Source of the DNA: Bartonella vinsonii subsp. arupensis OK-94-513
GTDB taxonomy: Bacteria > Pseudomonadota > Alphaproteobacteria > Rhizobiales > Rhizobiaceae
Assembly (NCBI RefSeq): GCF_000278235.1
Contig: NZ_JH725037.1
Coordinates: 240,487 to 304,486 of the forward strand
Reading direction: 5' to 3'
Length of the DNA: 64,000 bases
Shown: in pieces, positions 1 through 64,000 of the stretch
Layout: each line of letters opens with the position of its first letter
Position numbering within the stretch: the first letter of the stretch is position 1
Position numbers and translations under genes: made by a program
Notes under the pieces: model-generated
Told to the model about the DNA's origin: nothing
What the model saw: only the letters and a program-made list of their open reading frames with translations
Database searches by the model: none

Positions 1-2928
1 ATTTGTGGCTACAGTTGTCACATTTTGATTGGTGGTAAACAGCTGCGAACCATTCACTGCTTCAGTTGAATTTTCAGCAACATTCCCATTACCAACATTA
101 CGCAAAGAAACTGTGCCTTCCTCTGGATTTCCAAAAGTCACACTCTTCTTCTTAACTTCTTTACGAGCTGATCTGGTAAGGGTACTGACTTCTTCTGTAT
201 CTTCTTCTGTGTCGTAGAAAACTGCTACAGAACGCACGTCATTAATATCTTTAGTAAGCTTATGTACGTTTTCATCAAGTTGTGCTTTATTAACGGCTTC
301 ATCGTTTTGTTCTGCCGCCTTGAGGCCAGAAAGTATGCGACTCTTACTATCCTTATCGACAAGGCTAATTTTAGCATCATCTTTTTCTTTACCTATAGTA
401 ATAGTTTTTGTATCTTCGTCCCACTTAACAAGCTCATTACTTTTTTCAGCGTTAATCTCATTCTTAATATTCGTAAAAGAACTGCCAACATCAGCTAAAG
501 CCTCAGCAACAGTATGATAGGTTGACTCAACTGTACTGCCATCGTTCTTGAACGTATTGATCTTGAAAGTGGGATCAGTCCACTTCCCATTCGTATATCC
601 AGCTCCGCCACCAAAATATTGTGCCGCATGCTGAGCAACTGTTTTCAAATCATTGCTAACAGTAGTAACATTATTATTAGTCGTAAAAAGTTGTGATCCA
701 TTGACTGCTTGGTTTGAAGTTGCAGAGAGGTCCCCAGATTTAACGTCTTTTATCTCTTTATTTCCAGCAGAAATACCAGTGGTAGTTATTTTAGGACCAT
801 TGACAATCACTAAGCCTGTTGCATCTAAGGTGGTACCACCCCCCATTTTTGCACTACTCAGTGTCACGTCCTTGGCTAAATCGAATTTTACTTTATTGTC
901 TTTATCGCCCTTTGTAATCTTAAGATTTTTACTTTCAGCGGAAAAATCTACACCACTATTCATAGGCACAGTTGTGCTATTTGCATTATCAACAGATAAT
1001 TTCCAACCGTTTTTTCTTACAACGTCTTCTAAGTCTTTTAATTGTGCAATATTTACTGCATCAGTATCTTCAGTACCAGCTGCTACGCCTGTAATTTGGC
1101 GCGTTATATTCTTAGCATCATCACCAACGCTCACTATACCATGCGTACTTTTCCATTGCGCTTTGGTGTTTGTTGTAGGTCCCTTCAGACTAGGAGCATA
1201 CCCCAAAACACCAGCATCCCTGCTCGCTATAGAATCGCTTCCTAGTGCAATACTATCTTTAGTCTTCGCGTTAGAATCGGCACCTATAGCGATACTCCCA
1301 CCCCCATTTGCTTGTGAATAGAAGCCTACAGAAATAGCTTCAAGACCAGTTGCATATGCACGGTGACCAAGAGCAGTCGAGCCATACGCTAGAGCTTTAG
1401 AAACAGCACCGACAGCTGTTGTATACTTATCCCCTGCGGTTGTATAATCATTCTCTCCATGATCGCTCTCTTTATTATATTCACCACCTATTGCGACACT
1501 GCTTATACCTGTAGCGTGAGCCATGTTGCCCACGGCTATACTATCTTTTGCATCCGCAAATGAAAAAGAACCTACACCAACAGCATTTGAACCATTTGCA
1601 CCTGAAGCGACACCAAAAGCAGATGCACTATCTCCTAAAGTCTGAGCACCATAACCTACAGCAGAAGAAAATTTACCTTTTGCTAACACTTGCCTCTCAT
1701 CGTAAGAAGAACCTATTGCAATAGTGCCCACATTGGCAGCCTGTGCCTTGCTACCTATCGCAATAGAATCGTTCTCCAATGCATTAGCCAACGGGCCAAA
1801 AGCAATAGAACGCACACCTGAAGCCTCTGCCTTATAACCAATAGCATTCGCTTCCACACCCATAGCTTTAGCAATAGCTCCTAATGCCAATGAATGTTTA
1901 CTACCCGCAGTTGTATAATCGTCCTTCCCGCTCTTTTCATTATATTCAGAACCGATTGCGACACTACTTATACCTTTAGCGCGAGCCATGTGTCCTATAG
2001 CAATGCCATCCATCTGCGATGTCTTAGCACGATGTCCAACAGCAATTGAGTAATCGCCTGCTGACTCTGTACGGCCCTCAGGGGGAATTGGATCAAAGTT
2101 CGTTCTACCTTCACCACCAATTGCGATACTTTTTAGGCCTATAGCGTGCGACAAATGACCTATAGCAACAGTTTGCTGTTCATCCACCTCAGCCTTATAA
2201 CCAATGGCAACTGAGTCACCAGCTTTTACTGACACTTGATAACCAATAGCAATGACATCGCTACCACTAGCAAGATTTACAGAATCACCAATAACAACAC
2301 TTGTTGCCGGCTGCAACCCAGATTGTTTCTGCCACGTCACGTTGTTTCCAATAATAACATCTTTATCGCTATCGCCTGGTATCCGCATATTATTACCAAA
2401 AGTGACATTCTTTGTATCTACACCACGTTGCATGCCATTCGTTGAAGCACTCCGTAAGAGATCAGATACATTAATAATACTTGGATTCTCATCACTCTGA
2501 GCAAACTGTTGGCCTCCATCACTTGCTGCCAAACGAGCCCTCAATGAGGTTGGATTATTATAAGATATGAGTGCTAGATCAGCTACAGGGGCAATCCTCC
2601 CCCCAAATCGAGAGTCCTCACTCACATTATTTGCCTGATTATTTGCCTGCAAACCTTCAGCGCTCGCTGTCACATCCACATTCATTACACCAGCATCTGC
2701 TAAACCAGATGTTGCTGCTCCTTCATTTACAGGTGCAGGCGAAGAAACTTCAGAAGATTTGGCTTTCTCATTTCCCTTAACACTCTTGGGTTTTACATCT
2801 CCAGCATTTACAGGAGAAATATTCGATAAGAATGCAACCATTATAGCCAACAACAGCATCTTAACGAAAGAAAAATGAGAATTTTTTAAATTTCTCACTG
2901 TTGTTTGTATGGCATATAATTTTTTCAT
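1..2928 (-). CDS. Trimeric autotransporter adhesin, N-terminal 976 residues (runs off left edge)
   Basis: This is a surface adhesin of the YadA/BadA/Vomp family. Such proteins are exported by Sec, trimerise, and are anchored in the outer membrane by a C-terminal barrel that here lies outside the window. The start ATG at 2928 opens a basic and then hydrophobic signal peptide (residues 1 to about 42, ending SPVNA). A low-complexity linker follows (about 43-165), then a head of left-handed beta-roll repeats with many AIG/AVG motifs (about 170-590). A neck (QITGVAAGTEDTDAV, about residue 615) leads into stalk repeats containing AVNGSQLF and QYFGGGAGY. I traced the frame to position 1 and saw no stop. 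The signal peptide and linker differ from the two downstream paralogues, so this is a different subclass. No cysteine is visible. Family assignment is firm; which named adhesin it corresponds to is not. Confidence 0.9.
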   Translation of the reverse strand, partial: MKKLYAIQTTVRNLKNSHFSFVKMLLLAIMVAFLSNISPVNAGDVKPKSVKGNEKAKSSEVSSPAPVNEGAATSGLADAGVMNVDVTASAEGLQANNQANNVSEDSRFGGRIAPVADLALISYNNPTSLRARLAASDGGQQFAQSDENPSIINVSDLLRSASTNGMQRGVDTKNVTFGNNMRIPGDSDKDVIIGNNVTWQKQSGLQPATSVVIGDSVNLASGSDVIAIGYQVSVKAGDSVAIGYKAEVDEQQTVAIGHLSHAIGLKSIAIGGEGRTNFDPIPPEGRTESAGDYSIAVGHRAKTSQMDGIAIGHMARAKGISSVAIGSEYNEKSGKDDYTTAGSKHSLALGAIAKAMGVEANAIGYKAEASGVRSIAFGPLANALENDSIAIGSKAQAANVGTIAIGSSYDERQVLAKGKFSSAVGYGAQTLGDSASAFGVASGANGSNAVGVGSFSFADAKDSIAVGNMAHATGISSVAIGGEYNKESDHGENDYTTAGDKYTTAVGAVSKALAYGSTALGHRAYATGLEAISVGFYSQANGGGSIAIGADSNAKTKDSIALGSDSIASRDAGVLGYAPSLKGPTTNTKAQWKSTHGIVSVGDDAKNITRQITGVAAGTEDTDAVNIAQLKDLEDVVRKNGWKLSVDNANSTTVPMNSGVDFSAESKNLKITKGDKDNKVKFDLAKDVTLSSAKMGGGTTLDATGLVIVNGPKITTTGISAGNKEIKDVKSGDLSATSNQAVNGSQLFTTNNNVTTVSNDLKTVAQHAAQYFGGGAGYTNGKWTDPTFKINTFKNDGSTVESTYHTVAEALADVGSSFTNIKNEINAEKSNELVKWDEDTKTITIGKEKDDAKISLVDKDSKSRILSGLKAAEQNDEAVNKAQLDENVHKLTKDINDVRSVAVFYDTEEDTEEVSTLTRSARKEVKKKSVTFGNPEEGTVSLRNVGNGNVAENSTEAVNGSQLFTTNQNVTTVATN

Positions 2929-4307
2929 AATAAATTCTCCAATGAAAAAAATAAGACACAAAAAAGACACATTTCTACGTTACCTTTTAAGGGAGTATGA
3001 GATTTTAGGCTATTATTCTTCTGGTGAGGTGTCATTTTGAGTCTCGTGGTGTGTATTTAAGAGGATCTAAGTAGGAAAATTGATTTAATAAATATTGCAA
3101 ATGATCCGTTTAGAGTCTAATGGGCGTTTGTTGTATGTTTTATTGCTATGTTTCGTTTAAAGATTTAAGGCATTTCATTTTAGAATGATTAAGCTTTTAA
3201 CAAATATAAAGAGTGATTTTTATGCGTTAATGGATTACTTTTTTGTTAAAAGAGAGTATTTTTTTTGTGATATTAAAGTGAAATACTCTGAAATCTAAGT
3301 AGAATTTGATTTCTTTAGCTATAATTTCTTTCTACTAAAATGAATATTAAAGCTGCATCGAAGTTTGGTGTTATTTTTTCTCTTTAAATTCATTACGCTT
3401 GCCCCCCTTTTGATATCGCTCACCCCATCAAGAGGCGTTTCTTTTAAACAAAATGAGTCTTAATAATATACTATTTGTACAGTTATGAAGTCTCAAATGA
3501 AATAGCAAGAAAAAAATGGGCTTGTTGTATAAATTCTATCATTATGGATTCTCGTGTGTTATTTTTTCAACAAAATCACATAATATTGTTCTGAAATCTC
3601 AGAATTTTCATCCTCGTTAAGTATCGTACTTGTTTATGTGTAACTTAAATATTGTTTAACAATAGTGATGCTGTGTAAGATTTTTTTAAAACCTTTGCCT
3701 TTTTAGTATCATCTCAATGCTATATGAAATCCATGCACATAAATCCCCAAATCTCCTAACTTCCATAAATTAAATTCTACCAAGAAAAATGCTCTTTTAG
3801 ATGTATCATCCGCACCTAAAGAGTATGAGACTGGCAAAATATATTTGAACGCTCTTATCAGATATAAGGTTTATAATTTGTAAAGTTTAGAAGATTCATT
3901 TTGTGTATTTGAGAGGTAAAAGATACTGAATTTGAAAAAGGACTTGTTTTCTAGAAGGTTTTAAAGCGAAAAACGCGTGTATTAGTCGCTTTCTTATTTT
4001 GTAAAGTTAATTGTATCTTTTTGTAAAAATGGTTAATATTGCTTTAATTTAGCTTCTCATTCAAAAGAATCAAATGACCCAAAATGATTGCGTGATTTCT
4101 TGGGAAGTATTAGCTCCGCCTTTACAATGAATCTTATAAAGCGATACTAGCTACGGAATAATAGAAAAATAGCTAGGAAATGAACTTCCCTAACCCTGTT
4201 CATAAAAAGCATACTCCAACAGATCTTAAAGTGTGCTTTTTATGAGTAAAATTATGGAATATTCTTTTAGAAAATTTTGACTTTAAGTATCATTATCATC
4301 TATAAAA
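2929..4307. other. Gene-free spacer upstream of the first adhesin
   Basis: About 1.4 kb of AT-rich DNA between the start of the first adhesin gene and the terminator of the second. I see no supported gene or RNA. It should hold the promoter and 5' leader of the first adhesin, and it contains the leader element shared with the second adhesin at 2952-2968. Confidence 0.5.
2952..2968 (-). repeat. 17-nt leader element shared by adhesin genes 1 and 2 (copy 1)
   Basis: TAAGACACAAAAAAGAC on the plus strand (GTCTTTTTTGTGTCTTA in the transcript sense). It is identical to 9674-9690 and lies about 24 nt upstream of the start codon, so it falls in the 5' leader. The function is unknown. Confidence 0.6.
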
Positions 4308-4341
4308 TTTTCGCCCTTGCCTCATCAGACAAGGGCGAAAA
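4308..4341 (-). terminator. Rho-independent terminator of adhesin gene 2
   Basis: A perfect 12-bp stem (TTTTCGCCCTTG against CAAGGGCGAAAA) with a 10-nt loop. On the minus strand a TTTTATAG tract follows. It begins 24 nt past the stop codon of the second adhesin. Confidence 0.85.
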
Positions 4342-4364
4342 TTCTGTTAAATTCCTGTTTTTTT

Positions 4365-7300
4365 TTATTTTATTTTCAGAGTTATTGCACCACCTACGCC
4401 CCAATGACCACCAGCACTTGTTGCAGATATATTAGAGCGGATTTTTCCATTTTCAGATGTATAACCAGCACCAAGAGCAAAGGCAGATTGTCCACGCCAT
4501 GCACCGCTACCAAATGAGACACTCAAAGATCCTGGATCGTCGAAGTAACGTAGGTTGGATACGGCTAAACCAACAGCTGCTGCTTGCCTTGCCTCTTTGC
4601 GGACGCTCTTAATGTCATAACTTAAAATATTAAACTTCATATCTGTATATTGGTTAGCTTGGTCAACGGCATTATCAATAGCATCAATAACGATATTATT
4701 CACCCGTTGATCTGTGTAATGCTTTGATTCATCAAGAACAATCTTCATCTGCTGCTCAGTATAATCATGCAGTTGCCCACCATTAATTGCCTCTTTCGAG
4801 CCTTTCTCAATACGACCATCAGCGAGATTATCAATCAGAACAGGTTCACTGGCATCACCACCTTTTAGAGTGATCTTATTGGTTTTCTTTCCGTCTGCAG
4901 TTTTGTCATAGTTAACAGCCCCATCGGAAAGATTATTAACCGTGTTCTCAATATTATCAACTCTGTCTTCAATATTAATAACCGTTTCACCAATATTCGT
5001 AACCGTAGCGGAAATATTATCAACCTTGTTTGTGATATGCTGAATATCTTTTTCAACGCCTGCAACACGTTCATTGGTCTTCCAAAGTTGTCCGCCATTG
5101 ACCGCATCTTTTGAACCTTGTTCGATTTTACCGTCAGCTACATTGATAATTTTACTTGGCTTACCATCATGTTTAGCATCATAAGCTTGCTGCAAATCAT
5201 TCCACTTTAAAGCATCGGAATCTACCTTGTCGATAACATGATCAATACGATCATTTATGCTTACCATATTGCTATTAACACCACCAAGTGCATCGGCAAC
5301 ATTATTGTAGCTTTTCTCAACAGTTGTACCATCAGCATTGAGTTGTGCAACTTTGAAATTAGGAGCCGTCCATTCCCCATCATTATAGCCAGCACCACCA
5401 CCAAAATAGGCTGCAAGCTGGTTACTCATGCGATAGAGTTGATTACCCGTAATGGCATCTGTTGAACCATCAGCAATTCTACCATCTTTGACATTAAGAA
5501 GAGCTACCGGTCCAGTGCTGTTCTTACCCCCTAAGGTTACACGATTATAATCAACAACACCATCTTCACTTTTATCATAGAGAACCGCTGCCGCACTTGC
5601 GAGATTAATATCTTGAGAAATCTTCTCTATGCTTTTATCAAGTTGATCTTTGTTAACAGCTTCATCGCCTTTTTCTGCTTTTTTCACACCAGAAATAGTG
5701 CGTGCTACACCACCAACACCTGCAATATTGATCTCAGTCCCAGCTGTTTTTGCACCTATCGTGATAATCCCTGAAGCTCCTCCCTCTTGTTGCACAAGAT
5801 TGCCCTTTTTCATTTCGGAAATCTTACCATCAAGGTTTGCAATAGAAATATTCACGCCAGTGAAAGCATCCGTTACATTATTATATTTTGTATCTTTAAT
5901 AACGAAGGTTGGTTCTATACCAGCCGCTACATCTGTACTGCCACCAAAATAGTTCGATATATTTTCAGCAATCTTGAAAAGCTGTGAACCATTTACAGCA
6001 TCGGTTGAATCTTCAGAAAGTGTGCCGTTTTTCACGCCAGAAATTGTACGAACATCACCATTCTTATTGACAATACTGATTTCAGTGCCAGCTGTTTCTT
6101 TACCAATCGTGATAAGAGAACTCTCTCCTTCTTGCTTGACAAGGCTATTTTTTGCCGCATTGGTAATATGATTAGAAATCTTCGTGATAGAATTACTCAC
6201 ACCAGTGAAAGCATCAGCAACATTATCATATTCCTCCTCAACAATAGCACCATCAGCATTCAATTCAGAAACCGTGAATGTAGGATCTGTCCATTCTTCA
6301 TTCTCATACTGAGTACCTCCCCCCAAATAAGTAGCAAGCTTATTGTTCACAGAGTAGAGTTGTTTGCCGGTAATAGCATCGGTTGAATCGCTAGAAATCT
6401 CCCCATCCGCAAGAAACTTAATTTTGCTGTTTGTCTTTTCTTCTCCTGGTCCATGAAGAGCAACAAATGCCTGCTCATCATCACTCCACAATAAAGAGTC
6501 TTTAGAGACACCATCAATTTTCTGAGTAAACTCATTAACCACATTGTCTAAATGACTGTTCACATTTTTGACATTTGCATCAAGACCTGTCAAAGCAGAA
6601 CCTACATCTTCAAAGGTTTTCTGCGTTACCTTACCATCAGCAGAAACAGTGGATAAATTATATTGTGGTCCGACAAATTTACCGTCCTGAAATGCAGCAT
6701 TCCCACCAAAAGATTTTGCAATATCTCCGGATATTTTATTAATTTGGCTACCATTGATGGCATCATGCGAATCCTCAGCAATTCTGCCATCTTTGACATT
6801 AAGAAGAGCCACTGGTTCCGTAGTCTTATCACCCCCTAAAGTGATACTATTATAATTAACAGAATCATCGTCGTTTTTATCATAGAGAACTGCAAAAGCA
6901 CTTGCTTGCTGAATATCGAAAACTTCCTTACCAAGATCAGTAACCGTAGCTGATATATTAGTAACCTTATTATCAATATGGGCAATTTCCTTTTCAACAC
7001 CTGCAACACGATCATTCGTCTTCCAAAGCTGCCCACCATTTATAGCATCAGTTGAATCTTCATTAATATCGCCATTTTTCACGTTATGGAGCGCAACTGG
7101 TTCTTTGGTCTCCTCACCCCCTAAAGTGATACTATTATAATTAACAGAATTATCACTCTTTTTATCATAAAGGACAGCAAAACTATTTGCTTCTTTAATG
7201 ACCTTAATCCTGTCTGTAATATCTGCAATTTCACCATCGAGTTGTTGTTTATTAACAGCTTCATCAGCATTAACTGCTGCTTTCACGCCAGAAATTGTAC

Positions 7301-9647
7301 GAGCCTCACCTGATTTATTTGCAATATGAATCTCTGTGCCTTCTATTTCCTTACCGATAGTGATACGATTTGTCTCTGCTTCTTGCTTAACAAGGCTATT
7401 ATTCTTAAAACTATCGGTAATATCTGCTATACTATCCTCAAGTTGTTTTTTATTAACAGCGTCATTATCTTCCTCTGCTGCTTTCACACCGGAAATTCTA
7501 CGATCTTCACTATTCTTATTGGCAATATTGATTAGATCCCCACCTGTTGCCTTACCAATAGTGATAGTGCCTTCATTTTCTTCCTGCTTCACAAGGCTAT
7601 TTTTTGCCGCATTGGTAATCTGATTAGAAATCTTCGTGATAGAATTATTAATACCCTCAAATGCAGATACAACAGTAGTATATTTAGAACCTTGAATGGT
7701 ATAAGTTGGTCCAATACCATTAATCACATCTGCATCATCACCAAAAAAATCCGATACATTTTTAGCAATTTGAAAAAGCTGGTGACCATTTATTGCATCT
7801 GTTGAAGTAGAACTAATTTCCCCAATCTCAACGCCAGAAATAAGGCGCACCTTACCTTCATTATTTGCAATATTGATTTCAATACCATCCTTTTCAGCAC
7901 CAATAGTGATCCGCTTCTGCGCGTCATCCCATTTAACAAGACTATTTTCTGCTACTTGGTTTTCTATTTCTTTCAGCTGTGCAACATTCACTGCATCAGT
8001 ATCTCTATTTCCTTTTTCAAGTCCTGTAATCCTTTTATTGCCAGCATCAATACCATCAGGTGTTACCTCTGGACCTCCTTTCTCAAAATGAAAACCTTGA
8101 TCATTCATAACGCTTTTTCCAGCAGTGACACTTGTCACATGAATATCATCTGCCAGACCAAATGTTACATTGTGATCGTTATCCCTTACAATCTTGATAT
8201 TCTGTTTATTTTCACTGCCGGCTGCTTGTAAATTTACCATGCCATTTGGGCCAATAGCCATAGCATCTCCACTATTGATAGAAAGCTGCCAACTTGTTTT
8301 CGCTGCCTCTTTCACAGCGTTTAGCTGTGCAACATTCACTGCATCGGTATCTGCTGTCCCCGCTGCAACATCTGTAATCGTTTGATTGCCAGCATGAATA
8401 CCCTGAGAAGTTATTGCTGGCCCTCCATTAGTAAATAGAAAGCCATCATCACTCAAAATGCTTTTTCCTGCAGTGACACTCGTCACTGTAATATTCTTGG
8501 CCAGATCAAACTTTACATTATTGCCTTTAACATCTTTTGTAACTGTAAGATTGTCACTTGCAGCCGATAAATCTACGGTATCTTTTATACCAATCGTTGT
8601 GGAATTTTCCCCTCCAACAGACAGATTCCAACCTTGATCTACGTACGATTCTAATGCTTTTACCTGTGCAACATTTGCGGCATCAGTGTCTGCAGTACCA
8701 GCTGCTACCCCTGTAATCTGACGCGTTTGACTATTTTTAGGATTACCAACACTTACCGCAGCTAGCGTACTCTTCCATTTCTCATTCTTTGATGGGCCAT
8801 GCTCTAAAGGATCGTAACCAATAACACCAGCAGACGTATTAGCTACAGATCCGCTTCCAATAGCAACACCACCTTCTACAATCGCTCTTGCATTTGGACC
8901 AATAGCAATGGACTTCTCTTTTTGAGCTTGAGCATCATAACCCACAGCAATTGCATCTGATGCACTTGCAAGTGATTGGGTACCAAATGCCATACCATCA
9001 ATGTCTGTTGCTTTTGCAAACCCACCAATAGCAATCGCACCTCTTCCTGATGCTTCTGACACAACCCCTATGGCAAGACTTGCTTGTCCTCCCGCAAGCG
9101 CAAAAACGCCAAAGGCTTGTGCCGCCCCAAGCTTTGCAGTAGCCCCCGCACCAAATGCTGTTGAATAATGCCCCGATGCGGAAGATCCACACCCCGTCGC
9201 AAAAGAATAAACGCCAAAAGCTTCAGGCATAACATTTGTAAGACCACCCGTTGCTCCTCCCATATACCCCCCGCTATTGGTTGTACCATCACCAGCCCAA
9301 ACAATCTGACCTGTTGCCCAATTAAAAGGACTCTTGCCAGAAACCTCTTTGTTCAGAGAAATTATTTCATATGCTTCCTTTTCAGTAATTTGCTTATTAG
9401 TACCTTGATTCATGCCACCACGGCCAATAACATTAAACACACCACAGTAATCATTATCGCCAGCTAACACAATACTGCCATGGCTTCCCTTTGGGTAAGA
9501 TACGTCGGTTCCATTTGTGCTCTGAACAGATTGTCCTGTTATCGCAAGATTTGCAGCAACGACAGGAGAAACACTCGACAAGAGTGTGGCTATAACAGTT
9601 CCCAATGAAACAGCTTTAATCAAATTTGGTGTTGAATATTTTTTCAT
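4365..9647 (-). CDS. Trimeric autotransporter adhesin (Vomp/BadA-like), 1760 aa
   Basis: A complete YadA-family adhesin. The start at 9647 (MKKYSTPNL) was preferred over an ATG 36 nt upstream because a strong GGGAGGGG ribosome-binding site sits at 9652-9659 and the signal peptide then begins properly (residues 1 to about 33, SSVSPVVAA). An N-terminal segment has GSHGSIVLAGDNDYCG. The head of AIG-type repeats spans about 140-270. It is followed by a neck (RQITGVAAGTADTDA) and a very long stalk of repeating modules: AVNxxQL necks, FGG-containing units, and coiled-coil segments such as ITKISNQITNAAKNSLV. The C-terminal 90 or so residues are the membrane anchor (VRKEARQAAAVGLAVSNLRY, then beta strands). 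The only cysteines I see are C68 and C153. In Bartonella, proteins of this family mediate binding to host cells and matrix and autoaggregation; the role of this copy is inferred. It is a close paralogue of the next gene. Confidence 0.93.
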   Translation of the reverse strand: MKKYSTPNLIKAVSLGTVIATLLSSVSPVVAANLAITGQSVQSTNGTDVSYPKGSHGSIVLAGDNDYCGVFNVIGRGGMNQGTNKQITEKEAYEIISLNKEVSGKSPFNWATGQIVWAGDGTTNSGGYMGGATGGLTNVMPEAFGVYSFATGCGSSASGHYSTAFGAGATAKLGAAQAFGVFALAGGQASLAIGVVSEASGRGAIAIGGFAKATDIDGMAFGTQSLASASDAIAVGYDAQAQKEKSIAIGPNARAIVEGGVAIGSGSVANTSAGVIGYDPLEHGPSKNEKWKSTLAAVSVGNPKNSQTRQITGVAAGTADTDAANVAQVKALESYVDQGWNLSVGGENSTTIGIKDTVDLSAASDNLTVTKDVKGNNVKFDLAKNITVTSVTAGKSILSDDGFLFTNGGPAITSQGIHAGNQTITDVAAGTADTDAVNVAQLNAVKEAAKTSWQLSINSGDAMAIGPNGMVNLQAAGSENKQNIKIVRDNDHNVTFGLADDIHVTSVTAGKSVMNDQGFHFEKGGPEVTPDGIDAGNKRITGLEKGNRDTDAVNVAQLKEIENQVAENSLVKWDDAQKRITIGAEKDGIEINIANNEGKVRLISGVEIGEISSTSTDAINGHQLFQIAKNVSDFFGDDADVINGIGPTYTIQGSKYTTVVSAFEGINNSITKISNQITNAAKNSLVKQEENEGTITIGKATGGDLINIANKNSEDRRISGVKAAEEDNDAVNKKQLEDSIADITDSFKNNSLVKQEAETNRITIGKEIEGTEIHIANKSGEARTISGVKAAVNADEAVNKQQLDGEIADITDRIKVIKEANSFAVLYDKKSDNSVNYNSITLGGEETKEPVALHNVKNGDINEDSTDAINGGQLWKTNDRVAGVEKEIAHIDNKVTNISATVTDLGKEVFDIQQASAFAVLYDKNDDDSVNYNSITLGGDKTTEPVALLNVKDGRIAEDSHDAINGSQINKISGDIAKSFGGNAAFQDGKFVGPQYNLSTVSADGKVTQKTFEDVGSALTGLDANVKNVNSHLDNVVNEFTQKIDGVSKDSLLWSDDEQAFVALHGPGEEKTNSKIKFLADGEISSDSTDAITGKQLYSVNNKLATYLGGGTQYENEEWTDPTFTVSELNADGAIVEEEYDNVADAFTGVSNSITKISNHITNAAKNSLVKQEGESSLITIGKETAGTEISIVNKNGDVRTISGVKNGTLSEDSTDAVNGSQLFKIAENISNYFGGSTDVAAGIEPTFVIKDTKYNNVTDAFTGVNISIANLDGKISEMKKGNLVQQEGGASGIITIGAKTAGTEINIAGVGGVARTISGVKKAEKGDEAVNKDQLDKSIEKISQDINLASAAAVLYDKSEDGVVDYNRVTLGGKNSTGPVALLNVKDGRIADGSTDAITGNQLYRMSNQLAAYFGGGAGYNDGEWTAPNFKVAQLNADGTTVEKSYNNVADALGGVNSNMVSINDRIDHVIDKVDSDALKWNDLQQAYDAKHDGKPSKIINVADGKIEQGSKDAVNGGQLWKTNERVAGVEKDIQHITNKVDNISATVTNIGETVINIEDRVDNIENTVNNLSDGAVNYDKTADGKKTNKITLKGGDASEPVLIDNLADGRIEKGSKEAINGGQLHDYTEQQMKIVLDESKHYTDQRVNNIVIDAIDNAVDQANQYTDMKFNILSYDIKSVRKEARQAAAVGLAVSNLRYFDDPGSLSVSFGSGAWRGQSAFALGAGYTSENGKIRSNISATSAGGHWGVGGAITLKIK
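6122..6167 (-). repeat. 46-bp identical block shared by adhesins 2 and 3 (copy in gene 2)
   Basis: It encodes part of the stalk segment EGESSLITIG...AAKNSLVKQ. The 46 bases are identical to 11862-11907, and similarity continues on both sides. A 28-base core also recurs inside this gene near 7590-7620. Blocks like this are substrates for recombination between the adhesin genes. Confidence 0.75.
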
Positions 9648-10000
9648 AATTCCCCTCCCGATAATAACATATTTAAGACACAAAAAAGACGCCTACTCGT
9701 GTTGTAAGGCCTTCTTATTTTTTGCGTCTCCGTGCTTTTGCACTGTAAATAAAACAAGATATAAGCTGTTATTGCGACAGCACCTTTAAAGGGGAAGTAG
9801 AGGGCAGCTTGTGAAAGTCAAGCTGAGGAACATCAAAAAAACATATCTTATTACGAGAATAACGTTGGATTTTCTCTTAAAAAGAGCGCCTATTTTTTTG
9901 CTTTATCCTCTTTGAAATTGGTATAATTTTTGCGTCTCTTGATTTTAGGAGAACGCTTATTTTTCTCAAGCAAGATTTATTCAAAGTTTTTTTACTAAAA
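9648..10000. other. Spacer between adhesin genes 2 and 3
   Basis: About 350 bases carrying the ribosome-binding site, leader element and presumed promoter of adhesin gene 2. No gene is visible. GTGTCTT- or GCGTCTC-like motifs following T runs recur at about 9675-9690, 9719 and 9927. Confidence 0.5.
9674..9690 (-). repeat. 17-nt leader element shared by adhesin genes 1 and 2 (copy 2)
   Basis: Identical to 2952-2968 and placed about 27 nt upstream of the adhesin 2 start codon. Adhesin 3 has only a shorter echo (TAAAAAAGAC near 15342). Confidence 0.6.
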
Positions 10001-10027
10001 TGCCCCTGCTTCATCAAAGCAGGGGCA
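10001..10027 (-). terminator. Rho-independent terminator of adhesin gene 3
   Basis: An 11-bp GC-rich stem (TGCCCCTGCTT against AAGCAGGGGCA) with a 5-nt loop. On the minus strand TTTTAGT follows. It lies about 30 nt past the stop of the third adhesin. Confidence 0.85.
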
Positions 10028-10056
10028 AAAGCGTATTCAAGAAAACTATTTTCGCA

Positions 10057-13000
10057 TCAATTCAGTGTCATGTTAAGTCCTGCACCAATACCCCAATGCC
10101 CACCTGAACTTGTAACCGATAAATTAGAACGAATATTTCCTTTTTCAGATGTATAACCAGCACCAAAAGCAAAAGCAGATTGACTACGCCATAAACCACT
10201 ACCAAATGCGACACTTAATTTTCCAGGTGTATCGTTGTAGCGTAAGTTAGACACTGCCAACCCAATAGCTGCTGCTCGTCTTGCCTCTTTACGCACGTTT
10301 TCAATGTTGTAATTTAAAGCCTCAAACTTTATATTAGTGTAGTGGTTCGCCTGATTTACGGCATCATCAATTGCATCGACAACGATATTATTCACCCGTT
10401 GATCCGTATAGTGCTTCGATTCATCAAGAATGATTTTCATTTGCTGCTCAGTATAATCACGCAATTGTCCACCATTTACAGCTTCTTTCGAGCCTTTCTC
10501 AATCTTACCATCAGCTACATTATCAATCAGAACAGGTTCACTGGCATCACCACCAGCTAAAGTGATTTTATTGGTTTTCTTACCATTGTTATCTTTGTCA
10601 TAGAGAACAACTCCGTCTGCAAGTTCACCAACCGTATTCTCAATATTATCAACTTTGTTTTCAATATTATAAACGTCTTTACCAAGATCGGTAACCGTAG
10701 TGGAAATATTGTCAACTCTGTTTGTGATATGCTTTATATCTTTTTCAACACCTGCGACACGTTCATTGGTCTGCCAAAGTTGTCCACCATTGACCGCATC
10801 TTTCGAATCTTTTTCAATCTTACCATCAGCTACATTGATAATTTTACTTGGCTGACCGGTATGACTAGCGTCATAGGCTTGTTGATCACTATTCCACTTT
10901 AAAGCATCAGAATCTACTTTGTTGATGACATCCTCAATACGATTGTTTATGTTGATCATACCGTTATTAACACCACCAAGTGCATCAGCAACATTATTGT
11001 AGCTTTTCTTTTCACCAACGCTACCATCAGCATTAAATTGAGAAATCGTGAAATTAGGAGCGTTCCATTTTCCATCCTTATAGCCCGCACCACCGCCGAA
11101 ATAATTAGCCAACTGGGTGCTCATGAGATAGAGTTGATTACCTGTGATAGCATCCGTTGAGTTAGCAGCAATCTCTCCATCCAAAAGGAATTTCAACTTG
11201 CTGTTTGTCTTCTTTCCGTCTTTTTCATGACGTGCAACAAAAGCTTTATCCTCTTCGCTCCAAAGTAAAGCATCTTTAGAAAAATTATTAATTTTCTGAC
11301 TAAAGTCATTGGCTACATTTGTTATGCGCGTATTCACACTATTGAAATTTGTATCAAGCCCTTTCAAAGCTGAGCCAACATCATAGTAGTTAATCTTTCC
11401 TACCTTACCATCTTCAAAAACAATAGATAAATTATATTTGGGTCTGACAAAAGCACCATCTTTAAATTTAGCACCTCCACCAAAGTATTGTGCTATATCT
11501 TGAGATATTTTGTTAATCTGGCTTCCATTGATCGCATCATGAGATTGCTCAGAAATCACACCATCTTTGACATTGCGCAAAGCGACTTGTTCTTTGCTTT
11601 TATTACCACCCAAAGTCACACTGTTATAATTGACAGAATTATCACTATTTTTATCATAGAGAACTGCAAAATCACTTACATTCTTGATATTGTTAATGTT
11701 GTTATTAATATCTGCAATACGATTATCAAGCTGCTTTTTATTAACGGCCTCATCATCTTGCTCTGCTGCTTTTACACTGGAAATTGTACGAGCTTCACCC
11801 GATTTGTTTGCAATACTAATTTTAGTACCACCTGTTGCTTTACCAACGGTGATAAGAGAATTCTCTCCTTCTTGCTTGACAAGGCTATTTTTTGCCGCAT
11901 TGGTAATCTGATTAGAAATCTCTGTGATAGAAGTATTGACAGCACTAAAAGCAGAACCCACATCACTATAGTTATTGTTTTGAATCGTATAGGTTGGTGC
12001 TGTACCGTCAAATATATCTGCACCACCACCAAAATAATTCGATATATTTGTACTTATATCAGCAAAATCATTATCTAGCTCACTAATCTTTTGATTAGTT
12101 TCATAGAGCTGCGCTCCATTCACTGCCTCCGTTGAATCAGCAGTAATCTTTCCACCTGAAACACCAGAAATAATACGAACCCTGTTTTCATTATTCGCAA
12201 TATTGATTAGACTGCCACCTTTTTCCTTACCAATAGTGATACGCTTCTGGTCTTCATCCCATTGAACAAGACTATTTTCTGTTATATTAGAAATTTGATT
12301 GTGGATCTTGGTGAAAGTGGTATTCACACCTTCAAATGCATCTGCAACATTATCATAGGATTTCTCAGAGGACGATCCGTCGTTGTCAATTTGAGAAATT
12401 GTGAAAGTAGGAGCTTGCCATTTGCCTTTCTCATACTTAGCGCCACCACCAAAATACTCAGCAATATCAAGAAATCCAACGGTTATTCTATGATCAACTG
12501 CAAAGACATTTTTATTCACTACATCCAAAGCTGTACCAACATCATGATATTTAATCAGAGCTACTGTACCATCTTCATCAATAGTTGTTAACTTATATTC
12601 TGGATTTGTAAAAACACCGTTCTTGAATTCCGTTTTTCCACCAAAAATTTTTGCAACACCTTTGGATATTTTATTAATTTGGCTACCATTTATCGCATCT
12701 GTTGAATCTTCAGTAATGTCACCATCCAAAAGGTAAGTAATTTTACTATCTCTTAATGCCTCTCCTTCTTGATGTTGCGCAACAAATGCCTGTTCTTTGT
12801 TGCTCCATAACAGAGCATCTTTAGAAAAATCATTAAACACATTACTAAAATCATTAACCACATTACTTAAGTGAGTATTCACACTTTTGACATTTGCATT
12901 AAGTCCTTTCAAAGCGGAACCAACGTCATAAAATTTAGTCTCTGCCACCTGACCATCTTCAACAATAAGAGATAAATTATATGTTGGTCCACGAAAGGTG

Positions 13001-15228
13001 CCATCATTGAACGAGGCTTCACCACCAAAAAATTTTGCCACATCTTGGGATATTTTATTAATCTGGCTACCATTCACTGCTTCAGTTGAAGATTCATCAA
13101 TATCACCGTCCGAAACGCCGGAAATTGTACGAGTATCACCCGATTGGTTTGTAATATTAATTACATTACCACCTTTTTCCTTACCAATGGTGATAAGATT
13201 CCCCTTTTCAACCCATTGAACAAGGTTATTTCCTGCTATTTTATCTTCTATTTTTTTTAGCTGTCCAAAATTAACTGCATCGGTATCATCAGTTCCTTCT
13301 GCTACTTCTTTAATCTTTTTACTGCCAGCCTTAATACCCCCCATACCCATGCTTGGTCCACCAGTAATTACGAAACCATCACTACTCATAGTGCTTTGTC
13401 CCGTAGTGACGCTTGTTAACTTAAGAGCATCACTCAAAGCAAATTTGATCTTGTTATCATCGCCTTTGGTAATCTTTAAGTTGTCTTGTCCAGCTTCATT
13501 GTTATTTTGCACTGAAAAATCTACAGTATTGCCTGCTTTAACATCCGTAGGATTTTCATTATTAACAGAAAGTTTCCAACCTCCTGCTATTTGATCTTTT
13601 ATTTCTTTCAGCTGTCCAAAATTAACTGCATCACCATTCTCAGTTCCTGCCATTACTCCTGTAATCTTTTTATTGCCAGCAGAAATACCATCACTCTTTA
13701 CGCTTGGACCACCTGTAATCTCTAAGCCACTATCACTTAAAGAGCTTTTACCTGTAGTAACGCTCGTCAAATTAAGTTCATCACTTAAAGTAAATTTGAC
13801 GTTATGCTTATTATTATTTTCCCCTTCCCTCTCTACCTTTATCTTTAAGTTGTCTTCTCCCACGCCGTTTTTTGTCACTGAAAAATCTACTGTATTGTCT
13901 CCATTAACAGCTGCAGAATCTCTATCGTTAACAGAAAGATTCCAGCTTCCTCCTGCTCCTTCTCCTGCTATGACATTTCTCAGAGCTTTTAACTGCGCCA
14001 CATTGACAGCATCGGTATCTTCACTTCCCGCTGCAACATTTGTAATCTGTCGCGTTAACTTCTGGTTAGTATTACCGACACTAAAATCACCTCCAGTGCT
14101 TTTCCATGCAAGAGTATCCTTTTTTGTTGTAGCATTTGTTACAGGATCATAACCCAAAACACCACGCTCAACACGAGAAACAGATCCTCCACCCACAGCA
14201 ACACCGTCTGTAACACGTACCTGTGCATTTATACCAACCGCAACTGAATGATCTGTCTCAGCAAAAGTATGGGAACCTATAGCAATTGAATTTTTACCTT
14301 TCGCTATTACTTCTCTGTCTTGCCCGTTTTCTGCAGGTTCCCCACCACCTATTGCAATAGAACCAAGAGCTTGCGCTTCAGCTTTCGATCCTATAGCAAC
14401 CGTATACTCCTTACTTGCCTTGGTTTTGAGCCCTATTGCAACACTATTGTAACCAGATGCAGATGCTATATTACCAATAGCAACACTATTTATACCACTC
14501 CCTTCTGTATTGGAACCAATCGCAATCGCATCGTCCATCGTCGCTTGAGAATCCTCACCTATAGAAATGCTATTTTTACCAGAGGCTTTTGCAAGTCCAC
14601 CCATAGCAACTGCAGACTTCCCTGATGCCTCTGAATCAACACCCATAGCAACACTTGCTATACCACTTGCAAGCGCAGAAACACCAAAGGCTTGCGCTCC
14701 ACCCGCTTTTGCTGTCGCGCCTGCACCAAATACCGTTGAATAATTACCCGTCGCAGCAGATCCACAACCGGTAGCAAAAGAATAAATACCATACGCCTCA
14801 GGCATTGCATTCTGAAAACCACTCGTCAGCGCTCCCATATAACCACCGCTGGGGGTTGTAGTACTATTATTAGCCCAAGTAACCTTCTCAGTGGTCGTAC
14901 CATAAGGATTGCGATTTCCAAATTCTTTATTGTCGACAAATCTATTATATTGCTCCTTTGCCGTTATGCGATTAGTCACCCCATCCTGTTGTTTTCCTCC
15001 ACGTCCAACAACATTATCCACACCACAGTAATCATTATCACCAGCGAAGACAATACTACCATGACTCCCATAAGGATAAGGAACATCTGCACCACTCGAG
15101 TTTCGAATAAGGCCTCCTGTCGTAGAAACACCCGCAGCAAAAACAGGAGACACACTAGACAAAAGTGTCGCAATAACAGTCCCCAACGAAACCGCCTTAA
15201 CCAAATTTGGTGTTGAATATTTTTTCAT
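10057..15228 (-). CDS. Trimeric autotransporter adhesin (Vomp/BadA-like), 1723 aa
   Basis: A complete YadA-family adhesin. The reading frame is open 61 codons further upstream, but the start at 15228 gives MKKYSTPNLVKAVSLG, matching the paralogue, with a GAGGGA ribosome-binding site just upstream. Residues 1 to about 32 are the signal peptide. An N-terminal segment with GSHGSIVFAGDNDYCG follows, then a longer head than its neighbour (about a dozen AIG/AVG repeats, residues about 150-400), a neck (TRQITNVAAGSEDTDAV), a long modular stalk, and an anchor (VRKEARRAAAIGLAVSNLRY to the C-terminus). Cysteines C68 and C155 are the only ones seen. Its C-terminal quarter is near-identical in layout to adhesin 2. 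Family knowledge (Vomp, BadA) predicts host adhesion and phase or antigenic variation; that is inference for this copy. Confidence 0.93.
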   Translation of the reverse strand: MKKYSTPNLVKAVSLGTVIATLLSSVSPVFAAGVSTTGGLIRNSSGADVPYPYGSHGSIVFAGDNDYCGVDNVVGRGGKQQDGVTNRITAKEQYNRFVDNKEFGNRNPYGTTTEKVTWANNSTTTPSGGYMGALTSGFQNAMPEAYGIYSFATGCGSAATGNYSTVFGAGATAKAGGAQAFGVSALASGIASVAMGVDSEASGKSAVAMGGLAKASGKNSISIGEDSQATMDDAIAIGSNTEGSGINSVAIGNIASASGYNSVAIGLKTKASKEYTVAIGSKAEAQALGSIAIGGGEPAENGQDREVIAKGKNSIAIGSHTFAETDHSVAVGINAQVRVTDGVAVGGGSVSRVERGVLGYDPVTNATTKKDTLAWKSTGGDFSVGNTNQKLTRQITNVAAGSEDTDAVNVAQLKALRNVIAGEGAGGSWNLSVNDRDSAAVNGDNTVDFSVTKNGVGEDNLKIKVEREGENNNKHNVKFTLSDELNLTSVTTGKSSLSDSGLEITGGPSVKSDGISAGNKKITGVMAGTENGDAVNFGQLKEIKDQIAGGWKLSVNNENPTDVKAGNTVDFSVQNNNEAGQDNLKITKGDDNKIKFALSDALKLTSVTTGQSTMSSDGFVITGGPSMGMGGIKAGSKKIKEVAEGTDDTDAVNFGQLKKIEDKIAGNNLVQWVEKGNLITIGKEKGGNVINITNQSGDTRTISGVSDGDIDESSTEAVNGSQINKISQDVAKFFGGEASFNDGTFRGPTYNLSLIVEDGQVAETKFYDVGSALKGLNANVKSVNTHLSNVVNDFSNVFNDFSKDALLWSNKEQAFVAQHQEGEALRDSKITYLLDGDITEDSTDAINGSQINKISKGVAKIFGGKTEFKNGVFTNPEYKLTTIDEDGTVALIKYHDVGTALDVVNKNVFAVDHRITVGFLDIAEYFGGGAKYEKGKWQAPTFTISQIDNDGSSSEKSYDNVADAFEGVNTTFTKIHNQISNITENSLVQWDEDQKRITIGKEKGGSLINIANNENRVRIISGVSGGKITADSTEAVNGAQLYETNQKISELDNDFADISTNISNYFGGGADIFDGTAPTYTIQNNNYSDVGSAFSAVNTSITEISNQITNAAKNSLVKQEGENSLITVGKATGGTKISIANKSGEARTISSVKAAEQDDEAVNKKQLDNRIADINNNINNIKNVSDFAVLYDKNSDNSVNYNSVTLGGNKSKEQVALRNVKDGVISEQSHDAINGSQINKISQDIAQYFGGGAKFKDGAFVRPKYNLSIVFEDGKVGKINYYDVGSALKGLDTNFNSVNTRITNVANDFSQKINNFSKDALLWSEEDKAFVARHEKDGKKTNSKLKFLLDGEIAANSTDAITGNQLYLMSTQLANYFGGGAGYKDGKWNAPNFTISQFNADGSVGEKKSYNNVADALGGVNNGMININNRIEDVINKVDSDALKWNSDQQAYDASHTGQPSKIINVADGKIEKDSKDAVNGGQLWQTNERVAGVEKDIKHITNRVDNISTTVTDLGKDVYNIENKVDNIENTVGELADGVVLYDKDNNGKKTNKITLAGGDASEPVLIDNVADGKIEKGSKEAVNGGQLRDYTEQQMKIILDESKHYTDQRVNNIVVDAIDDAVNQANHYTNIKFEALNYNIENVRKEARRAAAIGLAVSNLRYNDTPGKLSVAFGSGLWRSQSAFAFGAGYTSEKGNIRSNLSVTSSGGHWGIGAGLNMTLN
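11862..11907 (-). repeat. 46-bp identical block shared by adhesins 2 and 3 (copy in gene 3)
   Basis: Identical to 6122-6167 in the neighbouring adhesin gene, about 5.7 kb away and in the same orientation. It encodes the stalk segment around AAKNSLVKQEGE. Confidence 0.75.
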
Positions 15229-15815
15229 GATAAATCCCTCAATATAGAGCATACTGAAAGCCAAAACAAAGTTCAGCTTCGCCACAACAGGCAACAAAAA
15301 ACACTTCGCAAAATCACGTTTGCGCACTAGAAAAATTTTAAAAAAGACAAAACCCACCCTCTCAACGCTCAGAATTCTCTCAGCATCGTCCCAAAAATTC
15401 TGAAAAGACATTGGATGTTAAAACACCCCCATCAATAAAGGGATTTAAATAAAAAATAGGTAATTTACTTGCAAACTATGCTATAACCTCCATCACGAAC
15501 AGTATAATTCGCTTCTTATAAAACAGTCTTTCATTTTCAGATAAAGCGCATCAACAAAATGGCAAGAGTAGAAGAAAATAATTTTTCATGGATTTGCACA
15601 AATACACCGCTATAAATTGTAAAATATAAAGATAATCCTGCGATATAGTTCCATGAAACACATGAACACTACATAGAAATTTGTAGTGTTCAATCTTCTT
15701 TAGCAGATAAAATGTGGATAGTGTTTTCAAAAGCTAAAAGACGTGTAGAGGTAGTGCTCTTTTTAAAATCGGATTTTTATAGCATAAAAACAAAAAAAAT
15801 CATGTCAGAGAACTG
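15229..15815. other. Spacer between adhesin 3 and the XRE repressor
   Basis: About 590 bases. The part nearest 15228 carries the ribosome-binding site and presumed promoter of adhesin 3. No gene, RNA or hairpin terminator is convincing here. Confidence 0.45.
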
Positions 15816-16340
15816 TTAATCTTTTGTAGTTTCTGGTTGTGTTTTCTCAGCTTCGATTTGACGTTTTAAATGCAACTTCAAAAGCGGAAAAGTTGCTTCA
15901 ACTTCTTCCTTATCATTGATATCCTGAACAAGATCTTGTAATTTTCCATAAAGCTCTGCCGCTAATTCCGCTACATCTTCAGGAGGAACTTGTATCTTTG
16001 CATCATGATAGGTTGTATAAGCTAAACGGCCAAGCTTTTTCATCAGCCCAGCAGGAATAGCTTGCGGTTTAAAACCCACCGCTTTCGCCTTTGCCATATC
16101 TGTAAACATTTCACCATTGCCAGTAATGAGCCAATCTAATGAAACACCACAGATTTCTTGATATTTGGAGAGAGCAGAAGCAGTAGGCTCACTTATACCA
16201 GTTTCATACGTTCCTATGGAACCAGCAGTTATACCAAGATGTTCAGCAAATTGTTTACGTTCCTTGAAACCAAGGGTGCGACGCACTTCACGAAAACGTT
16301 TTGCTAAATCAGTTTTAGGTTCTGTTTCTGGACGTGCCAA
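15816..16340 (-). CDS. XRE-family (phage repressor-type) transcriptional regulator, 174 aa
   Basis: A helix-turn-helix DNA-binding protein of the phage CI/Cro type. The HTH lies at about residues 12-72 (RKQFAEHLGITAGSIGTYET, then ALSKYQEICGVSLDWLITG), a common phage-repressor N-terminus. The C-terminal half (about 95-174) is a charged helical region, probably for oligomerisation, and lacks a recognisable LexA/S24 peptidase motif. The gene reads away from a perfect inverted repeat at 16354-16392, which sits immediately upstream of its start and suggests autoregulation. With the integrase scrap at 18626-18766 it marks a decayed prophage or island. Regulator identity is confident; the target is inferred. 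Confidence 0.85.
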   Translation of the reverse strand: MARPETEPKTDLAKRFREVRRTLGFKERKQFAEHLGITAGSIGTYETGISEPTASALSKYQEICGVSLDWLITGNGEMFTDMAKAKAVGFKPQAIPAGLMKKLGRLAYTTYHDAKIQVPPEDVAELAAELYGKLQDLVQDINDKEEVEATFPLLKLHLKRQIEAEKTQPETTKD

Positions 16341-16353
16341 AAAAACTACTCCA

Positions 16354-16392
16354 AAATCAATATAATTGTTGACTAAATAATTATATTGATTT
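16354..16392. promoter_or_regulatory. Perfect 14-bp inverted repeat, candidate operator of the XRE repressor
   Basis: AAATCAATATAATT (16354-16367) and AATTATATTGATTT (16379-16392) are exact reverse complements separated by 11 nt. The left arm begins 14 nt upstream of the repressor start codon. The symmetry and position fit a dimeric repressor site, probably overlapping the promoter (the spacer includes TTGACT). Confidence 0.65.
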
Positions 16393-16547
16393 ATGTCTCT
16401 TAATTACCGCCCGTTAGAGGAGCGGCTATCACACACATAACCCCACAAAATGGATGTTGCCGCATCCATTTAAGTAGGAGCGAAAATTATGACAACCACA
16501 CAAAGATAGTAGCGCCATAGCATTATTTCGAGTTTACGCTACAAAAC

Positions 16548-17045
16548 ATGATCCGTGGCAAAACTCACAAAATCTTACCAAATACCGTTATCCAATGTCA
16601 AAAACATTTGGACAGAGTTTTAAAATTACATAATGAAAGACATCTCATTGTTGATGAAATTCAAAATCTAACCGATAAAGCAATTCATCAATGATACCAC
16701 TTTATGGATATCAATAACTCTGGTTTGAATTTCATTAGCAATGATGAAATCTCAAAGCATTTTCATCAAAATGATACATCTTCTACGTAAATGAAAAACC
16801 GCTTGCCAATCATGTATTTTAAATACCATAAGTCCTATAATAAAGATATTGCAATATGCATGCACAATTGAGAAACTAAAATTCTTGGAACAAAAAAATT
16901 CTGACCGATAGTGACTTAAAAGTTGATGTTTTGCGCAAAATTGACAAAACTATGATAGTGATATGCATGAAAGTTTTTGGCAATCATAATGAAATGACGC
17001 TTAAATATATTAAAACTGCACTGAAAAACCGTGATGTGGAGACAT
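16548..17045 (+). pseudogene. Degenerate open-frame fragments, probable phage gene remnant
   Basis: Short in-frame stretches follow each other in changing frames with stops between them: 16548-16694 (MIRGKTHKIL... to KAIHQ), 16705-16791 (MDINNSGLNF... to DTSST), and a final piece ending at 17045 (KVFGNHNEMTLKYIKTALK). The succession looks like one gene broken by frameshifts and stops. I do not recognise the family. It lies divergent from the repressor, where a phage early gene would be expected, and 4 nt before the small gene at 17050. Confidence 0.35.
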
Positions 17046-17049
17046 AAAC

Positions 17050-17319
17050 ATGACCTCTTTACGCGATAAAGAATTATCCGATACGCTTGTTGGTCTTTAT
17101 GACGATTATCAACGTGGTTTTGACATTGGAGAACAGCTTAAATCATGTGTGGATTTGGCTTTATCTCTTGAATTAGAATTAAGTATTTGTCGCTTAAGCG
17201 AAGCAGATATGGTTTTTAAAAAGGAAATTGTAGAAACCCTGCGCCGTCGTAGAATGCCTCTTTCCAATGAAAATGAAGAAGAGACTGTTACGCATATGGA
17301 TTTTGAAGAACACAAATAA
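17050..17319 (+). CDS. Small hypothetical protein, 89 aa, phage-island context
   Basis: I do not recognise this family. The frame is preceded by GGAG with suitable spacing (GGAGACATAAAC then ATG), which supports translation. The protein is acidic and mostly helical, with no signal peptide or membrane segment. It has a basic patch (ETLRRRRMPLSN, about residues 62-73) and an acidic C-terminus. It follows the degenerate region directly, with no space for its own promoter, so it was probably the last gene of a phage early operon. It could be an accessory DNA-binding or regulatory protein; that is a guess from composition and place. Confidence 0.5.
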   Translation: MTSLRDKELSDTLVGLYDDYQRGFDIGEQLKSCVDLALSLELELSICRLSEADMVFKKEIVETLRRRRMPLSNENEEETVTHMDFEEHK

Positions 17320-17570
17320 CGCAATACAATCCTTCTATAGTGAGAAATTGTCTGATTGCTTTCCCCTCTTCACAAATACCAGCCTTGGCATTCGCTCTTC
17401 TACCCTTTTAAAAAGCAACATATTCAGTGTAAATCATCGATCTTATAGAAGAAAAATGAGAAAGTAAAAAGGGCTGTTCTCATTTAACTCTCCTTAGGAA
17501 CTTATGCTTAACACACTGGATAAAGGTGGGCTTCTCAATTATATATGCCAGCAATTGTCAGGGGGAGCCT

Positions 17571-18347
17571 ATGATACAAAACATTCAACCACAAAGTGAA
17601 AAATTTGATGGATTGGCTGGTGATTATGATCGCTATCGTCCGCGCTATCCCCTCACCTTATTGAAAACCATGCTACTGCCTTTTAAGGACAAAAAACATT
17701 TATCCATCGTGGATGTAGGAGCTGGAACCGGCATCGCATTAGAAGGAATTGTCAAACTTCTGGGGAACGAACACCAATATCATGCTATCGATATATCGTC
17801 AGATATGATTAAGCAGGGACGAAAAAAATTTCCTACTGTACAGTGGTATAAAGGCCAAGCTGAAAGCCTATTGCCCAAAATCGGCAAGCTTGATCTTGTC
17901 ATTGTGGCGCAGGCGTTTCAATGGATGGATCGCCCTCGATTGCTTTGCACTGTCTCAAACCAACTCCGAGCCAAGGGTGTCATGGCAGTCATTCAAAACA
18001 ATCGCAATTTTAAACAGAGTAAATTTCTAGCTGCTTATGAGACATTATTAGAAGAAATGAGCCCTCACTATTCCCGTTATTATCGTAATTTTGATTTTTT
18101 ACAGGAAATGAGCGATGGCTTTAGAGTCAATCCAGAAAAGATTGTTTTACATACGCACAATTGGACAATGACGATCCCATCCGAAGCCTTTATTGGTATG
18201 AGCCGCTCCTCAACGCAAGCACAACGCGCTATTGCTAGCCACCAAGAAGAATATTTGCAGCAATTGGTTGCATTGATAAAACAATATGAAGTACAAGGAA
18301 ATTTGGAGATTTTATATCAAAGTGAACTCTATATGTATGTAAGATAA
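17571..18347 (+). CDS. Class I SAM-dependent methyltransferase, 258 aa
   Basis: A Rossmann-fold methyltransferase. Motif I (IVDVGAGTGIALEG, about residues 46-60) binds S-adenosylmethionine. The acidic residue after strand 2 (AIDISSDMI), motif IV (LDLVIVAQAFQW) and the N-terminal FDGLAGDYDRYRPRYP are typical of the UbiE/Trm9-like small-molecule methyltransferase group. The start at 17571 was chosen over one 45 nt upstream because GGGGGAG lies just before it and the protein then begins at the conserved FDGLAGDYD region. The substrate is unknown. It stands alone between phage remnants and has no co-directional partner, so it may be island cargo or an ordinary chromosomal gene flanked by decay. 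Confidence 0.8.
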   Translation: MIQNIQPQSEKFDGLAGDYDRYRPRYPLTLLKTMLLPFKDKKHLSIVDVGAGTGIALEGIVKLLGNEHQYHAIDISSDMIKQGRKKFPTVQWYKGQAESLLPKIGKLDLVIVAQAFQWMDRPRLLCTVSNQLRAKGVMAVIQNNRNFKQSKFLAAYETLLEEMSPHYSRYYRNFDFLQEMSDGFRVNPEKIVLHTHNWTMTIPSEAFIGMSRSSTQAQRAIASHQEEYLQQLVALIKQYEVQGNLEILYQSELYMYVR

Positions 18348-18625
18348 TCCGATATCTATGGTTTCCTCTACTGCCTTTCATTGCACAAAATAAGCGTGGT
18401 GCGAAAAATTTACGCATATTAAGATGCAGATTTGAATAGTTTTTCCCTCAGCTTTAAAACTGACACCTCGTTGCATCGATCTTTATTGTCCGCTTATTTT
18501 ACCTTGATCCGCCTTACAGGAAGTGTTGAGGATTATTACAGAAAACGTTTACGCAAGCGGAAGAATTATTAGACGATGTCCATGAACCTTGCGCAATTAA
18601 AGGGGAAGTTTTTTGCTCTCAATAA

Positions 18626-18766
18626 TGCGCAAGAGATACAAAAACCTCAGTCAATTTACACTTTGGGTGGACCACGGGTAAAATGGCTTCACTCTATACC
18701 AAAACGGCAGATAGAAAACGACTCGCAATGGAAGCAATAAAAAAGCTTCAAAAAAGTTCAGGGTAG
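18626..18766 (+). pseudogene. C-terminal remnant of a tyrosine (phage) integrase
   Basis: The frame reads GWTTGKMASLYTKTADRKRL and continues to a stop at 18764-18766. This is the end of a phage-type tyrosine recombinase: the catalytic tyrosine context (LYTK) and the ADRKRLA tail are characteristic. A stop at 18623 truncates it, and I find no upstream catalytic-domain residues (R, H-x-x-R) in any plus-strand frame. It lies about 75 nt from the 3' end of tRNA-Ser(GGA), a classic integration arrangement. Confidence 0.65.
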
Positions 18767-18842
18767 ACAAGAAAACAAGTTAAAAGAAACAAAGAACACA
18801 AAACCCCCGAACTTTTGTATAATCTCTTGATTTTATTGAAAA

Positions 18843-18932
18843 TGGCGGAGAGAGAGGGATTCGAACCCTCGATATGGTTTCCCATATACACGCGTTCCAG
18901 GCGTGCGCCTTCAACCACTCGGCCACCTCTCC
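18843..18932 (-). tRNA. tRNA-Ser (anticodon GGA)
   Basis: A 90-nt class II tRNA with long variable arm. The acceptor stem is GGAGAGG/TCTCTCC, the D-loop region GGCCGAGTGG, the anticodon loop CTGGAAC, the T-arm GGGTTCGAATCCC, and CCA is encoded. It reads UCC and UCU serine codons. Its 3' end faces the integrase remnant, so it is the likely attachment site of the lost element. Confidence 0.93.
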
Positions 18933-19279
18933 AGAGGTTCGCACTATACCCAGAAAGAAATAACGTGCAAGCTTAAACTCATACTCAAAATTTAAAAAAT
19001 AACTTTATTTATTAAAATAAGGCGAGAACCTTATTGAAGTATAAATACATTTTCTCTTTTTCAACAAGCAACTTTTTCCGTGGATAGACAATACTATCCC
19101 TATTATCACTACCTATATCCAGAAATCCGCAAAATAAGCGCCCTCATGAATCGTCACCAACATAAAAACGTGCTTCATGAGAATAATAAAATTTATTCTA
19201 ACAAAAATGATTCATGATGTGATTTTGCTTTACCAAATTGCAAGATTAATTAATTCTTCGTTCCCTTAAATTTTCTGCA
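18933..19279. other. Spacer between tRNA-Ser(GGA) and the PTS gene
   Basis: About 350 AT-rich bases between the tRNA 5' end and the stop of the PTS gene. It presumably holds the tRNA promoter. I see no gene and no clear hairpin terminator. Confidence 0.4.
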
Positions 19280-21808
19280 TCATTGTATATAATTGCTAAG
19301 GGCGCGTACATCCCGCGCAGTTTCACATTGTAATGCCTTTCTTGCTAAAATTTTCATGTCTTCAAAACTATGGGTCTGCAAACATGCTTTTACTGAAGAA
19401 ATATCACAAGATATCATAGAAAGTTCATTAATACCCAATCCAGTCAAAATCATCGCTGCAAAAGGATCTCCAGCCATATCACCACAAACACTAACCCAAC
19501 AATTATGTTTTTCTGCACCTTGTACAGTCTGATGTATCATACGCAAAACCGCTGGATCAAGACTATCAGCTTCAGACACAAGATAAGGATTTTGTCGATC
19601 AACCGCCATTGTATACTGCGTTAAATCATTCGTTCCAATGGAGAAAAAATCAACATAGGCACTCAAAACATCTGCCATAATGGCTGCTGCCGGAACTTCG
19701 ATCATAATACCAATCTTTAACTTTGGCGCACCAATATCGTTGCGTATTTCTTCTGTAATCTTTTTTATAGCAAAAACCTCTGAAACGGACATTACCATCG
19801 GAAACAGAAGCCATAAATCTCCACCCTCTTTTGCCACTCGATACAAAGCACGCAACTGAGGAATTAAAAGATCACGTCGACGCAATAAAAGACGCGTTCC
19901 CCGAATTCCTAAAAAAGGATTATCCTCTCTAGATAAATGTAAATGTGTAACCTGTTTATCTCCACCAATATCGAGTGCACGAATAATCAATGGCTTATCC
20001 CCCACCGCTGCAATCATCGCTCGGTACACATCAAATTGTGCTTCTTCATCTGGAACACATGGGCTCTCTAAAAATAAAAATTCTGTACGCATAAGGCCAA
20101 CACCTTCAGCACCCAAATCTAACGCAACAGAAACCTGATTTGTGTAGCTAACATTGGCCATGATACGAATCTTTTGACCATCTGTCGTTTGTACTGGTAA
20201 TTTACATACGCGTATCTCACTCTCATGCTTTTGCGCAACAATGCTCATCTGCTTTTCAGCATCTTCAACATCTTCAGGAGCAGGATCAAGATAAATGAAC
20301 CCATTATCACCATCAATAATAGCTTGAACATCACCCTCAACTGCCAAAACATCAGCCCCCGTAGCAACAACCATTGGAATACCAAGAGTGCGTGCTAAAA
20401 TTGCCGTATGAGACAGTGGACCTCCCCATGCCGTTGCTAACCCTTGCACCTTTGTACAATCAAGCTGAGCTATATCAGAAGGAGATAGATCATCTGTAAT
20501 AAGAATAATACCGCGCGGGAGATCATTTAAAAAGAATGATCTGTATGATGGATTTATTTCGCCTAAAACACGACGACCAACATCAACTAAGTTAACAGCA
20601 CGCGCCGCTAACAAAGGATTATCCACCTGAGAAAACATATCCACAAATTGCTGAATCGCTCTATCCCAAGACCAAGCTACACCATGACCTTCTGCTATAA
20701 AACGATAAGCTTGAGCTATCAGATTTTCGTCTTCAAGCAAAACCATTTGTGCAGAAAAAATCGCAGCAGAATCTGCTCCCATACGCGCTGTGATATCAGA
20801 AATAACTGATGCCATTTTATGCTTTGTTTTTGTAAGAGCATTTTCAAGACATGCCGTCCCAATTGCAAAATCAACTGGTTGGTCAGTTATGGAAATATTA
20901 TTTTGCTTTAAAACAAAAATCTTCCCCAGAGCTAACCCTGAACTTGCACCAACACCAGAAATACCTTTTTGCCCAGAACGCGGATACCAACCATGAAAAG
21001 TCTGAATTTGAGACTCTATTTCTCGCATCATACACTTTTCACTTATGCTCACTTTCTTCGCAACAGAAATTGCATCTTTAAGAAGCTGCACACCTTCTAC
21101 AGCATCCGTCGAAAAAATAAGAACATCACCGTTTTTTGCTCCTAACTGCAATAAACCAACCAAATTTTTCATTTCAACAGCATACCCACCATGGCGGATT
21201 CTGATAGAGCTCGGAGCCTTTTTTGCAAAATCAACCCAAAGAGAAGCTGGGCGCGCATGAAGACCACTTGGATAATCTAAAGTCCATTCTTGGCAAACCG
21301 AAAGATCACCAATAGAAGTCTTTCCAATCTTCATATCCTGACCAAATAAAGTTGTAACAATCTGTTGTTTATCCGTAGTCGTTGAAAGTGCTTCAAGACG
21401 TTCTTTATCATATAAAAGAGGCGCCAATTGTCTGCAAATCTCTCTATAACGATCTGGATAAGCCGCAATGGCAATAACCAAACGCGCTTTCTTCCCATCC
21501 CGCCATTCAACACCTGCAGGAATCTGTATAACAGCAACAGCATCTCTGATAATCAAATTATGGTTTTCAACCATTCCATGGGGAATGGCTATACCATTAC
21601 CAAGCCAAGTATTCGTGATTGCTTCACGTTGAAGCATGCTTGCTAGATAGCTTTTGTCAACTGCACCAACCTGCACAAGCAATTCACCAGCAGCACGAAT
21701 TACATCATTTTTATGATCAAAAGCAGCTGCAAGTTGTACAGATCTTATAGACAAGATTTCACTCTCGTTAAATTCTGTATTCATTGCTTCTACTTCTTTA
21801 CATCTCAT
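19280..21808 (-). CDS. Multidomain PTS protein: EIIA(Fru/Ntr-type)-HPr-Enzyme I, about 842 aa
   Basis: It transfers phosphate from phosphoenolpyruvate through Enzyme I and HPr to a type 2 EIIA, all in one chain. From the chosen start: EIIA at about 10-155 (GIAIPHGM, active H77), HPr at about 172-260 (GLHARPAS, active H184), Enzyme I at about 280-842 (GGPLSHTAIL with H467, then the PEP-binding barrel with IMIEVPAA and the conserved CGDMAGDP). The frame extends 59 codons upstream, but those residues resemble no PTS domain. I took the ATG at 21808, preceded by GAGGGAG at 12-nt spacing; an ATG at 21784 is the alternative. No EIIB/EIIC sugar permease lies nearby, so it may act in regulation or serve a distant transporter. 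Databases would call it FruB/FPr-like or ptsP. Confidence 0.88.
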   Translation of the reverse strand: MRCKEVEAMNTEFNESEILSIRSVQLAAAFDHKNDVIRAAGELLVQVGAVDKSYLASMLQREAITNTWLGNGIAIPHGMVENHNLIIRDAVAVIQIPAGVEWRDGKKARLVIAIAAYPDRYREICRQLAPLLYDKERLEALSTTTDKQQIVTTLFGQDMKIGKTSIGDLSVCQEWTLDYPSGLHARPASLWVDFAKKAPSSIRIRHGGYAVEMKNLVGLLQLGAKNGDVLIFSTDAVEGVQLLKDAISVAKKVSISEKCMMREIESQIQTFHGWYPRSGQKGISGVGASSGLALGKIFVLKQNNISITDQPVDFAIGTACLENALTKTKHKMASVISDITARMGADSAAIFSAQMVLLEDENLIAQAYRFIAEGHGVAWSWDRAIQQFVDMFSQVDNPLLAARAVNLVDVGRRVLGEINPSYRSFFLNDLPRGIILITDDLSPSDIAQLDCTKVQGLATAWGGPLSHTAILARTLGIPMVVATGADVLAVEGDVQAIIDGDNGFIYLDPAPEDVEDAEKQMSIVAQKHESEIRVCKLPVQTTDGQKIRIMANVSYTNQVSVALDLGAEGVGLMRTEFLFLESPCVPDEEAQFDVYRAMIAAVGDKPLIIRALDIGGDKQVTHLHLSREDNPFLGIRGTRLLLRRRDLLIPQLRALYRVAKEGGDLWLLFPMVMSVSEVFAIKKITEEIRNDIGAPKLKIGIMIEVPAAAIMADVLSAYVDFFSIGTNDLTQYTMAVDRQNPYLVSEADSLDPAVLRMIHQTVQGAEKHNCWVSVCGDMAGDPFAAMILTGLGINELSMISCDISSVKACLQTHSFEDMKILARKALQCETARDVRALSNYIQ

Positions 21809-23076
21809 GATGAATTTAAGCTCCCTCACGTTTGAGCATGAATATTTCTGATTAAATTTTATTTCAAAGCCACATTTTCCAACATACAACGTATAAATAA
21901 CATCGCGACTTCCCTTTTTATTATATGGAATATAATGAACTGAGACATATCCCCCAACGCGATCCATCAAACGATCGGATATCATCGTCTATCAAGTTAC
22001 GAAAAGTTATCATAAATAAATCGAACCACACTTTTTATTTTACAAAGATCAATGCCCCAATCCTTGCACCCTCAACAAATCGAAAAGCTCTTAAAAAGAA
22101 TGCTCTCATTTTCCCAAGTTATCTGGCATAAACTGTCATGACTCCTCATATAAGAAAACAGAACTCCCCCATCACCGCAACTTCTGCTAATTTTTAATTC
22201 CCCAAAAACTGAAGAACCTGTCCTTCCCTCTCTAACGCATTACATAATCACAGATTGCCAAATGTAGCCTTTCCCTTAAGATTCCATATAATTAAATACC
22301 TCACAACATAGAATCCTCAAGATATAACTTCGACTACATTATAGAATTTTCTTTCTCAAATAAATATCACAACCACAAAAAATTCTCTGTCCACTTACCC
22401 ACTCAATATATACACCTAAAAACAATATTATTCTCGAAAAATAAAATCAAACAAATCCCCATATATGACTTTAATTTCTAAATATTTATTCCGGAAAACA
22501 AGATTCATAAAACTGTAAAAGAAAAGCGTTTTTAACTTAAACAAATCTCGCTCTTATCCGACAAGGCTTATTTTACTCTCAATAATAGATAGGTCAAAAA
22601 TACTCTTGATATCGTTGATTGTACGTCTGTCATTTTTATTTCTTCAAAATAAGTCCCCTGAACAGCATCATTTTACTCTCGATATTGAAACTCTCTTATC
22701 ACTCACCACTTGCAAAGTGGCTGAGATCAATACTTTTATAACCCCTCTTACATATTCCTGCCTTTTTTAACAGATCATCTCTCCATAACCATTTAAAGAA
22801 CATTAATAACTCCACTATCCCCCCTCAAATTTCTCTTAAAATTCTATGAAAATAAATTGTCTTTTTAAAACAAATTGTTTGACGCTTTTTCGTGCGCAAA
22901 AAACCTTCTGCATCATTATCATACAATAATTATTGGCAAGCTCCCTCCTCATATTAATGCTTTCAGTACAAGCAAAACATAACAGCAATCTTTCAGTGAT
23001 TTAAGAAAAACATTTTCCTAAATTCTGTTATTTAGTTTTTTTGCTCCTCTTCCACTCTACATTATAGCATAAAGCA
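21809..23076. other. Gene-free spacer, about 1.3 kb
   Basis: AT-rich DNA between the PTS gene start and the rplU-rpmA terminator. The right-hand 22.1-23.0 kb has no long frame and no homology I recognise. It contains the PTS promoter region and otherwise nothing I can support. Confidence 0.45.
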
Positions 23077-23112
23077 AAAAAAGGAAGGATAGTACCCTAT
23101 CCTTCCTTTTTT
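23077..23112 (-). terminator. Strong hairpin terminator after rpmA
   Basis: A perfect 16-bp stem (AAAAAAGGAAGGATAG against CTATCCTTCCTTTTTT) with a TACC loop. It has T runs in both directions, so it could stop transcription from either side. It ends about 50 nt past the rpmA stop. Confidence 0.88.
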
Positions 23113-23161
23113 GTGCTAAAATTCAAACCGAACTCCAATGAAGTTCTAAGCTTATTACAAC

Positions 23162-23431
23162 CTACTTTGTCGCCTCTGTCACGGGAATAACCGAAACATA
23201 AGAACGATTACTTGCTTTCTTACGAAAAGAAACCGTTCCATTTGATAGTGCAAAAAGAGTATGGTCTTTTCCAATACCAACATTGTCACCAGGATGCCAA
23301 CGCGTACCACGTTGGCGAACAATAATATTCCCAGGAATGACAGCTTCACCACCAAATTTTTTAACGCCAAGTCGTTTTGATTCTGAATCGCGACCATTCC
23401 GCGAGGAACCACCAGCTTTTTTATGTGCCAT
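23162..23431 (-). CDS. rpmA: 50S ribosomal protein L27
   Basis: A small basic protein of the large ribosomal subunit near the peptidyl-transferase centre. The 89 residues begin [16 protein letters not shown], the invariant L27 N-terminus, followed by [22 protein letters not shown] and [15 protein letters not shown]. The length is normal for the family. It follows rplU by 12 nt with GGAGAA before the start, forming the standard rplU-rpmA operon, which closes at the strong hairpin 23077-23112. A frame in another phase across the same bases is a shadow. Confidence 0.98.
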
Positions 23432-23443
23432 GGACGTTCTCCT

Positions 23444-23935
23444 TTAATCTTTTTTACTCTCTGATGCTACAGCCGCTTTCTTCTGCGGTGTGATCTTCTT
23501 TTCAGCAGGCTTCTTAGCTGCTTTCTTGGCAGCAGCAGGAGCTTTTGTTTCCTTCGTTGCCTTTTTTAATGCAGTGGCTTCCTCTTTACTTGGTTTTGCA
23601 ACTGCTTTTTGAGGCTTTGAACCACCCATTAAAATTTCTAAAATACGAAGAGTTGTCAGTTCTTGACGATGTCCACGCGTGCGTTTCGAATTTTGACGAC
23701 GACGCTTCTTAAATGCAATAACCTTACGCCCACGTACTTGCTCTACAATTTCAGCAGTAACCAAAGCACCAGCAACAACAGGTGCACCAACAACCGTATT
23801 ACCCTCTTGCTCAACCATCAATATGTCATTGAATTCAACAACATCACCCGCATTGCCAATAATTTTTTCAACTTTTACCACTTGGTTAGCAACAACGCGG
23901 TATTGCTTACCACCGGTTTTCATGACTGCGAACAT
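23444..23935 (-). CDS. rplU: 50S ribosomal protein L21 with Ala/Lys-rich C-terminal extension
   Basis: L21 binds 23S rRNA in the large subunit. Residues 1 to about 103 match the family ([42 protein letters not shown]). The remaining 60 or so residues are an Ala/Lys/Pro-rich low-complexity tail ([11 protein letters not shown]), giving 163 residues against about 103 in Escherichia coli. Similar tails occur in alphaproteobacterial L21 proteins. It is the first gene of the rplU-rpmA operon; the promoter lies in 23936-24228. Confidence 0.97.
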
Positions 23936-24228
23936 TTTTTATCCTTCCGTTCATTCCAGCTCTTCTTTGATTTTTGCCTTGTTAATAAGGGAAAATAGGC
24001 TGCTTTTTATCAGTCGTAATAGATCTTACAAGAAGGATAAAATATCCTCCTCTACAAAAATACACGCAGAATCCTCTGCGTTTGTATCTCGCGTATATGA
24101 CGGAATTTCTATTCTTTGTCAATAAATCCCTATAAAAAAGCAAAAAAGGGTTGTACTAAAAGCAATTGAAGGTTATCTACCCGCCATACACTCAAATAGT
24201 GTGGAATTCCATCACACTCACTTTATAT

Positions 24229-24318
24229 GGAGAGATGGCTGAGTGGTTGAAAGCACCGCACTCGAAATGCGGCATAGGGGCAACTCTATCGGGGGTTCAA
24301 ATCCCTCTCTCTCCGCCA
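24229..24318 (+). tRNA. tRNA-Ser (anticodon CGA)
   Basis: A 90-nt class II tRNA: acceptor GGAGAGA/TCTCTCC, TGGCTGAGTGG D-arm, anticodon loop CTCGAAA, long variable arm, T-arm GGGTTCAAATCCC, encoded CCA. It reads UCG. Its 3' half is nearly identical to tRNA-Ser(GGA) at 18843-18932. Confidence 0.93.
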
Positions 24319-24353
24319 GAGTATTCGTTGCTCAATGATATTTGTTAAAACAG

Positions 24354-26018
24354 TTATTCTACACGCTTGGCTCTCATATATGCTAACAACCCTAATGTCG
24401 AACTATCGCGGTTATCCGCTTTCTTTTCTCCACGAAGTATCGGTAACAATTCATTCGCTAATTCTTTGCCAAGCTCAACGCCCCATTGATCAAATGAATT
24501 AATATTCATCAAAACACCTTCAACAAAAACACGATGTTCATAAAGTGCGATAAGGCGACCAAGTGAAAAGGGAGTCAATAAATCCTGAACGAACATTATA
24601 CTGGGACGGTTTCCTTCAAAACTTTTATGAAGTGCTAAATAATCTGCTTCACGCTCATCCATTCCATTTTTTACAAGAATGCGCCAAGCATCTTCGACAC
24701 GACGTCCCTTCATTAAAGCCTTTGATTGCGCTAAGCAATTTGCCACCAACATATCATGCATATGACGTAAATTATGTTCATGCCCTCTTGCAAATAAAAT
24801 AAATTCCACGGGAATAACATCTGTTCCTTGGTGCAAAAGCTGGAAAAAAGCATGCTGCCCATTCGTTCCAGCATCTCCCCAAACAACTGGACCGCTTGGA
24901 AAAGTCATTGGTTTTCCATCCAAAGAAACCTGCTTACCATTTGACTCCATATCAAGTTGTTGCAGATAAGCTGGAAAACGCACCAAACGCTGTTCATAAG
25001 GAATAACAGCACGTGATAGATAACCACAAATGACGCGATGCCAGAACCCTAAAAGCGCAAATCGAATAGGAATATTTTTATGTAAAGGTGCTGCTTTAAA
25101 ATGTCGGTCCATCTGTTGAGCACCCTTAAGAAACTGACGAAAATTCTGGCCCCCTATTGCCAACATAACAACAAGACCAATAGAAGACCAAATCGAATAA
25201 CGTCCTCCAACCCAATTCCAAAATCCAAAAACTCTTGAAAAATTTATGCCAAATTCTGCTACTTTATCAAGCGCACTGGAAACAGCAACAAAATGCGTGC
25301 AAACAGCCTCTTCCCCTAAATGCGCACAAACCCATTGACGCGCAACTTGCGCATTCATCATCGTTTCCGTGGTCGTAAAAGTTTTAGAGGCAACGACAAA
25401 CAGCGTTGTTGCAGGATTCAAACCAGAGAGAGTATCAAAAATATGTGCACTGTCAGCATTAGAAACAAAATGACAATTCGGACCATCATGATAAGGTTTT
25501 AAAGCATGTGTAACCATTGCAGGTCCAAGATCAGACCCACCAATACCAATATTCACAATATCGGTTATCCTCTCACCATTGCTTCCCTTATAACTACCAT
25601 CACGCACCTTTTCAGAAAATCTTTCCATATCATGAAGAACTGCCTGAATGTCCCGAATAACATCATGTCCATCTAGCATAAAAACTTCGTCAGCAGGCAA
25701 ACGTAATGCAATATGAAGAACTGAGCGCTTTTCAGTTGTATTAATGGACTGACCTGAAAACATTGCCTCACGCCGGCCTAATACACCTGACGCAAAAGCC
25801 AAATTATCCAGAAGTTGCAACGTTTTAAATGTTACACCACATTTTGAAAAATCAAAAAGAAGATCATCAAGCCTTAAAGAAAAATGGGCAAAACGCTTTT
25901 CATCCTCTTTGAAATGCTGGCGAATATCATGGACCCTCTCTGTTGTAGCGTGCTTTCGTAAAGCTTTTAAAGCTTCCTCAAAAGCTTTTTCATTTCGAAG
26001 CAACAAGCTATCTTCCAT
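24354..26018 (-). CDS. pgi: Glucose-6-phosphate isomerase
   Basis: It interconverts glucose 6-phosphate and fructose 6-phosphate in the cytosol. About 554 residues, the normal length. Visible signatures are [14 protein letters not shown] (sugar-phosphate binding), [28 protein letters not shown] (with the catalytic glutamate/histidine region) and, near the C-terminus, [11 protein letters not shown] carrying the catalytic lysine. The start at 26018 ([11 protein letters not shown]) was preferred to a TTG 27 nt upstream because it is an ATG with GAGATAAG before it. It stands alone, convergent with the tRNA-Ser(CGA) gene. Confidence 0.95.
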
Positions 26019-26214
26019 GAACTTATCTCGCACAGTTATTAACAATGAAATTTACGCACAAACAGTCATAAAATAGAGAGCTTCCTTTTTTATTGTTCGG
26101 CATTTTTACTGTTCACATACAAAATAAAGGAATACAAAAGTGGAAAGGTAGAACCTGAAAACGGCATTTTTAAAACGAAAGTAAGAAACTTCCAAATCTT
26201 TCTGACAAAGTACA

Positions 26215-29200
26215 TCATTCAACTTGGCTGAGTTCTTTTGTTAAGCGTACAGCTTCTTCTGCTTTTGGCTTTACAAAACGTCCGAGAAAAAGATAAACAA
26301 CCGGTGTAACATAAAGTGTAAAAACAGTTGCTAAACCCAAACCACCAACAATAACCCAACCTAAAGATACACGTGCCTCTGCACCAGCACCTTTAGCCAA
26401 AACCAAAGGAATACCCCCTAAAATAGCACAAATCATCGTCATACAAACTGGACGAAGACGAATATTTGCCGCTTCTTCTACAGCTTCACGCACGCTTTTC
26501 CCTTGATCACGCAATTGATCTGCAAACTCAACAATCAGAATCCCATTTTTGGCCATAACCCCAACTAACAAAATTAAACCAATTTGACTGTAGATATTAA
26601 GACTAACACCACTTAAAAGCATAGCAATTACAGCACAACCAATCCCTAATGGTACAGTAGCCATAATAATAAATCCTGAAACAAAACTTTCAAACTGTGC
26701 AGCCAAAACCAATAAAATAATGACAAAGGCAATTCCAAAAACAATCATAAAATTGGAAGATGTTTCATCAAGTGTAGCGGCTTCCCCCAACGGAACAATA
26801 TAATTTCCCTCTACCAACAAAGGAGCTGCAATTTTTTGTACTGTCTGATAAGCATCCCCTAAAACAACACCTGGTGCAAGATTTGCGCTTAAAATAACGG
26901 CACTCATGCGTTTCTCTCGTTTTAATTGAGGTGCAATGGCTTTTTCATGCAAGCGCGCAACAACCGATAAAGGAACATATTTATCACCTTTGGTTTTTAA
27001 AAAAATATTTTCTAAATCACGAGGATTATTAAGTGGATTCTTACGCGAAGTGAGTTTTACATCATAAGAATGGTCATCTACATAAACGGAACCAATTTTT
27101 TTCCCATCCAGCATTGCTTGTAGTGTATTCCCCAAATTGGTGATATCAATCCCTAATTCAGAGGCTTTGTCTCGATTGATTTCAATAAAAAATTGTGCTT
27201 GCGTTGCATCAACAGTAAGCCTTGGACGAATAAAATGTGTATCAGCTTGCAAAGCATTCACAAGCTTATCCGCAATTGGCTGTAATTTTGTATAATCATT
27301 GCCAAGAATAGCAAATTGTAACCCTTGACCAGTTCCTCTAACACCTAAAGAATTTCCCTGTGCAGCAAACACAAAAACTGCAGGAAACTGTTTAACCTTT
27401 GCATTAACATCTTCTACGATCTCTTGTTGAGAGCGCAAACGCTTGTCCCAAGAGGAAAGCAACAAAATTAAAAAAGCAGTATTTGATGAACCACCAATAC
27501 CAGCGATAGAATAACTGTTAGCAATCTCTCCAGCATCACGTAACGGTTGTAAACTTGTTTCAATCTGCTCTACCTGTTCATTGAGATATTGTGTTGAAAT
27601 ACCTTGTGGTCCATTAATGACCAAAAAGATCAAAGCCCTATCTTCTGCCGGTGTTAATTCCTGTTGTAATTTCGTATAGCCTCCAACACAAAGACCCGCA
27701 AAAATAAGCGAAGCAAAAACAACTCTCCAAGGTCTTCCCAAACATTTATGCAGACTATAGGTATATCCTTTGCTAAAAAAAGAACCTAATTTATACAAAA
27801 AAGCAAGATGATGTGCTTCTTCCTTCTTATTTTCAACATGTTCTTTAAGAAGACGTGAAGCCAACATAGGGCAAAGTGTTAAAGCAACAATCGAAGAAAG
27901 TAGAATAGAAATTGCCAACACAAAACCAAATTCTCTAAAAAGTCCTCCTACTTGACCAGGAAGAAAAGAAATAGGCACAAATACGGCGACTAAAGTCAAT
28001 GTTGTTGCTAAAACAGCAAAAAACACTTCCCGTGTCCCTAGTACCGCAGCCGCCCGAGGACCAAACCCCATATTGCGCCACCGAACAATATTCTCCAAGA
28101 CAACAATTGCGTCATCGACCACAAGTCCTGTTGCCAAAACAAGTCCTAAAAATGTGAGAATATTTAAAGAAAACCCTACGAGATAAATGGCCGAAATTGT
28201 ACCAATCAAAGCAACAGGAATAGATAAGGCGGGAATAAGCGTTACACGAATATCTCTTAGAAAGAGAAAAATAACCAAAATAACGCTGAGAACAGCAATG
28301 ACCAATGCAACCTCAACTTCATGAAGTGCGCTCTTAATAAAGAGTGCATCATCACTGATAACGTCCATATGTACAGAAGAAGGAACAACATTTTTGAGAT
28401 GCTTGAGAACTGCTCGAACACCTTGAGAAATATTAAGGGTATTGGACTGTGCTTTACGCACAATCCCTAATCCAATTCCTGTTTTTCCGTTGACACGAAG
28501 AATAACCGTTTCTACATCAGGTGATAAAGTAACATGCGCAACATCACCAAGATGCACACGCGGTTTTAAGACAACTTGTTCAAAAGCTTCCGGTGTTGTT
28601 AAACGCGCAGTAGCACGTACAATTAAAGTTTGCTTAGAATTGCGTAATGACCCCACCGGTACATCCGTTGTCATATCAGCAAGAACACGTGAAATATCTG
28701 CTACGGTCAATCCATAGCTCGCAAGCTTTGCTTGATCGATATCAATCTGAAAAATCTTCGTGCGTGCGCTATCAACCTGCACATCACCAACACCATCAAC
28801 GGCAGAAAGTGCATCAACGATTTGATCGTTTACAACTGCTGTTAAATCATCAATACTCATTGTTGGTGAAGTTACAACCAAATACATCATTGCAGCAGCA
28901 TTCGAATCTGCCTTAATAATCAAAGGTGTGTCAGCATTTTTGGGTAAAGAATACGCAATGCGAGAGAGTGCATCGCGAATATCAGATGCTGCAACATTCA
29001 AATCAACACCGACATTAAAATTAATCTCAACACGGGAACGGCCAAAAGAAGAACTTGAGGAAATTGTTTTAACACCTGAAACACGAGAAACAGCATCTTC
29101 TATAATTCTTGTAACCTCACGATCAATTGTTTCTGCTGATGCTCCAGAAAAAGTTGTCATAATCGTCGTCACGGGAGTATCAACATCGGGAAGTTCACGT

Positions 29201-29349
29201 ACATCCACATTCAACCATGCAGCAATCCCTGCAATGACAATCATAGCATTCAAAACAAAGGTGAAAACCGGTCTGCGAATAAATAATGCAATCAAACCGC
29301 CTTGTTCAGCCTGTGCTATGGGCTGTTTCGCACTAAATTCCTGTCTCAT
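26215..29349 (-). CDS. RND-family efflux pump permease (AcrB/MexB-like), 1044 aa
   Basis: The inner-membrane proton/drug antiporter of a tripartite efflux pump. The first transmembrane helix is near residues 27-47 (FVLNAMIVIAGIAAWL), then a large periplasmic porter domain, a block of helices at about 340-510 with the proton-relay aspartates in GLVVDDAIVVLENI, a second porter domain, and a terminal helix bundle at about 870-1020. The length is standard. Its start overlaps the adaptor stop as ATGA, so the two genes are translationally coupled. No outer-membrane TolC-type partner is adjacent. The substrate is unknown; the aligned class is the MexF/OqxB-like multidrug group rather than heavy-metal pumps, which is a judgement from motifs only. 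Confidence 0.92.
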   Translation of the reverse strand: MRQEFSAKQPIAQAEQGGLIALFIRRPVFTFVLNAMIVIAGIAAWLNVDVRELPDVDTPVTTIMTTFSGASAETIDREVTRIIEDAVSRVSGVKTISSSSSFGRSRVEINFNVGVDLNVAASDIRDALSRIAYSLPKNADTPLIIKADSNAAAMMYLVVTSPTMSIDDLTAVVNDQIVDALSAVDGVGDVQVDSARTKIFQIDIDQAKLASYGLTVADISRVLADMTTDVPVGSLRNSKQTLIVRATARLTTPEAFEQVVLKPRVHLGDVAHVTLSPDVETVILRVNGKTGIGLGIVRKAQSNTLNISQGVRAVLKHLKNVVPSSVHMDVISDDALFIKSALHEVEVALVIAVLSVILVIFLFLRDIRVTLIPALSIPVALIGTISAIYLVGFSLNILTFLGLVLATGLVVDDAIVVLENIVRWRNMGFGPRAAAVLGTREVFFAVLATTLTLVAVFVPISFLPGQVGGLFREFGFVLAISILLSSIVALTLCPMLASRLLKEHVENKKEEAHHLAFLYKLGSFFSKGYTYSLHKCLGRPWRVVFASLIFAGLCVGGYTKLQQELTPAEDRALIFLVINGPQGISTQYLNEQVEQIETSLQPLRDAGEIANSYSIAGIGGSSNTAFLILLLSSWDKRLRSQQEIVEDVNAKVKQFPAVFVFAAQGNSLGVRGTGQGLQFAILGNDYTKLQPIADKLVNALQADTHFIRPRLTVDATQAQFFIEINRDKASELGIDITNLGNTLQAMLDGKKIGSVYVDDHSYDVKLTSRKNPLNNPRDLENIFLKTKGDKYVPLSVVARLHEKAIAPQLKREKRMSAVILSANLAPGVVLGDAYQTVQKIAAPLLVEGNYIVPLGEAATLDETSSNFMIVFGIAFVIILLVLAAQFESFVSGFIIMATVPLGIGCAVIAMLLSGVSLNIYSQIGLILLVGVMAKNGILIVEFADQLRDQGKSVREAVEEAANIRLRPVCMTMICAILGGIPLVLAKGAGAEARVSLGWVIVGGLGLATVFTLYVTPVVYLFLGRFVKPKAEEAVRLTKELSQVE

Positions 29350-30488
29350 TGTACACTCTGCCCATGAAGTGCTGATAATTGCTGTTGATCGGACTTTGGA
29401 TTATCAAGAGTAATCCTGCTTCCTGGATGAAGCGTCTGTACTCCCTGAATCACAACTTGATCACCATTGTTGAGGGGAGCTTTCACAAATACTTGATCTG
29501 CTTTATGCTGCATAATCGATACTGGAATAGGCTCCACTTTTCCCTCTCTCACACGCCAAACGAATGACCCCTTACTGTTCCATTGAATGGCAAGAGGGTT
29601 AACAACAGGAAAAGAGCCACCATAAAATTGCAACGCAATAGAAAAAGACATACCAGACATAAGTGTATCTTTTTCATTCTTGATTTCGACCTGAACATGA
29701 AGTGTACGGCTTTCTGGATCAACAACATTATCAATCGCATAAATATGACCAACAAAAGCTTTATCTGGCTGTGCGGTTAATGTTGCTGTTACCTCATCCC
29801 CTTTATGAATATACGATGTGTACCGCTCAGGAACCCATATATCGACTAAAATACGTTCTCTATTCTCAATACGACCTATTATAGTATTGGGAGTAACAGC
29901 ATTGCCTACATCAATAGGTAGAATACCAACAACACCACTAATAGGTGCACGAATTGTTCGCCGATCAAGCGCTAAATCAGAATCACGTAAAACCAAATTT
30001 GCGTTATCTAACTCTAAGCGTGCAGTAATTTCCTGAACCTCTGTTGCCGTATTGCTGGCACGTAATTTAAGAATACGCGAAAGCGTTAATGCACTATTAT
30101 CACGTTGTACTTTTGCTTTTGCAGTCGCTATTTCTTCCTTTTTAGAATCAAGCTTTGCAAACGCATCACCCTCTCGCACTTTTGTACCAGCTGACACAAA
30201 AAACTTATCAACAACACCTGACGACCAAGGAGTTAACTCCACTGTAGAAAATGCTCGTCCACTCCCAAGCGCATTCAACTGTTCATAAAAATCTTGAACT
30301 TTAACAACATCAACAACAACATGTGTCAGAGGACTTCCCATTGGCGCCTTTAACATTTTATCCGATGCAATTGACGCCTTATTTTTTATAGGAATAAGCC
30401 GTTCTGAGCTTTGTTTCCCCTCCCAATAAGCAACCATCAGAACAACAATGAAAAACACTAGTGGAAAGATCTTTTTTAACAACCCCAT
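29346..30488 (-). CDS. RND efflux periplasmic adaptor (membrane fusion protein), 380 aa
   Basis: It bridges the inner-membrane pump and an outer-membrane channel. An N-terminal membrane segment (residues about 5-22, IFPLVFFIVVLMVAYW) lacks a lipobox. A lipoyl half-motif (SGVVDKFFVSAGTKVREGD) precedes a short coiled-coil hairpin (about 115-165) and the second half (IRAPISGVVGILPIDVGNAV). A beta-barrel domain (DIWVPERY to VDPESRTLHVQVEI) and a membrane-proximal domain follow. It is the first gene of the pair and overlaps the permease by 4 nt. The expected partner domains are all present, so the system looks intact apart from the unlinked channel. Confidence 0.92.
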   Translation of the reverse strand: MGLLKKIFPLVFFIVVLMVAYWEGKQSSERLIPIKNKASIASDKMLKAPMGSPLTHVVVDVVKVQDFYEQLNALGSGRAFSTVELTPWSSGVVDKFFVSAGTKVREGDAFAKLDSKKEEIATAKAKVQRDNSALTLSRILKLRASNTATEVQEITARLELDNANLVLRDSDLALDRRTIRAPISGVVGILPIDVGNAVTPNTIIGRIENRERILVDIWVPERYTSYIHKGDEVTATLTAQPDKAFVGHIYAIDNVVDPESRTLHVQVEIKNEKDTLMSGMSFSIALQFYGGSFPVVNPLAIQWNSKGSFVWRVREGKVEPIPVSIMQHKADQVFVKAPLNNGDQVVIQGVQTLHPGSRITLDNPKSDQQQLSALHGQSVQ

Positions 30489-30868
30489 ACATCTATCCTT
30501 GCTTCGCTATTTAATATGAAAATTTGTTCGAAACAGTTTTCAACAGTAACATCCAAGCTTCACACAAAAACCGAACTGCAGGCAGTGTATCTTACCCCCC
30601 ACCGAAAAAAACATATCTCATCTGTACTTGATTATCTTGCACAACTTAAAGCGTCAAGTTAACTATCGTTCATATTACATTTACTTTTCAAACAATAGAT
30701 TAAAGACACCATGCAAAAATCCAACTTACACCGAAAATATTGTCGTCTTTTGAAAATGTATTAAAGAAAGAAAAAACAAAATTTTTATTTTTACCAAGTT
30801 TCACTTGCAATTCTTCAATGAAACGATTAGGAAACGCTTGTTTCAATGATGTAAACTTGAAAATATAT
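30489..30868. other. Spacer between efflux operon and tRNA-Arg
   Basis: 380 bases with no gene. It should contain the efflux operon promoter (reading left) and the tRNA-Arg promoter (reading right). No clear operator palindrome and no divergent TetR or LysR regulator gene is present. Confidence 0.4.
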
Positions 30869-30945
30869 GCACCCGTAGCTCAGCTGGATAGAGCACCAGA
30901 CTACGAATCTGGGGGTCAGGAGTTCGAATCTCTTCGGGTGCGCCA
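30869..30945 (+). tRNA. tRNA-Arg (anticodon ACG)
   Basis: A 77-nt cloverleaf: GCACCCG/CGGGTGC acceptor, AGCTCAGCTGGATAGAGC D-arm, anticodon loop CTACGAA, AGTTCGAATCT T-arm, encoded CCA. The wobble A is normally deaminated to inosine to read CGU/CGC/CGA. Confidence 0.95.
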
Positions 30946-31514
30946 TTATATAAGATTTTCGTTCCTCTTTAGCGCATTATTTGGGTTAGTAAATGCCCCC
31001 CCTTTATGATTCCTTTCGTCATGCGCTTATAGCCTTATTAGATAGCATGCCCCTACTCTTTTGAGTACGAATCGGGATTTCTTGCTGAGTGTCTTTAGAC
31101 ACATGCATCATCTAATATCTTCTGCTATGCGAAAATAGAAATTTTTGAAAATCTCTTTTATCTCTTAAAATTCAAAATAAAATATTTTGTTTTTTCTAAA
31201 GAATTTTTGCCATTTTAACAAAATTCTCCTTCACAAGTTTCAGGGCGATAGCATTCTTTTTTAATAAGATATAAACATTCTGAAGAACATGAACTGTTTC
31301 TGAAAACCGCATTTCTTCTAAAAACTTATCACAATTAAAAACGTAGCGATTTTTTTATTTCTGTTTCCTTTTGGTTTACTCTCTTGTGCAGTATACTATC
31401 TATATCATCGACCTTTGTTATGTTTATCTTAATCTCTGTGTGCTATCCATTCCCTTATCCGATTATAGTATCCGCTCTCAATGTCAATAAAAGCCAAATC
31501 TAAAGAATTTTTCC
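30946..31514. other. Spacer between tRNA-Arg and fhs
   Basis: About 570 AT-rich bases with no gene or clear structure. It should contain the fhs promoter. Confidence 0.4.
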
Positions 31515-33188
31515 ATGCCTAAAACAGATATTGAAATTGCCCGCACTGCTCAAAAGCAGCCCATCACTGAAATTGCACAAAAAATTGGTATTGCGCATGA
31601 AAATCTCATTCCTTATGGACATGATAAAGCTAAAATTTCCTCTGCATACATAAAATCGCTCAATAAAAATCCGGATGGTAAACTTATCCTCGTCACAGCT
31701 ATCAATCCAACACCTGCTGGAGAAGGAAAAACAACGACAACGGTTGGACTCAATGATGCTCTCAATCTCATTGGAAAAAAAACCATAGCCGCCTTGAGAG
31801 AACCATCTTTAGGTCCGTGTTTTGGTGTAAAAGGTGGCGCTGCTGGAGGTGGTTATGCTCAAGTCATACCAATGGATGACCTTAATTTGCATTTTACCGG
31901 CGATTTTCATGCCATTACAGCTGCCCATAATCTTCTTTCCGCAATGATAGATAATCATATCTACTGGGGCAACAGTCTGAACATTGATCCACGCCGCATT
32001 GTTTGGAAGCGAGTCCTTGATATGAATGACCGTGCATTGCGCGATATTGTTGTTTCATTGGGTGGAATAACTAATGGTTTTCCACGTCAAACAGGTTTTG
32101 ATATTACTGTTGCATCCGAAATTATGGCTGTTTTTTGTCTTGCTGAAAATTTGGAAGATCTTTCACAAAGACTCAAAAAAATTATTGTTGCTTATCGTTA
32201 TGATAAAACACCCGTGACAGTTGCTGATCTCAATGCAGAAGGTGCAATGACAGTTCTTCTCAAAGATGCCATGCAGCCTAATCTTGTACAAACCCTTGAA
32301 AATAACCCTGTTCTTGTTCACGGAGGACCTTTTGCCAACATTGCTCATGGCTGTAATTCAGTCATAGCAACAAAAACCGCTTTAAAACTCGCGGATTATG
32401 TTGTCACCGAAGCAGGATTTGGAGCCGATCTCGGAGCAGAAAAATTCTTCAATATTAAATGTAGACAAGCAGGTATTATTCCCGATGCTACAGTGATTGT
32501 CGCAACAATCCGCGCATTAAAAATGAATGGTGGTGTGGAGAAAAATCATCTTTCAGAAGAGAATATCCCTGCTTTACAAAAGGGAACCGATAATCTTTTA
32601 CGGCATATCAAAAATATGCAACACTACGGAATTCCTTGTGTTGTTGCTCTTAATCATTTTGAGAGCGATAGCGATGCTGAAATAAATACATTACAAAAGA
32701 TCGTTGCAACAACCGGGCATAAAGCTGTTGTCTGCACACATTGGAAACAGGGCGGAAAAGGCGCCCTAGAACTTGCACAGGAACTTGTTACTTTGATTGA
32801 AGAAAAAAATACTCATTTTAAAGTCCTGTATCAAGATGACCTTCCACTCGTTCAGAAAATTAATTGTATTATAACAAACTTATATGGTGGGCGTGGAGCC
32901 ATCATCCCCGTCCCTATTCTCAAGCAACTTGAATGTTGGGAAAAAGAGGGTTTTGGTACATACCCTATTTGTATGGCAAAAACACCCTATTCTTTTTCTT
33001 CTGACCCTACCCAATACGGCGCCCCTGTTGATTTTGAAGTTCCTGTACGAGAAGTTCGCCTCTTGGCGGGTGCAGGCTTTATTGTCGTTATTTGCGGAGA
33101 TATCATGACCATGCCTGGCTTACCACATTATCCCGCTGCTGAAAAAATCCATCTTGACAGAAATGATCAGATACAGGGACTTTCGTAA
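31515..33188 (+). CDS. fhs: Formate-tetrahydrofolate ligase
   Basis: It makes 10-formyltetrahydrofolate from formate, ATP and tetrahydrofolate, feeding purine synthesis and initiator formyl-Met-tRNA. 557 residues, the full family length. The P-loop region [16 protein letters not shown] is at about 60-75, followed by the conserved [22 protein letters not shown] (split here at FGV), [12 protein letters not shown], and a C-terminal [20 protein letters not shown]. The ATG at 31515 begins the aligned N-terminus (MPKTDIEIA), though the upstream ribosome-binding site is weak. The gene is monocistronic and closed by the hairpin at 33210-33241. Confidence 0.97.
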
Positions 33189-33209
33189 ACGCAGAGCCAT
33201 AAACTCAAT

Positions 33210-33241
33210 CGTTCCTTATAAAAAACATTTTATAAGGAACG
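33210..33241 (+). terminator. Hairpin terminator after fhs
   Basis: A 14-bp stem (CGTTCCTTATAAAA against TTTTATAAGGAACG) with a 4-nt loop, 21 nt past the fhs stop. The downstream T tract is imperfect (AATAGAATTTT), so efficiency is uncertain. Confidence 0.65.
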
Positions 33242-33382
33242 AATAGAATTTTAAAAAGTAATATAGACAAATACCTTATTTATGTGATATGTGTCTCGTA
33301 GTGTATGCCCTTTTATATATGTTTAAAGAGGGTTAGGTTTTTACCTATTATTTGTGAAACTTGAAACAAAGCAGGATAAATC

Positions 33383-33616
33383 GTGCAAGTACTCGTTCGT
33401 GATAACAATGTTGATCAAGCGCTACGTGCGTTAAAGAAAAAGATGCAGCGTGAAGGCATTTTTCGGGAAATGAAGATGCGTGGATATTATGAGAAGCCAT
33501 CTGAAAAGCGTGCTCGTGAAAAGGCTGAAGCTGTTCGTCGTACACGTAAGCTTGCTCGTAAGCGCGCGCAAAGAGAAGGTCTTGTTACGAACGGCCGATC
33601 TTCTGCTGTGAGATAG
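33383..33616 (+). CDS. rpsU: 30S ribosomal protein S21
   Basis: A small, very basic component of the small ribosomal subunit. 77 residues beginning [20 protein letters not shown], with the conserved [16 protein letters not shown] and an Arg/Lys-rich tail. The start is GTG at 33383, preceded by AGGA. Neighbouring ATG codons do not fit the family N-terminus. It is monocistronic in this window. Confidence 0.96.
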
Positions 33617-34908
33617 TGCACTTTTATTGATGTGCTCTTAAAATCGTAGCGATAATGATACAGTGTAATTTCAAGGGTATAGTGCGTGTTATAAGTGTTT
33701 TTTCACTTGTAATTTGTGTATCTCTCTATCTGCTGTATCCGTTCTTAAAATGTGGTGATTAGCTTTAAGAGGCTCTTAAGTGAGCATTTTCTTGTAGTCT
33801 CTTACATTCCTTGAATTAAGTTAAACAGAAAAATACAAATTGCTATCACAGTGTGTCATGGCCTGCATAAAGAATAAAAATATGCAGTTTCAAGCAACCT
33901 TATCCTTCTCACTTAATTCAATGAGGTGCTGAAACTCTCTAATTTTTGAGTTTTTTATTTTCTTTTCATCTTAAAGAATGAATATTCTGAGTTTTTATCA
34001 GTTTATAATCAGATTGGTTTCTACTGAGATAAATTCTACTTTCTCACTACTTATAGATTCACTTCACAGATTCTACGGGTAAGCGCTGCTCTTAATCTCC
34101 TGTTCAATTTTATACTTCTCTTCTTCGTTGGTACAAAAACTGAAATCAAGCATAAACAACTCTGTATTTTAATGCGTGAATATATCCTCTATGCCCTGTA
34201 AAACAATAGTTTCTAGCACTTCCTAAGACTTGAAATTGATGTATGCTCACCCCGGCTCTCTCTATTTTTCTACCACACTACAGCGTTACCAATTAAAAGT
34301 AGATTGTCGTTTAGTATACTCCTATAACCAAACCACAAAATTTGTAAGATCTGTTAACACTGAAAAACGCTATCTTTACAATCCACAAAATCGCAAGCCA
34401 ACTTCTCATAGCTTGTCCTCCCCTCAATGTTGCTTATCTTGTATTAAAACAATTCATGAACTCTACATATCATTTTATTCTAAAACTACTTTTCAAATCA
34501 TAAACCTATCCTGTTATTGAACGTTTTTTGATTATAATACGCATAGAGTGGTATCCCTTTTCAGAATTAAACCACACAGATAGATGCACTATTTTTATAA
34601 TCTTATCTGTTATAGAAAACTGACACTGTTTTAAGATATTCAACCGTCACAACACTCGATATTTATCTTAAATCTACAAAAACTGGATGAGAATTGAATA
34701 TTGATTTACAGACACACTTTAATAAACAAAATAAGCATTAGAAAATTTAAACGTTTGTTCCACTTATTTCACTATTTTTGTAAACAATTTCCTCATTGTT
34801 TAGATCTCTTTAACTAGCTGTATGCCATATCTTTAATCCAACTCTCAATCCTATCTTCCAGATCTTAGATTGCCAATATATAGAAACGAAGAGATAAAAG
34901 GTTTAAGT
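33617..34908. other. Gene-free spacer, about 1.3 kb
   Basis: AT-rich DNA after rpsU. The longest frame (34230-34520, plus) has a TTG start, no ribosome-binding site and no recognisable motif, so I do not call it. No RNA gene was recognised. Confidence 0.45.
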
Positions 34909-35493
34909 GTGCAAAATTCTAGTTGGTTTCAGTTTTCAATACGCACAGCATTCATCCTCATAGCAGGAATCTTTGTATTGAGTTCATCTCGTTTTTTGCA
35001 CGCACAAACACTCAATCAAAATTCAGGGCAAAATTCAGGGCAAAATTTAGGACCAAGTGGTTTACCACTTCCGCGCTTTGCTTCGATTAAACCCACCCGT
35101 GTAAATGTGCGCATCGGACCAGGAAGCAATTATTCTATCCTTTTTACCTATAAAAAACAGGGATTGCCTATTGAAATCATCCAAGAATATGATCAATGGC
35201 GTAAAATCCGTGATGCCGAAGGTGATGAGGGGTGGGTATATCAATCTCTTTTATCAGGAAAACGGACCGTTATAACTGTTCCATGGCAAAAAGATAAAAC
35301 AAAAAGACTCATGCTTCGCAAAAGCCCCGCAGACAATGCAGAACTTGTGGCAGAGATAGAACCTAACGTCGTTGGAAATATTCGTCAATGCGATGGACAT
35401 TGGTGTGAATTAAGCATTCATAATATTCGAGGATGGCTTCATCAAACTCAGTTATGGGGGATCTACCCTGATGAAAAAATTAAAGGTTGGTGA
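34909..35493 (+). CDS. Exported bacterial SH3-domain protein, about 194 aa
   Basis: A probable periplasmic protein. An N-terminal hydrophobic segment (FSIRTAFILIAGIFVLSSS) ends in HAQ, a plausible signal-peptidase site near residue 33. An Asn/Gln/Gly/Ser repeat (NSGQNSGQNLG) follows. An SH3-like domain (TRVNVRIGPGSNYSILFTYK, then GLPIEIIQEYDQWRKI and GWVYQSLLSG) and a second SH3-like half (MLRKSPADNAELVAEI to RGWLHQTQLWGIYP) fill the rest. Bacterial SH3 domains commonly bind peptidoglycan peptides. The frame is open to a TTG at 34870. I chose GTG at 34909, which has AAAGG upstream, but the start is uncertain. It is convergent with irr. Confidence 0.8.
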   Translation: MQNSSWFQFSIRTAFILIAGIFVLSSSRFLHAQTLNQNSGQNSGQNLGPSGLPLPRFASIKPTRVNVRIGPGSNYSILFTYKKQGLPIEIIQEYDQWRKIRDAEGDEGWVYQSLLSGKRTVITVPWQKDKTKRLMLRKSPADNAELVAEIEPNVVGNIRQCDGHWCELSIHNIRGWLHQTQLWGIYPDEKIKGW

Positions 35494-35556
35494 ACTTTCA
35501 CAAAAACATACTTAAAGTTTGCCAATTGTTGAATTTTCTCTGTCTTAATAATCAGA

Positions 35557-36069
35557 TCAACTTTTCGGCTTTAACCGAATTATCAAATCAACATGCGAAA
35601 TTTCCATACCTTCTGGCGCCTGAGGCAAATTCCCAATGATAGGAGTTTCTTCCAAGTCACAAGGAATATCAAGAATACGGTTTTCACCTTCTATATAAAA
35701 ATGATAGTGGTCAGATGTATTGGTATCAAACCAAGTTTTCGAACCTTCCACAGCAATAATCCGTAATAATCCTGCTTCCGTAAATTGATGAAGCGTATTA
35801 TAAACTGTTGCTAAAGACACAGGCACACCCAACGCAATCGCCTCTTCATAGAGCTCTTCAGCAGCAATATGACGATTCCCTTGAGAAAAAATCATATGAG
35901 CAAGTTCTAACCGCTGGCGTGTTGGCCGCAAACCATTTTGACGCAAATGTTTTTCTAACATAGAGATGGAATAAGAATGCAAAACCTTTCCACAGTCTTT
36001 TTCAGATTGTTGTTCTTCATTTAAACCTAAATTGTCGACATTCATTGACATATTAAAACCACAATGCAT
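35557..36069 (-). CDS. irr: Iron response regulator Irr (Fur family)
   Basis: A Fur-superfamily repressor/activator that senses iron through haem status in Hyphomicrobiales. 170 residues. The winged helix spans about 38-105 (LRPTRQRLELAHMIF, GVPVSLATVYNTLHQFTEAG), and the C-terminal domain has EGSKTWFDTNTSDHYHF and PEGMEISHVDLIIRLK. The usual Irr HHH haem/metal motif reads HYH here. I see no Cys-Pro haem-regulatory motif near the N-terminus. It is transcribed divergently from fabA, the conserved rhizobial arrangement. In Bartonella, Irr is known to act on haem-binding surface proteins; regulation of the flanking genes is inferred. The precise start (36069, 36051 or 36045) is unresolved. Confidence 0.9.
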   Translation of the reverse strand: MHCGFNMSMNVDNLGLNEEQQSEKDCGKVLHSYSISMLEKHLRQNGLRPTRQRLELAHMIFSQGNRHIAAEELYEEAIALGVPVSLATVYNTLHQFTEAGLLRIIAVEGSKTWFDTNTSDHYHFYIEGENRILDIPCDLEETPIIGNLPQAPEGMEISHVDLIIRLKPKS

Positions 36070-36280
36070 TTTCGTTTAAAGAAGGTTAAAATGCCAAAAA
36101 TAGAAACAATACGTATATTTATATTCCATTTTTTAAATAACCCACCATGTAGGATACATAAAAAAGGGCCTTTGTCATTAAAAATGATATAAAATCATTT
36201 CCCTCTCCTTAAAATTTGCTCTAAAAGTAAGTTTGGGAAAAGCGCAGAAGTAAAAATATATGCAAATAAATGGAGTAACA

Positions 36281-36790
36281 ATGGCTGAACAAAAGTCTCG
36301 CTACACTTATGAAGAGCTTCTAAGCTGCGCTCGCGGCGAAATGTTTGGTAAGGGTAACGCGCAGTTACCTGCACCCCCTATGTTGATGATTCATCGAATC
36401 ACTCAAATTAGTGAAACTGGCGGTGAATACAACAAAGGAATGGTTCGTGCCGAATTTGACATTACTTCAGACCTATGGTTCTTTGACTGTCACTTTATAG
36501 GTGATCCGGTCATGCCAGGATGTCTCGGTTTAGATGCTATGTGGCAATTAACAGGTTTTTTTCTCGGTTGGTTAGGCGAACCAGGAAAAGGAAGGGCTAT
36601 CTCAACCGGTGAAGTAAAATTATCAGGCATGGTAACTCCGCAAACCAAACTGCTTGAATATGGAATAGATTTTAAACGTATCCGGCGTGGAAATTTGGTC
36701 TTAGGAATAGCAGATGGATGGGTAAAAGCAGATGGTGAATCCATCTATAAAGCGAGTGATTTACGTGTTGCTTTATTTAAAGAAGACTGA
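36281..36790 (+). CDS. fabA: 3-hydroxydecanoyl-ACP dehydratase/isomerase
   Basis: It dehydrates 3-hydroxyacyl-ACP and isomerises trans-2- to cis-3-decenoyl-ACP, the branch point to unsaturated fatty acids. 169 residues, matching the family. The active-site histidine lies in [20 protein letters not shown], with the catalytic aspartate in GLDAMWQL. The start at 36281 ([12 protein letters not shown]) was preferred over an ATG 21 nt upstream because GGAG lies at the right distance and it fits the family. It is the first gene of fabA-fabB-fabI. Confidence 0.96.
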
Positions 36791-36830
36791 AATTATTTGC
36801 ATTAAAAGGGGCATAAACAAGGAGGTATGA

Positions 36831-38051
36831 ATGCGTCGAGTTGTTGTAACCGGAATGGGAATTGTCTCCGCGATTGGAAATAACCCTGGAGATGTTTTAA
36901 CCAGTTTGTATGAAGCAAAATCTGGGATTTCCTATGCCCCCCAATATGCCGAATTAGGCTTTCGTAGTAGAGTTTATGGAAAACCTGATATTGATATAGA
37001 AGAATTGGTGGACCGACGTGCTTTGCGTTTTCATGGACGGGGAACTGCTTGGAATCACATCGCCATGGATCAAGCAATTGTTGATGCGGGGTTAGAGCTT
37101 CATGAAGTATCAAATGAACGTACAGGTATCATTATGGGCTCGGGAGGCCCTTCAACTCAATCAATTGTTGAAGCCGCTGACATTACACACCAAAAAGGAC
37201 CAAAGCGCGTTGGCCCTTTTGTTGTGCCTAAAGCAATGAGTTCTACAGCATCTGCAACGCTTGCAACTTTTTTTAAAATTAAAGGTGTGAACTATTCGAT
37301 CTCTTCGGCCTGTGCTACTTCTAATCATTGTATCGGCAATGCTTACGAGTTGATACAATACGGCAAGCAGGATCGTATCTTTGCTGGTGGTTGCGAAGAT
37401 TTGGACTGGACATTATCTGTTTTGTTCGACGCTATGGGCGCCATGTCTAGCAAATATAATGACGTACCAGAAAAAGCTTCACGTGCCTATGATGTCAATC
37501 GTGATGGATTTGTTATTGCTGGTGGAGCAGGTGTTTTGGTTCTTGAAGAGCTAGAACTTGCCAAAGCACGTGGTGCAAAAATCTATGGAGAAATTGTCGG
37601 ATATGGCGCTACATCTGATGGACATGACATGGTTGCTCCATCTGGTGAAGGAGCAGAACGATGCATGCGTATGGCACTTGCAACGGTCAATAATAAAATT
37701 GATTATATCAACCCCCATGCAACAGCAACGCCTGTTGGTGATCCCCCCGAAATAGAAGCAATCCGTCGTATCTTTGGAGAAGGCGATCAGTGTCCACCAA
37801 TTTCCGCCACAAAATCCCTGACTGGTCATTCCTTAGGAGCTGCAGGTGTTCAAGAGGCAATCTATACACTGTTAATGATGAATCACAATTTTATTTGCGA
37901 AAGCGCCCATATTGAAGAACTTGATCCAGCTTTTATCAATATGCCAATAGTTCGTGAACGTCGTGATCATCAACAACTTAATACTGTATTATCAAATACA
38001 TTTGGCTTTGGTGGTACCAATGCAACGCTCGTTTTCCAACGCTATGTGTAA
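36831..38051 (+). CDS. fabB: 3-oxoacyl-ACP synthase I
   Basis: A condensing enzyme that elongates acyl-ACP with malonyl-ACP and is needed for unsaturated chains made by FabA. 406 residues. The active-site cysteine is in [12 protein letters not shown] (about 162), and the histidines are in [11 protein letters not shown] and [12 protein letters not shown]. The C-terminal [11 protein letters not shown] is the thiolase-fold signature. An excellent AAGGAGGT ribosome-binding site precedes the start. It follows fabA by 40 nt and is cotranscribed in all likelihood. Confidence 0.97.
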
Positions 38052-38102
38052 ATTAAGAGTTCTTAGCGGATTGAAAAAAAGCATAGTTTTATGGAGAATA
38101 GT

Positions 38103-38921
38103 ATGAAAGGTTTGATGGAGGGCAAACGTGGCCTTATTATGGGGGTTGCAAATGATCACTCAATTGCTTGGGGCATCGCCTGTCAACTTGCAAAAGAAGG
38201 AGCTGAATTAGCATTTACCTATCAAGGAGACGCTTTCGGAAAACGAGTTCAACCACTAGCGGAAAAACTCGGTTGCAAATTATTACTTGAATGCGATGTT
38301 GAAAAAATTGAAAATCTTGATCGTGTCTTTGAATATCTTGAAAAAGAATGGAAAACGATTGATTTTATTGTTCATGCTATTGGTTTTTCAGATAAAACTC
38401 AGCTCAAAGGACGTTACGTTGATGTTACAACACGTGAAAATTTTAAACGCACTATGGTTATTTCAGCTTACTCCTTTACTGAAATTGCCCAGCGTGCTGG
38501 TAAGCTTATGCCAAATGGAGGTGCACTTTTAACGCTCACTTATGGAGCTTCACAGCAAGTTGTCCCTAATTACAATATCATGGGTGTGGCCAAAGCTGCT
38601 TTAGAAGCTATGGTACGCTATTTAGCAGCAGATTTTGGCCCTCAAAATATCCGTGTCAATGCAATTTCAGCGGGACCTGTTAGGACATTAGCAGGTAATG
38701 GTATTGCATCTGCGCGCGCCATCTTCTCATATCAACGCCGTAATGCGCCATTGCGCCGCACTGTAAACATTCATGAAATCGGAAAATCTGCTCTTTACCT
38801 ACTTTCTGACTTATCATCAGGCGTTACTGGTGAAATTCATTATGTTGATTCAGGCTATAACATTATGTCTATGCCAACACTTGAAGAGCTAAAACAGAGT
38901 GAAGAAACGCAAGGAGAATGA
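38103..38921 (+). CDS. fabI: Enoyl-ACP reductase (NADH)
   Basis: It catalyses the last step of each fatty-acid elongation cycle. 272 residues with a short-chain dehydrogenase fold: MGVANDHSIAWGIA at the cofactor site, and the catalytic pair Y-x6-K in YNIMGVAKAAL. The start at 38103 (MKGLMEGKRG) has GGAG 7 nt upstream and matches homologues; an ATG 12 nt earlier is in frame but poorly placed. Third gene of the fabA-B-I operon. Its C-terminus ends in a charged tail (LEELKQSEETQGE). Confidence 0.96.
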   Translation: MKGLMEGKRGLIMGVANDHSIAWGIACQLAKEGAELAFTYQGDAFGKRVQPLAEKLGCKLLLECDVEKIENLDRVFEYLEKEWKTIDFIVHAIGFSDKTQLKGRYVDVTTRENFKRTMVISAYSFTEIAQRAGKLMPNGGALLTLTYGASQQVVPNYNIMGVAKAALEAMVRYLAADFGPQNIRVNAISAGPVRTLAGNGIASARAIFSYQRRNAPLRRTVNIHEIGKSALYLLSDLSSGVTGEIHYVDSGYNIMSMPTLEELKQSEETQGE

Positions 38922-39199
38922 CTTTTCATAATACTTTAAAAAGTGCAAAAATTAATTCATGTGTGTAGCGTATTTAAAATATATTGCCTGCTTTTTCTGA
39001 CATAAATGCTATGGGTGATGAGAAGAGATTTCTTATTTTTAGAAGATATGACTTAGGCAACAACTCCAGTTATATTAGGCACAAAACTGACTCATATAAA
39101 CCTGCAATCCATTAAAGGATTTCTGCTTTGTTAGTTGATCAGCGCAATCGGTTATCCGGTTCTTGTTGGTAACTATATCATATCTCTCATCTATTTGAA

Positions 39200-40225
39200 T
39201 CATTTAAAGCGTACTGTGTCATCCCTCTCACTTTTGAGTGACCGGCTTAATAATGTATTAGCTGCGTCCGCTACGCTTTTATCACAAAATAGGACTTGAT
39301 AAAGCTGCTCTGTAATTGGCATTTCTACCCCAATACGTTGTGCTAATGTACGCACTTCTTTCGTATTTAAATAACCTTCAACAACTTGACCAACCTGTTT
39401 TTCGGCTTTTTCTCTCTCCATTCCTTGGCCAAGCAGTATTCCGAAACGGCGATTGCGCGACTGGTTATCAGTACATGTCAAAATCAGATCACCTAAACCT
39501 GTCATACCCATGAATGTGGAAAGATCTGCACCCATTGCAACGCCTAAACGACTGATTTCAGTTAAGCCTCGTGTGATAAGAGCTATTCGAGCGTTTGCTC
39601 CAAATCCCATGCCATCTGATATTCCTGCACCGATAGCAATGACATTTTTGACTGCTCCACCTAATTGAACACCGATCATATCTGGATTTTTATAAATTCT
39701 AAAATTTTTGCTACAATGGAAAAGTTGCTGTAGCTCTTCACTAAATTCAGCATCAGAAGCTGCTACCGTAATTGCTGTCGGCATGCCAATAGCAAGTTCT
39801 TTAGCAAAAGTTGGTCCAGACAAGACAGCTAAAGGAATTTTATCACCTAAAACCTCACGAGCAACTTCTTGTAAGAGGCGTCCCGTACCATGTTCTAAGC
39901 CTTTTGTTGCCCAAATAACACGTGAATTCTGATCCAAATAAGGCTTAATATTGCACAATACCTCACGAAATACATGGCTTGGGACAACAATCAATATATT
40001 GGAGCTTGCTGTTATTGCAGTTTCAAGAGAAGTTTCAAGCAATAGATTTTCTGGAAACCGAATATCGGGTAAAAATATTTGATTACAGCGATGTTTTTGT
40101 AATTTTCTGATATGTTGAGGATTATATCCCCAAAGTAAAACACGATGCTCGTTACGGGCAAGAGCAACGGCTAATGCAGTGCCAAAAGAGCCAGCACCAA
40201 TAATTGTTATCGAATCGGCTTTCAT
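39200..40225 (-). CDS. gpsA: Glycerol-3-phosphate dehydrogenase [NAD(P)+]
   Basis: It reduces dihydroxyacetone phosphate to sn-glycerol 3-phosphate for phospholipid synthesis. 341 residues. The Rossmann motif [14 protein letters not shown] is at the N-terminus. Further signatures are [23 protein letters not shown], the catalytic lysine in [15 protein letters not shown], and [12 protein letters not shown]. It is monocistronic, convergent with fabI. Confidence 0.96.
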
Positions 40226-40599
40226 TAAAATTTCTGATTATTTTCCAAATTTTCAGTTCTCATCATACGCTATAATATATTCAAAAGAGCATTTTTAATA
40301 TAAATTCACTGAATTTGAAAACACTCTTTTTTCATAACTTTACCTCACACAACATAAAATCTTTTAAAATTTCTCATGTTCTATACTGAATTGTATAAAC
40401 ATCATTTCTGCTACATTCTATAAATAGCTCTTTGTCTCAAATAAAATTAAGATTACGCTAGACTAGCCATGGATTTTTTTGTTTTAGAATAAAAGTATAA
40501 TCCAAATTGTAATGATCCCCTAAACAATTACCCGGCTGGTACCCTATCTTCATATCTACCTTATGTCCCGCAATATTTTCGCAACTAGTGCCTACAAAA
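40226..40599. other. Spacer between gpsA and the cyo terminator
   Basis: About 370 AT-rich bases, containing the gpsA promoter region and nothing else I can support. Confidence 0.4.
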
Positions 40600-40626
40600 A
40601 AAGCCAATGCACTTGGCATTGGCTTT
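40600..40626 (-). terminator. Rho-independent terminator of the cyo operon
   Basis: An 11-bp stem (AAAGCCAATGC against GCATTGGCTTT) with a 5-nt loop. On the minus strand a T run continues. It begins 23 nt past the cyoD stop. Confidence 0.88.
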
Positions 40627-40649
40627 ATAGATAATTTGATTCTTAGTCA

Positions 40650-41435
40650 CTACTTTACAGAATTTTGTGTATCTGGCGCTTGCTCTACAGGCATTTCTGC
40701 ATCCGGTGCTTTTTCTACGGGAGCTTGCGCTGGTAGCTGTCCCATAGGCATTTCCACACCTGGTGCCTGCTCTACAGGCATTTTTGCGTCCGGTGCCTTT
40801 TCTACAGGAGCTTGCGTTGGCAACTGTCCCATAGGCATTTCTGCACCTGGTGCTTGCTCTACAGGAGCCTGCGTTGACTGCCCCACAGGCATTTCCACAC
40901 CTGGTGCCTGCTCTACAGGCATTTTTGCATCCGGTGCCTTTTGTACAGGAGCTTGCGTTGGCAGCTGTCCCATAGGCATTTCTGCACCTGGTGCTTGCTC
41001 TACAGGAGCCTGCGCTGGTAACTGTTCTACTGGTTTTTGTGTCTCCGAGAATTGTTCAGGAGTTGTTACAGAACTCCCTAAAACCTCTGGCTCAATAATA
41101 CGTCCTGAACCACCCATCATATTATAATTCAAATGAGAAATAGCCCACCACGTACCCCCAATAATAACAAAAACGCAAATAGCTGCAAACCATAATGCGC
41201 TTAAATTCCATTTGGCATCTGGACCAGAATTCAGGTGCAAGAAAAAAACAATTTGCACTATAATCTGAATAATCGCCATCCCAATAAGATATGCAACCTT
41301 TGTGCTAATTGCCCAACTGTCCATCATTCCATACATCACAGGAATAAAAGACCCCATCGTGAAAAATACAGCCAGTATAAAACCAATTAAATAAGAACCC
41401 GTACTGGGACCATGTGCTTCGTTATGCCTGCTCAT
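40650..41435 (-). CDS. cyoD: Cytochrome bo3 quinol oxidase subunit IV with long Pro-rich repeat tail
   Basis: Residues 1 to about 108 are a normal CyoD: three membrane helices (about 14-37, 44-66 and 79-98) with the conserved IVFFLHLNS segment. The family is usually 110-130 residues; this protein has 261. From residue 138 to the end it carries tandem repeats of two related modules, QLPTQAPVEKAPDAK... (29 aa) and QLPAQAPVEQAPGAEMPMG (18-19 aa), rich in Pro, Ala, Gln, Val and Glu. The start at 41435 overlaps the cyoC stop by one base (TAATG) and gives MSRHNEAHG; a longer frame 45 nt upstream is rejected. The core helps assemble subunit I. The tail's function is unknown and it would project from the membrane. 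Confidence 0.9.
   Translation of the reverse strand: MSRHNEAHGPSTGSYLIGFILAVFFTMGSFIPVMYGMMDSWAISTKVAYLIGMAIIQIIVQIVFFLHLNSGPDAKWNLSALWFAAICVFVIIGGTWWAISHLNYNMMGGSGRIIEPEVLGSSVTTPEQFSETQKPVEQLPAQAPVEQAPGAEMPMGQLPTQAPVQKAPDAKMPVEQAPGVEMPVGQSTQAPVEQAPGAEMPMGQLPTQAPVEKAPDAKMPVEQAPGVEMPMGQLPAQAPVEKAPDAEMPVEQAPDTQNSVK
40653..41024 (-). repeat. In-frame tandem repeats encoding the CyoD tail
   Basis: Five consecutive coding modules: residues 138-156, 157-185, 186-203, 204-232 and 233-261. Modules 1+2 and 3+4 form a 47-48-residue super-repeat (about 141-144 bp) present twice, with a divergent fifth unit at the end. All units keep the reading frame. Confidence 0.85.
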
Positions 41436-42100
41436 TATAATGCTCCTAATAGATAAACCATCGTGAAAACACCAACCCATACGATATCAAGCAAATGCCA
41501 GAAAATTGAAAGGCATGTCAAACGTGTTTTATTATCCTGATCCAAACCACTACGACGAAGATGAAAAAACATTACTATCATCCAGAGAAGACCAACACTT
41601 ACGTGAAGACCATGAGTGCCCACTAAAGCAAAAAATGCTGACCAATAAGCAGATAGGACTTCTCGTCCAAAAAGCTGTAAACCTGTTGCAGGATCAATAC
41701 CAGCATAAGCATTAGGATCGTAATAAAACACCTCGCCCAGAAGCTCATGAAACTCATAAACTTCCATTCCGATAAAACAACATCCAAGGACAAAGGTAAC
41801 AGCCATCCATAACCGCACACCACTAAGATTACTTTTATGTGCTTGTACCATTGCAAACCCATAAGTAATTGATGATAGCAATAAGATAGCAGTCTCAACT
41901 AAAACAAATTTTAAATCAATAAATTCATTGCCTGCTTTTCCTCCACCATAAGAAGCAGAAAAAACAGCAAAACTTGAAAAAAGTGTTGAGAACAGAATCA
42001 AATCCGAAAGAATGTAGACCCAAAAACCAAATGTCATTATCGAGCTACTATCGTGATGATGTTCATCAACGTGAGCATTATTCATTGTTATCGCATTCAT
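41435..42100 (-). CDS. cyoC: Cytochrome bo3 quinol oxidase subunit III
   Basis: Subunit III of the haem-copper quinol oxidase, a membrane protein of 221 residues with about five helices: MTFGFWVYILSDLILFSTLF, the helix near AILLLSSITYGFAMVQ, the one at VTFVLGCCFIGMEVYE, the one containing FALVGTHGLHVSVGLLW, and the last near HLLDIVWVGVFTMVYL. The His-rich N-terminus (DEHHHDS) is usual. It overlaps cyoB by 4 nt (ATGA) and cyoD by one base, so all are translationally coupled. Confidence 0.95.
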   Translation of the reverse strand: MNAITMNNAHVDEHHHDSSSIMTFGFWVYILSDLILFSTLFSSFAVFSASYGGGKAGNEFIDLKFVLVETAILLLSSITYGFAMVQAHKSNLSGVRLWMAVTFVLGCCFIGMEVYEFHELLGEVFYYDPNAYAGIDPATGLQLFGREVLSAYWSAFFALVGTHGLHVSVGLLWMIVMFFHLRRSGLDQDNKTRLTCLSIFWHLLDIVWVGVFTMVYLLGAL

Positions 42101-44115
42101 ACTGTTGCTCCTTGTTTTTTAAGAACAGCTGTAAAAACATCCTCAGTTTTTTGCACTTCTTCAGCTGGAATATAGTAACCATGGTGGTCACCTGTTAATG
42201 AATGACGCACAATCGTTGCAATAAAACCAATCAACCCAATCGCAACGAGCCACCAAATATGCCAAACAAGCGCAAAACCAATAACTAACGAAAAGAATCC
42301 TGCAATAATCCCTGCCGATGTATTTGAAGGCATATGAATTTTTGAAAAACCACTCGTTGGACGCTGATAACCATTCTTCTTCATATGCCAATAAGCATCG
42401 TCATGCTGCACTTCTGGAATAATTGCAAAATTATAAGCAGGAGGAGGAGAAGAAACAGACCATTCAAGCGTCCGTCCATCACCCCAAGAATCATTTAATG
42501 TTACTGGCAAGCGCCCTTTATGTTTGATACCATACCTAATTGCTAAAACAACTTGTAGAACAAAACAAAGGATACCAAGCAAAATAATAAAAGCTCCCAA
42601 TGCAGCAATGATAAACATTGGCTGCCAACTAGGTTCCATGTAATGCTGGAGACGACGCGTCGCACCCATTAAACCAAGCGCATAAACTGGGAAAAAAGCG
42701 AGGTAGAAACCAACAAACCAGCACCAGAAAGATGCAATACCTAGAAATCGATTGGGTTTATAACCAAAAACTTTTGGAAACCAAAAAGCAAGCCCAGCGA
42801 GATAAGCAAAAACAACACCACCAATAATTGTATGATGGAAATGCGCTACCAAAAACAACGAATTGTGAAACTGCCAATCAGCAGGCACAATAGATAATAA
42901 AACACCGGTTAACCCACCACCAACAAATGTAAAGATCATTCCCATACACCAAAGCATTGGAGGCTCGAAACGAATGCGCCCTTTATACATAGTCAGTAGC
43001 CAATTAAAGACTTTCACACCTGTGGGAACCGCAATGATCATTGTTGCAATACCAAAGAAAGTATTTACAGCTTCACCTCCACCCATTGTAAAGAAATGGT
43101 GTCCCCAAACAACAAGCGAAAGAATTAAAATAACCAACATTGCCCATACCATTGAAGTATAACCAAAAAGGCGTTTTGAAGAAAAAGTCGACACAACCTC
43201 AGAAACAATCCCAAAAGCAGGAACAACCAAAACATAGACTTCAGGATGACCAAAAATCCAGACATAGTTAATCCATACCATCGGATTTCCACCCCCAACA
43301 TTAGTAAAGAAATTCATGCCCAAATAACGATCACATGCCAAGAGGGCGAATGCTACAGTTAAAACAGGATAAATCACCAAAATAAGGACATTACTAACGA
43401 AAGCGCTCCAACAAAAAACTGGCATTTTCATCATTGTCATTCCAGGAGCACGCATTTTAATAATGGTCGCAACGAAATTGATTGCTCCCATTGTCGTCGC
43501 GATACCAGAAAGCTGAAGCGACCATAAATAATAATCTACCCCTGTATCTGGACTCCCTTGCAACTCAGAAAAAGGAGGATACATCAACCAACCACCACGA
43601 CCAAAATTACCAACACCTAGCGATATGTTAATCAGTATTGCCCCTGCAGCTGTAATCCAAAACCCTAAATTATTTGCAAAAGGGAAGGCAACATCACGAG
43701 CACCAATTTGTAGTGGTATGAGGTAATTAAAAAGACCAAATAAGATCGGTGTGGCCATGAAGAAAATCATAATGGTGCCATGCGCCGAAAAAATCTGATC
43801 AAAATGCTCAGGCGGCAAATACCCTGCCGTTTCACTGCCAAGCGCCATAGCCTGATGTGTGCGCATCATAATTGCATCAGCAAAACCACGAACAAGCATG
43901 ATAATACCGAGAACAATGTACATAATGCCGATACGTTTATGATCAACCGTTGTAATCCAATTTCGCCATAAAACTCCCCACCATCCAAGTACTGTTAAAG
44001 CAATAACAGCAATTAAACCTCCCAAAACAATCGCAATACATGTGTATAAAACGATTGGCTCATGTGCAAGTGCATGAAAAGCACCAGCCGTAGGATCTGT
44101 AAGTCTTCCAAACAT
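42097..44115 (-). CDS. cyoB: Cytochrome bo3 quinol oxidase subunit I
   Basis: The catalytic subunit of the proton-pumping ubiquinol oxidase, holding low-spin haem, high-spin haem and Cu(B). 672 residues with about 15 helices. Visible ligand motifs are HGTIMIFFM (low-spin haem histidine), WIFGHPEVYVLVVPAFG (Cu(B) His and cross-linked Tyr), VWGHHFFTMGG (two Cu(B) histidines) and VAHFHHTIIGG (haem ligands). The CyoB-type R-D-V-A segment (QIGARDVAFPFAN) is present. Central gene of cyoABCD. Confidence 0.97.
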   Translation of the reverse strand: MFGRLTDPTAGAFHALAHEPIVLYTCIAIVLGGLIAVIALTVLGWWGVLWRNWITTVDHKRIGIMYIVLGIIMLVRGFADAIMMRTHQAMALGSETAGYLPPEHFDQIFSAHGTIMIFFMATPILFGLFNYLIPLQIGARDVAFPFANNLGFWITAAGAILINISLGVGNFGRGGWLMYPPFSELQGSPDTGVDYYLWSLQLSGIATTMGAINFVATIIKMRAPGMTMMKMPVFCWSAFVSNVLILVIYPVLTVAFALLACDRYLGMNFFTNVGGGNPMVWINYVWIFGHPEVYVLVVPAFGIVSEVVSTFSSKRLFGYTSMVWAMLVILILSLVVWGHHFFTMGGGEAVNTFFGIATMIIAVPTGVKVFNWLLTMYKGRIRFEPPMLWCMGMIFTFVGGGLTGVLLSIVPADWQFHNSLFLVAHFHHTIIGGVVFAYLAGLAFWFPKVFGYKPNRFLGIASFWCWFVGFYLAFFPVYALGLMGATRRLQHYMEPSWQPMFIIAALGAFIILLGILCFVLQVVLAIRYGIKHKGRLPVTLNDSWGDGRTLEWSVSSPPPAYNFAIIPEVQHDDAYWHMKKNGYQRPTSGFSKIHMPSNTSAGIIAGFFSLVIGFALVWHIWWLVAIGLIGFIATIVRHSLTGDHHGYYIPAEEVQKTEDVFTAVLKKQGATV

Positions 44116-44188
44116 TTCTCAACCCATATCAAATGAATTTCAGTTAAAAGAAACCTTCTTTTAAAAAGGTCCTTTCTCGATTGATGCC

Positions 44189-45160
44189 CTAAATAACATC
44201 AGGATCAAAAACAGAACAAAGGGCACCCCAAAGCGACTGAGCCGCAGCACGCTTCATTAAGTCTTCATTACATACGGTATTTTCATCAACACATCGATTG
44301 ACAATCCGGTAATAAAGCCGACTCTCAACGGGAGAAAAATAACGTACTTCAGCATCCTTTTCCTTAGCAGCAACATCACCCATACGCGGCGCAATAGAAA
44401 GCTGACGATAAGATGCGCGATCAAGAACTTGGCCACCAGAACGAGCTTTAGCAACCCAATTCTCAAAATCTTGCGGAGATACAGAATGCCATTTAAAGCG
44501 CATATTTGCAAAACCATCACCACTGTAATTTGCTGAGGTTCCTTTAAACACCCCTTGCTCATCCGCGATCAAATGCAATTTGGAATTCATCTGCGGCATA
44601 GCATAAAGAACTGTACCCAATTTGGGTACCCAAAAAGCATTTACAGAACTTTCTGACGTCAATTGCAATAAAACTTGACGCCCTTTAGGTGCATAAATCT
44701 CATTGATCGATGCAATATTATATTCAGGGTAAATAAAAAGCCATTTCCAATCAAGAGCAACAACGTCTACTTGCAACGGTTTCCCTTCACCAACGACTTC
44801 CACTGGAAGCGGATTTTCTGGTTCAAGCTTATAGGTGTAATAGGCTGTCAACGCACCTAAAACCGTTACAATAATAATTGGAACACCCCACATAAATGCT
44901 TCAATTTTATTTGAATGCCCCCAATCAGGTAAATATTCTTCTGCAGTATTCGACGCCCGATATTTAATGGCCAAAAACACAACACTCACCATCACTGGGA
45001 TTACAACGCAAAGCATAACAGCAACACAAATAACGATCAAAATAAGCTGTTGCCGTGCAACATACCCTGCTGGGTGAATAACATCAAATTTACAACTAGA
45101 TAAAAGAAACGCCATCCCTAAAATTACGAGCATCTTTATTTGTTTAACAAAGTTTCTCAT
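44189..45160 (-). CDS. cyoA: Cytochrome bo3 quinol oxidase subunit II (lipoprotein)
   Basis: Subunit II, 323 residues. The signal sequence ends in the lipobox LLSSC, so it is a lipoprotein with Cys24 acylated. Two membrane helices follow (about 38-63 and 84-105), then the periplasmic cupredoxin domain (LDWKWLFIYPEYNIASIN, FWVPKLGTVLYAMPQM). The Cu(A) ligands of cytochrome c oxidases are absent, as expected for a quinol oxidase. A C-terminal region (about 230-323) corresponds to the CyoA-specific COX-aromatic-rich extension. It is the first gene of the operon; the promoter lies in 45161-45287. Confidence 0.95.
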   Translation of the reverse strand: MRNFVKQIKMLVILGMAFLLSSCKFDVIHPAGYVARQQLILIVICVAVMLCVVIPVMVSVVFLAIKYRASNTAEEYLPDWGHSNKIEAFMWGVPIIIVTVLGALTAYYTYKLEPENPLPVEVVGEGKPLQVDVVALDWKWLFIYPEYNIASINEIYAPKGRQVLLQLTSESSVNAFWVPKLGTVLYAMPQMNSKLHLIADEQGVFKGTSANYSGDGFANMRFKWHSVSPQDFENWVAKARSGGQVLDRASYRQLSIAPRMGDVAAKEKDAEVRYFSPVESRLYYRIVNRCVDENTVCNEDLMKRAAAQSLWGALCSVFDPDVI

Positions 45161-45287
45161 CTCACCTGCCCCATCACATACATATTAGAAGTTGTCATCA
45201 AAAAATGATGAAACCTCAATAACATGCTTACTTATTTAAAAAGAATTATCAAGTAAATTCAAATGCCCCCATCAATATTATACAGGA

Positions 45288-45752
45288 TTATACAACTTTT
45301 GATCCTTTAACACCAAATTTAAGCCTCTTAGCAAGATATTCAAGCGCAAACCAATATCCCTCACTCCCACAACCAGCAATAACCGCATCCACACCTGTAG
45401 CGCTATAAGAATGGTGGCGAAAAGCTTCACGCTGATAAATGTTAGACAAATGAACTTCTACTTTTGGCCCTGAAAACATTTTTAATGCATCAAGAAGTGC
45501 AACAGATGTATGACTGTAAGCTGCTGGATTGATGATCAATCCAGCACTCACTCCAATTGCTGTCTGTATCCATTCTACCAATTGACCTTCACAGTTACTT
45601 TGGTGAAAATGCACTATTATACCGGCATTTGTTGCCCATTCCCTGCAAAATTTTTCAATATCTTCTAGAGTCTCAGTTCCGTAAATTTCTGGCTCTCGTT
45701 GACCCAGAAAATTTAAATTAGGACCATTTAAAACTGTTATAATTGTGGACAT
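45288..45752 (-). CDS. aroQ: 3-dehydroquinate dehydratase, type II
   Basis: The third step of the shikimate pathway. 154 residues, the normal size of the dodecameric type II enzyme. The motif VLNGPNLNFLGQREPEIYG contains the catalytic Tyr; the others are INPAAYSHTSVALLDAL (catalytic His) and EVHLSNIYQREAFRHHS. The start at 45752 (MSTIITVLNG) has AAGAGGC upstream and fits the family better than an ATG 27 nt earlier. It lies 51 nt downstream of recF and may share its transcript. Confidence 0.96.
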   Translation of the reverse strand: MSTIITVLNGPNLNFLGQREPEIYGTETLEDIEKFCREWATNAGIIVHFHQSNCEGQLVEWIQTAIGVSAGLIINPAAYSHTSVALLDALKMFSGPKVEVHLSNIYQREAFRHHSYSATGVDAVIAGCGSEGYWFALEYLAKRLKFGVKGSKVV

Positions 45753-45803
45753 CGTAAGCCTCTTCTTTTTGATTATCATTTTATAAAAATTTTAGCAGGC
45801 TCT

Positions 45804-46946
45804 CTACTGCAATAAAGCTCCATCCTTAATCTCAAAAAACTCTGCTCGTCCTTTTAAGGCATCAAATAAAATGGGATCTGTTCCTGTCATAAATGTTTGC
45901 CCACCTAAGTCATCAAGAATATCAAATAAAGCAGCACGCCGATGCGGATCAAGATGTGCAGCCATTTCATCAAGAAGAAGAATGGGAGCCTTATCTGACA
46001 TCATGCCTGTTAAACGCGCATGAGACAAAACTAAACCCGTCAGAAGAGCTTTTTGTTCACCTGTTGAACAAGATGTTGCAGCCATATTTTTATCAGCATA
46101 AAAAACCTGCAAATCTGTGCGATGCGGTCCTTCCAATGTTCGCCCAGCAGCACGATCTCTTGCACGATTATGCCGCAGCCCTTCATAAAATTGTTCTTCA
46201 ACCTCAACCGCTGATATCTTACTAAGAGCCATTTCTAAAAAACCATCAATTTGCAAAAAAGCCCGTGGAAAAGGTATCTGAGATGGCATTTGTGCAAACA
46301 TATCATTTAAAAGCCGAATAACATCAATACGCGCCGCAGCAATAGCTGTTGCCAGCTCGGCCATTTGCTTTTCTAGAGCATCAAACCAAAGACAATCTTC
46401 ATTTCCATCCAAAAACAAACGATTACGTGCGCGCATAGCTTTATCATAATCTGTTATACGGCGACTATGTAAAGGATCAATAGCCAAAACCATACGATCT
46501 AAAAAACGACGGCGCTCAAGCGAAGGACCTGTAAAAAGCCCATCCATAGAAGGAGTCAAAATGCTAATATGACAATAATCTGCTAGGCAATCACTTGTCT
46601 CATTCACACCATTAATATGAACTTTTCGACCGTTGCCATCAACTTCCAAAGCTGTACCAATATTCACTTCGCCATAAAGAGCACATTCAAGACGGGCAAA
46701 GACAACGAACCCTTCACCTCCACTGTCTGCAAAGCTCACATCAGAATAAGCTGCACGCCGCAAACCACGACCAGGAGTGAGAAAAGATAACGCTTCTAAA
46801 AGGTTTGTCTTACCAGCACCATTATGACCAGTAAAAACTACATGTTGACCTGAAAAATGAATATTAAAAGAAGGATAATTACGATAACGCACAAGCTTTA
46901 GCTGTCTCACTGCCACTTTGTGCACATGACCAGCTATGCATTGCAA
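45804..46946 (-). CDS. recF: DNA replication and repair protein RecF
   Basis: An SMC-like ATPase that helps load RecA at gaps and stalled forks. 380 residues. Walker A is GHNGAGKTNLLEAL (about 39-52), the ABC-type signature is STGEQKALLTGLVLSHA, and Walker B is PILLLDEMAAHLD. It sits 11 nt downstream of dnaN, the conserved dnaN-recF pair. Its first 10 or so residues vary in the family and the exact start is not certain. Confidence 0.96.
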   Translation of the reverse strand: MQCIAGHVHKVAVRQLKLVRYRNYPSFNIHFSGQHVVFTGHNGAGKTNLLEALSFLTPGRGLRRAAYSDVSFADSGGEGFVVFARLECALYGEVNIGTALEVDGNGRKVHINGVNETSDCLADYCHISILTPSMDGLFTGPSLERRRFLDRMVLAIDPLHSRRITDYDKAMRARNRLFLDGNEDCLWFDALEKQMAELATAIAAARIDVIRLLNDMFAQMPSQIPFPRAFLQIDGFLEMALSKISAVEVEEQFYEGLRHNRARDRAAGRTLEGPHRTDLQVFYADKNMAATSCSTGEQKALLTGLVLSHARLTGMMSDKAPILLLDEMAAHLDPHRRAALFDILDDLGGQTFMTGTDPILFDALKGRAEFFEIKDGALLQ

Positions 46947-46957
46947 AACAATCGTCC

Positions 46958-48079
46958 CTAAACACGAATAGGCATCAGCACGTAAAGCGCAGCTTCATCA
47001 TCCTTATCACGAATCAGAGCTGGAGCTACAGCATCGGCCAACATAAAAACCATCTCATCACTCGAAAATTGTCCAGCAATGTCCAAAAGATAACGTGAAT
47101 TAAACCCTATCTCAAGAGGATCAGATGTATAAGTTGCTGCCAACTGATCTTCTGCACTTCCCGAATCAGGATTATTAACAACAAGCCTCAACTGCCCGTG
47201 CTCAATTGTTAATTTTACTGCACGCCCACGATCACTTGAAATTGTCGAAACACGATCAACTGCAGAAGAAAAATCCTGCCTGTTAACAATCAATTCCTTA
47301 TCATTTCCAAGAGGAATAACACGTTGATAATCCGGAAATGTTCCATCAATTAACTTTGATGTCAAAACTACAGAACCTACAGAAAAACGAATCTTTGTCT
47401 CTGAGAGCTCTATACACACCTCACCATCAATCTCTTCCGAAAGCAGCTTTTGCAACTCTCCCACAGTTTTACGAGGAATAATGACACCCGGCATACCATC
47501 AATACTCGAAGGCGCTTCCATATCAACTTGTGCCAAACGATGCCCATCAGTCGCAACTAAACGTAGCTTCAAGACACCATCATTCACAATATGAAAATAA
47601 ATGCCATTAAGATAATAACGAGTTTCTTCAGTAGAAATAGCAAATTGTGTACAATCCAGTAAATGTTTTAAGCCTGATGCTGGTAGAGAAAAACGATAAC
47701 CAAACTGACCAGGAAGTGATTCTGGAAAATCTATCTTTGGAAGGCACTGAAGCTGAAAATGTGCACGACCCGAAACAACGGACATCGTACTTGCTTGATT
47801 CTCATCAACGGATAAAATAATTTCACTACTGTCAGAAAATTTTCGAACGATATCATACAGCAAATGTGCTGGAACAGTTATTGCCCCAGCCTCTTCAACA
47901 TTGACTACAAAAGATTCTGTAATCTCTAAATCAAGATCTGTTGCTTTTAATTGCACAGTACCATTGTCTGCATCAATCAATACATTCGATAGAATAGGAA
48001 CAGTATTACGACGCTCCACCACACGGTGAATACGACCTAGAGATTTGAGAAATTGACTGCGATCAACTGTAATACGCAT
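46958..48079 (-). CDS. dnaN: DNA polymerase III sliding clamp (beta subunit)
   Basis: The ring-shaped processivity factor, 373 residues in three repeated domains. It begins MRITVDRSQFLKSLGRIH and has PILSNVLIDADN, YYLNGIYFH, LRLVATDGHRLA in domain II, and the terminal ALYVLMPIRV, where the clamp's C-terminal M-P-x-R/V is typical. It lies 185 nt downstream of dnaA and directly upstream of recF. Confidence 0.97.
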   Translation of the reverse strand: MRITVDRSQFLKSLGRIHRVVERRNTVPILSNVLIDADNGTVQLKATDLDLEITESFVVNVEEAGAITVPAHLLYDIVRKFSDSSEIILSVDENQASTMSVVSGRAHFQLQCLPKIDFPESLPGQFGYRFSLPASGLKHLLDCTQFAISTEETRYYLNGIYFHIVNDGVLKLRLVATDGHRLAQVDMEAPSSIDGMPGVIIPRKTVGELQKLLSEEIDGEVCIELSETKIRFSVGSVVLTSKLIDGTFPDYQRVIPLGNDKELIVNRQDFSSAVDRVSTISSDRGRAVKLTIEHGQLRLVVNNPDSGSAEDQLAATYTSDPLEIGFNSRYLLDIAGQFSSDEMVFMLADAVAPALIRDKDDEAALYVLMPIRV

Positions 48080-48264
48080 AAAATCTCCGTTACAATTTAC
48101 AAAAACTATAGAAACTCTCTAGATTAAAAATAATCTATCCCCTTAAGAATCACATGCCTGATTCTATTCAACCTCTCTTCAAATAGCAAGTAACGACTAT
48201 ATAAGCAAAAAATAGTATTCCTTATAAATCCTCTCCACTCCTTCTCTCAAAAGAGGAAAGGCTG

Positions 48265-49836
48265 TTACGCAGCTTGCTCTCCAATCAACCGCTTAAGCAA
48301 TTCAAGCTCTTTGGCCAATGTCTGATCACCACAAACCAAATCTTCAATTTTACGTACAGCATGTAAAACTGTTGTATGATCACGCCCACCAAAACGACGT
48401 CCAATTTCTGGTAAGGAGCGAGGCGTTAACATTTTTGCTAAATACATCGCAACTTGTCGTGGTTTCACAACGGTACGTGTCCGACGATTAGATAACAAAT
48501 CCTGTTTAGAAACATTATAATGCCGTGCAACTGTACGTTGAATTTCTTCAATCCGAATACGCTTAGGTTCACCGGAACGTGTCAAGTGGCCCAATAATTC
48601 ATCAATCCGTTCTAAAGATAAATCAGATTCGAAAGACTGACGGAACAATAACTGATTAAATGCTCCTTCAATATCACGTCCTGATCCTGAAACTGTTCTC
48701 GCTATATACTCTAGAATATCATCAGGAATTGAGATCGTATTATCATCTTGTCGCGCCAATTGTAACCGCTGGTGCAACATTTTTAAACGCATTTCATAAT
48801 CAGGTGCTTCAATTTCAAGGGCAACCCCTCCCTGAAGACGAGAACGAACCCGAAGATCAAGTGATTCTAATTCTGCTGGTGGACGATCCGCAGCCACAAC
48901 AACTTGTTTTGCACTATCAAGCAACATATTCAGCAAATGACAAAATTCATGCTGAATCGACTTTCCCTGCAAAAATTGCATATCATCAATAATAAGAAGA
49001 TCAATATCACGAAGCTGCTCTTTAAATGAAAGAGCATCATTATCACGAATAGCCGTCGCAAAACGCCACATAAAATATTCAGCGGTCAAATAAATAACCC
49101 GCGCAGACGTTAAACGCTTCAACGCTGCTGATGCAATAGCTTGAAGCAAATGCGTTTTCCCTAAACCAACCGATGCGTGAATAAAAAGAGGATTAAATCT
49201 TAGGGCACTTTTATGCCCTTCTGCAATCGAACGTGCAGCAGCTAAAGCAACACGATTAGAAGAACCCTCCACAAAACTCTCAAAAGTATAACGAGAATCA
49301 AGTGGTGAACCTAAAACACCTGCTTGAGCATTCTTTACTGAATGCTCCGTATAACCCTCAACGAAAGACGCTGTTGCCTGCTCTTCCAGAACAACAGGAG
49401 CTGCACTTGTTCTACAGACAACACCTGTTGAAACACGTTTCATACCCCGTACGATAATTTCGACGCGAAGGATCGCCGAATTCTCTTGCTTCCATAAATT
49501 GGTCAAAAGAGAACCATAGTGATTATTAATCCATGAACGCAAAAACGCTGTAGGAACGGAAAGTTTCACAAGATTACGACTATATTCAGCAAGCTTCACA
49601 CGCCCAAACCAACTCGTATAAGCTTCCATACCAACTTGCGCCTTTAATTGCGCCATCACACGCGCGAAAGCCGCCGCACCTTCTTCCTCTGAAATCAGAG
49701 GATACTCTACAGAAGTATTTCTATTAACTCCCCCACCACTATCCGTCATCTCACTCTTTATTATTTTCTCTGCCGACAGGATATTCACCGAAACCCTTTT
49801 AAAGGAACTAGCTTTAGAGTTCAATTTATCCACCAT
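48265..49836 (-). CDS. dnaA: Chromosomal replication initiator DnaA
   Basis: It binds DnaA boxes and opens the replication origin. 523 residues. Domain I is about 55-130 ([20 protein letters not shown]). The AAA+ domain carries a P-loop in [19 protein letters not shown], Walker [14 protein letters not shown], and sensor motifs. Domain IV ends with [17 protein letters not shown], the signature contacting the DnaA box. The N-terminal extension before domain I (about 50 residues) is longer than in enterobacteria. The start at 49836 has AGGA at a 7-nt spacing. It is the first gene of dnaA-dnaN-recF, downstream of the GANTC-rich region. Confidence 0.97.
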
Positions 49837-50285
49837 CTTTCATCCTGATAAAAATAAAAATTTGTCCTACCAAACAGCTAAAAATCAACTTAGCGAAAGC
49901 AAAACGCCCGACCCCAAATAAGATTACTTATCCTCCCCTAGGACAGCTTTATTACAACTCCACCAAAAAAGATGACCAATTAAGATTTACTTGTCCTCAC
50001 GATATGACCCACTCCTCTTAAATAGCAAACATACCCATCAAGAAAACTAACAAACACGTCAGAAAACTATCCAACATGAAAGTCTACAATAACCTAAATC
50101 ACAGCATCTTACACTCAACACAACATTAGGATAATAAACTGATGTAACCCCTGTATGTTTTTTTAGTCTCCACAAGAACCATACAAAACAGCAGAGGTAA
50201 AATGCAAGAGGTCAAAATGAAATCAAAAGCCCCTAAAAAGCCACCATAAACCTGCTTATATAAACGGGAGACGGGGAAAATAATT

Positions 50286-50464
50286 GATTCAATTCATTTT
50301 TTTTCTTTTAATTTACCGATAATTAAAGAATCTTTTCAGATTAAAAAAAAAAAATAAAAATACTTGACAAAAAAGACTCTGTAAAAATCCACAAAGCTTG
50401 TGGATAACCATATAAAGTCTATAAACATTCCCTTCTTTTTAAGGAGAAGAATCGCTGTTGAGTC
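50286..50464. promoter_or_regulatory. Cluster of five GANTC sites upstream of dnaA
   Basis: GANTC occurs at 50286, 50328, 50375, 50449 and 50460. GANTC is the target of the CcrM methyltransferase, and GcrA (encoded at 57323-57850) acts at methylated GANTC promoters. The cluster flanks the DnaA box. A regulatory or replication role is inferred from these motifs alone. Confidence 0.5.
50399..50407 (-). promoter_or_regulatory. Consensus DnaA box
   Basis: TTATCCACA on the minus strand, an exact match to the DnaA-box consensus. A weaker inverted partner (AATCCACA, plus strand) lies 5 nt away, making a near-palindrome ATCCACA-AAGCT-TGTGGAT. It may serve dnaA autoregulation or an origin; only one perfect box is visible. 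Confidence 0.55.
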
Positions 50465-50500
50465 TTTTCCTTAAAAGATAAGGTTTTCAGAAAACAAAAA

Positions 50501-50527
50501 AAACCAGCACCAAAATGGAGCTGGTTT
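50501..50527 (-). terminator. Rho-independent terminator of rpsT
   Basis: A stem AAACCAGC-A-CC against GG-A-GCTGGTTT, with one internal mismatch. On the minus strand a seven-T run follows. It lies 25 nt beyond the rpsT stop. Confidence 0.82.
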
Positions 50528-50551
50528 CATTTCTAATAAAATGGGAAAAGC

Positions 50552-50818
50552 TTAAACGCTAAGAGCCTTCAAACGCTTTGCTAAACGTGACACTTTTCGT
50601 GCAGCAGCATTTTTATGAAAAACCCCTTTGGAAACTGCACGCATAATTTCAGGTTCAAAATCCTTAAACGCTCTTTCTGCAGATGCCTTATCGCCTCCAG
50701 CCAAAGCATCATCAAACTTACGCATAAAAGTACGAACGCGTGAACGGCGGGCCTTATTAACCTGTGTGCGTGCTGCAACTTTGCGCACCGCTTTTCGAGC
50801 GGAAGGTGTATTCGCCAT
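50552..50818 (-). CDS. rpsT: 30S ribosomal protein S20
   Basis: A small-subunit protein that binds 16S rRNA early in assembly. 88 residues, rich in Lys, Arg and Ala. It begins [17 protein letters not shown], followed by [15 protein letters not shown] and ending [20 protein letters not shown], all standard for S20. AGAGAG precedes the start. The rpsT-dnaA order is conserved in many Hyphomicrobiales. Confidence 0.97.
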
Positions 50819-51047
50819 AAATATCTCTCTCTTTCAACGCATAAGATAGGAAAAGTCTCAACGACATCTCTACCAATTCAAAAAAATCCAATCTCAGCAA
50901 TATAACCTGCTGATAACTGCACGGCTTATAACGCAATCCTCAAACCAACGTCAATCAAATTTTCAAAGAGTGGCATAAAAAAACAAAGCCAAACTCTTTG
51001 ACATCCATCTTAATGTTTAAGAACACTTCTCAATAAACGAATACGGT

Positions 51048-53735
51048 TCAAACTGCTAGATTACGCAAAACATATTGCAAAATTCCGCCATGATGTAAAT
51101 AATCCAACTCATCTTCAGTATCAACGCGGCATAATAATGGTACAATTTTTACCGTTCCATCAGAAAAAGTTATTGTAGCCACAGTCTTTTGTCGAGGTTT
51201 CAAATTATGAACCCCTTCAATCGTTACCTTTTCATCTCCCTTTAAACCCAAAGATTGCCAGCTTGTACCTGCTTCAAACACAAAGGGAACAATTCCCATC
51301 CCAACAAGATTAGAACGATGAATCCGCTCAAAAGATTGAGCAATCACTGCTTTTACACCAAGAAGATTTGTCCCCTTCGCTGCCCAATCACGAGATGATC
51401 CATTGCCATATTCAATACCGGCAAAAACAACGAGCGGAACGCTTTCACGTTTATACGCCATTGCTGCATCATAAATTGCTTGCTCTTCTCTTGAAGGGTA
51501 ATGAATTGTATAGCCTCCTTCACGACCATTTTCTCCGAGCATGAAGTTACGAATACGAATATTGGCAAAGGTACCACGCATCATGACTTCATGATTCCCA
51601 CGACGCGTCCCATACTGATTAAAATCAGCCACTTTCACTCCGTGATCTGTCAAATATTTTCCTGCAGGAGAATCAATCTTAATGGAACCAGCAGGAGAAA
51701 TATGATCTGTCGTAATTTTATCACCAAACAAACCTAAAATCCGTGCATCTTTAATGTCTGGTAAGATATCAGGAGTCTTCCGCATATTATAAAAATATGG
51801 TGGGTTACGCACATATGTCGATTGCTCATCCCAAGCATAAGTGGCTCCCGTTGGAACCTGAACTTTTTGCCAATTTTCATCGCCCTTAAACACATCCGCA
51901 TATTTTTCGGCAAAAATCTTACGCGTAACATTCTTTTCTATAAATTCTTGTATTTCTTGCGAAGTAGGCCAAATGTCTTTCAAATAAACCGGTTGACCAT
52001 CTGAACCTTCTCCAAGAGGTTCCTTCGTTAAATCTTTACGCACTGTCCCTGCTAAAGCATGCGCAACAACTAACGGTGGTGAAGCTAAATAATTGGCTTG
52101 CACATCAGGTGATACACGTCCTTCAAAATTACGATTTCCTGAAAGAACCGCAGCTGCAATTAAACCATTCTTATTAATCGTTTTAGAAATAGCTGGATAC
52201 AAAGGACCAGAATTCCCAATACATGTCGTGCACCCAAATCCCACTAAGTTAAAACCCAAAGCATTTAAATCTTTTTGGAGACCTGAATTGAGAAGATAAG
52301 CTTCAACGACTTGTGAGCCGGGAGCAAGAGAAGTCTTAACCCATGGTTTGCTCTTGAGACCTTTCGCCACAGCGTTACGTGCTAAAAGACCCGCAGCAAT
52401 AAGAACACTTGGATTGGATGTATTCGTGCAAGAGGTAATTGCGGCAATTACCACATCTCCATGGCCAAGATCATATTCCTCACCCTCAACCTGATATCGT
52501 TGATCTTGTTCAACAACCTTCTTATAATCGCTGAATAATGCCCCCTCAAAACCCTGTCCCACACTTTCCAAGGCAATACGCCCCTCAGGACGTTTAGGAC
52601 CAGCCATAGAAGGTACAACACTCTCCATATCTAATTCAATTGTATCAGTAAAAATGGGATTGGCTACTGCTTCATCATGCCACATCCCTTGTGCTTTGGA
52701 ATAAGCTTCTACTAAAGCGATCCGATTTTCATCGCGCCCTGTCATATTGAGATAACGTACTGTTTCCTTATCAATTGGAAAAAAACCACAGGTTGCTCCA
52801 TATTCAGGAGCCATATTCGCAATTGTTGCTCGATCAGCAAGTGTCATATGTTCCAGACCAGGACCAAAAAACTCAACAAATTTACCAACAACGCCCTTCT
52901 TGCGTAGAATTTGTGTCACCGTCAATACTAAATCCGTAGCCGTCACACCTTCTTTAAGTTTTCCTGTTAAACGAAAACCAATAACTTCAGGTAACAACAT
53001 AGAAACGGGCTGACCTAACATGGCTGCTTCTGCTTCAATACCACCAACTCCCCAACCCAAAACACCTAAACCATTCACCATAGTCGTATGTGAATCAGTT
53101 CCCACACAAGTATCAGGATAAACTGTCTGATCTCTCTCATCATTCTTCATCCACACGCATTGTGCTAAATATTCCAGATTAACTTGGTGACAAATTCCCG
53201 TTCCTGGGGGAACTACACGAAAATTTTGAAACGCTTGCTGTCCCCATTTCAGAAAACGATAACGTTCACCATTGCGTTCATATTCACACTCAACATTGTC
53301 TTTAAAAGCCATAGGATTGCCAAAATAATCAACGATAATTGAGTGATCAATGACAAGATCAACAGGGATGAGAGGATTGATTTTTTCAGCATTCCCTCCG
53401 AGTTTAACCATAGCATCACGCATTGCAGAAAGGTCAACAACTGCGGGGACACCTGTAAAGTCCTGCATAAGAACGCGTGCAGGACGGTAAGCAATTTCTG
53501 CACCAGCACTGCCTTTGTCATTTAACCACTTAGCAACGTTTAAGATATCCTCTTTCTTAACCGTACGCCCATCTTCAAATCGTAATAAATTTTCGAGAAT
53601 AACCTTCATTGAAAACGGTAAACGAGCAACACCCTCGAGCCCATTCTTTTCCGCTTCAATCAAACTGTAATAAGTATATTTCTGTCCACAAACATCTAAA
53701 ATTCTGCGACAATTAAAGCTATCAATTTGAGTCAT
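51048..53735 (-). CDS. acnA: Aconitate hydratase A
   Basis: It isomerises citrate to isocitrate in the TCA cycle, using a [4Fe-4S] cluster. 895 residues, the length of the IRP1/AcnA class. Cluster cysteines lie in ITSCTNTSNPSVLIAAG and GFGCTTCIGNSGPL. Substrate-binding signatures include CVGTDSHTTMVNGLGVLGWG and GIEYGNGSSRDWAAKG. The swivel domain is C-terminal (about 680-895). It is divergent from ccmA. A weak hairpin at about 50964-51000 could be its terminator, but the T tract is poor. Confidence 0.97.
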   Translation of the reverse strand: MTQIDSFNCRRILDVCGQKYTYYSLIEAEKNGLEGVARLPFSMKVILENLLRFEDGRTVKKEDILNVAKWLNDKGSAGAEIAYRPARVLMQDFTGVPAVVDLSAMRDAMVKLGGNAEKINPLIPVDLVIDHSIIVDYFGNPMAFKDNVECEYERNGERYRFLKWGQQAFQNFRVVPPGTGICHQVNLEYLAQCVWMKNDERDQTVYPDTCVGTDSHTTMVNGLGVLGWGVGGIEAEAAMLGQPVSMLLPEVIGFRLTGKLKEGVTATDLVLTVTQILRKKGVVGKFVEFFGPGLEHMTLADRATIANMAPEYGATCGFFPIDKETVRYLNMTGRDENRIALVEAYSKAQGMWHDEAVANPIFTDTIELDMESVVPSMAGPKRPEGRIALESVGQGFEGALFSDYKKVVEQDQRYQVEGEEYDLGHGDVVIAAITSCTNTSNPSVLIAAGLLARNAVAKGLKSKPWVKTSLAPGSQVVEAYLLNSGLQKDLNALGFNLVGFGCTTCIGNSGPLYPAISKTINKNGLIAAAVLSGNRNFEGRVSPDVQANYLASPPLVVAHALAGTVRKDLTKEPLGEGSDGQPVYLKDIWPTSQEIQEFIEKNVTRKIFAEKYADVFKGDENWQKVQVPTGATYAWDEQSTYVRNPPYFYNMRKTPDILPDIKDARILGLFGDKITTDHISPAGSIKIDSPAGKYLTDHGVKVADFNQYGTRRGNHEVMMRGTFANIRIRNFMLGENGREGGYTIHYPSREEQAIYDAAMAYKRESVPLVVFAGIEYGNGSSRDWAAKGTNLLGVKAVIAQSFERIHRSNLVGMGIVPFVFEAGTSWQSLGLKGDEKVTIEGVHNLKPRQKTVATITFSDGTVKIVPLLCRVDTEDELDYLHHGGILQYVLRNLAV

Positions 53736-54039
53736 GACCGTCCACCCTCATACTACAAACCACCCAATTTCCCGGAATGAACAACACAAACTACGAATCA
53801 ATGCCGTAGCCTGAGCGCAGACGCAATCACCTCCGCTATCCATTTCCCCCTTCACCTTTCTATTTTATCGGTAAATTCGGAAATCAGCGCCAAAAAAACA
53901 TTCTACACCAGATATTGATGTAACATATAGCTTATAGAATTATTTCTAGAACTATTCTAGATACAATTACATAAAAAACATGTTTTTTATCCTATAATGC
54001 AATAAAGATTATAGAAAGAAAATCAAAACAGGCAATTAC
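53736..54039. other. Divergent promoter region acnA/ccmA
   Basis: About 300 bases shared by two divergent genes. No operator or RNA element is obvious. An imperfect palindrome-like TTCTAGAACTATTCTAGA lies near 53944-53961. Confidence 0.4.
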
Positions 54040-54684
54040 ATGGTGTTATCGGGTGAAAATTTAGCCGCTTGTAGAAATGAAGAAGTTCTATTCCAAGAAC
54101 TTTCTTTTTGTTTATTTCCGCACCAACTTATGACAATCACAGGTCCAAACGGAATTGGAAAATCTACCTTACTACGAATCATCGCTGGTCTTCTTGAAGC
54201 TGCTAAAGGCCATGTAATACTTAAAGACCACGAACAAACATATCCTGTAGCAACTGCATGTCATTATCTTGGTCCTCAAAATGCTATGAAACCTTTCTTA
54301 TCCGTCATCGATAATTTGCAATTTTGGGCAACATTTTATGGGCAACATTTACGCTATCCACATGAAGCCCTTTCTGACATTAATCTTTCTGATCTTGAAC
54401 ATTTACCCTTTAACGTTCTGTCAACGGGACAAAAAAGGCGTGTAGCTATTGCACGCCTTTTGCTTTCTTATCGTCCTATTTGGATTCTAGATGAACCATT
54501 ATTGGGTGTTGATCACCATTCTCAAACTCTGCTCACCAATATTTTTCAGCAGCATCTCAATCAAGGCGGTATGATTATTGCTGCAACCCATAATCCTCTC
54601 GGTATTTCAGAAAACTATAAAATCGCTCTGAAAAAATTCTCACCACCACAGGAAAAAACGCATGAAAGCACTGTTCTGGCGTGA
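54040..54684 (+). CDS. ccmA: Haem exporter ATP-binding protein CcmA
   Basis: The ATPase of the CcmABCD complex that releases holo-CcmE during cytochrome c maturation (System I). 214 residues with Walker A TGPNGIGKSTLLRI, signature LSTGQKRRVAIARL, Walker B IWILDEPLLGVD and the H-loop AATHN. It overlaps ccmB by 23 nt. Confidence 0.94.
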   Translation: MVLSGENLAACRNEEVLFQELSFCLFPHQLMTITGPNGIGKSTLLRIIAGLLEAAKGHVILKDHEQTYPVATACHYLGPQNAMKPFLSVIDNLQFWATFYGQHLRYPHEALSDINLSDLEHLPFNVLSTGQKRRVAIARLLLSYRPIWILDEPLLGVDHHSQTLLTNIFQQHLNQGGMIIAATHNPLGISENYKIALKKFSPPQEKTHESTVLA

Positions 54685-55327
54685 TCTTAAATTAGCTTTA
54701 ACACCACAAGCCTCTTCGTTAACAGGACTCTTGTTTTTCATCGCTATTATTATAATCACACCCTTCGCCATTGGACCAGATCCTAAAGTTCTCACACAAA
54801 TAGGCCCAGGTATATTATGGTTTGGAGCCCTTTTCGCAGGACTCCTCAATTTGAACAAACTTTTTCAAACCGATCACGATGATGGAAATCTTGACCAATT
54901 CATCCTTGCTGGACAAAGACAAAGCTTCACACTGATCGTATTCACCAAATGCCTTGCCCATTGGGTAGGAACAATGCTCCCCCTTATTTTTGCTACTCCT
55001 GTTTTAGCATTCATGCTCCATTTAGATGCCACGATAACTTTTACAACAATACTCACCCTCTTATGCGGAACACCTGCCATTATCTTTATTGGTGCTATAG
55101 GTGCTGCCCTTGCAACGTCATTGTTACATAGCACTCTTCTTATTTTTATTATCATCTTACCGTGGATCATTCCAATCATGATTTTTGGTGTTTCGGCTGC
55201 TACAGCTCCAACAAACCAAAATGTCTCTTTTTTCACTTCCTTGACTCTTCTTATCGCTTTTTCACTTCTTTTGAGTCTTTTTAGCTCTTTTGTTGCAGCG
55301 ATAACACTCAAGATTTTATCAGAATAG
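54662..55327 (+). CDS. ccmB: Haem exporter membrane protein CcmB
   Basis: The membrane partner of CcmA. 221 residues with about six helices (for example SLTGLLFFIAIIIITPFAIG, and the helices around GAIGAALATSLLHSTLL and LLIAFSLLLSLFSSF). The N-terminus MKALFWRDLKLAL and the FxxDxxDGxLDQ-like segment (FQTDHDDGNLDQFILA) are typical of CcmB. It overlaps the end of ccmA, implying coupled translation. Confidence 0.93.
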   Translation: MKALFWRDLKLALTPQASSLTGLLFFIAIIIITPFAIGPDPKVLTQIGPGILWFGALFAGLLNLNKLFQTDHDDGNLDQFILAGQRQSFTLIVFTKCLAHWVGTMLPLIFATPVLAFMLHLDATITFTTILTLLCGTPAIIFIGAIGAALATSLLHSTLLIFIIILPWIIPIMIFGVSAATAPTNQNVSFFTSLTLLIAFSLLLSLFSSFVAAITLKILSE

Positions 55328-55373
55328 TAAAAGGTGATTGCCGCATAGCAAAACTCTGCCTATTATAAAACTC

Positions 55374-56153
55374 ATGAATGAAACATCTCACACACCTAAA
55401 ATAGGGGCACTTCCTACAAGTTTAGTCCGTTTTATGAAAATAAGCAGTGCCATCTTACCTTGGTTAACCGGTATGACATTGTGTCTTCTTATCTTAGGAC
55501 TTATTCTGATTATACATTCACCTGATGATTATCAGCAGGGGATTACAGTCAAGATTATGTATATTCATGTACCATTCGCGTGGCTCTCTACATTTTGTTA
55601 TCTCATAATAAGTGCTGCAGCTTTGGGGAGTTTGATTTGGAGGTTTCATCTTGCTGATGTAGCACTCAAATGTGGTCCACCTATTGGAGCAATTTTTACA
55701 GCCCTATCCCTTGTGACAGGTGCGCTTTGGGGGCGCCCAACATGGGGAACATGGTGGGTGTGGGATGCACGATTAACATCGGTTTTAATTCTGCTTTTTA
55801 TCTACCTTGCTATTGTCATGCTTGCTCGCGCTTTTGATAACCAAGAAAAAGCTACACGCGCTACAGCAATTCTTACACTCGTTGGACTTGTGAATATCCC
55901 CATTATCAAATTTTCCGTTAATTGGTGGAACACACTCCATCAACCCGCATCGCTTTTGCGTTCAGGAGGTCCAACAATCGAGCGTGCTATGTTATGGCCC
56001 CTGATAACAATGATATCTTGTTTCGGCTTTATGTTTATTCTGTTCTATTTGATGGCTATACGCAACGAAATCAATCGTCGTCATATCAAAATACTTCAGA
56101 TCAAAAAAGCCCGTCGCGGACAACATCAGGACTCTTCATCATGCTCGCCCTAA
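55374..56153 (+). CDS. ccmC: Haem-handling membrane protein CcmC
   Basis: It attaches haem to CcmE. 259 residues with six helices and the periplasmic tryptophan-rich WWD loop (RPTWGTWWVWDARLTSVL, about 135-152), flanked by the conserved histidines (YIHVPFAW; NWWNTLHQP). The frame begins at a TTG at 55338, but the ATG at 55374 (MNETSHTPK) is the more likely start; neither has a strong ribosome-binding site, so translation may depend on coupling to ccmB, 46 nt upstream. Confidence 0.93.
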   Translation: MNETSHTPKIGALPTSLVRFMKISSAILPWLTGMTLCLLILGLILIIHSPDDYQQGITVKIMYIHVPFAWLSTFCYLIISAAALGSLIWRFHLADVALKCGPPIGAIFTALSLVTGALWGRPTWGTWWVWDARLTSVLILLFIYLAIVMLARAFDNQEKATRATAILTLVGLVNIPIIKFSVNWWNTLHQPASLLRSGGPTIERAMLWPLITMISCFGFMFILFYLMAIRNEINRRHIKILQIKKARRGQHQDSSSCSP

Positions 56154-56392
56154 ATAATATTCACAATGGACTCTTAGGAAATCTCTCTCAGAAAATTGAT
56201 TTTTTCCTTGGTAGCCTTCACCACGAGCAAATTGTTGTTCTCAGCTATATGCTTTCTGCAATTCTACTGCTTTGTCTTATTGGGCACATTCTTTACAAGG
56301 CTATAGACCAAAAAAAAACCCTACAACAACTGAATAAAAAAGAGCTCTTTGAGAAAAAACAATACCATGAAAACCATTCCTCAAAAACCTAG
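56141..56392 (+). CDS. ccmD: CcmD-like small membrane protein, 83 aa
   Basis: Located exactly where ccmD belongs, overlapping the end of ccmC by 13 nt and the start of ccmG by 26 nt. CcmD proteins are short (about 40-70 residues), with one helix and a charged cytoplasmic tail, and help release holo-CcmE. This one has a helix at about 31-51 (IVVLSYMLSAILLLCLIGHI) followed by KAIDQKKTLQQLNKKELFEK, matching that plan. The ATG at 56141 lies within a longer open frame that shadows ccmC. Sequence conservation in this family is low, so position and topology carry the call. Confidence 0.75.
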   Translation: MLALNNIHNGLLGNLSQKIDFFLGSLHHEQIVVLSYMLSAILLLCLIGHILYKAIDQKKTLQQLNKKELFEKKQYHENHSSKT

Positions 56393-57086
56393 AAAAAGCA
56401 TATCATTATCCATTTTATTTGGTCTTTTTGGATCATTCATAATTTTTTTTCTCATTGTGCTTTTCTTCCACTTTATGAAGTACAACCATCACTATGGTGT
56501 TTCTCTCCTCTCAAATACACTGGCTGGAAAACCCGCCCCCCAAACCAGTCTTCCCCTCCTTGAAAACGAAAAACATCTTCTCAATACAGAGCAATTTAAA
56601 GGCCGTGTAACATTGGTCAATTTTTGGGGATCTTGGTGTTCATCCTGTCGCAAAGAGCACTCACTTCTTATGAAAATTGCACAAGATCAACGTTTTGATC
56701 TTATTGGCATTAATTATAAGGACAATAAAGAGAACGCCCAACGTTTTCTGAGAAATTTTGGCAATCCTTTTAAAGTTATTGGATTTGATGTTTCAGGACA
56801 CACGGCCATTAACTGGGGAGTCTATGGACCACCAGAAACCTTTCTTTTAAATAAAGAAAGCATTGTTATTGCCAAACATGTTGGCCCTTTAACATGGCAA
56901 ATTTATCAGAAAAAAATCCTACCACAAATCGAAAAGGCTATAATGACAGAAAAGTTATCAGACAGCAATATATTGATTCATAAAGATAATCTGTCTTTTT
57001 TCCATATTGAACGAGAACTCAATTCAATTTTCTTCTTTCAATCCCCCAATGAGCAATTCTCAAAAATGCTTACTTACATGTCGTGA
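56367..57086 (+). CDS. ccmG: Thiol:disulfide interchange protein CcmG (DsbE)
   Basis: A membrane-anchored periplasmic thioredoxin that keeps apocytochrome c cysteines reduced. 239 residues. An N-terminal anchor (about 12-37, SISLSILFGLFGSFIIFFLI) is followed by a thioredoxin fold (GKPAPQTSLPLLEN, then VNFWGSWCSSCRKEH with the C-x-x-C active site). The CcmG-specific acidic/insert region GINYKDNKENAQRFLRNFG and the cis-proline loop YGPPETFLLNK follow. The last 45 or so residues (after KKILPQIEKAIM) form an extension not usual in the family. The ATG at 56367 was preferred over a TTG 18 nt upstream. ccmE, ccmF and ccmH are not in the window. Confidence 0.92.
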   Translation: MKTIPQKPRKSISLSILFGLFGSFIIFFLIVLFFHFMKYNHHYGVSLLSNTLAGKPAPQTSLPLLENEKHLLNTEQFKGRVTLVNFWGSWCSSCRKEHSLLMKIAQDQRFDLIGINYKDNKENAQRFLRNFGNPFKVIGFDVSGHTAINWGVYGPPETFLLNKESIVIAKHVGPLTWQIYQKKILPQIEKAIMTEKLSDSNILIHKDNLSFFHIERELNSIFFFQSPNEQFSKMLTYMS

Positions 57087-57322
57087 CAAGAGGGAATGCA
57101 TAATAAAACTGTCTGAGAAAAGAAAGACATCTCTTTAAAACAAGCGCGTAAATAAACAAATGATGCTGTCTTTATAAGAGGCAGAATTTCATTCACGAAC
57201 GCAAAAAACAAAATGCGAATATTCCTTGACGAAAAAATTTCTTCATTCATTAAAAGTCTCATCTTCTAAAATCTTTCTCTTAGTAGATTATCTCTTAAAG
57301 ATGAAACTTAATAGTGCAAATA

Positions 57323-57850
57323 CTATACTCTTATCCGCCGTCTTTCAGAAATTGGCTGAAATGCTATCTTTGCATGAAAAGCACAATAAGGACCATTTTC
57401 GCCAGAATCGGCCCCACAAAAATGAAAATCCGATGACAAAGGATCTCCAACTGGCCATCTACATGTATTTTCACTTAATTGTAAAAGATTAAGTTGACGA
57501 GATATAGGCACAACTACATTTGATTGCGCAGATAGATCAATTTCTCTCACATCCTCCGCTACAAACTCCACCTTTAAAGCGGTCTCTTCAATACTACAAG
57601 ACGCAGTATTCGTTGGTAATACAGTTGATGGTGTGCGACGCATCCGCGGAGATGATGAGCTAGCAGGTGTCTTTTGTGCACGCGGTACACCTTGTGCTGT
57701 CTTACCACGTCCCGGTAACTTTAATCGATGCACTTTACCGATTACTGCATTCCTGCTGACTCCACCTAATTGGGCTGCAATCTGACTTGCACTCAACCCC
57801 TCACTCCAAAACTTCTTAAGAAGTTCAACGCGTTCATATGTCCAACCCAT
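57323..57850 (-). CDS. gcrA: GcrA-family cell cycle regulator
   Basis: A sigma-factor-binding transcription regulator that reads GANTC methylation in alphaproteobacteria. 175 residues. The N-terminal helix-turn-helix (MGWTYERVELLKKFWSEGLS, then ASQIAAQLGGVSRNAVIGKV) is nearly diagnostic. A basic linker and Ser/Pro-rich middle (60-90) follow. The C-terminal domain has CRWPVGDP, FHFCGADS and YCAFHAKIAF, the Cys/His-rich GcrA ending. It is monocistronic and divergent from argD. Confidence 0.95.
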   Translation of the reverse strand: MGWTYERVELLKKFWSEGLSASQIAAQLGGVSRNAVIGKVHRLKLPGRGKTAQGVPRAQKTPASSSSPRMRRTPSTVLPTNTASCSIEETALKVEFVAEDVREIDLSAQSNVVVPISRQLNLLQLSENTCRWPVGDPLSSDFHFCGADSGENGPYCAFHAKIAFQPISERRRIRV

Positions 57851-58282
57851 ATCAGCACTCCATTCTGATCACCTCATCAAGATGCATTTCTTGCATCTTT
57901 AAATGTTTGAATAATGTGTTCAATGGGTTGAATGAAAAAACGATACCTCACTCAATTACAAAAACTCACTCAACCTATGGAACTTAAAAATAAAACGTAA
58001 ACTTACTTACAGATTTAAATTACAATATGCATCGACTCCCTGACAAGAGCCTTTGCCCCCTTGAAGAGTTTATTTCGAATGTTTTCCCCAACTTGCGAAT
58101 CAAATATAGGCCAAACTCTCATATTTGCCTAAGACTTTCCTCTATAAATGCTTCTTACAAAACCTTTACTGTTTTTTTCCAAAATAAAAAGCTAATTGCA
58201 CTCTATCCAAAACTGCAACACCGCTTTATTTGCAGCTTCGTTTTGTTTATTGTATGGCACAATTTAAAAGATAAAGGAAATA
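57851..58282. other. Divergent promoter region gcrA/argD
   Basis: About 430 bases. An open frame from 58027 overlaps argD in another phase and looks fortuitous. No clear operator is visible. Confidence 0.4.
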
Positions 58283-59494
58283 ATGATGAGCGCTACTGCT
58301 ATACAGCCACTTTACAAATGCTTTGCTCGACGTAATTTATATTTCAAAAAAGGCAATGGTGTATGGCTGACCTCTGATAAAGGAGAGCTTTATCTTGATA
58401 TGACATCTGGCATTGGTGTCAATGCATTAGGGTATGCACATCCAAAATTGGTCGAAGCCCTCAAAATACAAGCTGAAAAACTTTGGCATATTTCCAATCT
58501 TTTCCAATCACCTGAACAAGAAGCTCTTGCTGCACGACTTTGTACAAATAGTTTCGCTGATAAGGTCTTTTTCTGCAATTCTGGTGCTGAAGCACTTGAA
58601 TGCGCATTCAAAACTGCTCGTCACACGCACTATGCTTCTGGTCATCCAACCCGCGTTGAAATTATTACTTTTGAAGGTGCATTTCATGGACGCACACTTG
58701 CAACGCTCGCTGCTACAGGACAAGAAAAATATCTTGAAGGCTTTGGACCAAAAGCTGGTGGATTTATTCAAATCCCTTTTTATAATGAAAGCGCTTTGCG
58801 TAACGCTATCAATAAAAATACCGCAGCCATTCTTATTGAACCCATTCAAGGAGAAGGAGGAATCCGAATAGTTTCTCCTGAATATTTAAAATTTTTGCGC
58901 AAAATTTGTGATGAGAATAATCTGTTCTTAATTTTGGATGAAGTCCAAACGGGTATTGGACGAACAGGAAAGCTTTTTGCTTATGAATGGAGTGATATCA
59001 CGCCTGATATTCTTACCCTTGCAAAAGGACTGGGAGGTGGATTTCCATTGGGTGCTTGTCTTGCAACAGATAAAGCAGCGAAAAGTATGACTCTAGGGAC
59101 CCATGGATCAACCTTTGGAGGGAATCTTCTTGGGATGGCTGTAAGCAACAGTGTTCTTGATATGATATTAGAACCAAGCTTTCTCTGCCATATTCAACAG
59201 ATGGGGAATAAGCTAAAAAGTGGACTGTCAGACATTCTCAATATCTATCCTGATATTATCTGCTCAATCCAAGGTGTTGGCCTTATGATAGGTATTCAAT
59301 GTGTTGTTCCCTCCAATGCTGTCGTCAACGCCTTGGAAAAGGAATATGTTCTCAGCGTTGGTGCCAACAACAACGTAGTGCGTTTATTGCCTCCCCTTAT
59401 CATAAAAGAGGAAGAAGTAGAGGAAAGCTTGTATCGTATCGAAAAAGCAATTGCTTCTCTTTCACAAACAAACAAAAAAAGACAAGTATCATAA
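58283..59494 (+). CDS. argD: Acetylornithine aminotransferase family (ArgD)
   Basis: A class III PLP-dependent aminotransferase. 403 residues. It has TSGIGVNALGYAHP at the N-terminus, FCNSGAEALECAFKTAR, FHGRTLATLAATG, the cofactor-binding LILDEVQTGIGRTG, and the Schiff-base lysine in LTLAKGLGGGFPLGA. AAAGGA precedes ATGATG at 58283/58286, so the start is ambiguous by one codon. In arginine synthesis it makes N-acetylornithine. The next gene, argF, is broken, so this protein may now serve mainly as succinyl-diaminopimelate aminotransferase for lysine and cell wall (known dual function in enterobacteria; inference here). Confidence 0.93.
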   Translation: MMSATAIQPLYKCFARRNLYFKKGNGVWLTSDKGELYLDMTSGIGVNALGYAHPKLVEALKIQAEKLWHISNLFQSPEQEALAARLCTNSFADKVFFCNSGAEALECAFKTARHTHYASGHPTRVEIITFEGAFHGRTLATLAATGQEKYLEGFGPKAGGFIQIPFYNESALRNAINKNTAAILIEPIQGEGGIRIVSPEYLKFLRKICDENNLFLILDEVQTGIGRTGKLFAYEWSDITPDILTLAKGLGGGFPLGACLATDKAAKSMTLGTHGSTFGGNLLGMAVSNSVLDMILEPSFLCHIQQMGNKLKSGLSDILNIYPDIICSIQGVGLMIGIQCVVPSNAVVNALEKEYVLSVGANNNVVRLLPPLIIKEEEVEESLYRIEKAIASLSQTNKKRQVS

Positions 59495-59496
59495 AC

Positions 59497-60069
59497 ATGA
59501 CAAATACTCTTCGCCATTTCACCGGTTTATCCGTTTTAACCTCACTTAAACGCACACCGTATTATTGATTATGCAAAAACCCTCAAAGCATCCTTCAAAA
59601 TAGAGAAAGGTTCAAAACCTTTTGTTGATAAAACACTAGAAATGATTTTTGAAAAACTATCACACGAACCCATATTTCATTCGTTATAAGTATGCACCAG
59701 CTTTGATGAAGACAGTGTTCATGCTAATGAGTTCAAAGATAACAGCTTGATCATAATGAAACCATAGCTGATACAGCACGCATTTTAACGCTTTTTGTCT
59801 ATATCTTGACTTATGAAAAACATCGTGGACCTGTTGCTAGAAAAAGATTTGCATAGATGGAAGATGGCAATAATGTAACCTCTCTGATTGAAGAAGCTGC
59901 TCTTTTTGACTTTCATCTGCGTATTACCGCTCATCATGGTGAAGAAATTGTCGATACTGTGATAAATGAAGTGCATTCCGTTGTTTTTGACGAGGCTGAA
60001 AATCGCCTTCATGCCCAAAAAACAATTCTTGCTTGGTGTTTACAAGATAGGTTTTTCTCTCCACAATAA
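59497..60069 (+). pseudogene. argF: Ornithine carbamoyltransferase pseudogene
   Basis: Recognisable OTC pieces appear in order but in different frames: MTNTLRHFTGLSVLTS (59497 on), then IIDYAKTLKASFKIEKG and PFVDKTLEMIFEKL (59560-59660), ETIADTARIL (about 59758-59787), YEKHRGPVA and [19 protein letters not shown] (about 59811-59916), and the C-terminal [16 protein letters not shown] and [19 protein letters not shown]. The carbamoyl-phosphate motif S-T-R-T after FEK is replaced by frameshifted sequence. The H-C-L-P region is lost by an internal deletion. The total span is about 570 nt against about 930 for an intact gene. It begins 2 nt after the argD stop, as an argD-argF operon would. Confidence 0.88.
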
Positions 60070-60102
60070 CCTGGAAAATCAAATCATATAAAAGGCAAAA
60101 AT

Positions 60103-61080
60103 ATGACCGAACGAGCCTCAGATGACACCTCTCTCACCAATATCTATTTGAGTGAAGATGATACTGTTATTCCCTTTCAAGTTGAAGAACTTGATATCCG
60201 TGGACGTGTTGTACAACTTGGAGAAACTTTAAATTCTATTCTCACAAGACATCAATATCCTGAACCAGTTTCTTACCTTTTAGCAGAAGCATTAATTTTG
60301 ACCGTTCTGCTTGGAACTTCCCTGAAAATTAAGGAAAAATTTATTTTACAAACCCATTCTAATGGGCCGGTTAATATGTTGGTGTGCGATTTTTCTCCTC
60401 CTTCTGGCCTCCGTGGTTATGCTCGTTTTGATAAAGAAAAGTTAAATCAAGCAATAGCCAATGATCAAATATCTTCAGACACACTTCTTGGAAAAGGCAC
60501 TTTAGCCTTTACCATTTACCAAGGTCCCCACACGCAACCCTATCAGGGGATAGTGCAATTAGATGGATCAAATTTACAAGAAGCTTCCTATACCTATTTT
60601 GATCAATCAGAACAAATTCCCACCGATATCCGTTTGGCAGTTGCTATATTGATCAACCGAGACAAACAGGGAAAACCACAAAAAAGCTGGCGAGCAGGAG
60701 GCATTTTGACTCAATTTTTACCCAAAGCATCCTCTCATCATAAAATAGATGAATCTGATAAAAAACCAGAAGAAACGAAAACCCATGCACAACTTGAAAA
60801 CCAATGGCAAGAAGCCAAGGCATTGATGGCAACCATTGAAAGTACAGAATTGACAGATCCTCAAGTCGGCAGTAAGCAACTCTTGTTCCGCCTTTTTCAT
60901 GAACAAGGTGTTAGAGTTTTTCATCCCTTTTCTCTTGTGGACCAATGTTCTTGTTCGCGCGAAAAAATTAAAGCAATTCTAGACGGCTTTCCTCCTGATG
61001 AACGGAACGAAATGGTTAAAAACGAATATATTTCAGTTACATGTGAATTTTGTTCAACAACTTACCGTTTTAAAATATAA
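60103..61080 (+). CDS. hslO: Redox-regulated chaperone Hsp33
   Basis: A cytosolic holdase activated by oxidation and unfolding. 325 residues. The N-terminal domain contains TVLLGTSLKIKEKFILQT and GPVNMLVCDFSPP. The C-terminal zinc-binding redox switch has the cysteine pairs CSCS (C-x-C) and CEFC (C-x-x-C). Alphaproteobacterial Hsp33 proteins are of this longer form. It lies downstream of argD-argF, a common rhizobial gene order. AAAAGGC precedes the ATG. Confidence 0.95.
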   Translation: MTERASDDTSLTNIYLSEDDTVIPFQVEELDIRGRVVQLGETLNSILTRHQYPEPVSYLLAEALILTVLLGTSLKIKEKFILQTHSNGPVNMLVCDFSPPSGLRGYARFDKEKLNQAIANDQISSDTLLGKGTLAFTIYQGPHTQPYQGIVQLDGSNLQEASYTYFDQSEQIPTDIRLAVAILINRDKQGKPQKSWRAGGILTQFLPKASSHHKIDESDKKPEETKTHAQLENQWQEAKALMATIESTELTDPQVGSKQLLFRLFHEQGVRVFHPFSLVDQCSCSREKIKAILDGFPPDERNEMVKNEYISVTCEFCSTTYRFKI

Positions 61081-61269
61081 ATTCAATCCTATAAATCAGC
61101 AATAAGAGCTTACTAAGAGAAACAAACTAGCTTCAGACTAGAGTTAATAGGAGACTGTATCCCCTAAAGCAAGAAAGATACTAAAAAAATAAAAATAATT
61201 CACTTGAGGTCCTAGCTTATAACTTCTATAGGCTAAAGAGTAAGCAACCTTAAATAAGGAGGGCTTCAA

Positions 61270-62445
61270 ATGAAAAAACTAGCCAACGCACTATTTCTCA
61301 CTTCAGTGGCTCTATCTACAATAGCTTCAGCCTCCACATTAAAACTGAAAACTTTTAATCCTGGTGCTGAAGCCATTTTTCCTGTTACATCCACGCTAAT
61401 TTATGGCGATCACGAAGCTATACTCATTGATGCACAATTTCAAAAAAAGTACGCTCAACACCTTGTTGATATGATTAAAAAATCGAAAAAAAATCTAAAA
61501 TATATTTTTATCTCACATAGTGACCCTGATTATTATTTTGGACTACATGAAATTAAAAAAGCGTTCCCTCAAGCACAAATAATATCAACTGCACAAACAG
61601 CGTATCTAATCTCTGCTACCAAAGATGCGAAGAGAAACGTGTGGAAAGAAACAATGGGAACTGATGCTCCAGAAGAATTATATATTCCTGATGCTGTAAC
61701 CTCTCATCAATTGATTATTGATGGTCAAGATATCGATATTCGACAGGATGGAAATGATACAGCACATAGTTATCTATGGATCCCTTCCCTGAAAACCGTA
61801 CTTGGCGGCGTCTCAATATCGACCGGCGGGCATATTTGGATGGCTGATACATCAAACATTCAGGGTCTTGATTTGTGGATCAAGCGTATTGAGGATATGC
61901 AATCACTGAAACCAGAAATGGTCATTCCTGGACACTATATTAAAGATGATACATCTCCGACATCGCTTGATTTTGTAAAAAAATATCTTACTGACTACAA
62001 AAATGCTGCCATTTCACATAAGGACTCTTCCAGCATTATTTCTGATATGGAGAAAAAATATCCCGATCTTCCTAGTCAACAATCTCTTGACTTTGGAGCA
62101 AAAGTTTTTACCGGTGAAATTCCTTGGCATATAAACAATCCTTATCCTCCTATTGGCAAAGTAGCAGAAGTGGACTTTGGTGGAACTATTTTTGAACTTA
62201 ACTTCCATGATAATCGGACCATGTCATTTAAAGGGACATCTGGCGTTTTTCAAGGCGTCGAAGACACAGTGGAATATACCGCGCTTGAAGTCAGCAAAAA
62301 TATATTCATGGTTTACTGGCATGAACCTAAATTAAGTTCTAATGTCGTTCATGTTCAAGACTGGAATACAGCAACAGTCTATAGCAATATTGCAGAAAAA
62401 GATGGTTCCTTCACCCATATGAAGGGAACAATCAAAATCCAATAA
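61270..62445 (+). CDS. Exported metallo-beta-lactamase-fold protein fused to a MoaF-like domain, 391 aa
   Basis: A signal peptide (about 1-22, ALFLTSVALSTIASAS) indicates export. Residues about 30-235 form an MBL-type hydrolase domain, but the metal motif H-x-H-x-D-H reads HSDPDY (H83, D85, D87, Y88). The later histidines are present in DTAHSYLW (H166) and VIPGHY (H222). After a helical linker, residues about 285-391 (KVAEVDFGGTIFELNF, the stretch near FMVYWHEPKL, HVQDWNTATVYSNI, MKGTIKI) resemble the MoaF-type calycin-like domain. AGGAGG precedes the start, and a hairpin terminator closes the gene, so it is monocistronic. The substrate is unknown. Domain calls are from motif recognition; the MoaF assignment is the less certain of the two. 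Confidence 0.8.
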   Translation: MKKLANALFLTSVALSTIASASTLKLKTFNPGAEAIFPVTSTLIYGDHEAILIDAQFQKKYAQHLVDMIKKSKKNLKYIFISHSDPDYYFGLHEIKKAFPQAQIISTAQTAYLISATKDAKRNVWKETMGTDAPEELYIPDAVTSHQLIIDGQDIDIRQDGNDTAHSYLWIPSLKTVLGGVSISTGGHIWMADTSNIQGLDLWIKRIEDMQSLKPEMVIPGHYIKDDTSPTSLDFVKKYLTDYKNAAISHKDSSSIISDMEKKYPDLPSQQSLDFGAKVFTGEIPWHINNPYPPIGKVAEVDFGGTIFELNFHDNRTMSFKGTSGVFQGVEDTVEYTALEVSKNIFMVYWHEPKLSSNVVHVQDWNTATVYSNIAEKDGSFTHMKGTIKIQ

Positions 62446-62453
62446 CACACCTC

Positions 62454-62490
62454 CAATAGAAAGCAGATATCTGCTGTCTATTGTTTTTTT
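62454..62490 (+). terminator. Rho-independent terminator after the MBL-fold gene
   Basis: CAATAGAAAGCAGAT against ATCTGCTGTCTATTG (one mismatch), followed by TTTTTTT, starting 9 nt after the stop. Confidence 0.88.
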
Positions 62491-62666
62491 GTATTGCAAC
62501 TTGTTCAATACTCTCGCTTAAAGAAGGCCTAATTCATATCCCCCCATCTGTTGTTATATTTTCTGTGTTAATTGTCTATGGATGACTATATTGTAAAGAG
62601 GATACCCTTACCTGCCAAATACCACACCTGATGAACTAATCTTAAAACAGAACAGACTCAATAATA

Positions 62667-63272
62667 TCATTCCTCTTTCCCCATCACAAAGCGGCGCAAC
62701 CAAACATAAAGCGCTCCTCCACCACCGTGATGGCGGGCTGCATGCTCAAATGCATGAACATAATATCGAAAAGCTGGTGTTGATAACCAATGAGGGACAA
62801 ACCTATACAAAGCGCCATCACTGCCAAGTGATCGGCCTTTTCCTGTAATTACAAGTACATAACGCAATCCATTCTGTTGAGATGATTGTAGAAATTTTTT
62901 TAAGAAAAAATAAGCTTCTTCCTGCATACAACCGTGAAGATCAAGACGCGCTTCAAGTGGGTAATGACCTTTGGCAATTTTATGGTGTACAACACGATCG
63001 AAAAAATGAATTTTATGTGCTTGTTTAACTGTCGCCTTTTCTCTTTTTACTATTGTTGGTCTCTGTTGATTTCCATGAGAAAATGAAACGAGTGGTGTTC
63101 CCTGCTGTTTTTTATTACCTATATTTTCAGTCTCTTTTGTAAGAAAAGAATGAGGCTTATTATTATGAAGTGGTATTGTGGTACGACACACCATCTCCCA
63201 TAAAAAACGATCCTGTGAAGCCAATAAATCCCTTTTTTGTCTCCATTCATCCGTGGACATTTCAATCTTCAA
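62667..63272 (-). CDS. Smr (small MutS-related) domain protein, 201 aa
   Basis: A probable nucleic-acid-binding or nicking protein. The C-terminal Smr domain (about 108-195) starts with LDLHGCMQEEAYFFLKKFL (the family D-L-H-G motif), has YVLVITGKGRSLGSDGALYR (the G-K-G/T-G-x-S-like loop) and ends HHGGGGALYVWLRR. The first 100 residues are variable and basic, with a conserved alphaproteobacterial start region (ASQDRFLWEMVCRTTIPL). It lies 45 nt downstream of the Tim44-like gene on the same strand and probably shares its transcript. Confidence 0.9.
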   Translation of the reverse strand: MKIEMSTDEWRQKRDLLASQDRFLWEMVCRTTIPLHNNKPHSFLTKETENIGNKKQQGTPLVSFSHGNQQRPTIVKREKATVKQAHKIHFFDRVVHHKIAKGHYPLEARLDLHGCMQEEAYFFLKKFLQSSQQNGLRYVLVITGKGRSLGSDGALYRFVPHWLSTPAFRYYVHAFEHAARHHGGGGALYVWLRRFVMGKEE

Positions 63273-63317
63273 TCTCTTATAAATCTGATTTATACGATCT
63301 TATCGAAAAAGGAGATC

Positions 63318-64000
63318 TTAATTTTCATCTTCTGTTGCAAAAAGTTTCCAATTTGGATCAGACGAGAGACTATTGCGCATAAAGGTCCAAACATCCCTAA
63401 TTTCTACAATAGCATCAGGATCACCGTCTATACGCTCTCCCTTCTCATTATAGGTCACAGAAATCATTTCACTCACAATCCGCACAGTCAAAAATTGTTC
63501 CTTTTCTTGCATTTTTGCTGCAACGAACTCAATCTTATTAATTCCGACAAAAGTAAACTGGACTCTTTCATTCTTTTTTTCGCGTTGCTCAATAGCAGCA
63601 CAAAATCCCTCAAAAACATCCTGAGAAAGCAATTTTTTAAGTTGATCGCGATCACCTTTAGCAAAAGCTGTTACAATCATTTCATAAGCAACTTGAGCTC
63701 CCTTTATAAAAAATTGAGGAGAAAAATAAGGATCACTCTGATAGAGTGCCCGCAAACCTTTATTCAGTACACTTCCTTTTGGTGAAATCGCATCAATTTC
63801 ATCAAAATCGCTCTTTTGGGAATTGCTCTGATGAGGGAACGAAACAGTATTGTCAGCCGTTTCTTCTTCAATCTGTTTTTTAGAATGTCGAGAATAAGGA
63901 TCAAAGGGAGGCTTTTCAAAACCAATCCGTTTTCCTAATACATTACGGAGTTGCACAAAAACGACAACCATAATAACAAGAGCTACGACAAGTATAATGT
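63318..64000 (-). CDS. Tim44/TimA-like domain protein (N-terminus beyond right edge)
   Basis: Membrane-tethered protein of the Tim44-like family. An N-terminal helix (ILVVALVIMVVVFVQL) is followed by the RNVLGKRIGFEKPP motif and a Pro/charged linker. The C-terminal Tim44-like cone fold starts at about FIKGAQVAYEMIVTAFAKGD and has LKKLLSQDVFEGFCAAIEQR and IVEIRDVWTFMRNSLSSDPNW. The frame stays open past the ATG at 63971 to the window end, and homologues have about 10-15 more residues before the helix, so the true start lies outside. Bacterial Tim44-like proteins are of uncertain role; in Caulobacter one (TimA) is linked to the inner membrane. Expected neighbours are Smr and MltA-type genes, consistent with the Smr gene here. 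Confidence 0.88.
   Translation of the reverse strand, partial: IILVVALVIMVVVFVQLRNVLGKRIGFEKPPFDPYSRHSKKQIEEETADNTVSFPHQSNSQKSDFDEIDAISPKGSVLNKGLRALYQSDPYFSPQFFIKGAQVAYEMIVTAFAKGDRDQLKKLLSQDVFEGFCAAIEQREKKNERVQFTFVGINKIEFVAAKMQEKEQFLTVRIVSEMISVTYNEKGERIDGDPDAIVEIRDVWTFMRNSLSSDPNWKLFATEDEN

Follow-up and report, generated by a model that had tools for sequence, protein, structure and literature searches.

The window, a 64,000-nucleotide stretch of the genome of Bartonella vinsonii subsp. arupensis OK-94-513, carries four consecutive quinol oxidase genes on the minus strand, which together form a cyoABCD operon: cyoA (subunit II, 323 aa, 44189..45160; TIGR01433, 284.2 bits, exceeding the cut-off of 266.2), cyoB (subunit I, 672 aa, 42097..44115; TIGR02843, 1077.9 bits, exceeding 1020.35), cyoC (subunit III, 221 aa, 41435..42100; TIGR02842, 221.0 bits, just under the cut-off of 223.75) and cyoD (subunit IV, 261 aa, 40650..41435; TIGR02847). 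The cyo genes of E. coli have the same order. The start codon of cyoD, an ATG at 41435, overlaps the end of cyoC, and the frame is open throughout its 261 codons. Directly 3' of the gene lies a terminator-like hairpin with an 11-bp stem and a T run (40600..40626, minus strand), found in a consensus scan that gave 3 sites in the region vs 0.7 in shuffles. With this hairpin and then gpsA (39200-40225, minus strand) beyond it, cyoD is taken to close the operon, its 3' end being free to change. The locus occurs once in the assembly from which the window comes; as the sequence is one and the same, this gives no independent check. A search of that genome at E up to 1 with residues 143-261 returned cyoD itself as the single match. 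Elsewhere in the window, two adjacent and very large open reading frames on the minus strand (4365-9683 and 10057-15411; 1772 and 1784 aa) contain 21-bp repeats; judged by eye, their products resemble BadA/Vomp-type trimeric autotransporter adhesins.

The N-terminal part of the protein (residues 1-107; 41115..41435, minus strand) is an ordinary CyoD core with three membrane helices, as the initial annotation had proposed. It matches PF03626 and, over residues 11-107, the TIGR02847 profile (113.8 bits vs a cut-off of 81.45), and residues 4-107 align to residues 7-107 of the 109 residues of E. coli CyoD (PDB 6wti_D, E 7.8e-15). Hydropathy windows centred on residues 22-29, 50-62 and 83-93 identify three transmembrane helices, and an AlphaFold model built from 20 aligned sequences places the main helices at 12-34, 43-68 and 74-107. 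Fold comparison was less discriminating. None of the 39 PDB matches listed by Foldseek for the whole model reached E <=0.001, and although VIA-align superposed the model on the four E. coli CyoD chains with an rmsd of 2.6-2.7 over 54-57 residues (Z 6.2, 6.2, 5.5 and 5.4 to 8f68_D, 8f6c_D, 6wti_D and 7n9z_I), unrelated helical proteins scored level. Because the fold matches are weak, the identity of the protein as CyoD rests on the sequence match. With its three-helix core ending in LNYNMM and its place in a cyoABCD operon, it resembles the CyoD of E. coli cytochrome bo3. In E. coli, the N-terminus of CyoD is in and the C-terminus out. Three helices and this topology together suggest that whatever follows the core would lie in the periplasm, and they lend no support to the cytoplasmic location that had been considered as an alternative.

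The E. coli chain has 109 residues in all, whereas the Bartonella protein adds 154 after LNYNMM: first a linker of 35 residues, then 119 made up of repeats. The initial description of a CyoD doubled in size by a tail outside the known oxidase structure is therefore fair, and none of the four solved CyoD sequences that matched has such a tail. The linker (residues 108-142; 41010..41114, minus strand), delimited by alignment, starts with GGSGR and is variable thereafter. The repeats, on the same strand, run as A1 (19 aa, 40953..41009), B1 (28 aa, 40869..40952), A2 (19 aa, 40812..40868, identical in peptide sequence to A1), B2 (29 aa, 40725..40811) and a terminal unit C (24 aa, 40653..40724) that ends in NSVK and is followed by the stop codon (40650-40652). 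The 124-residue stretch first singled out corresponds to residues 138-261, and its super-repeat of 47-48 residues with a fifth unit was recovered as A+B copies of 47 and then 48 aa followed by C.

At the DNA level, Tandem Repeats Finder (TRF) reported an array of 141-nt period (40689-41024, score 560); the best row outside it in the 64 kb scored only 82. A repeat-family search gave a single family of three 140-nt copies (75%, 100% and 96%), and the two A+B copies are identical at 133 of 141 aligned bases, plus one 3-base indel. A 179-aa open reading frame on the opposite strand (40588-41127, plus) spans the repeats. Of the 24 long tails of the genus, 11 leave one antisense frame open and 1 leaves another open; the antisense ORF is probably a by-product of in-frame repetition and is not taken as a gene. 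In the AlphaFold model, pLDDT is mostly below 50 from residue 111 on and there is no secondary structure beyond the helices; this low confidence, together with composition, suggests that the tail may be intrinsically disordered. A Pfam scan gave nothing over the curated cut-off beyond the core. A sub-threshold match to Extensin_1 (residues 134-255, 32.4 bits vs a cut-off of 105) reflects composition, and no TonB-family domain was present among the 5 families returned at E up to 1.

A CyoD match is present in 70 of 71 genomes of the genus Bartonella (all except G057). With a partial match at a contig edge (G062) left out and one copy apiece counted for G051 and G052, each of which has a second, 69 loci could be compared; 62 of them have complete tails, 6 having N gaps and 1 running off its contig. 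Tail length in these 62 ranges from 16 to 197 aa with 40 distinct values, and 24 tails have at least 100 residues. TRF detected an array in 31 of the 62 complete genes, 25 with scores of at least 200 and 6 weak ones (53-84, of which 4 come from the bee-associated clade); assemblies can miscount repeats, and 6 of 69 tails contain N gaps. The unit is 20 codons in most long arrays, 18 or 19 in the vinsonii group and 15 in G021 and G026, and B. clarridgeiae has a different unit of 10 codons. These unequal unit lengths and types suggest that the array may have been born more than once.

In the clade of B. tribocorum, B. grahamii and B. elizabethae (19 rows), lengths are quantised: 14 of 15 complete tails measure 55+20n residues, the exception being 197. 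Tail length differs in 16 of the 24 pairs whose core DNA is at least 97% identical. The two cyoD copies of G051, 99.2-99.6% identical over long matches, differ in length by 60 codons, or three units; this assembly, with a contamination value of 7, perhaps holds two strains. The length variation that had been predicted from the DNA similarity of the repeats was thus found both across species and between near-identical copies. In G052 (L030/L039, L038), two near-identical cyoD copies have a one-base gap between them and one has a different tail ending; copy L030 carries a frameshift within the tail, and contamination of this assembly is given as 10.

Several lineages have short tails. Only 16, 17 and 21 residues follow the core in G006, G001 and G002; these three together with G005 and G041 fall in the range 16-28. 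B. sp. AR15-3 has 28 and B. tamiae 33. The cores of L139 (G006) and L135/L064 (B. bacilliformis Ver097) are 98% identical in DNA, with tails of 16 vs 51 residues, a change of recent date, whether by loss or by gain. In the bee-associated clade (11 rows), tails stay within 31-44 aa, as against up to 197 in other Bartonella; we take the hosts of this clade from the species names, those of its MAGs excepted. On a cyoC-cyoD tree in which the 7 incomplete tails were kept and labelled long, the tail class (at least 60 aa vs less) takes 9 changes. The tail is genuine and labile, and, the bee clade aside (with hosts as presumed above), it occurs widely across Bartonella. The tails of 16, 17 and 21 residues indicate further that the oxidase in general can do without it, the tail being unneeded in several species.

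Within a genome, the units of an array undergo concerted evolution. When units were cut with a custom motif, which yields at least two of them for 24 genomes but does not recognise those of B. clarridgeiae, their mean identity was 0.911 within genomes vs 0.727 between genomes. The array in the window is a derived super-repeat of 47-48 codons, whereas B. vinsonii subsp. vinsonii, closely related, has simple units of 18 codons. Reading frame is held, the frameshifted copy of G052 apart: the TRF period is divisible by 3 in all 31 arrays, which extends to the genus the in-frame character first noted in the window, and in each of the 24 tails of at least 100 aa the +1 and +2 frames both hold stops. 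Composition is held as well. All 36 complete tails of at least 60 aa are net negative in charge with less than 2% C/F/W/Y, a combination that 8 of 5000 segments of 100 aa drawn at random from window proteins show. Over the full set of 62 complete tails, the charge is net negative in 58 and positive in 1 (G001), and 45 tails have no C/F/W/Y at all. Crude Nei-Gojobori estimates over 491 non-independent pairs put dN/dS at 0.096 in the core and at 0.513 over the first 38 codons of the tail, and the same crude method gives 0.387 among units within arrays. By these ratios the tail is weakly constrained, its linker standing at about 0.5 vs 0.1 for the core, and as no ratio exceeds 1 they count against diversifying selection on single residues.

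Outside the genus, few of the loci compared have long extensions. The family was sampled at 50 non-Bartonella loci, selected in part by small genome size or by length of the open frame and hence with biased frequencies. In this sample 47 proteins stop 9-47 residues past the motif, and the long tails are those of L171 (about 120-126 residues), L173 (about 89-96) and L162 (62). Among other members of the class, 27 of 28 loci matched the core query and none has a tail beyond about 25 residues as printed. L171 and L173, from other genera of the family, resemble the CyoD of the window in having a C-terminal extension of about 90-125 aa after the core; however, their tails are rich in Gly/Met/His/Asp, and perhaps metal-related, unlike the Pro/Glu/Gln-rich repeat tails of Bartonella. 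In the L171 tail TRF finds only short weak repeats, one of 15 nt scoring 54 and one of 12 nt scoring 40, and in the L173 and L162 tails none.

One genome of the set, G022, which is probably B. henselae Houston-1 by our own identification, sits beside B. koehlerae in the cyoC-cyoD tree (SH-aLRT 88) and encodes a CyoD with a 121-residue tail and a 60-nt array of 3.8 copies. A comparison with FabI chains in the PDB did not strengthen the identification: the best match, 5koi, clearly differs in sequence, as it does from the FabI of the window. Independent work gives this homologue an immunological interest. On an array of 1433 ORF products derived from strain Houston-1, B. henselae CyoD (BH01250) was the sixth most reactive antigen in infected cats, with a signal of 37k in type I cats (n=10) vs 18k in type II cats (n=14) (PMC2897887). 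In that paper the word 'repeat' is absent from the main text, and the passages drawn on here map no epitope and do not separate core and tail. Since no other large part of the protein is soluble, the tail is a likely antibody target, and it may carry much of the seroreactivity of B. henselae CyoD. The immunological exposure suggested for the tail in the initial annotation is consistent with the seroreactivity of the homologue (PMC2897887) in so far as antibodies are raised, but the inner-membrane core argues against exposure on intact cells. Since a tail on an inner-membrane protein should be out of reach there, immune evasion is not claimed.

Parallels exist among repeat antigens and repeat loci. 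The tandem repeat proteins (TRPs) of Ehrlichia, an example of such antigens in blood-borne bacteria, likewise combine in-frame repeats, variable repeat number and seroreactivity (for CyoD, that of the homologous protein). However, PMC7712067 describes Ehrlichia TRP36 as a cell-surface protein and assigns TRP19 either to the morula membrane or to the matrix, whereas the CyoD repeats belong to an inner-membrane respiratory subunit. The intragenic VNTRs BHV-B to -E of B. henselae (PMC3428342) resemble cyoD in that repeat number varies inside Bartonella genes; the genes behind the Bartonella MLVA VNTRs are not named in the cited passages of PMC3428342, PMC2687025 and PMC3706593, and an account of Bartonella contingency loci (PMC11466379) makes no mention of cyo, quinol oxidase, tandem repeats or minisatellites. 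The literature searched, a part of the whole, yielded no published account of the Bartonella CyoD tail and no topology, expression or peptide data on any Bartonella CyoD.

Taken as a whole, these observations would be explained by an ordinary cyoD whose 3' end turned into an in-frame coding minisatellite. Its product would be a long, disordered, acidic tail rich in Pro/Glu/Gln/Val, hung off the third membrane helix into the periplasm. Whole units would be gained and lost through slippage or recombination, and the homogenisation of copies would leave each lineage with its own units and lengths. Selection would hold the frame and keep the tail soluble, acidic and poor in aromatic residues, and would tolerate a wide range of lengths. 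The antibodies that account for the published seroreactivity of Bartonella CyoD would then most likely bind the tail, the epitopes being placed there by conjecture, and recognition would probably stem from its repetitive and soluble nature after bacterial lysis rather than on living cells. We put the probability of such a tolerated, composition-constrained, periplasmic and disordered tail with incidental immunodominance at roughly 60%.

Its main rival, a tentative possibility, is that the array is a purely neutral passenger, a minisatellite ending the last gene of the operon and adding a harmless soluble tail with neither function nor immune role, whose composition would be no more than that site permits. 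The position of the tail end next to a terminator-like hairpin would fit this, as would tails of just 16-28 residues in G006, G001, G002, G005 and G041 and the relaxed dN/dS (about 0.51 for the linker, 0.39 between repeat units), although these ratios remain below 1. Against pure neutrality, units of 10, 15, 18, 19 and 20 codons share the same make-up (36/36 tails vs 8/5000 background segments); a filter against harmful tails could also yield such a common composition.

More ambitious readings fare less well. The tail might be a length-tunable periplasmic arm whose units were shaped by life in mammalian blood, making the oxidase subunit a variable antigen or an envelope tether, which we regard as doubtful. 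Another such reading makes the locus one of antigenic variation, with unit number and sequence shifting under antibody pressure during long bacteraemia. The contrast between the bee clade (11 rows at 31-44 aa, hosts presumed) and the tails of up to 197 aa elsewhere in the genus could be read in this way, but that clade is one branch of the tree and hence a single contrast, and tails are short elsewhere too (16 in G006, 28 in B. sp. AR15-3, 33 in B. tamiae). The rank of the homologue as sixth most reactive antigen in infected cats and its type-specific reactivity (PMC2897887) also point in this direction; nevertheless, intact cells should shield an inner-membrane protein from antibody and no dN/dS ratio exceeds 1, so that antigenic variation is unlikely. 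A periplasmic spacer or tether, like the Pro-rich part of TonB and extending to a partner complex, to the cell wall or as far as the outer membrane, would suit a Pro/Glu-rich make-up for which the model predicts no structure, and the composition-driven sub-threshold match to Extensin_1 over residues 134-255. However, Pfam gives nothing above the curated cut-off beyond the core, a length range of 16 to 197 would be odd for a measured spacer, and the tail is missing in E. coli CyoD; such a role is rather improbable. Lastly, although repeats are prone to misassembly and the tails of 6 of 69 relatives contain N gaps, a sequencing or assembly artefact or a frameshift, named at the outset as what would undo the finding, is hardly credible given consistent in-frame tails of the same kind across the genus, including the single-contig genomes G064, G022 and G010, and TRF periods divisible by 3 in 31 of 31 arrays.

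A tolerated but compositionally constrained repeat tail offers a testable reason why a respiratory subunit of the inner membrane should rank sixth among the antigens of infected cats, for this tail is absent in the solved subunit of E. coli type. If the tail holds the epitopes, it would be a candidate marker for species- or type-specific serodiagnosis, and cyoD a candidate locus for strain typing. Beyond these uses, the Bartonella cyoD array shows clearly how repeats turn over and evolve in concert within the coding sequence of a respiratory enzyme.
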